A stretch of DNA of 25,329 bases, taken from IMG/VR virus record IMGVR_UViG_3300042474_000108, positions 1-25,329 of that record. One strand, given 5' to 3'. This document shows positions 1 to 25,329 of this stretch, in pieces. The notes beneath the pieces were generated by a model. That model saw only the letters and a list, made by a program, of their open reading frames with translations, searched no databases and was not told where the DNA came from. A program made the position numbers and the translations under genes. Positions within the stretch are counted from its first letter, which is position 1; the number at the start of each line of letters is the position of its first letter. This DNA comes from a virus.

Positions 1-382
1 TTACCGGTCTATATAATACTCCCATAGCGGTAACCATTTCCTCCCAGTTGTCTATGTTATTGTTTACATCTAGAAACTCTCCGAAACTTAAATTGTCTAA
101 TTTAGGAATCCAGCCAAACTCAATACCTCCAAGTTTAAAACTTTCTGTTAATGGCTGCTCAACCGAAAGTAAATCGACTAATATCTTTACTACTTTGTTT
201 GCCGAGTCTGAATCTATTTGCTTGGCTTGGTCCTCTGTTACCTCGCAGAATATTTCAATCATTTTCAAACCTAGATATGTCTCTTGGTTTTTTTTGTTTT
301 TGCTATACTCAAACTCTTTCAAGTATCTTTGGTATTTGCTCAAACTGATTTCCTCTAGCGAACTTGGTACTATTAATTTCAT
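1..382 (-). CDS. Probable tail-assembly (chaperone-like) protein, 3' end cut off by window edge
   Basis: The frame opens with ATG at 382-380 and runs without a stop for 127 codons to position 1, so the C-terminus lies outside the window. The N-terminus reads MKLIVPSSLEEISLSKYQRY, and the visible end contains FGWIPKLDNLSFGEFLDV and MGVLYRPV. I recognise this layout (a 'FxPnLdxxxfGEfxD' segment followed by 'A/MxVLYRP') from proteins that sit near the tape measure in Bacteroidota siphophages and are assumed to be tail-assembly chaperones; that role is an inference from context, not from catalytic residues. It follows the 56-aa gene and the terminase genes in transcription order. A programmed frameshift, common in tail chaperones, would lie outside the window. 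The start is supported by the ACGTTATATA motif 3 nt upstream, as in the gene at 19339. Confidence 0.75.
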   Translation of the reverse strand, partial: MKLIVPSSLEEISLSKYQRYLKEFEYSKNKKNQETYLGLKMIEIFCEVTEDQAKQIDSDSANKVVKILVDLLSVEQPLTESFKLGGIEFGWIPKLDNLSFGEFLDVNNNIDNWEEMVTAMGVLYRPV

Positions 383-385
383 AAC

Positions 386-395
386 TATATAACGT
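386..395 (-). promoter_or_regulatory. ACGTTATATA motif upstream of the tail-assembly-like gene
   Basis: Minus-strand ACGTTATATA lies 3 nt before the ATG at 382. The same 10-mer occurs at 19352-19343 (also 3 nt before an ATG) and 22415-22406, and an 8-bp match (CGTTATAT) at 21611-21604, all upstream of virion genes. It could be a late promoter element or a translation/operator site; the function is inferred from recurrence only. Confidence 0.4.
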
Positions 396-400
396 GAGTT

Positions 401-571
401 TTATTTATTTGTGAGTTTCTTTCGTACTATCCTTAACGTTTCAACTTGACCTATGCAAACTGCATATCTCTGCTCGTTGTCTGGATATTCTTTTATAAGT
501 TTCTCATCCGACATACAACGATTAATAAATTCGTTTGTAGTCTCTCCGGTTTCTTTTTTTGGTAATGGCAT
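401..571 (-). CDS. Small conserved phage protein, 56 aa
   Basis: ATG at 571-569, stop TAA at 403-401, 56 codons. The protein starts MPLPKKETGETTNEFINRCM and continues with a 'SDEKLIKEYPDNEQRYAVC' segment. Short proteins with this 'FIxRCM-D....YPDxxQRxAVC' signature are frequent next to terminase, portal or protease genes in Bacteroidota phages; the same stretch can also occur fused to head proteins. No function is established that I know of. It starts 12 nt after the large terminase stop, in the same transcriptional direction, so it is probably co-transcribed with the packaging genes. Confidence 0.75.
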   Translation of the reverse strand: MPLPKKETGETTNEFINRCMSDEKLIKEYPDNEQRYAVCIGQVETLRIVRKKLTNK

Positions 572-583
572 ATTATTTATGTT

Positions 584-1783
584 TTATTTGATTGCGTATG
601 TTCCTCTGTTTTTTAAATCTTTAATTGCTTGGTAAGATAATGCTAAACTAATTACACTATCGTCGTGTACTCCTTGAGGTGCAGAATATTGCACATTCCT
701 TGTGGTCTGGTTATATATGTACGTGAATGCTTCTAGCTCATCTACTAGCCAACTGATATTTAATATTTGGATTTCTTTCTGCTCGAATAGTACGGCCAAG
801 TCTTCAATCATTATCGGCTTTGTCTTTGTGCTTGTGACAAATGGATAGACTCTTTTACCGCATATCTTTTTAAGCATTTCAAAAAATACGTCTCCTTGAT
901 TATTTACCTCGACATATACTTTTGCATTGTACTCATTTATTTTAATTCCTACCTTGTCAATTATTCTGGTCCACTCATCGTGTCTCCAGCGTTCACAATA
1001 TACTATTTGTTTGTGTTCGTTTATTATAGTCAGTACTGTGTAGTCATCTGCTCGTCCTATATCTAAACCTCCGTAATATACATTCGAGTTTGTTGGCTCT
1101 CCGATGCACTCTCTTACATTTGCGAATAGTCCACTTGAATTGTCTAAAAATTCGGCTAGGTACTCTTGTCTAAATATGTGGCTTGGTAGTGACCTCTTTC
1201 GCTCTTCCAAATCTAACTCATTTATGAATGGAGTGTCGTAGCTTGTAAAGTGAAAATACTTATATCGATTGTCGTAATTAGGCTGGAGTGATAAGGTATG
1301 AAAATGATTTTTTCCTTTTGGTGTGGATATGAATATAACCTTTTTACCTTTGACTAATACGGTTGCAGAAAGTACCTCGCTCCATAGTTCCTCTCTGGTA
1401 AATGCAACCTCATCTATTATAAGATAGTCAAATGTATTTCCTCGAATATTGTCCGGTCTTTCTCCAGAGAAAAAAGAGATAGTGCTTCCGAATCCTTTGA
1501 CTGTTAATTCACTTTGATTAAACTCAAAAAAGCCACTCGTTCTGGTGGCCTTCTCTAATTCGCTAAATACTTTTTTCCCTTGCTTATATACCGGAGTAAC
1601 CCAAGCAATATTACATCCTCTGTTATTGATTGCCCAGTATAACATTTGATTAATTGCCAGCATCGTTTTACCAAACTGCCTCCCGATATTCAATACATAA
1701 TATTTGTACGGCTCATTATTTATTGAATCGTGTATTTGCCTTTGGTTTGGGTGTGGCTTATAACCTTTAATGCTACTCATCAA
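584..1783 (-). CDS. terL: Terminase large subunit (packaging ATPase/nuclease)
   Basis: 399 aa. It drives DNA into the prohead and cuts the concatemer. The N-terminal ATPase carries a Walker A GRQFGKT at residues 34-40, Walker B YLIIDE at 120-125 and the coupling motif FISTPKG at 151-157. The C-terminal RNase H-like nuclease shows GGLDIGRADD near residues 237-246 and a late HDD at about 373-375, consistent with metal-binding acidic residues. Length and motif order fit Terminase_6-type large subunits of siphophages. Its start overlaps the small-terminase stop by 11 bp, so translation is likely coupled. The first two codons are both ATG; which is used cannot be told. Identification is firm; the packaging mode (cos or pac) is not determinable from this. 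Confidence 0.96.
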   Translation of the reverse strand: MMSSIKGYKPHPNQRQIHDSINNEPYKYYVLNIGRQFGKTMLAINQMLYWAINNRGCNIAWVTPVYKQGKKVFSELEKATRTSGFFEFNQSELTVKGFGSTISFFSGERPDNIRGNTFDYLIIDEVAFTREELWSEVLSATVLVKGKKVIFISTPKGKNHFHTLSLQPNYDNRYKYFHFTSYDTPFINELDLEERKRSLPSHIFRQEYLAEFLDNSSGLFANVRECIGEPTNSNVYYGGLDIGRADDYTVLTIINEHKQIVYCERWRHDEWTRIIDKVGIKINEYNAKVYVEVNNQGDVFFEMLKKICGKRVYPFVTSTKTKPIMIEDLAVLFEQKEIQILNISWLVDELEAFTYIYNQTTRNVQYSAPQGVHDDSVISLALSYQAIKDLKNRGTYAIK

Positions 1784-2171
1784 ATTCGAACTTGGTTATG
1801 TTTACATCTGTCTGAGTCTTCTCTACTAATCCATTTAATCTCTGTGTAATACTCGCATTGTATTGGCCTACCATCCCTCCCTCGATTTGGTCTGCACTTC
1901 TTTCAGTTCTTATATGCGAACAGATAGCAATATATTCGTTATATAATTTATCTTGATTATCGAAATATTGTCCTATTGTCCATCCATATTTTTTTTTGAC
2001 ATAGATTTCAAATTTCTGAATTGTTAACGGTACTTCCAAAGGAATTGCTACTGGTTGACCCATCCTATTTAATTCATATTTATATCTAGGATTGCTCTTT
2101 GTATGCTCTACATATTCGTCCCATAGTTTTAGTAGCTCTTCTGGTGTCTCTATGTATTTGTGTTTTGCCAT
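1773..2171 (-). CDS. terS: Terminase small subunit
   Basis: 132 aa, directly upstream of and overlapping terL by 11 bp. The sequence has the recognisable pattern of Bacteroidota phage small terminases: 'ETPEELLKLWDEYVEHTKSN' at the N-terminus, 'PLTIQKFEIYVKKKYGWTIG' in the middle (likely the helix-turn-helix DNA-recognition part) and 'DQIEGGMVGQYNASITQRLN' followed by GLVEKTQT near the C-terminus, the part I associate with oligomerisation and contact with TerL. It should bind the phage packaging site and recruit TerL. Only 6 nt separate it from the upstream DnaA-like gene, suggesting one transcript. Confidence 0.9.
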   Translation of the reverse strand: MAKHKYIETPEELLKLWDEYVEHTKSNPRYKYELNRMGQPVAIPLEVPLTIQKFEIYVKKKYGWTIGQYFDNQDKLYNEYIAICSHIRTERSADQIEGGMVGQYNASITQRLNGLVEKTQTDVNITKFEFDE

Positions 2172-2177
2172 ATCTTA

Positions 2178-2561
2178 TTATTTTAGTTGTTGCTCTTGAA
2201 AGTCTATTAAGTTGTGTAAACCTTGTAATCTGTCTGTATCGTATATGTCTCTTATTCTATTTATAAGTACTGCTTGAGGATTTGTTAGTTTTAATACTTT
2301 GGCTCTTATCTCTTCAAGTCTTCTATCGTCTCTACAAGCTATTTCGTAATTGTTAACAGAGTGAATAACTGTTGCGTGATTGTAATTCTTTCCTTTGCTC
2401 TTGTATATGTCTGCTATACTATGTAACGTTAAATTAAAATCTTTGCGTAATATGTAGCAGAATAAACTCCTTGCATCTATTATTGGTCTCTTTCGTGAGT
2501 TCTCAAAGACATTTACTTTTAGTGTATCTTTTATCTCGTTTGCTATTAATTTGTATTCCAT
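2178..2561 (-). CDS. DnaA domain IV-like DNA-binding protein
   Basis: 127 aa. Residues about 20-75 match the C-terminal DNA-binding domain of the bacterial initiator DnaA: 'DARSLFCYILRKDFNLTLHS' followed by IADIYKSKGKNYNHATVIHS, where NHATVIH corresponds to the DnaA-box recognition signature (DHTTVLH in bacteria). The AAA+ ATPase and the N-terminal domains of DnaA are absent, so it cannot act as a full initiator. It may bind DnaA boxes in host or phage DNA, either to recruit replication factors or to act as regulator; this is inference. The stop of the upstream HTH gene overlaps its start by one base (TAATG), and terS follows after 6 nt. Confidence 0.85.
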   Translation of the reverse strand: MEYKLIANEIKDTLKVNVFENSRKRPIIDARSLFCYILRKDFNLTLHSIADIYKSKGKNYNHATVIHSVNNYEIACRDDRRLEEIRAKVLKLTNPQAVLINRIRDIYDTDRLQGLHNLIDFQEQQLK

Positions 2562-2755
2562 TATTTTTTGTTTAATTGTATTTTATCAAATTTGTCTTTT
2601 GTTACTATATATCCAAGTGCTTCGTAAAGTTTTAAATACCGGTAAACTGTTCTATTACTTACGTTCAAATATCTTTCTATCGTATATATATTTCGTGGCT
2701 TCTCTTGTAAAAATTGCATCATTCTAATGCATCTATACATTTTGTGCTGATTCAT
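2561..2755 (-). CDS. Small helix-turn-helix protein, 64 aa
   Basis: The short protein is dominated by a winged-helix/HTH pattern: MMQFLQEKPRNIYTIERYL, then NVSNRTVYRYLKLYEALGYI and VTKDKFDKIQLNKK, which reads as helix, turn, recognition helix ('SNRTVYRYLKLYEALG') and a short beta wing, like HTH_11/DeoR-type domains. It has no effector domain. It likely binds DNA as a phage regulator or a replication accessory, given its position between an unknown gene and the DnaA-like gene. Stop and next start share one base. Confidence 0.75.
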   Translation of the reverse strand: MNQHKMYRCIRMMQFLQEKPRNIYTIERYLNVSNRTVYRYLKLYEALGYIVTKDKFDKIQLNKK

Positions 2756-2756
2756 A

Positions 2757-3110
2757 TTAATAAAGATTAAAGGTTGAGTTATTTAATTCAATAGTTACAT
2801 CGTTATCTAAAAAGTCTAAAACAATTCCTTTAAATTTATATACCTTTTTAGACTCATCTATCATTAAAAATTTAGTATCGTTTTTTATGTCTCTTTTAAT
2901 TTTTGGCAATAATTGTAAACCAAATTTTTTATTTAGTTTGTCTGCTAATTTTTTACCATTTATAGAAATCTTAAATTCATCCGTAAATATTTGATTTTTA
3001 TCTTTAGCGATTTTTATGCACTCATCCCAAAATGAAAATATTTCGTCATCTTTATAATTAAGCTCCATTAAAGTGCTATTAATTTCTGTAATTCTTTCGT
3101 GAATATTCAT
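2757..3110 (-). CDS. Hypothetical protein, 117 aa
   Basis: I do not recognise a family. It is Lys- and Asn-rich and starts MNIHERITEINSTLMELNYK, with a central 'SINGKKLADKLNKKFGLQLL' stretch and a C-terminal beta-like part (KFKGIVLDFLDNDVTIELNN). No membrane segment or cysteine cluster is present. It sits between the exonuclease and the HTH gene with 1-nt gaps on each side, so it belongs to the same transcript as the replication genes. Confidence 0.7.
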   Translation of the reverse strand: MNIHERITEINSTLMELNYKDDEIFSFWDECIKIAKDKNQIFTDEFKISINGKKLADKLNKKFGLQLLPKIKRDIKNDTKFLMIDESKKVYKFKGIVLDFLDNDVTIELNNSTFNLY

Positions 3111-3111
3111 A

Positions 3112-3822
3112 TCATTTTGTTTTTAATCTTAATAATAGGTAACATTCTATAAATCGCTCTCGTGCTTTCTGCTTGTATATTTTTTTAAATAGACTAAATA
3201 CTACTCGAATATAATTATAATCGCTTACACAGTCTTTAAATGCGTTTTTAACGTACTTTGCTCCATATCCTTTGCAGAAGTTTACATTGTCGGCAGTATC
3301 TCCTACTATCATTTGTTCATAAAAGTTATACTTTGCCTCTGCCTCTGTTATATTGTGGTAACATTGTTTTTTATAGTGATAGTCATATATAATGCAAGGT
3401 AACTGCTTATAGTCTTTGTCTATTGAAACTATTATTACTTCGTCTCTTCCGAATGTCTCTGTTAAACTGGTCCAGTAGGTTGCTACTAAATCGTCTGTCT
3501 CTACTCCATAACCTTGCTTGGCTTGGTATTGCTCTTTTACATAGTCTTGCAATTCGTTTAATATCGGAGGAACTTCTCTGTCTATTCTGTTTGCTTTGTA
3601 GGTTTTGGATATCTGTTTGCGAAAGTTTCCTTTAGCACAAGCAAAAGTTATAACCTTATCAACTTCGTAGTCAAGTTCAATAGTATTGATTATTTTCATT
3701 ACTACCTCGTTATATTTGTCTTTTGCCTCTTCGATATTATGGTAACCGGTATCCTCTGGAGTTTCTTTTTGCTTATAACAACTGCTCCAGATTAAACTGT
3801 CTGCGTCTATTAATACTATCAT
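3112..3822 (-). CDS. 5'-3' exonuclease / FEN-like nuclease
   Basis: 236 aa, PIN/FEN-fold nuclease of the type phages use to remove RNA primers or resect DNA. Acidic metal-binding motifs appear in family order: LIDADSLIW (residues 4-12), NFRKQISKTYKANR (mid N-terminal half, the arch/substrate region), VETDDLVATYW (about 108-118), VSIDKDYKQLP, and GDTADNV followed by KGYGAKYV, the helix-hairpin-helix-like DNA contact region that follows the last Asp pair. The C-terminus is short compared with bacterial Pol I 5' nuclease domains but normal for phage versions. It overlaps the upstream 74-aa gene by 4 bp (ATGA type). The activity is well supported; the exact substrate is not. Confidence 0.9.
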   Translation of the reverse strand: MIVLIDADSLIWSSCYKQKETPEDTGYHNIEEAKDKYNEVVMKIINTIELDYEVDKVITFACAKGNFRKQISKTYKANRIDREVPPILNELQDYVKEQYQAKQGYGVETDDLVATYWTSLTETFGRDEVIIVSIDKDYKQLPCIIYDYHYKKQCYHNITEAEAKYNFYEQMIVGDTADNVNFCKGYGAKYVKNAFKDCVSDYNYIRVVFSLFKKIYKQKARERFIECYLLLRLKTK

Positions 3823-4043
3823 ATTGTTACTAGTCTAGTTATTTCCTCTATTTGCTCTCTTACTCTTTTGTCTGTTGCCTCTCTAGATTTGTAAACTAAA
3901 TTTACAATGTGTGGTAAATCCATAAATAAAGTTTCGGCATTCCAAACTATTTCTCCAAACTCTCCGGTAAAATAAATTTCTCCGTTGCTTTCGCTCAAAG
4001 TATGTGTTTCGTGTACATACATTTGTTTTAATTTTTTGCTCAT
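3819..4043 (-). CDS. Hypothetical protein, 74 aa (first gene after a strong promoter)
   Basis: Not recognised. It starts MSKKLKQMYVHETHTLSESN and contains a beta-like centre (GEIYFTGEFGEIVW) and a charged helix at the C-terminus (SREATDKRVREQIEEITRLV). It is the first gene downstream of the perfect promoter at 4099-4069, with the A-rich leader AACAAAACAAAATT before the ATG. Its stop overlaps the exonuclease start (ATGA). Confidence 0.75.
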   Translation of the reverse strand: MSKKLKQMYVHETHTLSESNGEIYFTGEFGEIVWNAETLFMDLPHIVNLVYKSREATDKRVREQIEEITRLVTI

Positions 4044-4068
4044 AATTTTGTTTTGTTTTTGTTGGTTA

Positions 4069-4099
4069 CAAATATAATCTTTTTTTAGTTATTAACAAA
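4069..4099 (-). promoter_or_regulatory. Bacteroidota-type sigma-A promoter for the exonuclease-terminase operon
   Basis: On the minus strand, TTTG at 4099-4096 is followed by exactly 19 nt and TATATTTG at 4076-4069, matching the known Bacteroidota consensus TTTG-N19-21-TAnnTTTG. Transcription should start near 4062, about 20 nt before the ATG at 4043. It lies in the gap just after the nuclease-like gene and would drive 4043 down to the terminase genes. Confidence 0.75.
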
Positions 4100-4102
4100 T
4101 TT

Positions 4103-4513
4103 TTAGTATTTATTTATTATTGATGCTTGGCTCTCTGACAAAAAGTAAACAGTTTTGTTTATCAGTTCGTCTCTGTTAAATTTCTCGGTTGCTTTACAGT
4201 TTATTATATTCGGCTCTGGCAGTTCTAAACTATCCAAATAATAAAGATAGTTTCCTCTGGAATCAAATACATAGTAAAATTTTAAGCAATCATTTTCCAT
4301 TAACTTATCGTATTTAAATTTCTCTAGGACTTTAGTTGGATAGTATGCGTGTCTTAATTTAAACTCAATTACGCAGTCAAATCCTTTCGGTGTTTTGCCT
4401 CTTGCATCGTAATGCTCAAACTCTTCTCCGGTCCATTCTAAATCCCAGCCGTCTAAATTTAGCAAGTAGATAATACCTCTCTCCCACTTGTGGTGTGATG
4501 TCTCGTTGCTCAT
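4103..4513 (-). CDS. Possible PD-(D/E)XK-type nuclease, 136 aa
   Basis: The middle of the protein contains HYDARGKTPKGFDCVIEFKL. D46, E50 and K52 in 'FDCVIEFK' fit the D-x(3)-E-x-K core of PD-(D/E)XK nucleases, with a following helix (PTKVLEKFKYDKL) in the expected place. The size fits small resolvase- or VRR-NUC-like enzymes. This is a motif-level assignment, not a family match; a non-catalytic fold is possible. It overlaps the upstream 69-aa gene by 4 bp and is the last gene before the promoter at 4099-4069. Confidence 0.7.
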   Translation of the reverse strand: MSNETSHHKWERGIIYLLNLDGWDLEWTGEEFEHYDARGKTPKGFDCVIEFKLRHAYYPTKVLEKFKYDKLMENDCLKFYYVFDSRGNYLYYLDSLELPEPNIINCKATEKFNRDELINKTVYFLSESQASIINKY

Positions 4514-4719
4514 TTTGATGTTTGATTTTTTATGTAAAATTCATTCAAATCATCGATATAACTTTGAATTATTTTAGGACTGCACTTACAAGGATAGTTA
4601 ACTTTGTGGTCGAAGTAGTGAGCGTGTAATTGGCTTATTTTTAAATACTCATCGTTGCTAATTGTGTGGCCTAAATTATCTCGGAATGTCTGCCACCATA
4701 TCCAGTCTTCTTTTGTCAT
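4510..4719 (-). CDS. Hypothetical phage protein, 69 aa
   Basis: Starts MTKEDWIWWQTFRDNLGHTI and contains HAHYFDHKVNYPCKCSPKII. The 'PCxCSPK..Q.yIddLN.fY' segment is common in small Bacteroidota phage proteins of unknown function; the two closely spaced Cys could bind metal only together with His residues upstream. Coupled by ATGA overlaps to both neighbours. Confidence 0.75.
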   Translation of the reverse strand: MTKEDWIWWQTFRDNLGHTISNDEYLKISQLHAHYFDHKVNYPCKCSPKIIQSYIDDLNEFYIKNQTSK

Positions 4720-4850
4720 TTTCTATTGATTTTAAATTCGTTTAACTTGTCTCTTCTTTTATCGCAGTTGCAGTTAGGATATATTTTTTTTACTATCCAT
4801 TGTATACCGGTTACTCTAAATAAGTATTCTAGTTTATCTCCTAGTCTCAT
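4716..4850 (-). CDS. Small phage protein, 44 aa
   Basis: ATG at 4850-4848, stop TGA at 4718-4716, giving MRLGDKLEYLFRVTGIQWIV, then KKIYPNCNCDKRRDKLNEFK, INRK. The pattern 'LGDxxexxxxxTGIxxxVKK....NCnCdkRrdkLN' is a recurrent small protein in Flavobacterium phages with unknown role. ATGA overlaps at both ends support it as a translated gene. Confidence 0.75.
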   Translation of the reverse strand: MRLGDKLEYLFRVTGIQWIVKKIYPNCNCDKRRDKLNEFKINRK

Positions 4851-4963
4851 AAAAATACATTTACTACTATTATAAATCCGATTATTACTGTTGCCATAAA
4901 TAATAATATTTCTTTGGCAGTCTTTAATATAAACTCTATTTCTTTTTTGTCTTGAGGTGTCAT
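4847..4963 (-). CDS. Small single-pass membrane protein, 38 aa
   Basis: ATG at 4963-4961, stop TGA at 4849-4847. A charged N-terminus (MTPQDKKEIEFILKTAKEIL) is followed by a hydrophobic helix (LFMATVIIGFIIVVNVFL) that ends at the stop. It is flanked by ATGA overlaps with both neighbours. The function is unknown; a membrane-acting early phage peptide is possible. Confidence 0.7.
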   Translation of the reverse strand: MTPQDKKEIEFILKTAKEILLFMATVIIGFIIVVNVFL

Positions 4964-5190
4964 AAATTTTCTATTTCGTGTTTAACTTCTAGCCAATATT
5001 CGTATTTATCTACTCGTGAATAATTATTAATTTTTATTGCATCAATAATATCATCTACTGCTATTAACGCACATCGTTTTATTAATGAATTAATCTCATC
5101 CTCGGTTGTGTTTTCATCGCACCAGCTATTTAATACTATAGTTGATTCATATTTGTTAAATAATTCGGTTGCTTTTTTTCTTGGTGTCAT
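4960..5190 (-). CDS. Conserved phage hypothetical protein, 76 aa
   Basis: Helical protein, MTPRKKATELFNKYESTIVL ... KRCALIAVDDIIDAIK ... YEYWLEVKHEIENL. The combination 'cALIAVDeIIda....YWleVKhEIE' is very common in small ORFs of Bacteroidota phages and prophages, without known function. Overlaps both neighbours by 4 bp. Confidence 0.75.
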   Translation of the reverse strand: MTPRKKATELFNKYESTIVLNSWCDENTTEDEINSLIKRCALIAVDDIIDAIKINNYSRVDKYEYWLEVKHEIENL

Positions 5191-5375
5191 ACTATTCTTT
5201 TTTTAATTTCGAGTGCTACTTCGTTCCAGTAGTTTAACTCTATTATTTCTCCTTTGTTTTTAGCGTTTTGGATAAGGCCGTTTATAACTTCTTTTAAATA
5301 TGGTAGTGAGTATTTACTCAATAGTAAATCGGCTCTTAAAACGCTTGTAAATTGTTCTTCTAAATTATGTTTCAT
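5187..5375 (-). CDS. Hypothetical protein, 62 aa
   Basis: Not recognised as a named family. It has an all-helical look, starting MKHNLEEQFTSVLRADLLLS and ending LNYWNEVALEIKKRIV, an end similar in spirit to the next gene (YW-x-EV-x-x-EI-x), suggesting the two may be related. It overlaps the sigma-like gene by 11 bp and the downstream gene by 4 bp. Confidence 0.65.
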   Translation of the reverse strand: MKHNLEEQFTSVLRADLLLSKYSLPYLKEVINGLIQNAKNKGEIIELNYWNEVALEIKKRIV

Positions 5376-5904
5376 TTTTTATCTGTTCTTTAATTCGTTT
5401 AACTGTGTTACGGATGCTCCAGTAACTTAATTTTGTCTCTTCGCTTAAATCTGTAATTGAGTAACTCTCCACGAATATTTTTTGATAAATGAACTTTATA
5501 TAGCAGAGACTGGCTTTGTACTCTGTATGCTCTTCTATTGAGTCTATTTCGTTGTTTAACTCTTTTATCCAGTTACTAACTAAATCTTTCTGGAAATAAA
5601 ACTTATCCTCTGAATATTCGCTTTGCTCTTCTACTAGAATAATATCCTCGATGTTTATTATAATTTTCTTTTTGTTTTTACGCAAGTCATCAAAGTACAT
5701 ATTTTTTAAAGTTACATAAACAAAAAAATAGTTTATCTCCTCTCCGTCATACATCAAATCGTTATTTTTAGTCTGACTATAATTATAGATTTTAATGTAC
5801 ATCTCTTGTACGTAATCCTCTGCGATGTCATCCGGGCAGCCAAATGATTTAACATATTTTAACCACGTTGAATGCTTAAGGAATAGGACATCGAGTATAT
5901 TCAT
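5365..5904 (-). CDS. RNA polymerase sigma factor-like protein
   Basis: 179 aa. The N-terminal third resembles sigma-70 region 2 (HSTWLKYVKSFGCPDDIAED followed by YVQEMYIKIYNY and a 'YFFVYVTLKNMYFDDLRK' helix, the part that contacts -10 DNA and core polymerase). The C-terminus has a region 4-type HTH (SYSITDLSEETKLSYWSIRN then TVKRIKEQI). The spacing is that of ECF-like two-domain factors, and the linker is acidic. Such factors are common in Flavobacterium phages and may redirect host polymerase to late promoters; the ACGTTATATA sites upstream of virion genes are candidate targets. The family call is good, the role inferred. One nt separates it from the ATPase gene. Confidence 0.8.
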   Translation of the reverse strand: MNILDVLFLKHSTWLKYVKSFGCPDDIAEDYVQEMYIKIYNYSQTKNNDLMYDGEEINYFFVYVTLKNMYFDDLRKNKKKIIINIEDIILVEEQSEYSEDKFYFQKDLVSNWIKELNNEIDSIEEHTEYKASLCYIKFIYQKIFVESYSITDLSEETKLSYWSIRNTVKRIKEQIKNET

Positions 5905-5905
5905 T

Positions 5906-6817
5906 TTATAAAAAATTTAGTTGGCTTTCTTTTATAGTCCTTAATATTGATTTTCCGTCTATACTAAATCCTACATTATTCTGCAAAGCTACAATTTCAA
6001 TCGGATTATCTATACTGGTAGGTCTGCCTCCGGTTTCTATCTCTTTTATCTTTCGTATATGCAGCATTGTAGTTGTGTATAATTGTGGATGCAAAGTTAA
6101 TCGGTGTACTACTATAAAGTCATCGGCTCTATTTACGAACTTTCCTCCTCCCTCTACGTCACTTGCCATTGGCGGTAATGGATGCCCAGCAAAAGGATGG
6201 TCTGCTCTGTAAACTTGTCTCAAGGCGTTTGTATTTGCGTGAGTATTTAACCAAAGACTTACTTTGTATTCTTTGCAGTACATTCTCATTTCTGTACACG
6301 CTTGGTAATCGTATTCGTGTCCTCCTAGATTTTTCATTAAATCGTTATCTTTGATGAGAGCATTATACGGGTCTAGTAATATTCCGTTAAAATTAAAATC
6401 TTTTTTGACTTTTTTAAACATATCTATTGCAGAATGATAATCGTACATAGTAGCGTTATCCACGAATTTAAAATGTTTATTTATAAAATCGGTGTGAGTT
6501 TTAAAATTACTTTCTGAAACTAAATTTATCGGAGTTTCGTCTAGGAATTCAACTAACTTTCTAATCAAAGAATAAGAATCATTCTCGGTGCTGCAAACTA
6601 GCCATTTTAAATCGTGCTTTAAAGAGTAACAAAGCATCAAATAAAGAATGCTAGTTGTTTTACCTACGTTTGCGTGACCTAACACTATATTAAAGTTACT
6701 AGGTTTAAATCGAATATACTCATCTATTTGAGGTATGTCTAATTTTAATCCCTCTTTGAGTTTACCGGACCTAATCTGGCGAAGTATATCGAGTTGTTTG
6801 TTATAATCTATTAGCAT
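5906..6817 (-). CDS. RecA/DnaB-fold ATPase, probable replicative helicase
   Basis: 303 aa. Walker A GHANVGKT at residues 47-54 follows a short N-terminal helix; a Walker B-like strand GILLDPYNALI lies mid-protein; LWLNTHANTNAL and GGGKFVNRADDFIVVHRL fit the sensor/H4 and DNA-binding loop area of DnaB-type ATPases. The DnaB N-terminal domain is missing, so it is a minimal helicase core, as in several Bacteroidota phages. KaiC/RecA-like ATPases are an alternative. The neighbours (SSB-like, ERF, exonuclease) support replication. Its start lies 1 nt after the leader AACCAAAACA, complementary to the candidate small RNA near 9600, and a GC-rich hairpin sits 20 nt upstream, so its expression may be controlled separately. 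Confidence 0.85.
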   Translation of the reverse strand: MLIDYNKQLDILRQIRSGKLKEGLKLDIPQIDEYIRFKPSNFNIVLGHANVGKTTSILYLMLCYSLKHDLKWLVCSTENDSYSLIRKLVEFLDETPINLVSESNFKTHTDFINKHFKFVDNATMYDYHSAIDMFKKVKKDFNFNGILLDPYNALIKDNDLMKNLGGHEYDYQACTEMRMYCKEYKVSLWLNTHANTNALRQVYRADHPFAGHPLPPMASDVEGGGKFVNRADDFIVVHRLTLHPQLYTTTMLHIRKIKEIETGGRPTSIDNPIEIVALQNNVGFSIDGKSILRTIKESQLNFL

Positions 6818-6818
6818 C

Positions 6819-6832
6819 TGTTTTGGTTTAAA
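6819..6832 (-). promoter_or_regulatory. Leader site TTTAAACCAAAACA before the helicase start
   Basis: The mRNA-sense sequence TTTAAACCAAAACA ends 1 nt before the helicase ATG (6817). The identical 14-mer lies on the opposite strand at 9590-9603, inside the candidate small RNA, so 14 contiguous base pairs are possible over the initiation region. Shorter versions occur before the genes starting at 8769 and 8877. Confidence 0.5.
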
Positions 6833-6836
6833 TAAT

Positions 6837-6858
6837 GGCCGGACTATTACATCCGGCC
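6837..6858 (-). terminator. GC-rich hairpin between SSB-like and helicase genes
   Basis: GGCCGGA (6837-6843) and TCCGGCC (6852-6858) form a perfect 7-bp stem with an 8-nt loop, a strikingly GC-rich element in this AT-rich genome. On the minus strand it is followed by ATTATTTAAA, a poor U-run, so it may be an attenuator, an RNA-stability element or a processing site rather than a strong terminator. Confidence 0.5.
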
Positions 6859-6866
6859 TATTATAT

Positions 6867-7223
6867 TTAGAATGGTAAATCGTCGTTTTGTTCTTCTGCG
6901 TATTCCATCATATTGTTTATGCTTTGTCTGTCTGGCATAAAACTACCGGCAGACTTCTCTTTCTCTCCTTTGCTAATTTGCCAACCTTGAATATTTGCAA
7001 AGTACTTTCCTTTCCATTCTGTACCTCTCAAGTTTATTCCTATTTTAACTATGTCTCCAGTATTGAAGTTGTCTAGTAAATTAGTTTTGTCTTGAGTAAA
7101 TTCAACCGGAATCGTTTGAGGATATTGGTCATCCGTTTTGACTACTGCTAGTCTCTTTTTGAATCCTTTTGCTCCGATTGTTTCTGTTTGTCCTATGACA
7201 ATTAATTCTCCTTGTATTTCCAT
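6867..7223 (-). CDS. Single-stranded DNA-binding-like protein (DUF3127 type)
   Basis: 118 aa. The N-terminal ~85 residues are OB-fold-like (MEIQGELIVIGQTETIGAKG, QYPQTIPVEFTQDKTNLLDN, KYFANIQGWQI) and match the DUF3127 pattern common in Bacteroidota. A flexible linker leads to an acidic tail ending EEQNDDLPF, closely resembling the DDDIPF tip through which bacterial SSB recruits partner proteins. I infer that it coats ssDNA for the phage replication/recombination module; ERF lies 1 nt upstream and the helicase downstream. Confidence 0.85.
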   Translation of the reverse strand: MEIQGELIVIGQTETIGAKGFKKRLAVVKTDDQYPQTIPVEFTQDKTNLLDNFNTGDIVKIGINLRGTEWKGKYFANIQGWQISKGEKEKSAGSFMPDRQSINNMMEYAEEQNDDLPF

Positions 7224-7224
7224 T

Positions 7225-7818
7225 TTATTTGTTGTTTATTAATGCTTCTTTTACTGCATCGGTTAATATGTATTTTTTTGCTATTAGTTCTATATCTCCT
7301 CCTCCGTTTATATAGTCAACTGCTTTATTAAATTGTTCAGTTCCTACAAATAAAGGTTGTTTCTCTTTTGCTTGTACTGGCTCTTTAGAGTGAGTATTTG
7401 TTGCATCGGCATCGGCAGTATCGTCAATCAAAAGTAAGTTTCCTAGAGCGTATTTTTTTGCGTAACTGGATGCACTTCCAAACGCTTGTGGTGTTTGCAT
7501 TCCTTTTTGGTTTAAATCTATTCCTACTACCGCAGAGCAGTCTATACTTTTACCGCTCTCGCAGTCCCAGATTGTTGCAACCGAAGTCATAACTGGAGGA
7601 TTAGCATTTATTAGCTGCTCGTTAATCGTAAAGTAAACTCCGTATTTCTCGTTCATTGGTTTTAATCCCTCTAGGATATCCTCTGCACTTCTGAAGTTAT
7701 ACTTTCCAAATGAATTAAATCTGCTTTTTTTTGCTTTAAATTCTTGTTGGATTCTACAAAGTTTCTCTCCGATACATAATGGTATCTCTACTGCTGGTAA
7801 TTCTACTTTTGTTGCCAT
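7225..7818 (-). CDS. erf: ERF-family single-strand annealing protein
   Basis: 197 aa. The conserved ERF core is clear: NSFGKYNFRSAEDILEGLKP in the N-terminal part, a central beta region (PPVMTSVATIWDCESGKSID), and QAFGSASSYAKKYALGNLLL followed by IDDTADADAT, the family's hallmark C-terminal end of the core. The last ~60 residues are a linker and a small helical domain (FVGTEQFNKAVDYINGGGDI). ERF proteins anneal complementary ssDNA in phage recombination and genome circularisation. The gene is 1 nt upstream of the SSB-like gene and shares the transcript with the exonuclease further on, forming an exonuclease/annealing pair. Confidence 0.9.
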   Translation of the reverse strand: MATKVELPAVEIPLCIGEKLCRIQQEFKAKKSRFNSFGKYNFRSAEDILEGLKPMNEKYGVYFTINEQLINANPPVMTSVATIWDCESGKSIDCSAVVGIDLNQKGMQTPQAFGSASSYAKKYALGNLLLIDDTADADATNTHSKEPVQAKEKQPLFVGTEQFNKAVDYINGGGDIELIAKKYILTDAVKEALINNK

Positions 7819-7819
7819 A

Positions 7820-8038
7820 TTAATTTGTTTTAAAGGTTACGTTACTATTTGATTGTGTGTAAGTGTACGGATTAAATCCGTAATAATCGCTTACTATCTC
7901 TGCGTTGTGAACTTCGATATTCATTGTTAGTCTTTCTACTTGGTCCATTAAGCGTAAGTTCTCAATTCTTAAGGCCTCGTTGCTTTGAGTTAAATAATTT
8001 ACTAATTCTTTTGTACTCCAGTTTTCGTTGTTTCTCAT
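7820..8038 (-). CDS. Small coiled-coil protein, 72 aa
   Basis: I place the start at 8038 (MRNNENWSTKELVNYLTQSN), not at the ATG at 8086, because an upstream 56-aa gene occupies 8225-8055 in another frame and because AATTTAAAACAAAATG at 8038 matches the leader used by neighbouring genes. A heptad-like helix (NEALRIENLRLMDQVERLTM) suggests a short coiled coil. The function is unknown. Confidence 0.65.
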   Translation of the reverse strand: MRNNENWSTKELVNYLTQSNEALRIENLRLMDQVERLTMNIEVHNAEIVSDYYGFNPYTYTQSNSNVTFKTN

Positions 8039-8054
8039 TTTGTTTTGTTTTAAA

Positions 8055-8225
8055 TTAATTATATTCACTAAATTCGTAATATTCATCGTAAAAAATTGTA
8101 TAATCTAAATGCGGATACATTTCGCTATATTTTCTTTGCTCTTGTTTTGCTTGTCTTTCTGTGAGCAAAATTATATAAGGTTTACCCTCTTCCATTAATA
8201 CCCAGCGAGTGTCGTTGATTTCCAT
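8055..8225 (-). CDS. Small phage protein, 56 aa
   Basis: ATG at 8225-8223, stop TAA at 8057-8055: MEINDTRWVLMEEGKPYIIL, then LTERQAKQEQRKYSEMYPHL and an acidic, Tyr-rich end. The pattern 'xRWVxxEEGKPYIxLTExQAKxEQ' is one I associate with conserved small Bacteroidota phage proteins of unknown function. It overlaps the upstream gene by 44 bp in a different frame; an alternative start at 8195 (second Met) would reduce this overlap. Confidence 0.65.
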   Translation of the reverse strand: MEINDTRWVLMEEGKPYIILLTERQAKQEQRKYSEMYPHLDYTIFYDEYYEFSEYN

Positions 8226-8376
8226 CTTTAAAAGTTTTAATGTTAATTTTTGCTACTTTTTTTTCAGACTCAACCGGCTTGATGTTAAATGTCAGTTCTA
8301 TGTGAGTTAATTCTTTGTCTCTTTCAAATACATTACGCATTTCGGAATATATCTCAATCCAGTCTTCTACTCTCAT
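8182..8376 (-). CDS. Hypothetical protein, 64 aa
   Basis: Starts MRVEDWIEIYSEMRNVFERD, with a beta-like middle (LTHIELTFNIKPVESEKKVA) and a basic end. Not recognised. It is linked to the upstream 53-aa gene by ATGA, and its last 14 codons overlap the start of the next gene, an unusually long overlap here; the true biological end therefore deserves checking (for example a sequencing indel). Confidence 0.65.
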   Translation of the reverse strand: MRVEDWIEIYSEMRNVFERDKELTHIELTFNIKPVESEKKVAKINIKTFKDGNQRHSLGINGRG

Positions 8377-8534
8377 CCGGCTATCTCTTTTATTGAATCA
8401 ATTCTTTTATAGATTAAATCCAAGTTTAAAAATAAATTTAATGCGTCTTGTAGTGTTGGAGCTTCAATTACTCTCTCTAAATCAATACACTCGTCTCTAC
8501 GCTCTGCCCAATATGTTATTAAATACTTTCTCAT
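8373..8534 (-). CDS. Hypothetical protein, 53 aa
   Basis: ATG at 8534-8532, stop TGA at 8375-8373: MRKYLITYWAERRDECIDLE, then RVIEAPTLQDALNLFLNLDL, YKRIDSIKEIAG. It has a beta-alpha look ('YLITYWAER... APTLQDALNLF') seen in many short phage proteins. The stop overlaps the next start (ATGA), and it begins 1 nt after the 77-aa gene stop. Confidence 0.7.
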   Translation of the reverse strand: MRKYLITYWAERRDECIDLERVIEAPTLQDALNLFLNLDLIYKRIDSIKEIAG

Positions 8535-8535
8535 C

Positions 8536-8769
8536 TTATTTGCTTAATGCTACTCTACAACCGTTTTTAATTAACTCAACCCAGTCTGGATTGTCTGAAT
8601 ATAAATACTCATAAACTTTGAATCCATTTGTTATTAAGTATGCCTCTACTTCGTGAGTGTGATTACCGATTAATGTAACTCCAGAGTTACCTACATTTAC
8701 GCTAAAAAAATGATTCAAATCAATTCCTAGTCCGATTAAATTTCCTAATTGTTCGCTAATTGTTTTCAT
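8536..8769 (-). CDS. Hypothetical protein, 77 aa
   Basis: MKTISEQLGNLIGLGIDLNH ... VTLIGNHTHEVEAYLITNGF ... NPDWVELIKNGCRVALSK. It is not recognised beyond being a typical small soluble phage protein. Its leader holds two tandem copies of AACCAAAACA directly before the ATG, the sequence complementary to the candidate small RNA near 9600. Confidence 0.7.
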   Translation of the reverse strand: MKTISEQLGNLIGLGIDLNHFFSVNVGNSGVTLIGNHTHEVEAYLITNGFKVYEYLYSDNPDWVELIKNGCRVALSK

Positions 8770-8771
8770 AA

Positions 8772-8793
8772 TGTTTTGGTTTGTTTTGGTTTA
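8772..8793 (-). promoter_or_regulatory. Tandem AACCAAAACA leader sites before the 77-aa gene
   Basis: Two adjacent copies (8791-8782 and 8781-8772) of minus-strand AACCAAAACA end 2 nt before the ATG at 8769. The segment TAAACCAAAACAAA (8793-8780) can form 14 contiguous base pairs with the candidate small RNA. The upstream copy overlaps the stop codon of the 28-aa gene. Confidence 0.45.
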
Positions 8794-8877
8794 GTAAAAA
8801 AATCTAGTTAAAAAATATACTGCAATAATTCCTATTGCGTAAACTTGGTACTTTTGTTTGCTTAAAAATGTTTTCAT
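8791..8877 (-). CDS. Tiny membrane peptide, 28 aa
   Basis: ATG at 8877-8875, stop TAA at 8793-8791: MKTFLSKQKYQVYAIGIIAV YFLTRFFY in two parts. A basic N-terminus precedes one hydrophobic helix. The strong A-rich leader (AATTAAACCAAAACAATATG) matches that of neighbouring genes and supports translation. The function is unknown; membrane-targeted early peptide is a guess. Confidence 0.55.
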   Translation of the reverse strand: MKTFLSKQKYQVYAIGIIAVYFLTRFFY

Positions 8878-8878
8878 A

Positions 8879-8892
8879 TTGTTTTGGTTTAA
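8879..8892 (-). promoter_or_regulatory. Leader site TTAAACCAAAACAA before the 28-aa gene
   Basis: This 14-mer on the minus strand ends 1 nt before the ATG at 8877 and is a perfect complement of part of the candidate small RNA (9591-9604). It is the third leader with this sequence. Confidence 0.45.
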
Positions 8893-8932
8893 TTATTAAT
8901 GCAGTTTATAGTATTCTGCTCCACTTTGTTTA

Positions 8933-9472
8933 TTAATTGTTGTTTTTTAAATAAGAAATCCAATTACTATTAGTAGAAAATGTTTCATTTTCAAAATCAA
9001 AATCTCTTTCAATTTTTTGTATTTCCTCAATGTTATCATAAATAACAAAACCTTTATCAGTAATTTTTACAAAAGAACATTTATAATCAATATCTATTAC
9101 CTTAACCTCAAAACCTTTTTTATCAAAAGTAGTTTTCTTTTTAGCAATACTTACAAATGTATTATCTACAAGAACAAAGAATAAACCAAATTTACCAGAA
9201 CATAATTTATCACTTACCATAACTCCATCTTTAAACAAACAAATAGTTTTTTCGCTTCTAACTAAAAAACCACCATTTAATTCTTGCTCAATTAACAGAT
9301 CGTATTTTCTATTGATTTTTGAAATAGTTTGTGAAGTAACTTGGTCAGATATACCACCTAAAATAGTATCGTCTTGACAATCAAAATATCTACGCATTCT
9401 ATCATCTTGAATTTCATAATAAGGTGCTAATGCTTGTTTTCTGTTTTCTTCTAATTGTTGAATAGTTGTCAT
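8933..9472 (-). CDS. Hypothetical protein, 179 aa
   Basis: No family recognised. The N-terminal third is helical (MTTIQQLEENRKQALAPYYE, then RRYFDCQDDTILGG) and the rest alternates short beta-like stretches (KFGLFFVLVDNTFVSIAKKK, FEVKVIDIDYKCSFVKITDK). No membrane segment is present. It is preceded by the terminator/small-RNA unit and a TAATTTTG element at 9511-9504, so it begins its own transcription unit or is expressed by read-through of the terminator. Confidence 0.7.
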   Translation of the reverse strand: MTTIQQLEENRKQALAPYYEIQDDRMRRYFDCQDDTILGGISDQVTSQTISKINRKYDLLIEQELNGGFLVRSEKTICLFKDGVMVSDKLCSGKFGLFFVLVDNTFVSIAKKKTTFDKKGFEVKVIDIDYKCSFVKITDKGFVIYDNIEEIQKIERDFDFENETFSTNSNWISYLKNNN

Positions 9473-9503
9473 AATATTTGTTTTTTGTTATTGTTTGATG
9501 AGG

Positions 9504-9511
9504 CAAAATTA
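9504..9511 (-). promoter_or_regulatory. Possible -7 element (TAATTTTG) for the 179-aa gene
   Basis: TAATTTTG on the minus strand fits TAnnTTTG and lies 31 nt upstream of the ATG at 9472, right after the terminator at 9592-9555. No TTTG is found at the expected -33 distance, so support is weak. Confidence 0.3.
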
Positions 9512-9554
9512 ATAAACATTTTGTTAATAAAAAAACTTTTTTGTAATTATTTTT

Positions 9555-9592
9555 AAAAAAAAATCCCAACCTTAAAAAAGACTGGGATTTTT
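9555..9592 (-). terminator. Strong intrinsic terminator (minus strand)
   Basis: AAAAATCCCA (9559-9568) pairs perfectly with TGGGATTTTT (9583-9592) across a 14-nt loop. Read on the minus strand, the stem is followed by a run of nine U (9563-9555). On the plus strand the U-run is five, so it could work in both directions. It ends the candidate small RNA that starts near 9626. Confidence 0.8.
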
Positions 9593-9626
9593 AAACCAAA
9601 ACAAAGTAATAATTATGAAACAATTA
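9555..9626 (-). ncRNA. Candidate small regulatory RNA, about 72 nt
   Basis: A perfect promoter (9663-9633) and a strong terminator (9592-9555) enclose about 35 nt of non-coding leader: the RNA would start near 9626, pass through two CATAATT repeats, then UUUGUUUUGGUUUAAA (9605-9590), then the terminator. The middle stretch is complementary over 14 contiguous nt to the start-codon leaders of the genes beginning at 6817, 8769 and 8877, and over 9 nt to that of 4043, so an antisense role on translation initiation is plausible. The alternative is that this is the attenuated leader of the 179-aa gene. It is not recognised as a known RNA family; expression is inferred. Confidence 0.55.
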
Positions 9627-9632
9627 TGAGTT

Positions 9633-9663
9633 CAAATATAGTGTTTTATTTTAACTTGACAAA
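9633..9663 (-). promoter_or_regulatory. Bacteroidota-type promoter of the candidate small RNA
   Basis: On the minus strand, TTTG at 9663-9660, exactly 19 nt, then TATATTTG at 9640-9633. It is identical in both elements and spacing to the promoter at 4099-4069. It overlaps the last codons of ninG, and no start codon with a sizeable reading frame follows before the terminator. Confidence 0.7.
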
Positions 9664-10197
9664 CTCTTTTATTAAAATATCGTACTTTAATTTCTTTGCG
9701 ATTAGTTCCTCTTTTGTAAACTTGTAGTTACGTGTGTTGTTTGCTTTCTCTTCTATCTGGTCCGTATATTCTATTCCGTATCTCTGAATAAGTCCGGCTC
9801 TGTAATTTAATTCGTTGCCTCCTAGAAATCTGTTACACTTTCTGCATTGTTTATGACAGTTACTTTCGTCAAATATAACTCCAGAGTATATCTCTGCTTT
9901 TTTAAAATGTCCTCCGTCCCAGAGTTCTGTGTTTTCAACTCCGCAACTTATGCAAGGTTGTCTCATATCTCGCAATCTTATATACTTTTGAAAGGACTTT
10001 TTTGCCTCTGCCTCGTATTGTCCTAAAGTTTTAAGTTTGTCTTTTAAAATCGATTTTTGCTCTTTCCATTCTCTTTGCTCTTTTTGTTGTTTAAGATTCT
10101 TTGAATGTTCAATCGCACACTTATATCCACAGACTGCTTGAGCAAACTGGACCGGAGTGAATTTAGTTTGACAAACTTTGCACTTTTTATCTTTCAT
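9646..10197 (-). CDS. ninG: NinG/Rap-like recombination nuclease
   Basis: 183 aa. The N-terminus holds a zinc-finger-like set C6-x2-C9 and C23-x3-C27 in KCKVCQTKF...AVCGYKCAIEH. A long basic helix follows (KNLKQQKEQREWKEQKSILK). The C-terminal half has the NinG core: FQKYIRLRDMRQPCISCG, DGGHFKKAEIYSGVIFDE, then NCHKQCRKCNRFLGGN, where the Cys and His residues form an HNH-like metal centre, and a final YRAGLIQRYGIEY. In lambda the homologue (Rap) acts on branched recombination intermediates. It lies downstream of the spanin-like gene; its 3' end contains the small-RNA promoter. Confidence 0.88.
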   Translation of the reverse strand: MKDKKCKVCQTKFTPVQFAQAVCGYKCAIEHSKNLKQQKEQREWKEQKSILKDKLKTLGQYEAEAKKSFQKYIRLRDMRQPCISCGVENTELWDGGHFKKAEIYSGVIFDESNCHKQCRKCNRFLGGNELNYRAGLIQRYGIEYTDQIEEKANNTRNYKFTKEELIAKKLKYDILIKEFVKLK

Positions 10198-10200
10198 TTC

Positions 10201-10227
10201 GTCCCAAATTTATATTTTAAAAGGGAC
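10201..10227 (-). terminator. Weak hairpin between spanin-like and ninG genes
   Basis: GTCCC (10201-10205) and GGGAC (10223-10227) could close a hairpin around an AT-only 17-nt stretch, immediately after the spanin-like stop. There is no U-run; it may be an attenuator or RNA-processing signal, or chance. Confidence 0.25.
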
Positions 10228-10724
10228 TAAAAAATTAATCCTTTATACTTTCTCCATAAGTAATAAACCGGTATTAATAACAGAAACCAAAGTAGCCACC
10301 AGTAAGATTGTTTTCTGTCTATTACTTTCCTTTCGATTATTAAGTCTTTTTTATCCGTCTTTAAATAGCTTTTTTGTGCGTTGTGTTGGATTTTTACATC
10401 TTTTACTACACTTATGTTGTTTTTAGTTTTTTTACGTCTTATTTTAGCGTTTATGTACGTTATTCCATTTACTACCATAGGAATTGTATCAGATACCGGA
10501 CTAATCTCTATTTCATCGGTTGTTGAGGTATCAACTATTTTAGTATTGTCTGTTAAATTAGTTTCTGTTTTTGCCTCTGTTTTAATATCTGTTTGCTCGG
10601 TTTGTTTAGTTTCTGACTTCTGGACCTTTCTGCTACCGCAAGAGGTTAAAAATATTGCCCCTAATAAACCCAGTATTATAGCTATTAATAGTATGTTATT
10701 TCCGTTGTCGTTTTCTGGTTTCAT
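10227..10724 (-). CDS. Lipoprotein with C-terminal TM helix, probable u-spanin
   Basis: 165 aa. The N-terminus is a signal peptide (NILLIAIILGLLGAIFLTSC) with lipobox LTSC, lipidated Cys at 29. Residues ~31-135 are polar, Thr/Lys/Glu-rich and likely periplasmic. The C-terminus ends in a hydrophobic helix (YWWLLWFLLLIPVYYLW) followed by a basic tail. An outer-membrane lipoprotein tied to the inner membrane by a C-terminal TM is the architecture of unimolecular spanins (T1 gp11 type), which fuse the two membranes at lysis. The lysis genes lie upstream in the same direction, about 2.6 kb away. The assignment rests on architecture, not on sequence similarity. Confidence 0.7.
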   Translation of the reverse strand: MKPENDNGNNILLIAIILGLLGAIFLTSCGSRKVQKSETKQTEQTDIKTEAKTETNLTDNTKIVDTSTTDEIEISPVSDTIPMVVNGITYINAKIRRKKTKNNISVVKDVKIQHNAQKSYLKTDKKDLIIERKVIDRKQSYWWLLWFLLLIPVYYLWRKYKGLIF

Positions 10725-10906
10725 ATATCGTATTGTTTAAGTTTCTCCAAATATAAGATAAAATCCATCGCCTCTTGTTGAGCGTGATTAATCCATTCTA
10801 AGCAAGTTAAATCCTCTCGGTCTAGTGTTGTATTGTATTTATTAATTCCAACCTCTGACCGCTCTTTAAATTGGTTTATTACTGATTCAACTATTGTGTC
10901 TTTCAT
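10721..10906 (-). CDS. Small phage protein, 61 aa, possibly MazG-like
   Basis: MKDTIVESVINQFKERSEVG ... KYNTTLDREDLTCLEWINHA, then QQEAMDFILYLEKLKQYDI. The pattern 'R...G..KYxTTLDReDL....W..HAQxExMDxxxYLEKL' is widespread in phages and loosely resembles the helical E-x-x-D core of MazG-type NTP pyrophosphohydrolases, but is too short for confident assignment. Its stop overlaps the spanin-like start by 4 bp. The start codon abuts an 18-bp tandem repeat. Confidence 0.75.
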   Translation of the reverse strand: MKDTIVESVINQFKERSEVGINKYNTTLDREDLTCLEWINHAQQEAMDFILYLEKLKQYDI

Positions 10907-10945
10907 AGTGTAAATTCAAAATCTAATATAGTGTAAATTCAAAAT
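10905..10945. repeat. Two exact 18-bp direct repeats, period 23 bp
   Basis: ATAGTGTAAATTCAAAAT occurs at 10905-10922 and 10928-10945. The first copy runs into the ATG of the 61-aa gene. On the minus strand the upstream copy completes a TAATTTTG (-7-like) element at 10947-10940. It could be an operator or a duplicated promoter/leader. Confidence 0.7.
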
Positions 10946-11002
10946 TAATTACTTTTTATTGCAATTAAAACCTTAAAATTTGAGGTCTATCTTTAAACGA
11001 TT

Positions 11003-11020
11003 AGTAACTTATAAGTTACT
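11003..11020. repeat. Perfect 18-bp palindrome
   Basis: AGTAACTTATAAGTTACT is identical to its reverse complement. It covers the stop codon of the kinase-like gene and lies about 100 bp upstream of the 61-aa gene. A dimeric-repressor operator is possible; as RNA it would form a weak hairpin without a U-run. Confidence 0.6.
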
Positions 11021-11378
11021 TATATAGATTAGATATTTTTTTATTAATTCCGTAATCTAATAAAATATATTTATTGTTTTCTATTCCCCAATTTTCACAA
11101 TTATATAAGTCACAGTTTTTAAAATTAAATTCACTTACATAATATTTTAAATATTTTACATTTGCTTTTGGTATTTCGGTAACTGTATTATATCTTTTTT
11201 GGCATACTATACCTAAATACATCCATTTTAACTTTGCTAAAGGTACTATATTTTGATATTTATCCCAGATATATTTTTCGTTTAATCCTTGCAAATATCC
11301 TCTTTTGGATAATGGTATTTTAATTACTATATTTTTTAGTATAATAACTAATCTGGTTGAATATTTAAAATTAATCAT
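11016..11378 (-). CDS. Minimal kinase-like fold protein, 120 aa (inferred)
   Basis: The order of key residues resembles a protein-kinase/aminoglycoside-kinase core compressed into 120 aa: STRLVIILKNIVIKIPLSKR (K20 as the ATP-binding Lys), GLNEKYIWDKY (E34 as its partner Glu), FKNCDLYNCENWGI (D90 and N96 as a catalytic-loop Asp/Asn, one residue more apart than usual) and KYILLDYGI (D108 as the DFG-like Asp). The glycine-rich loop is not evident. I recall related small proteins in Bacteroidota phages but know of no activity; it may be a pseudokinase. It overlaps the upstream Cys-rich gene by 4 bp; an 18-bp palindrome covers its stop. Confidence 0.7.
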   Translation of the reverse strand: MINFKYSTRLVIILKNIVIKIPLSKRGYLQGLNEKYIWDKYQNIVPLAKLKWMYLGIVCQKRYNTVTEIPKANVKYLKYYVSEFNFKNCDLYNCENWGIENNKYILLDYGINKKISNLYK

Positions 11379-11602
11379 AAGTTAATTTGGATTTTACAAG
11401 TAGTACAACTTAATTTGTGATTATCATTTTCTAAACCGCAATATTTACATATACCATTACTCCAAAACATATTACAATTTTCTGCGTCCTCTTCTCGATT
11501 AAATGCTCCATAAGTTTGGTATAAACCTACTGGAGCAGTATATCTATGGCAGTAATCTTTACTTGGACATAAACCGTCTAAACACTTTGCTATATCACTC
11601 AT
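11375..11602 (-). CDS. Cys-rich protein with C-terminal zinc ribbon, 75 aa
   Basis: Two parts are visible. Residues 1-47 (CLDGLCPSKDYCHRYTAPVG ... ENCNMFW) carry C7, C12, C18 and C43 and match a recurring small phage protein type. Residues 50-70 form a zinc-ribbon pattern C52-x2-C55 ... C66-x2-C69 (CKYCGLENDNHKLSCTTC). It looks like a fusion of the two modules. The function is unknown, possibly nucleic-acid or protein binding. It is the first gene downstream of the 445-bp non-coding region; its likely promoter lies in the AT-rich 11603-11660. Confidence 0.75.
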   Translation of the reverse strand: MSDIAKCLDGLCPSKDYCHRYTAPVGLYQTYGAFNREEDAENCNMFWSNGICKYCGLENDNHKLSCTTCKIQINL

Positions 11603-11653
11603 ATATTATATATTTAGTTATTAATTAAACTAATATAGTTATTATATTATATA

Positions 11654-11792
11654 ATTAATTCTACTTTGAAGACTAGAGCTGGTGAGTAAACAGAGGAAGC
11701 CTTAGAGAATAAGTACGTTAGTCTTAATCCAGAAATGATAATTTTTCAATCATTCCTTCTCTCTCTGTTATTAATTCTACTTAGTTAGACTA
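11654..11792. repeat. 13-bp direct repeats, 116 bp apart, each followed by AGACTA
   Basis: ATTAATTCTACTT occurs at 11654-11666 and 11770-11782; AGACTA follows at 11670-11675 and 11787-11792. Together this is a bipartite repeat of about 20 bp. It may reflect a duplication, paired protein-binding sites or repeated RNA parts; an att-like role is not supported by any integrase here. Confidence 0.6.
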
Positions 11793-11886
11793 TCGCAGTA
11801 TCGTTTACAGTTGCACCATTAGAAGCCCATTTTGGTGCTTTAAACATAAGTCAAATTGTTGTAATCTTCCCCTTAATTCCTTATGT
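11669..11886. ncRNA. Possible structured RNA block (strand unresolved)
   Basis: Five perfect or near-perfect complementary pairs fall in 218 nt: 11669-11675/11719-11725 (7 bp); 11689-11699 with 11756-11759 plus 11763-11769 (11 bp with a 3-nt bulge), which crosses the first pair as a pseudoknot would; 11734-11739/11749-11754 (6 bp); 11803-11807 plus 11813-11818 with 11833-11838 plus 11841-11845 (5+6 bp with an internal loop); and 11844-11850/11880-11886 (7 bp). This density is above what I expect by chance, but no fold was computed and no clear promoter defines the strand. Confidence 0.35.
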
Positions 11887-11902
11887 CGATTTGTTTAGGT
11901 AA

Positions 11903-11940
11903 CAAAAAACCCTATCAAGGGACTCATTCTTGTAGGGTTT
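11903..11940 (-). terminator. Intrinsic terminator with extended stem
   Basis: AAACCCTA (11907-11914) pairs with TAGGGTTT (11933-11940), and CAAG (11916-11919) with CTTG (11929-11932), leaving one bulged base and a 9-nt loop. On the minus strand six U follow (11909-11904). It can end the phosphoesterase transcript and the candidate RNA at 11989. Confidence 0.8.
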
Positions 11941-11989
11941 GTTTTGATAACCGGTCAAAACCTAAATCAATAGGCTGAGTCCGATTGAT
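11903..11989 (-). ncRNA. Candidate small RNA with three hairpins and a kissing loop
   Basis: The predicted RNA starts near 11989-11986, just after TATATTTG (12001-11994). Hairpin 1: ATCAAT/ATTGAT (11984-11989 with 11966-11971), 12-nt loop. Hairpin 2: GTTTTGA/TCAAAAC (11955-11961 with 11941-11947), 7-nt loop. Hairpin 3 is the terminator. The loop of hairpin 1 contains GGACUCA (11982-11976) and the terminator loop UGAGUCC (11926-11920), a perfect 7-bp complement, so a loop-loop (kissing) contact could form. Not a known family to me. It could also be the 3' UTR of the phosphoesterase mRNA. Confidence 0.45.
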
Positions 11990-11993
11990 GCAC

Positions 11994-12001
11994 CAAATAT
12001 A
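11994..12001 (-). promoter_or_regulatory. TATATTTG -7 element before the three-hairpin RNA
   Basis: Identical octamer to the -7 elements at 4076-4069 and 9640-9633. A TTTG at the -33 distance is missing (TATC is found instead; a TTTG occurs only 11 nt upstream), so the promoter is less certain than the other two. Confidence 0.4.
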
Positions 12002-12047
12002 AAAAGATATTTCAAATAACGATAATAAAGATATTTACTAAAAATGT

Positions 12048-12884
12048 TTATAACTGCATTGGGATAACTATTGGCAGAGTTCCCTTATTCAAAAGTACTC
12101 CGCATCCAATAGCTGGTTTTTTAAAGTTCTTTCCATAGGCCATAGCATAACTCTTAAAATCAACTCCGCAACCTACTTGCATCCCAAAGATTCTAAAGTT
12201 CTTACCTACTATAAAATCAACGTATAAATCCGAATGTAAATGTCCTTGTATTTGGCTCTGGAGTTCTTTTTTCATTTTAGTTCTGGCAGTTCCTCCCTCT
12301 CCGTGATTGATATTTACATCGAATAAATCCAAACTCTCTACAAAATTCCAATTCGGTACTTTTAAAACGTCTTTGTATTCTTTAATCCAACGTTTAGATA
12401 CTCCTCCAGTAAATGCTTTACGATAAACTAATCTGTCGTGATTGCCTATTATTACAGTTGCCTCTGGAAATAATCTATAATACTTTTGCAATTCGCAAAT
12501 TGCGATGTCTAGTTCGTCTCCGGCAGACATTCCGTCTGGGTCACTCTCGTGATAACTTGAATAATGATTGTCGATAACATCTCCGATAAAAACTACTGTA
12601 CCACATTTAAACTTTTTTTGTTGCTCAAGACAAAATTCTAAATAACTAGGCAAATTAAATGGAGCGTGTAAGTCTCCAATTATTAAAATGTTATTCGGAT
12701 TTCCAAAAGTATACGGCTCTAAATTTTCTAAATCTTTACTCTTAATTTTAGCTATGTACTTCCGTAAATTTTCGATTTCTGTATAATCTCCATTAGGAAT
12801 TAACTCCCTTGCGATGTCTGTATTATTAAAATTTGACTGGAGTAATTCTAAAATATTACTATTCAAATACTGGTATTTTGACAT
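12048..12884 (-). CDS. Calcineurin-like metallophosphoesterase with N-terminal HTH-like segment
   Basis: 278 aa. All five metallophosphoesterase blocks are present in order: IIGDLHAPF (D71, H73), FIGDVIDNHYSSYH (D102), VIIGNHDRLVY (N148, H149), INHGEGG (about 193-199) and QGHLHSD (about 212-218), which bind a dinuclear metal centre. The first ~50 residues (NILELLQSNFNNTDIARELI) look like a helix-turn-helix, so the enzyme may be tethered to DNA. Phage members of this family are thought to act on nucleotides, RNA ends or DNA; the substrate is unknown here. It stands alone: 183 bp of non-coding sequence precede it, and a terminator follows about 110 nt after the stop. Confidence 0.9.
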   Translation of the reverse strand: MSKYQYLNSNILELLQSNFNNTDIARELIPNGDYTEIENLRKYIAKIKSKDLENLEPYTFGNPNNILIIGDLHAPFNLPSYLEFCLEQQKKFKCGTVVFIGDVIDNHYSSYHESDPDGMSAGDELDIAICELQKYYRLFPEATVIIGNHDRLVYRKAFTGGVSKRWIKEYKDVLKVPNWNFVESLDLFDVNINHGEGGTARTKMKKELQSQIQGHLHSDLYVDFIVGKNFRIFGMQVGCGVDFKSYAMAYGKNFKKPAIGCGVLLNKGTLPIVIPMQL

Positions 12885-12930
12885 AATTTTATTTTTAGTT
12901 ATTTAATGTAAATCTATACAAAAAAAACGC

Positions 12931-12944
12931 TAAAATCGATTTTA
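12931..12944 (-). terminator. Palindrome followed by U-run, weak terminator or operator
   Basis: TAAAATCGATTTTA is a perfect 14-bp palindrome; on the minus strand it is followed by GCG and eight T. It lies in the 183-bp gap between the membrane-protein gene and the phosphoesterase gene. The absence of a loop and of GC pairs makes it a poor terminator; it might instead be an operator upstream of the phosphoesterase. Confidence 0.3.
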
Positions 12945-13067
12945 AAGGCTATTTTATCAACAAATTTTTAATAAAGGTATATTTACTTTACTTTTTCTTT
13001 TTCTTTAAACTAGCGAAAAATCCCTTATTTTATAAGACTTAACAGAGTGATAAAATTCTTACTAAAT

Positions 13068-13271
13068 TTATTCCTCGAATGTACTCCAAATAAAATTTAT
13101 TGATAAAAAAAAGAGCAATACTTGGATAGTATGCTCTGTCTCTTCGTCAAATTTTTCATCGTTATATAATGCTCCAAACATTAATCCTTTAATCGGTGCA
13201 ATTATTAAATCGCAGTTTGCAAAATTAATTACAAAAAATAAAGTCAATAGAATCAAAATAGCTATTATCAT
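13068..13271 (-). CDS. Small membrane protein, 67 aa
   Basis: A hydrophobic N-terminus (MIIAILILLTLFFVINFANC) and a second hydrophobic helix near the end (IQVLLFFLSINFIWSTF) enclose an acidic segment (YNDEKFDEETEHT). The two helices and location 77 nt after the endolysin suggest a lysis- or membrane-associated role (holin or antiholin), but similar proteins of unknown function are common. Confidence 0.65.
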   Translation of the reverse strand: MIIAILILLTLFFVINFANCDLIIAPIKGLMFGALYNDEKFDEETEHTIQVLLFFLSINFIWSTFEE

Positions 13272-13348
13272 AATTAATCATTTTAAAGCGTTTTAAAGGA
13301 CGATAATTTTAAAACTATATAAGTATACCAAAAAAGTATTTTAGTTGC

Positions 13349-13804
13349 TTAAAACTTCTGATATTGAGTTTTACCGTTAACTTTAACTGCTCTCAAAGTT
13401 TGCTTTCTGTTTTCTTTAGTATATGATACGTGTACCCAATCCGGATTTTTATTGTCTCCAAACTCCCAAATTAACTGGTCGTATTTCAAATTGTCTTTAA
13501 TCCAATGGAATATTTGAGCGTTAGTAACCTTGTCGCCTTTCATATCGATGTCGATTGCTTCTCCTCTACAATGTTGGCTAGTTATACTTCCGTTTAATGC
13601 TTGGTTAAGATTCATTATTCTATAACCGGATGAGATATGAATAGGCACTCCGAAATGTTCTCTTACTGGCTCGAATACTTTTAGAGCTAAAATCTTTAAA
13701 TTTTCTGTTTGTGCTGGAGTAGGTACATTAACGATGCCTAATTTTTTTGCAGTCTCAGAATGGCATAACTCTTCTAGAGTTAAATGTTTACTTATTTGTG
13801 TCAT
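13349..13804 (-). CDS. Endolysin, peptidase M15 family
   Basis: 151 aa. Zinc-peptidase motifs are intact: SQHCRGEAIDIDMKG gives H78 and D85 as ligands, and DWVHVSYT gives H125; E114 in LIWEFGD is a candidate catalytic base. IHISSGYRIMNLN is the usual family strand-turn before the active site. M15_3-type enzymes cut peptide bonds in peptidoglycan cross-links. There is no signal peptide, so export depends on a holin; two small membrane proteins sit directly upstream and the one at 13955 overlaps this start by 17 bp. Confidence 0.92.
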   Translation of the reverse strand: MTQISKHLTLEELCHSETAKKLGIVNVPTPAQTENLKILALKVFEPVREHFGVPIHISSGYRIMNLNQALNGSITSQHCRGEAIDIDMKGDKVTNAQIFHWIKDNLKYDQLIWEFGDNKNPDWVHVSYTKENRKQTLRAVKVNGKTQYQKF

Positions 13805-13955
13805 CTTTTTTATTTAATAATTTAAAGGTTTGTATTAATGTATAGACTATCGATACAGTTAATAGAATTATTTTTAAGGTTTGTTCTATATTACTGAATG
13901 ATATAATCATTGACGCAGTATTCAAAGTGTAGATTTTTAAGGATTGAGGTATCAT
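13788..13955 (-). CDS. Small membrane protein, holin-like, 55 aa
   Basis: ATG at 13955-13953, stop TAA at 13790-13788: MIPQSLKIYTLNTASMIISF, then SNIEQTLKIILLTVSIVYTL and IQTFKLLNKKDDTNK. One strong TM helix (LKIILLTVSIVYTLIQTF) is followed by a short basic/acidic tail. It overlaps the endolysin start and follows the 60-aa membrane protein, so it belongs to the lysis cassette as a holin or accessory. An alternative start at the internal Met16 would give a shorter protein with the same TM. Confidence 0.75.
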   Translation of the reverse strand: MIPQSLKIYTLNTASMIISFSNIEQTLKIILLTVSIVYTLIQTFKLLNKKDDTNK

Positions 13956-13962
13956 TATTATA

Positions 13963-14145
13963 TTATGTTTTTAATTTTGCTACGATGTCTGTAAATCCTT
14001 GAATGCCTATATAAGCAGTAGCAACAATTACCCAGTCTCCCGATGTTATATTACTACAAAATAAACCTACACAAGCTACTAAAAAAACTAATAGCTTTCT
14101 GCTTATCCATTTGTTCAACAGCCTATCTAATGTTTCCTTACTCAT
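13963..14145 (-). CDS. Probable holin, 60 aa, two TM segments
   Basis: A basic amphipathic N-terminus (MSKETLDRLLNKWISRKLL) leads to two hydrophobic segments (LLVFLVACVGLFC; DWVIVATAYIGIQGFTDIV) joined by a short polar turn, then a Lys-rich end. This two-helix layout with 'SRKLLVF..A.vGLF......WV..AtaYIGiQ' is typical of putative holins beside M15 endolysins in Flavobacterium phages. It would form the inner-membrane lesion that releases the endolysin. It starts 2 nt after the upstream gene. Confidence 0.75.
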   Translation of the reverse strand: MSKETLDRLLNKWISRKLLVFLVACVGLFCSNITSGDWVIVATAYIGIQGFTDIVAKLKT

Positions 14146-14147
14146 TG

Positions 14148-14585
14148 TTATATTTGTATAGCTTCGGCTTGTTGGAATATTTCGTCAACTTGGTCATCAG
14201 TCATTTGTGTAACTGATTGAATAAATAAAACAGTTTGAGAATATCGCTCTACTGTTGTACCATAATTCCAAACATTTTTGGCAGCAGTTTTAGTTGGCTC
14301 GTCTAATTGGTCTAACGCACTCTCAATAATAGGTATTAAATTCATTAAATTTAAAATAGTTCTAACTCTCCATAGTTGACTTTCTGTTGGTGTTTTATCT
14401 CTAAATGCTTGGTCTATTTCTTCTTCTGTTGCACCTTCGTAAAATTCTCTTGTATCAAAATTAAAATAAGGTTTAACCATTGAAACTTGCAGAAGTTCAT
14501 CGATTAATATTTCAGTTTCTAAACACTCATTTGAGTAAGTAACTCCGACAACTTGATTAGTTGCTATATTTATTATTGTTTTCAT
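14148..14585 (-). CDS. Tail-fibre-associated protein, 145 aa
   Basis: The N-terminus is beta-like (MKTIINIATNQVVGVTYSNE), and the C-terminal two thirds are helical (SQLWRVRTILNLMNLIPIIE, VERYSQTVLFIQSVTQMTDD, QVDEIFQQAEAIQI). This arrangement directly after a fibre gene resembles XkdW-like or fibre-assembly proteins in other phages; the similarity is by layout, so the role is an inference. It shares one base with the fibre gene stop. Confidence 0.65.
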   Translation of the reverse strand: MKTIINIATNQVVGVTYSNECLETEILIDELLQVSMVKPYFNFDTREFYEGATEEEIDQAFRDKTPTESQLWRVRTILNLMNLIPIIESALDQLDEPTKTAAKNVWNYGTTVERYSQTVLFIQSVTQMTDDQVDEIFQQAEAIQI

Positions 14586-16162
14586 TAATCAGTTATTTGA
14601 ATTCCTCTATATGTTATACTATCTGAAGCACTTGATAATTGACAAGTCACAAAGAAATATAAATCAGCACCTAAATTATATGTAAATGTTGAAGTTAAAC
14701 TTGCTGTTGCTGTTATTGTTTGGTCGTTTTGTGTATTATTACTAATATTCAACAAATATATATTTCCACCATTTAAAGCCATTTCACGTTTAAATTTCAT
14801 TGAGAAATTTGTAGTATTAAATCCCGCAGTTGAAATTAAAGTAGCACCAGTTAATGTGTTTGTAGTGTTAATTTCTAAAGTGTGTGTTGTGTTACCTATA
14901 TTTGCTACTTTTGTAACCAAAGCACTAAAATTTAAAAAGTCACCATTACTAAAAGTATTTGCGGGAATGTAATAAGTAGCTATAATAGTTTTTGCAGTTG
15001 TTCCGGTATGCGTAACTTGTGGTGTTAAATTAAATAGTTTTCTTTGTCTTAAATTTAATGCAGTTTGTGTAGCAGTTGAAATTGGTTTATTTGCATCACT
15101 TGTATTATCTACGTTACCAAGTCCTACAAAAGTCTTATCTATTGTTTTATTTTTCCAAAGGTCTGTTGAACTTTCATAAACTAATGCTTGATTATTTGCT
15201 ACACTTGAAATATAAACGTTGTGAAGTTCATCCAATTCCCATCCGTTCATTATCTTAACGTATATTTTACCATTGTTTGCGTGAGCATATTCAACGTAAC
15301 CTAAAACAACTATGTGACCGGTTGAGCCATTTGGTTTGATGTTTGTCATTCTACCAGCAGTAGTAGGACTTAAATATAAAACGTTACCGTCTGCCCAAGT
15401 TTCGCCTTGAAGACTTCCGGTTGTGTTTATTCCTTCTAATTGACCTACTGTTATTATAAATCCCTCTTGATTTGTTGCGATAGTTTCTGTTACTACTCCT
15501 AAAGTGTCTGCACTATTTAAATCGGTGTTTCCTTGTGCTAAATCAACTGCTAGTCTTTGACCTTGCGCTCCAGTAACTTTAACGACTTGGTATGCTGCTT
15601 TAGTTAATGTAGTATTCGGTGTTACTTTGTTTACTACTCTTGCCACTAAATCAACTCCATTTTTTAATATAACAGAGCCACCTTTTAAAGTAGTTTCTGA
15701 ACTTCCTAGAGCATCATTCCATCTTGTTACAGCAACTCCAGCAGTTCCAGTTGGTGTTGTATCTAGTTCTATTTGACCGGCTTTTAATTCAAATTCGCCT
15801 AAATCTACGTTTTGTGTTGCACCAGTATAAGGTACTAAATTTGTAACGCTTGGTATAGTTGGTTTGTTTAGTATTTGAGCGTCTCCACTAACTGCGTTCC
15901 AATCTGCGTTGACGTTTACTTCTGCACCGGTAGCTATTCCAGCGAGTTTATTTTTTTCTGTTAATGAATATTGCTTGTAAGTAGTTCCATCAAGTATTTC
16001 GTCTTGGTTTAAAACTACGTCACCGGTTTTAGTATTTACAGAAGTAACTGCTCCTCCTCCTCCAGTAATTGTGTTTACGTTTATAGTAGTTAAATTAGGT
16101 TGAATAGTTAATGCAACCGTTTCAATTACTGGACTAATATTTATGTCTATTGTATCTGGCAT
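14585..16162 (-). CDS. Tail fibre / receptor-binding-region protein, 525 aa
   Basis: After a short N-terminal beta segment there is a Gly-rich hinge (TITGGGGAVTSVNTKTGDVV), then the repeat-like 'TGAEVNVNADWNAVSGDAQI' and 'LNKPTIPSVTNLVPYTGATQ' units typical of phage fibres. The middle (~190-315) has conserved structural-domain features (RVVNKVTPNTTLTKAAYQVV, LSPTTAGRMTNIKPNGSTGH, IVVLGYVEYAHANNGKIYVK). The C-terminus is Thr/Asn-rich beta and probably holds the host-contact tip. It likely forms a trimeric fibre. It lies between the BppU-like protein and the lysis cassette; receptor specificity cannot be read. Confidence 0.82.
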   Translation of the reverse strand: MPDTIDINISPVIETVALTIQPNLTTINVNTITGGGGAVTSVNTKTGDVVLNQDEILDGTTYKQYSLTEKNKLAGIATGAEVNVNADWNAVSGDAQILNKPTIPSVTNLVPYTGATQNVDLGEFELKAGQIELDTTPTGTAGVAVTRWNDALGSSETTLKGGSVILKNGVDLVARVVNKVTPNTTLTKAAYQVVKVTGAQGQRLAVDLAQGNTDLNSADTLGVVTETIATNQEGFIITVGQLEGINTTGSLQGETWADGNVLYLSPTTAGRMTNIKPNGSTGHIVVLGYVEYAHANNGKIYVKIMNGWELDELHNVYISSVANNQALVYESSTDLWKNKTIDKTFVGLGNVDNTSDANKPISTATQTALNLRQRKLFNLTPQVTHTGTTAKTIIATYYIPANTFSNGDFLNFSALVTKVANIGNTTHTLEINTTNTLTGATLISTAGFNTTNFSMKFKREMALNGGNIYLLNISNNTQNDQTITATASLTSTFTYNLGADLYFFVTCQLSSASDSITYRGIQITD

Positions 16163-16163
16163 C

Positions 16164-16499
16164 TTATCTAGTTATATCGCATTCAATTAAAAATTCACCA
16201 CTTAACCAAGTCTTAATAGTTCCGTCTGCAAATAAGATTTCTAAATCATATAAGTAGTTACCGGATGCTATATTTATAATTTGTTGGTTTATTCTAAATA
16301 AGCCACCAGCAGCGTTTGTAATTGTTATACCAGCACTTGCTACAGATGTCAAAGATAATGCAATCAGTCCTCCGCATTCACTTCGTAGCTGCATTCTAAT
16401 TGTTGCGCCGGTAAGATTAATAACTACATTATTTTTTAGCAAAGCAAAGTTAACCGCTTCAAATGTATCTCCCTTTATATGTGTAAAATTATAACTCAT
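16164..16499 (-). CDS. BppU N-terminal domain-like protein, 111 aa
   Basis: The whole protein has a beta-sandwich pattern: FTHIKGDTFEAVNFALLKNN, VVINLTGATIRMQLRSECGG, GLFRINQQIINIASGNYLYD and LEILFADGTIKTWLSGEFLI. 'KGDTF....F.l..n...i.LTGatIrmQlR' and 'YLYDLEI...DG...T.l.G.f.I' are the motifs of the BppU N-terminal domain that links receptor-binding proteins to the baseplate in lactococcal phages. It probably connects the fibre protein encoded 1 nt downstream. Its start overlaps the stop of the 31-aa gene (ATGA). Confidence 0.75.
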   Translation of the reverse strand: MSYNFTHIKGDTFEAVNFALLKNNVVINLTGATIRMQLRSECGGLIALSLTSVASAGITITNAAGGLFRINQQIINIASGNYLYDLEILFADGTIKTWLSGEFLIECDITR

Positions 16500-16591
16500 T
16501 TCTTATTTTGTTTGCTTAAGTATTGCTTAACTTTCTGTAGGTTTTCTTTTTTTATCTTATAAGCGATAAATTTATTTTTTGGCTCTTTCAT
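16496..16591 (-). CDS. 31-aa basic peptide
   Basis: ATG at 16591-16589, stop TGA at 16498-16496: MKEPKNKFIAYKIKKENLQK then VKQYLSKQNKK. It is very Lys-rich. ATGA overlaps with both the connector-like gene and the BppU-like gene make translation by coupling likely. Unknown role; it may exist mainly to couple translation, or act as a small virion or nucleic-acid-binding peptide. Confidence 0.6.
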   Translation of the reverse strand: MKEPKNKFIAYKIKKENLQKVKQYLSKQNKK

Positions 16592-17091
16592 AGTACCCAG
16601 TTACAAGGATTAGCTTTTTGGTCTGGATACATATCGCTATCTCTATTGGTCCAGTACTCTGGAAATTTAGCTGCTGCATTTATACCCATATAATCTATAA
16701 ATCTAGTAGCGTAAAAGTCTGCAAATGTTCTATGTTTTTGAACTAATATATCTAACTCTTCTCGGCTTGGTGTTTCCGAGTTCTCACTACGATGCTTGAA
16801 GACTCCTCCATTACGTATTTGGTAATTCGCAAAGGGAAGATAATCAACCATACTTTTGTGTATGAGTAAAGGTTGCACGTAATCCTTAACTAAATTTAAA
16901 TAATCTCCGGTTAAAGTATTAGTTTCTATTTTAGTTGTGATAGTGTTATAAAGTTGAGTACCTAAATAATTTTGTACGTGCATCTGTTGAGCAATTTTAA
17001 TAAACTGCATAAACAAGTCAGCGTCTACGTTTCCGTTAAGGATTGTATTTGCTTTTAGGTCTGTTTGTGTTATGAATAAAGTTGTAGCCAT
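16588..17091 (-). CDS. Head-tail connector-like protein, 167 aa
   Basis: MATTLFITQTDLKANTILNG, then NVDADLFMQFIKIAQQMHVQ and NYLGTQLYNTITTKIETN form a helical N-terminal half like head-tail adaptor (gp6-type) proteins; 'lFit.tDL......NGNvD.d.f.qfIkiAQ..hiqnyLGt.Ly' is a pattern I recognise from proteins beside portals in Bacteroidota phages (DUF6712-like). The conserved C-terminus includes FADFYATRFIDYMG and YPDQKANPCNWVL. It follows the portal by 3 nt. The adaptor role is inferred. Confidence 0.72.
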   Translation of the reverse strand: MATTLFITQTDLKANTILNGNVDADLFMQFIKIAQQMHVQNYLGTQLYNTITTKIETNTLTGDYLNLVKDYVQPLLIHKSMVDYLPFANYQIRNGGVFKHRSENSETPSREELDILVQKHRTFADFYATRFIDYMGINAAAKFPEYWTNRDSDMYPDQKANPCNWVL

Positions 17092-17094
17092 TTA

Positions 17095-18984
17095 TTATCC
17101 TCTATAATTTGGGTGATGTCCGTTGTTTGGCATATCTATCGGAGCAATTTTTGAATCGATTAAACCGGCTGGAGTTGGATTGTAACCCTCAATACTTGCA
17201 ACCTCTTCGCTAGATGCTAAAGATTTGTCTGCGTAAGGAGTTCCGTCTGTTTTAGTTTTTAATCTATATAAATTCTCATTCCAAAAATGACCGCAATTTA
17301 CTCCGCCCTTGAATCTAAATAGTGAGTAATTCTCGCCCTTGTGTCCGAACTCATTATTTACGCCTTGAAAGGAAGCCATATCTATATCCTCTTTGCGATA
17401 TACTACTCCGCTATTTGTACGTGACATCATATTTACGCAAAATTCTCTTGAGTTTGTACTCTTATATTTTTCTGCATACTCATAACGCACTTTATAAATA
17501 TCCTTATCCAAATAACTTGGTTGACTTGGACTGCTCTTTATAAATCCTCCTAGTTTAGTATCTTTTTTTGGCTTAATATGTTGCTTTGCCCAGTCTTCAA
17601 TACTTATGTTATTATCGTCAAACTCTCTTTTATCTACTAGTTCCCACTCGTCAGAAACTACCTCTCCGTCAAAAGAGTTAATATCAAAACATTCGTGTTC
17701 ATCGCTTAAAGTTTGTACTGGTGCTACTTGTTGTATTGCAGATTTTAAACCTACTAAAGAGCGTATCTCGTCAGCAGTCATCGACTCAAGTACTTTATTA
17801 GCTACCAATGGACTTAGAGCGTTTATTCCGTCTATAATTGTGTTAGATTTTTCAGTTATAGTTAAGTCATTTACTGCGTCTAAAGGTTGTAATGTTTTAA
17901 AGTATAAATCTAAAGTGATTCCGTTATAAGCAAGTATGTTATTTAACTCTTTTATGATTAAGTTTTGGAATGGTTTTATAACTGTATTTTGCATTAAAAT
18001 AGTAGCCGTCTGTAATTCGTCTGCATTGTTTCCGAATCCGCTATTATCTTTAATACCTAATAACATAGGACTAATAACTCTGTGAGATACCATTATTTTA
18101 CGCATACTTTCGTCACTTAAAAATTGGTATTGATTATGAGCATCCGATAATTGCACCGGAGTAATAGTAGCTCCGTAATCATTTGAATCGTTAAAAGATA
18201 AAATAAATCTTCCAGCGTTTGAGGTACCAGAAAACTTTTGAGTTATTGCTCTTTCGATGTCTCTTTGTTCGTCCTCTGTTGGAGTACCATTGTTAAAGTT
18301 GATTAACATAGACGGAGCAAGTCCGTTCATTATATTATTTAAATGGTAGTTGCTTATTTCCTCTTCTAATTCGCAGTATTGTAATCCTCCTTGCCAATCT
18401 GGCGGAGAGTAATAATAGAATCCAGTTTTATAAGGTTTAATGTAAAGTATCTCTTCGCTCTCTTCACTTGTACCAAATGCCGGTATTGGTTTTGGAGGAT
18501 TCTGTCTACTTACTTTGGTCCAATCGTCTGCATAAAAATAAAACTCAACCTCTCCGTCCTCGTTACATTTTCCACTTCTTAAAGTTTCGATAGGCCAGTG
18601 ATTACATTCTACTATACGAGTTCTGTCTATTGAATAAACTACTTGTATAGCACACTGTCCCATAGCTTTCAAATCGTAGCAAAGTCTCTCTGTTGTACTA
18701 TCGTCAAATAATAACATAGCTTGTGCGTAGTCTTCCGGTTTCATTTGAGCATCTGAAGCATCTAATCCTTGACCGAATATCATTTGACTAATTCCGTTTA
18801 CGATTGCATTGTTTGTAGGACTTCCATTTATACGGTCTTGAATATATCCAAAATAATTATTGTCATCTCCGTAAGATACCCACTCTTGATTTCTTACTTC
18901 GATAATTCTAGGACTTGTATAGGTCGCCAGATTGACAATTCCGATACCAGTATTTTTAGGTTTTAATTCTATTTTTTTTCTCAT
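17095..18984 (-). CDS. Portal protein with extra C-terminal domain, 629 aa
   Basis: Residues ~1-415 form a portal core: NQEWVSYGDDNNYFGYIQDR, SPTNNAIVNGISQMIFGQGL, a beta/clip part (FYYYSPPDWQGG), and the long stem region (SDESMRKIMVSHRVISPMLL, GIKDNSGFGNNADELQTATI). This is the ring through which DNA enters the head. From about residue 490 an additional domain follows: REFCVNMMSRTNSGVVYRKE, DIDMASFQGVNNEFG and FKGGVNCGHFWNENLYRLK. In other Bacteroidota phages this Cys/His-containing piece is also found attached to portals, or, as far as I recall, alone; its role may be head morphogenesis. It starts 1 nt after the 117-aa gene. Confidence 0.88.
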   Translation of the reverse strand: MRKKIELKPKNTGIGIVNLATYTSPRIIEVRNQEWVSYGDDNNYFGYIQDRINGSPTNNAIVNGISQMIFGQGLDASDAQMKPEDYAQAMLLFDDSTTERLCYDLKAMGQCAIQVVYSIDRTRIVECNHWPIETLRSGKCNEDGEVEFYFYADDWTKVSRQNPPKPIPAFGTSEESEEILYIKPYKTGFYYYSPPDWQGGLQYCELEEEISNYHLNNIMNGLAPSMLINFNNGTPTEDEQRDIERAITQKFSGTSNAGRFILSFNDSNDYGATITPVQLSDAHNQYQFLSDESMRKIMVSHRVISPMLLGIKDNSGFGNNADELQTATILMQNTVIKPFQNLIIKELNNILAYNGITLDLYFKTLQPLDAVNDLTITEKSNTIIDGINALSPLVANKVLESMTADEIRSLVGLKSAIQQVAPVQTLSDEHECFDINSFDGEVVSDEWELVDKREFDDNNISIEDWAKQHIKPKKDTKLGGFIKSSPSQPSYLDKDIYKVRYEYAEKYKSTNSREFCVNMMSRTNSGVVYRKEDIDMASFQGVNNEFGHKGENYSLFRFKGGVNCGHFWNENLYRLKTKTDGTPYADKSLASSEEVASIEGYNPTPAGLIDSKIAPIDMPNNGHHPNYRG

Positions 18985-18985
18985 A

Positions 18986-19339
18986 TTATTGAAGTACGAT
19001 AAAATCGTTATTGTTTGTATTCAAGGTAATATAATTACCATTGTTTATAGAGTAGTTTTCAGTACTCTGGTTGGTCGAAAATAGTCTGTCCTTATATAAG
19101 ACCTCACTCGATGCATTTAAGACGCTTAATTCAAAGAATCCGCCCTCGTATAAGCAATTTAAATCGCAGTCTATGTAAACTAAATCGTAAACATTTGGAT
19201 ATACATTTGTAGGCGTAAAAGTAAAGATTGTATTTTTTTGCTCATCTCTGACTTTTAAAGTTAAACTTTCTCCCTCTATGTAGTTTCTAGGGATTGTTAT
19301 AAATCTTTGAGATGCGTTATCTTGGTTTACTACTGTCAT
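18986..19339 (-). CDS. Probable virion protein, 117 aa
   Basis: Mostly beta: SQRFITIPRNYIEGESLTLK, VRDEQKNTIFTFTPTNVYPN, YEGGFFELSVLNASSEVLYK, DRLFSTNQ. The phrase '..FyTl.Vl....eviYkDrif.TNQ' occurs in structural-region proteins of Flavobacterium phages, without known function. It sits between the tail tube and portal genes, behind a terminator and an ACGTTATATA motif, so it probably begins its own transcript together with the portal gene. Confidence 0.7.
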   Translation of the reverse strand: MTVVNQDNASQRFITIPRNYIEGESLTLKVRDEQKNTIFTFTPTNVYPNVYDLVYIDCDLNCLYEGGFFELSVLNASSEVLYKDRLFSTNQSTENYSINNGNYITLNTNNNDFIVLQ

Positions 19340-19342
19340 AGT

Positions 19343-19352
19343 TATATAACGT
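19343..19352 (-). promoter_or_regulatory. ACGTTATATA motif upstream of the 117-aa/portal genes
   Basis: ACGTTATATA lies 3 nt before the ATG at 19339, directly downstream of a terminator (19405-19375), exactly where a new transcription start would be needed. If TATATA is a -10 box, the transcript would be nearly leaderless. Confidence 0.45.
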
Positions 19353-19374
19353 AATTTTATTTTTTTTTGTAAAT

Positions 19375-19405
19375 AAAAAAGGAGTGAAACTAATCACTCC
19401 CTTTT
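19375..19405 (-). terminator. Intrinsic terminator after the tail tube gene
   Basis: GGAGTGA (19381-19387) and TCACTCC (19394-19400) form a 7-bp stem with a 6-nt loop; on the minus strand the stem is followed by TTTTTT, and on the other side AAAAG/CTTTTG extends it. It lies 33 nt after the tail tube stop. Confidence 0.85.
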
Positions 19406-19437
19406 GTCACCGATTAAACCTCTTAAGACTGACTTTA

Positions 19438-19962
19438 TTACGGTGTTATTTGTGTTGCAGAAGTATGCGAAGTTACAACTGTGCTAGTTACGAAAGGAGC
19501 AAGTATTGGCTCTTCGGCAGTAATTGTCAAAGTATATCCGTTCATATCTCCTAATGCAGTACCAGTTGAAACTGTACCGTTCACGTTACAGCCTCTAGTT
19601 AAACCAACTGCAAAATAATTTCCGTTATTGTCTTCTACAAAAACGTGAGGTCTTTGAGAAATCATTTTTTGTAATTCTACTTGTGTTGCCACATCCATTT
19701 TTGTCAATACCGCAGTAACAGTCTGAGCATAAAAAGTAGTACCATTCTCATCACTTGAAGTGATAGTTTGCTCTAAATTATTCCCTCCCTTTACTTCGTA
19801 TTTATACCAGTTTGTCCCAGTTCCTCCAACCGCAGTTAAAGTCCCAGCAGTAATAGTCAACGTCCCTAGTGTACCATAGTCAGCAAAGTATACTGTCTTG
19901 ATTCCTCCTACTACGTCTTTGCAAGGTAACTTTCTACCGGTAGCCATTAAGCAAGTACTCAT
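19438..19962 (-). CDS. Probable major tail (tube) protein, 174 aa
   Basis: Starts MSTCLMATGRKLPCKDVVGG followed by IKTVYFADYG; the 'C....GR..PCKD.vGGiKtvYF' opening is typical of the putative major tail protein of Bacteroidota siphophages. The rest is Thr/Gly/Val-rich beta sequence (GTLTITAGTLTAVGGTGTNW, QRPHVFVEDNNGNYFAVGLT, GDMNGYTLTITAEEP), as expected for a tube-forming fold. It is flanked by hairpin/terminator structures on both sides, pointing to separately tuned, high expression next to the capsid gene. The tube assignment is from pattern and context. Confidence 0.75.
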   Translation of the reverse strand: MSTCLMATGRKLPCKDVVGGIKTVYFADYGTLGTLTITAGTLTAVGGTGTNWYKYEVKGGNNLEQTITSSDENGTTFYAQTVTAVLTKMDVATQVELQKMISQRPHVFVEDNNGNYFAVGLTRGCNVNGTVSTGTALGDMNGYTLTITAEEPILAPFVTSTVVTSHTSATQITP

Positions 19963-19989
19963 ATTTTTTTTATTTAAAAGTTAATAAAT

Positions 19990-20013
19990 TGCCTCCCATA
20001 TTTCAGAGAGGCA
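19990..20013 (-). terminator. Hairpin after the major capsid gene
   Basis: TGCCTC (19990-19995) pairs with GAGGCA (20008-20013) over a 12-nt loop, 11 nt after the capsid stop. On the minus strand ATTTATTAAC follows, a weak U-run, suggesting partial termination or 3'-end protection of the capsid mRNA. Confidence 0.5.
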
Positions 20014-20024
20014 TTTTAATTTAA

Positions 20025-20936
20025 TTATGCTATTCCGTAAGTAACTGCGTCTGCTCCGATACCTACTTGGATGCCTCTTGAGAAACGAGCAATAAATCTT
20101 ACATTTTTGCTTCCGTCAATATCGGCCATATCAATCGTCTTAACAACATTTGCATCGTCAGCCAATCCAAACCCTACAAATAAGTTTGAGATTTGAGTAG
20201 CTACCATTGTGTTTGCTGGTAAACCATTTGCAACAAAGATTGTAACTCCGTCAAAAGTTAACTCTCCACCATTGTACCAAGTTGTACCGGCAGCGTTAAC
20301 ACCCGCATTTGAAGTAGCAGCTACAGAGAAACCTCCTAATGCTCTTACGTATGCTTTTGCAACGTTTTGAGAAACGTAAAGTCTTAAATCTTCAGAGCCA
20401 TAGAGGGCGGCTGGAATTCCGTCAATTACGCGGCCCATTTCTGCGATTACGTTTGAAGAGGTAATTGTCAAAGGAGTAGCTATTACAGTTGCTCCGTCTG
20501 TTTTCAATAATTTACCAAGTCCGTTAGTAGCATTCCAAAGGAAAGTCTCTGTATCAATAGCGATGTCTTTTAAAACTTTAGCGATAAAGAAATCAGAGAA
20601 AGTAGCCGGCATCACATCGAATGAACTGTAACCCATAGAAGCCGCCTCCCAATCTTGCTCGAATGGAGTCTTGCATAATTGTAAATTTACTTGTTTTTCT
20701 GCTACTGTTAAAACTTTGTCAGACAAAGTAACTGTACCAGCATCTGTAAAATCGCAAGTTGCGTCTGCTACTAAACCAGAGATAACTGCTTTCTTTACAT
20801 TAGTCTTGAATTTCACATTAGGAATTACTGTAACTCCATTGTTTGCGATTGTGTTCGCACTTAATACCGCAGCAGCGATATACTTTCCGGCAAATTCTCC
20901 GGCATAATTTGATGTAATTGTAGGTTGATTAGCCAT
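20025..20936 (-). CDS. Major capsid protein
   Basis: 303 aa. The sequence is rich in Ala/Thr/Val. It has the layout I associate with Bacteroidota phage major capsid proteins: N-terminal TITSNYAGEFAGKYIAAAVL, ANTIANNGVTVIPNVKFKTN, then EKQVNLQLCKTPFEQDWEAA followed by SMGYSSFDVMPATFSDFFIA, and a C-terminal beta-rich part (MADIDGSKNVRFIARFSRGI). HK97 fold is inferred. It follows the scaffold-like gene and a protease gene, the normal head set. Codon use is cleaner and GC slightly higher than neighbours, fitting a highly expressed gene. It ends at a hairpin. Confidence 0.88.
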   Translation of the reverse strand: MANQPTITSNYAGEFAGKYIAAAVLSANTIANNGVTVIPNVKFKTNVKKAVISGLVADATCDFTDAGTVTLSDKVLTVAEKQVNLQLCKTPFEQDWEAASMGYSSFDVMPATFSDFFIAKVLKDIAIDTETFLWNATNGLGKLLKTDGATVIATPLTITSSNVIAEMGRVIDGIPAALYGSEDLRLYVSQNVAKAYVRALGGFSVAATSNAGVNAAGTTWYNGGELTFDGVTIFVANGLPANTMVATQISNLFVGFGLADDANVVKTIDMADIDGSKNVRFIARFSRGIQVGIGADAVTYGIA

Positions 20937-20982
20937 TTCTTTTTATTTTTTAAATTTTATTTTTTATTTAAATAGTTATTTA

Positions 20983-21579
20983 TTAATTTGATAATGCTGC
21001 CATTATTCTAGCCTCTGTATTAGAGATGTTTTTACCAGTATTTGCTTTCCCTAAATTAGTTTTAGTGTCTGCTGGTTTGTGTACTGTTGCTTTTTTAGAC
21101 ACACTAGAAAGTGTTGCTTTCATTTCAGTCTGGTAAGAACTTAAAATATCTAGTTTAGCTTGTAATTCTTCCATTTTAGGTGCTAGTGCTTCCATTACTT
21201 TCGTAATGATTTCCTCTAGAGTAGCTGGTACTGCTTCTAGTTCTACTTCTGTTTCTGGTGCTACCTCTTCTGCTGGTGCTTCCTCTGTGGTTTCCTCTTC
21301 TGGCTCTGTTGACATTTCTACTTCCTCTGCCTCTGCGGCTGGAGTAGCTAATTCGCCAATCATTCCAATTTCGTAAACCTCCAAAGTTGTACCGTCAGCA
21401 AGTAAATAAGTCCCAATTTCTAATGGCTCTCTATTATCTCCGTCAATAGCAAATACTGGCATCCCTACCTCAAAGCTATCGGCTTCAATAACAGTTCCAT
21501 TATCTAGAGTCTGCTGCTCTAACTTCACATTTCTGCGAAGTAACGCATTAATGCGTGATAAAATTTCTGTGTTTTTCAT
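20983..21579 (-). CDS. Scaffold-like protein, 198 aa
   Basis: A beta-like N-terminal region (NGTVIEADSFEVGMPVFAID, REPLEIGTYLLADGTTLEVY) is followed by an extremely acidic Glu/Ala/Pro stretch (~residues 78-118, e.g. TEPEEETTEEAPAEEVAPET) and a coiled-coil-like helix (EEIITKVMEALAPKMEELQA, KLDILSSYQTEMKATLSS), ending in a basic tail. Acidic linker plus helix plus basic C-terminus directly before the capsid gene is typical of capsid scaffolding proteins, which are removed by the prohead protease encoded upstream. Assignment from composition and position. Confidence 0.8.
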   Translation of the reverse strand: MKNTEILSRINALLRRNVKLEQQTLDNGTVIEADSFEVGMPVFAIDGDNREPLEIGTYLLADGTTLEVYEIGMIGELATPAAEAEEVEMSTEPEEETTEEAPAEEVAPETEVELEAVPATLEEIITKVMEALAPKMEELQAKLDILSSYQTEMKATLSSVSKKATVHKPADTKTNLGKANTGKNISNTEARIMAALSN

Positions 21580-21634
21580 ATTTAAATTTATTAATTCTTA
21601 CTGATATAACGAACTACTATTTTTTTTTGCATTT

Positions 21635-21787
21635 TTATTCTGCCTTTCTGTAAATAGTTCCTATTCCTTGTGCTTGTAAACTTCCATCGCAACACTTTCT
21701 AGAGTATTTATTGTCTGGACATAAACAACCTCTTTTGTCGTTTTTAGGACTTGTTCTACTCGGTGTTTTAAAGTCTTTATTTGCCAT
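21635..21787 (-). CDS. Small Cys-rich conserved phage protein, 50 aa
   Basis: ATG at 21787-21785, stop TAA at 21637-21635: MANKDFKTPSRTSPKNDKRG, then CLCPDNKYSRKCCDGSLQAQ and GIGTIYRKAE. The 'SRTSPKNDKRGCLC...YSRKCCDGSLQAQGIG' sequence is a very common short protein in Flavobacteriia phages, next to head genes. Four Cys in CxC and CC suggest metal or disulfide binding. The function is unknown. It overlaps the protease stop by 11 bp. Confidence 0.8.
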   Translation of the reverse strand: MANKDFKTPSRTSPKNDKRGCLCPDNKYSRKCCDGSLQAQGIGTIYRKAE

Positions 21788-22391
21788 AATTTAAAAGTGT
21801 ATTTAATTCTAATAAATCTAATCCGGCTAATATTTCCTCCTCTGTATCGTCAACTTTTGAAAGTGGTGTCTTTGCTTTGTCTGCGAAATATCCCTCAATA
21901 GAGAATCCCTTAACCTTTCCAGTTTTTATAAAGTCATTCCAAATCTTATCATTGTTTACTTTAATAGTACCCATCCAAGTTCCTACCGGTACATTCAATT
22001 CGTAAAGTTTAGATTTGTCTTTGTCTGTGTTCTCTACTATCCAAGACTCTACCATAGTTAAACCGGTTATCGATTCCATATGTTCAAAGGTTGCGTTTGA
22101 CTGATTTCCATTTACAAAGAATAACTCCATAGCTTTACGGATAGTATCTTTACTAAAATAAATATAATACTCTCCCTCGTTTTCGTCTCTTCTGTAAATA
22201 GGTTTATCTGGTACTAACATAGCACCCATTATGATTTTTTTCTCTTTGTCTACTTCGGCAAACTTGTACTCTTTTTGCTCTGTTTTTAAAGCGATAAAGT
22301 CCTCTTCTATGGCTGGAGATTCTACGATACTGATTGCATCGATACCGGATAACTCCATTTCCTCGTCAATTATTAACTCGATTAATTTCAT
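21777..22391 (-). CDS. XkdF-like prohead protease
   Basis: 204 aa. Contains the segments of the phage XkdF-like serine protease: IVESPAIEEDFIALK near the N-terminus, then MGAMLVPDKPIYRRDENEGE, YYIYFSKDTIRKAMELFFVN, NATFEHMESITGLTMVESWI with a conserved His (about H104), and DFIKTGKVKGFSIEGYF with a conserved Ser (about S165). His and Ser probably form the catalytic pair of this herpes-protease-like family. It would mature the prohead by cutting the scaffold. It follows the tape measure gene by 28 nt with an ACGTTATATA motif between. Confidence 0.85.
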   Translation of the reverse strand: MKLIELIIDEEMELSGIDAISIVESPAIEEDFIALKTEQKEYKFAEVDKEKKIIMGAMLVPDKPIYRRDENEGEYYIYFSKDTIRKAMELFFVNGNQSNATFEHMESITGLTMVESWIVENTDKDKSKLYELNVPVGTWMGTIKVNNDKIWNDFIKTGKVKGFSIEGYFADKAKTPLSKVDDTEEEILAGLDLLELNTLLNYGK

Positions 22392-22405
22392 ATAATTTAT
22401 TTTTT

Positions 22406-22415
22406 TATATAACGT
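22406..22415 (-). promoter_or_regulatory. ACGTTATATA motif upstream of the protease gene
   Basis: Third exact copy of the 10-mer, 14 nt before the ATG at 22391 and 4 nt after the tape measure stop. A related CGTTATAT occurs at 21611-21604, 24 nt before the scaffold gene. Confidence 0.4.
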
Positions 22416-22419
22416 TTAT

Positions 22420-24318
22420 TTATCCTAAAGTTGCATTTTGTACGATTGAACGATTAAGACCTTGTTGAGTACTTACGTCTCCACCAACTACGAATGCCTT
22501 TAAAGGTTGGCTTTCTTTACCCGCTATGCTTTCTGCTATTTGATTCGCTCCACTTGGTCCTACTACATTAAAACTTGGTGCTGCTGCTGGTGCTCCTCCA
22601 CCTCCTCCGGTTGCTCCACCTCCTCCGCCACCTCCTCCAGAAAGTAACGCTTTTGCTCTTGCTATGTTTGCTAAAATAGTTGCAGTTCCAGTAGCGTAAA
22701 ATGCTATTTTAGTTGCTAAATAAACTGCCGGAGCTGCTGGTCCGGGTGCTCCACTTGCTGCACCAGCCGCACTCTGTTCAGTACCTTGCATCATTTTTGA
22801 AAATGCGATAGCACTATCCGCAGCTATCTGAACTAACGCAAGTGCTTTCATAGCAGTTTGACCGGCTTTGCCTCTCGCTAATCCAGTTGCTTGAATTGCA
22901 GAAAGTAACTTTTCTCCGCTTTGTGCTATATTTGAAACTGCATCGGTTGTAGCTTGGAATGCTTCGATTTTTCTTTGTCTTGCCTCTTCGTCTCTTTGTT
23001 CTCTTTCGTATTGGCTATCGTATTGTAATTGAGTAATTGCTAATTGGTGTGCTTGTTCTCTTGCTAACTCATCCTCTTTAAATTTAGCATCTACATACGC
23101 TTTGTTTTCTAGTCCGGTTGTGTCTGGTGTTTCTGGCTCTTCTAGTCCTAAATCCTTATTATATTTATCCGTTATCTCTTTTAACTTTTTTAATCTTTCC
23201 TCTTCTGTTAATTGAGCATCCTCTGCTGCTTTTTTATCAATAGCATTTTTATTTAATTGATAACCGGCTCTGTCATTTAATAATTTATTTATTGTGTCTT
23301 GAGATGCTTTTACAGTTGCCTCTCCGTCTTTTTTTACTTTGTCTGGGTCGAATGCTAATTTTGCTAAATAGTCAACTGCTTGGTTTCCGAATTTCTCATC
23401 GATGTTATATTTTATATCTATGCCCGTAATATTATTTAATAAATCAATAACTTTATTAATTGCTGCTGCTCCATTCTCATACAAAAATCTAATTGGCTTC
23501 GATACAAACTCAAGATAAGATTGTAACATCTCATAATTTCTTTGTGCTCCTTCAACTGCTAGTTTTGTGTTTAATATTTGATTCTCTTGGTTTATTTTAT
23601 TTGCAGCGATTGCTTCTTCAGTCTGTTTGATTTTAATGTCTAAAATCTCTTTCTCTGACTTGCCTTGAAGTTTTAAGATATTGTCTTGCTCATTTATAGA
23701 TTTTAGTTTTTCATTCTCTTGGTCTGCATTTTTTTGACTTAATGCGTTTAGTTTCTTTTGCTCTTCACTTACTCCACTAACTGCTGCTTTAATATCGTCC
23801 CAATACGCATAAATAGCACCTAACGCAACAACTAATAAACCAATCCCAGTACTACCGATTGCAGTTTTTATTCCGTTAAATGCGTCTATAGCTACTGCCT
23901 TTAATTGTTTAAAGCTATCTCTCGCCTCTCCTAGTGCTTGGAAACCTTGAGCGATAGCCATAGCAGACTGAACTTTTAAAAGTTGTTTCTCTAAATCTTT
24001 AGACTCAACTCCTACCAATCCCATAGCACCTTGATACGCAGCAAATCCTCCGGCCACTCCGGATAAAGAAGCACTTAAGGCCTTAAATTTTGCATCTGGA
24101 TTGAATGCCTCTGTAAGACTTTTGGCATCTCCGATTCTGTCTTTTAGGTCTGCTGCTCTTTTTGCTGCCTCTACTGCCTCCGCAGAAGTTGCTCCAAACT
24201 TATCGGCTAACGTTTGTACGTCTTGTTGTGCTTCTCTTAATTGTCTCTTTAAACTACCTAAAGACTTGTCTGCATTTTCAGCGTTTACGTTTAAATTAAT
24301 GTCTATTTCTTGTGCCAT
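22420..24318 (-). CDS. Tail tape measure protein, 632 aa
   Basis: Starts with a helical region (DINLNVNAENADKSLGSLKR, QLREAQQDVQTLADKFGATS) typical of tape measures, followed by Ala-rich helix (FNPDAKFKALSASLSGVAGG), a hydrophobic segment (IGSTGIGLLVVALGAIYAYW, residues ~153-172), long charged coiled coil (~190-440), a second hydrophobic Ala-rich stretch, a poly-Gly linker (~575-590) and a small C-terminal tail. It sets tail length; at the usual 0.15 nm per residue about 95 nm is expected. Unusually, it lies upstream of the protease and capsid genes in transcription order. Confidence 0.9.
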   Translation of the reverse strand: MAQEIDINLNVNAENADKSLGSLKRQLREAQQDVQTLADKFGATSAEAVEAAKRAADLKDRIGDAKSLTEAFNPDAKFKALSASLSGVAGGFAAYQGAMGLVGVESKDLEKQLLKVQSAMAIAQGFQALGEARDSFKQLKAVAIDAFNGIKTAIGSTGIGLLVVALGAIYAYWDDIKAAVSGVSEEQKKLNALSQKNADQENEKLKSINEQDNILKLQGKSEKEILDIKIKQTEEAIAANKINQENQILNTKLAVEGAQRNYEMLQSYLEFVSKPIRFLYENGAAAINKVIDLLNNITGIDIKYNIDEKFGNQAVDYLAKLAFDPDKVKKDGEATVKASQDTINKLLNDRAGYQLNKNAIDKKAAEDAQLTEEERLKKLKEITDKYNKDLGLEEPETPDTTGLENKAYVDAKFKEDELAREQAHQLAITQLQYDSQYEREQRDEEARQRKIEAFQATTDAVSNIAQSGEKLLSAIQATGLARGKAGQTAMKALALVQIAADSAIAFSKMMQGTEQSAAGAASGAPGPAAPAVYLATKIAFYATGTATILANIARAKALLSGGGGGGGGATGGGGGAPAAAPSFNVVGPSGANQIAESIAGKESQPLKAFVVGGDVSTQQGLNRSIVQNATLG

Positions 24319-24455
24319 TTCAATAGTCTGTTATGTTGTTTAAATGCTTCTATCCAAGTTTCTGGATGTTTGTTTTTTCCCTTTGCTATTTCTATCAATT
24401 CACTTTGTTTATAGTGTGTTGATGCTTTCAATAAGTTTAATATTTGCTCTATCAT
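24303..24455 (-). CDS. Small protein between tail gene and tape measure, 50 aa
   Basis: ATG at 24455-24453, stop TAG at 24305-24303: MIEQILNLLKASTHYKQSEL, IEIAKGKNKHPETWIEAFKQ, HNRLLKWHKK. It begins in an ATGA overlap with the upstream tail gene and overlaps the tape measure start by 16 bp, so translation is likely coupled on both sides. All-helical and basic. The position immediately before the tape measure is where tail chaperone parts usually lie, but the sequence is not recognised. Confidence 0.65.
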   Translation of the reverse strand: MIEQILNLLKASTHYKQSELIEIAKGKNKHPETWIEAFKQHNRLLKWHKK

Positions 24456-25329
24456 ATACCAGTTTGGATTACGGTTATATATTCTGTTTTGGCTGTTGCT
24501 CCGTTTATTTTATATTCTATTATAATTGAGTCTGTTCTATCTACTCCGGTTGTATTTGCCGGTACTGTAACCGTTAAGTTTACATCTGTTTTATTGTTAC
24601 TTGTTGGAGTATAAGATAAAAAGGCAATAGGTGATTTTATATTAAAATAATCGTAATCATTTAAGTAAATCTCTTCTTCGAATACTAGTGCCTCTTTGTC
24701 TGTTTGAACTGTCTCCATATCAGCAAATCTATAACCAACTGTACTTGCTGCATCTACTCCTCTGTAATCTGTCAATAGTTCAAAGTCTGTCTCTCCGGTT
24801 GTTAAATCACTTGTAAAAGAGTTTATAATATATCTTTTATTACGAATTACTAACCTATCATTTAACGCAATCCCTAGAGGAATACCAGCTCCATTTGTAA
24901 CAGTACTTCCCAATAAACTGGCTGGTAGTAATGCCTTAACTTTTATCATTCTAGTTTTTATATTATACAGATTTTCAATAAAGTTTTTATAGTGTCTGTA
25001 GTAAAGTCCTTGAGGTGCTAATTCGTTTAACCAACTTGACTGCTCGTTGCCAAAATTCATAGTCATTAATTGAGCGTGGTTTACATCTGTTGGCATATTG
25101 TCGTACTCGTTAGAAAATCTTTGATAATTTACTAAAGTAGTTGGAGAGCCACTTGAGGCAGTAAGATAAATTCTATCACTACCAGTTAATGCAGTTACTC
25201 TGCCACTCATATAAATAAGCATTGGCTTTGGAATGTAAGGATTTAAATCTTTATCAATTAAAGTAGCAGTTTGAAATAACTTTCCTTGTGTTGGTACTTC
25301 AAATAATACATTCTCAAAAGGTAGTTTAA
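24452..25329 (-). CDS. Tail/virion protein with BACON-like C-terminus, 5' end cut off by window edge
   Basis: The frame is open from the right edge: 35 codons precede the first ATG (25222), reading LPFENVLFEVPTQGKLFQTA, so the true start lies outside. About 291 residues are visible. The middle contains NLYNIKTRMIKVKALLPASL and LNDRLVIRNKRYIINSFTSD, LTTGETDFELLTDY, which I recognise from structural proteins encoded next to tape measures in Bacteroidota phages. The last ~45 residues (VNLTVTVPANTTGVDRTDSI ... EYITVIQTG) fit a BACON domain (…V.vpaNttg..Rt.sI.i......tv.Q), a beta-sandwich often linked to carbohydrate binding in Bacteroidota. It probably forms part of the tail tip and may touch surface glycans. 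Confidence 0.8.
   Translation of the reverse strand, partial: KLPFENVLFEVPTQGKLFQTATLIDKDLNPYIPKPMLIYMSGRVTALTGSDRIYLTASSGSPTTLVNYQRFSNEYDNMPTDVNHAQLMTMNFGNEQSSWLNELAPQGLYYRHYKNFIENLYNIKTRMIKVKALLPASLLGSTVTNGAGIPLGIALNDRLVIRNKRYIINSFTSDLTTGETDFELLTDYRGVDAASTVGYRFADMETVQTDKEALVFEEEIYLNDYDYFNIKSPIAFLSYTPTSNNKTDVNLTVTVPANTTGVDRTDSIIIEYKINGATAKTEYITVIQTGI

Follow-up and report, generated by a model that had tools for sequence, protein, structure and literature searches.

A promoter-to-terminator unit found downstream of the NinG/Rap nuclease gene in a family of uncultivated phages probably encodes a small RNA of ∼75 nt that base pairs in trans with a leader shared by several phage genes and, as its pairing region suggests, would block their translation. 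The promoter box, the RNA and the terminator are conserved among relatives, the RNA is complementary to the gene leaders and covaries with them, and most of the RNAs display their pairing segment in a conserved hairpin. Because RNA and leaders changed together in evolution, the phage probably regulates a group of genes by RNA–RNA pairing; production of the RNA during infection, pairing in the cell and a block of translation initiation are what its sequence would predict. The window analyzed is the whole of IMG/VR virus record IMGVR_UViG_3300042474_000108 (25,329 bases), with nearly all sizeable ORFs on the minus strand. Its host is probably Flavobacterium, judging from the type of promoter and a distant resemblance to phages of that genus.

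Anatomy of the Unit

The unit directly follows the NinG/Rap nuclease gene (9646–10197, minus strand; Pfam NinG, E = 3.5e-40), and all of its parts lie on the same strand. The promoter noticed in a previous sequence-only reading is present at 9633–9663, overlapping the end of the NinG gene, and consists of TTTG (9663–9660), 19 nt and TATATTTG (9640–9633); the string alone is not significant, since the window contains two TTTG-N19-TATATTTG sites vs. 0.89 expected by chance. The predicted RNA (9557–9632, 76 nt over this interval) has its 5′ end near 9632–9628 and its 3′ end within the T-run at 9563–9555. As that reading had also stated, it lacks a meaningful reading frame: all three frames are interrupted or open for a few codons only, and ATG is absent. 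Two copies of a UCAUAAU segment (9612–9618 and 9623–9629), complementary to AUUAUGA around start codons, lie upstream of the recognition segment UUUGUUUUGGUUUAAA (9590–9605), which is the complement of the leaders and whose 12-nt core has a mean unpaired probability of 0.88 in the fold of the window RNA.

In the same fold (−16.8 kcal/mol) the 5′ half is largely free and is followed by a 15-bp stem running into the T-run, which agrees with the strong terminator earlier assigned to 9592–9555. This intrinsic terminator, AAAAATCCCAGTCTT-TTTT-AAGGTTGGGATTTTT plus T-run, gives the RNA a poly-U tail, and its structure is conserved in relatives though the sequence varies. A consensus terminator scanner run on the window did not list it, probably because the stem runs into the T-run. 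The unit therefore combines its own promoter and terminator, no notable ORF, and complementarity to more than one mRNA where translation starts, as trans-acting base-pairing small RNAs do.

Two other features of the window were noted. The 179-aa gene behind the unit (8933–9472, function unassigned) is 81–100% identical across contigs with differing surroundings, and given this identity despite a changed neighborhood it appears to move with its own promoter and leader. At 10907–10950, a TTTTGAATTTACACT stretch with a tandem copy lies directly before the 61-aa gene at 10906.

Predicted Target Leaders in the Window

Complements of the recognition segment precede three genes, all on the minus strand. 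The DnaB-like replicative helicase (5906–6817, 303 aa; PHROGs DNA primase/helicase and DnaB-like profiles, E to 3.5e-33) starts at 6817 and carries the site TTTAAACCAAAACA at 6819–6832, with 14 nt complementary to the RNA. The 77-aa gene (8536–8769, start 8769), which has no assigned function and no family match in PHROGs/Pfam profile searches, is preceded by two tandem sites, ACTAAACCAAAACA and AACCAAAACA (8772–8795), and the 28-aa gene (8791–8877, start 8877), likewise without assigned function, by ATTAAACCAAAACA (8880–8893). Exact TTTAAACCAAAACA occurs once before the helicase (6819–6832, minus strand) and once in the unit (9590–9603, plus strand), and copies with one and two mismatches precede the 28-aa and 77-aa genes; allowing up to two mismatches, the window contains eight matches vs. 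1.28 expected.

Three leaders with at least 12 nt of complement to the RNA, the number claimed from sequence inspection, were equalled by 8 of 5000 shuffled RNAs, and the same level was reached by 31 of 5000 random antisense stretches. A fourth site proposed at the same time, 9 nt before 4043, is weak and indistinguishable from an ordinary A-rich leader. Judged on the window alone the match between RNA and leaders is suggestive; the relatives make it convincing.

An inverted repeat, GGCCGGACTATTACATCCGGCC (6837–6858), lies immediately before the helicase leader. Several helicase leaders of relatives are likewise preceded by similar hairpins, and given this recurrence hairpin and leader may form a repeated module.

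Conservation Among Relatives

NinG searches of IMG/VR yielded about 100 loci, and the unit was found 3′ of NinG in more than 20 contigs with NinG identities of 65–100%. A TAnnTTTG box occupies the promoter position in all 25 unit-bearing genomes studied in full, and the −33 TTTG is found mainly in the clade of the window. The unit lies ∼600 nt further downstream in L238, and in L310 and L314 other sequence precedes it instead. A pattern search independent of NinG found 16 promoter-bearing units in viral contigs; 12 of these had CACTAAA leaders in the locus examined, and three of the remaining four lay at contig ends. None of the 105 stretches that the search returned from bacterial genomes combined a unit with CACTAAA leaders.

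In GTDB genomes the unit pattern gave background matches only, a NinG alignment search found no relative, and no prophage or host copy of the unit was found in the genomes searched. A blastn search of GenBank phages likewise returned no unit, and the elemo and Mumin-type Flavobacterium phages were used for synteny only. Because most contigs are fragments, a missing unit is not proof of absence. An exact 16-mer scan of viral contigs returned at least 120 stretches scattered across many contigs, which were not used as evidence. Rfam models gave no match at the unit in the window (a chance-level PhrS match lay elsewhere) or at the units of L211, L238, and L294, so that these units match no Rfam family, c4 and the other antisense RNAs among them. 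A described equivalent was not found in the literature searched, which yielded reviews and unrelated work only.

The position of the unit also bears on whether it is an attenuator or leader of the next downstream gene, as the sequence-only reading had considered for the 179-aa gene. In the window the unit does stand directly before that gene and closes with a terminator, but the gene has its own promoter and occurs without the unit in L002–L005, relatives have different genes behind the unit, and beyond the terminator lies another promoter-like box. We regard an attenuator as extremely improbable.

More distant relatives carry a different promoter and structured element after NinG (L238:1430–1560, L279:10565–10680, L031, L032, L260, and L268). 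It comprises TATATTTG, a GTAGAGTCGTCGCTAC hairpin, and then a terminator whose loop, GACGACGAC, complements GTCGTCG of the hairpin. Rfam models gave no match to it in L238 and L279, and it is possibly another phage RNA. The DUF805b RNA (RF02914) scored above its gathering threshold in two phage contigs (L230:4962–4994 and L279:12815–12847).

Covariation of RNA Class and Leaders

The recognition segment differs between relatives, and the RNAs sort into three main classes. Class GUUUUGGUU (GG; the window, G007, G008, and G011) is accompanied by leaders AACCAAAAC: ACCAAAAC occurs in 8 of 198 leaders of these four genomes and CACTAAAA in none. The 17 genomes of class UUUUAGUG show the reverse: 62 of 757 leaders contain CACTAAAA and not one contains ACCAAAAC, and CACTAAAA is found in 0 of 344 leaders of the other RNA classes. 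These class-level counts (p = 2e-12 and 5e-6) are not fully independent, since the genomes are related and leaders within one genome may be copies of each other. They are based on signature motifs, used in place of raw 8- to 10-mer counts of leaders against all RNAs, which showed block structure only and were too noisy (U-rich vs. A-rich). Whole-RNA duplex energies, compared with those of shuffled and swapped RNAs, placed the own RNA first in some genomes only and are also too noisy, because every RNA is U-rich and every leader A-rich.

The same switch is visible gene by gene. Among helicase orthologs, whose proteins are 72–100% identical, the leader changes with the RNA class in most genomes, reading tttaaaccaaaacag in the window, aaacactaaaacaa in G009, aaatcactaaaa in G017, ttttaatcactaaaaaca in G022, and aatcactaaactataa in G029, where the RNA is one U shorter; leaders of 77-aa-family orthologs likewise switch in most genomes. 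Within class UUUUAGUG the length of the U-run in the RNA is associated with that of the A-run in the leaders (chi-square p = 2e-5): RNAs with four U go with A4C leaders (26 of 46), those with five U with A5 or longer (13 of 22), and those with three U with A3C (6 of 14).

The third class, CUUUGUUUUUGUUUG (UUUG; G010 and G014–G016), is mixed. One leader of G010 is a perfect CAAACAAAAACAAA, the UUUG phages retain some ACCAAAAC leaders with one mismatch to their own RNA, and the first gene of G015/G016 has a CACTAAAA leader. Leader changes without a compensating change in the RNA, which the sequence-only reading had named as contrary evidence, were looked for in these comparisons. Changes were mostly compensated, both by class and by A-run length, and RNA and targets agree in most genomes; the expectation fails in part for the UUUG phages, which are only partly matched, and at the helicase leaders of G019, G028, and L211, which lack the motif. 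Two further phages have leaders without a visible unit: G032 (L291) has four CACTAAAA leaders and no unit in its 17-kb contig, and G033 (L292/L293) has three ACCAAAACAAATG (ACCAAAAC) leaders, with no unit seen in the DNA examined. Their RNA is either located elsewhere or diverged. In a NinG tree with moderate support, class UUUUAGUG lies outside and around the GG/UUUG clade and the UUUUAGUG phage G013 falls inside it, so at least two class switches are needed.

Under another alternative, the leader is just an A-rich context common at Flavobacterium start codons, with the copy on the opposite strand a relic, as the sequence-only reading had suggested, or a product of chance. A-rich leaders are indeed expected for Bacteroidota (PMC6847099), and the window-only match is just moderately unlikely, but RNA and leader classes covary and the motif is absent from nearly all leaders of NinG phages that lack the unit (CACTAAAA in 13 of 1640 leaders; n = 61 contigs). 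Nor is it enriched before ATG in four Flavobacterium genomes, where CACTAAAAC-N-ATG occurs less often than the backward control sequence (45 vs. 87) and AAACCAAAAC-N-ATG occurs 58 times vs. 66 in the control. A shared host context is contradicted by these results and is a most implausible account of the motif. On the relatives and the Flavobacterium controls, a chance relic, a general host context and an attenuator of the 179-aa gene were all rejected.

Site Placement, RNA Hairpin, and Possible Start-Codon Pairing

Leader sites lie on the coding strand and end mainly 8–12 nt, or 3–5 nt, before the AUG. The genes so marked include the helicase in 12 genomes, the 77-aa family in 10, a ∼71-aa family in eight, a ∼72-aa family in six, a 105-aa family in four, NinG in four, Erf in two, an exonuclease in one, and single small genes; the helicase, Erf, exonuclease, and NinG identities rest on homology. 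The NinG gene of the window is without a target leader.

RNAs of class UUUUAGUG form a hairpin just before the terminator with UUAGUG in its loop, closed by stems GGUU/AACC, CGUUU/AAACG, AAGUU/GACUU, UGGU/ACCA, or UGUUU/AAACA. Across 13 sequences, 88% of cells are paired and four of five pairs vary on both sides, giving a covariation score of 0.613 vs. at most 0.254 in slid controls and above all shuffles; a pattern requiring TTTAGTG had retrieved L314, one of these sequences, so in it the invariance of the loop is partly selected, while the stem is unaffected.

Most relatives' RNAs also have the 5′ UCAUAAU motif. Correspondingly, 42% of target genes start with ATTATG vs. 12% of others; restricted to genes whose intergenic gap is 20 nt or longer, the figures are 42% vs. 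18% (p = 0.0004). In the 77-aa gene of G008, stretches of 20 and 13 nt complementary to the RNA span the AUG.

These features bear on the alternative that a phage repressor or activator binds the motif as DNA, the unit copy being another operator and site and protein having changed together. Such a site would also covary between leaders and unit, and a TAnnTTTG box does lie within 90 nt upstream of 22 of the 79 leader sites. Most sites, however, have no promoter box nearby and keep their distance to the AUG, which together with their coding-strand placement speaks against an operator in the DNA. The orientation of the unit copy is in every case opposite to that of the leader copies, and in 389 kb of UUUUAGUG phages the leader motif before ATG occurs 36 times forward vs. 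twice in reverse. An operator would not need the compensatory changes in the stem around UUAGUG, and the start-codon context, too, fits an RNA. We therefore consider an operator improbable.

Proposed Mechanism and Relation to Known Systems

The trans-acting antisense RNA tuning early genes, as originally proposed, is supported by the covariation in relatives; its expression and its repressive effect are deduced from sequence. The recognition segment (UUUGUUUUGGUUUAAA in the window) would pair with the leader motif within ∼13 nt before the AUG of several genes, including the helicase; in most relatives UUUUAGUG, displayed in the hairpin loop before the terminator, would do the pairing, and UCAUAAU could extend it over the start codon. 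Flavobacterium ribosomes do not use Shine-Dalgarno pairing and need unstructured A-rich leaders; in F. johnsoniae, A at −3, −6, −12, and −13 promotes initiation and structure hinders it (PMC6847099). With initiation of this kind, a duplex on the leader should block translation initiation and so repress the gene. The phage would likely use this to lower the expression of its replication and recombination genes in concert, much as T4 uses the RegA protein, and the operon carrying the unit may itself be subject to feedback.

The RNA might instead activate its targets, for instance if pairing prevented structure from forming in the leaders or shielded the mRNA. Activation is compatible with all the sequence evidence, and there is precedent for a phage small RNA whose target is a replication gene of the host (PreS of lambda, acting on dnaN; PMC12197685). 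Yet the pairing spans −1 to about −22, often with the AUG, the region needed by the 30S subunit, and structure there lowers initiation in F. johnsoniae (PMC6847099), so that activation is the unlikely direction and repression the one we favor.

The closest functional parallel, T4 RegA, represses ∼30 phage mRNAs through A+U-rich sites over or just before the AUG, translation sites of the same kind, and its gene too lies within the replication cluster (PMC3014915). RegA is a protein of loose specificity, whereas the agent of the unit would be an RNA whose specificity resides in complementary sequence and can switch by class. The c4 (P1/P7) and sar (P22) RNAs pair with phage ant mRNA around its translation start and so prevent its translation, and c4 underlies P1/P7 heteroimmunity (PMC12197685); each has one target, in contrast to several unlinked genes with one common leader here. 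OOP, aQ, 6S, and PreS are likewise short phage RNAs from their own promoters, and lambda too has NinG, but OOP and aQ are each antisense to one gene and PreS acts on host dnaN with Hfq (PMC12197685).

A single seed that may act on many mRNAs is a likeness between the unit RNA and the multi-target small RNAs of bacteria. In those RNAs one seed serves many mRNAs and is looped or single-stranded before the terminator. In contrast to them, the unit RNA has all of its identified targets within a single small phage genome, where its seed evolves together with them. To our knowledge, most base-pairing RNAs described in phages come from phages of enterobacteria and have one or a few targets each, and we know of little on how phages time translation in hosts without Shine-Dalgarno pairing.

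A more speculative extension, which we think doubtful, makes the RNA the central regulator of the replication program, doing as an RNA what RegA does as a protein, and takes the specificity classes (GGUU, UUGUUUG, and UUUUAGUG with three, four, or five U) to be immunity groups. If so, when two phages of the same class infect one cell, the RNA from one would shut off the helicase of the other, and immunity would be the force behind the repeated, coordinated changes of RNA and leaders.

Several replication genes thus appear to be under the control of a single phage small RNA that recognizes a leader they have in common, in hosts whose ribosomes initiate without Shine-Dalgarno pairing. Since the RNA and its leaders evolve together within small genomes, these phages provide a natural series of matched and mismatched RNA–target pairs in which the rules of seed pairing, the switching of specificity, and a possible immunity among relatives can be studied.
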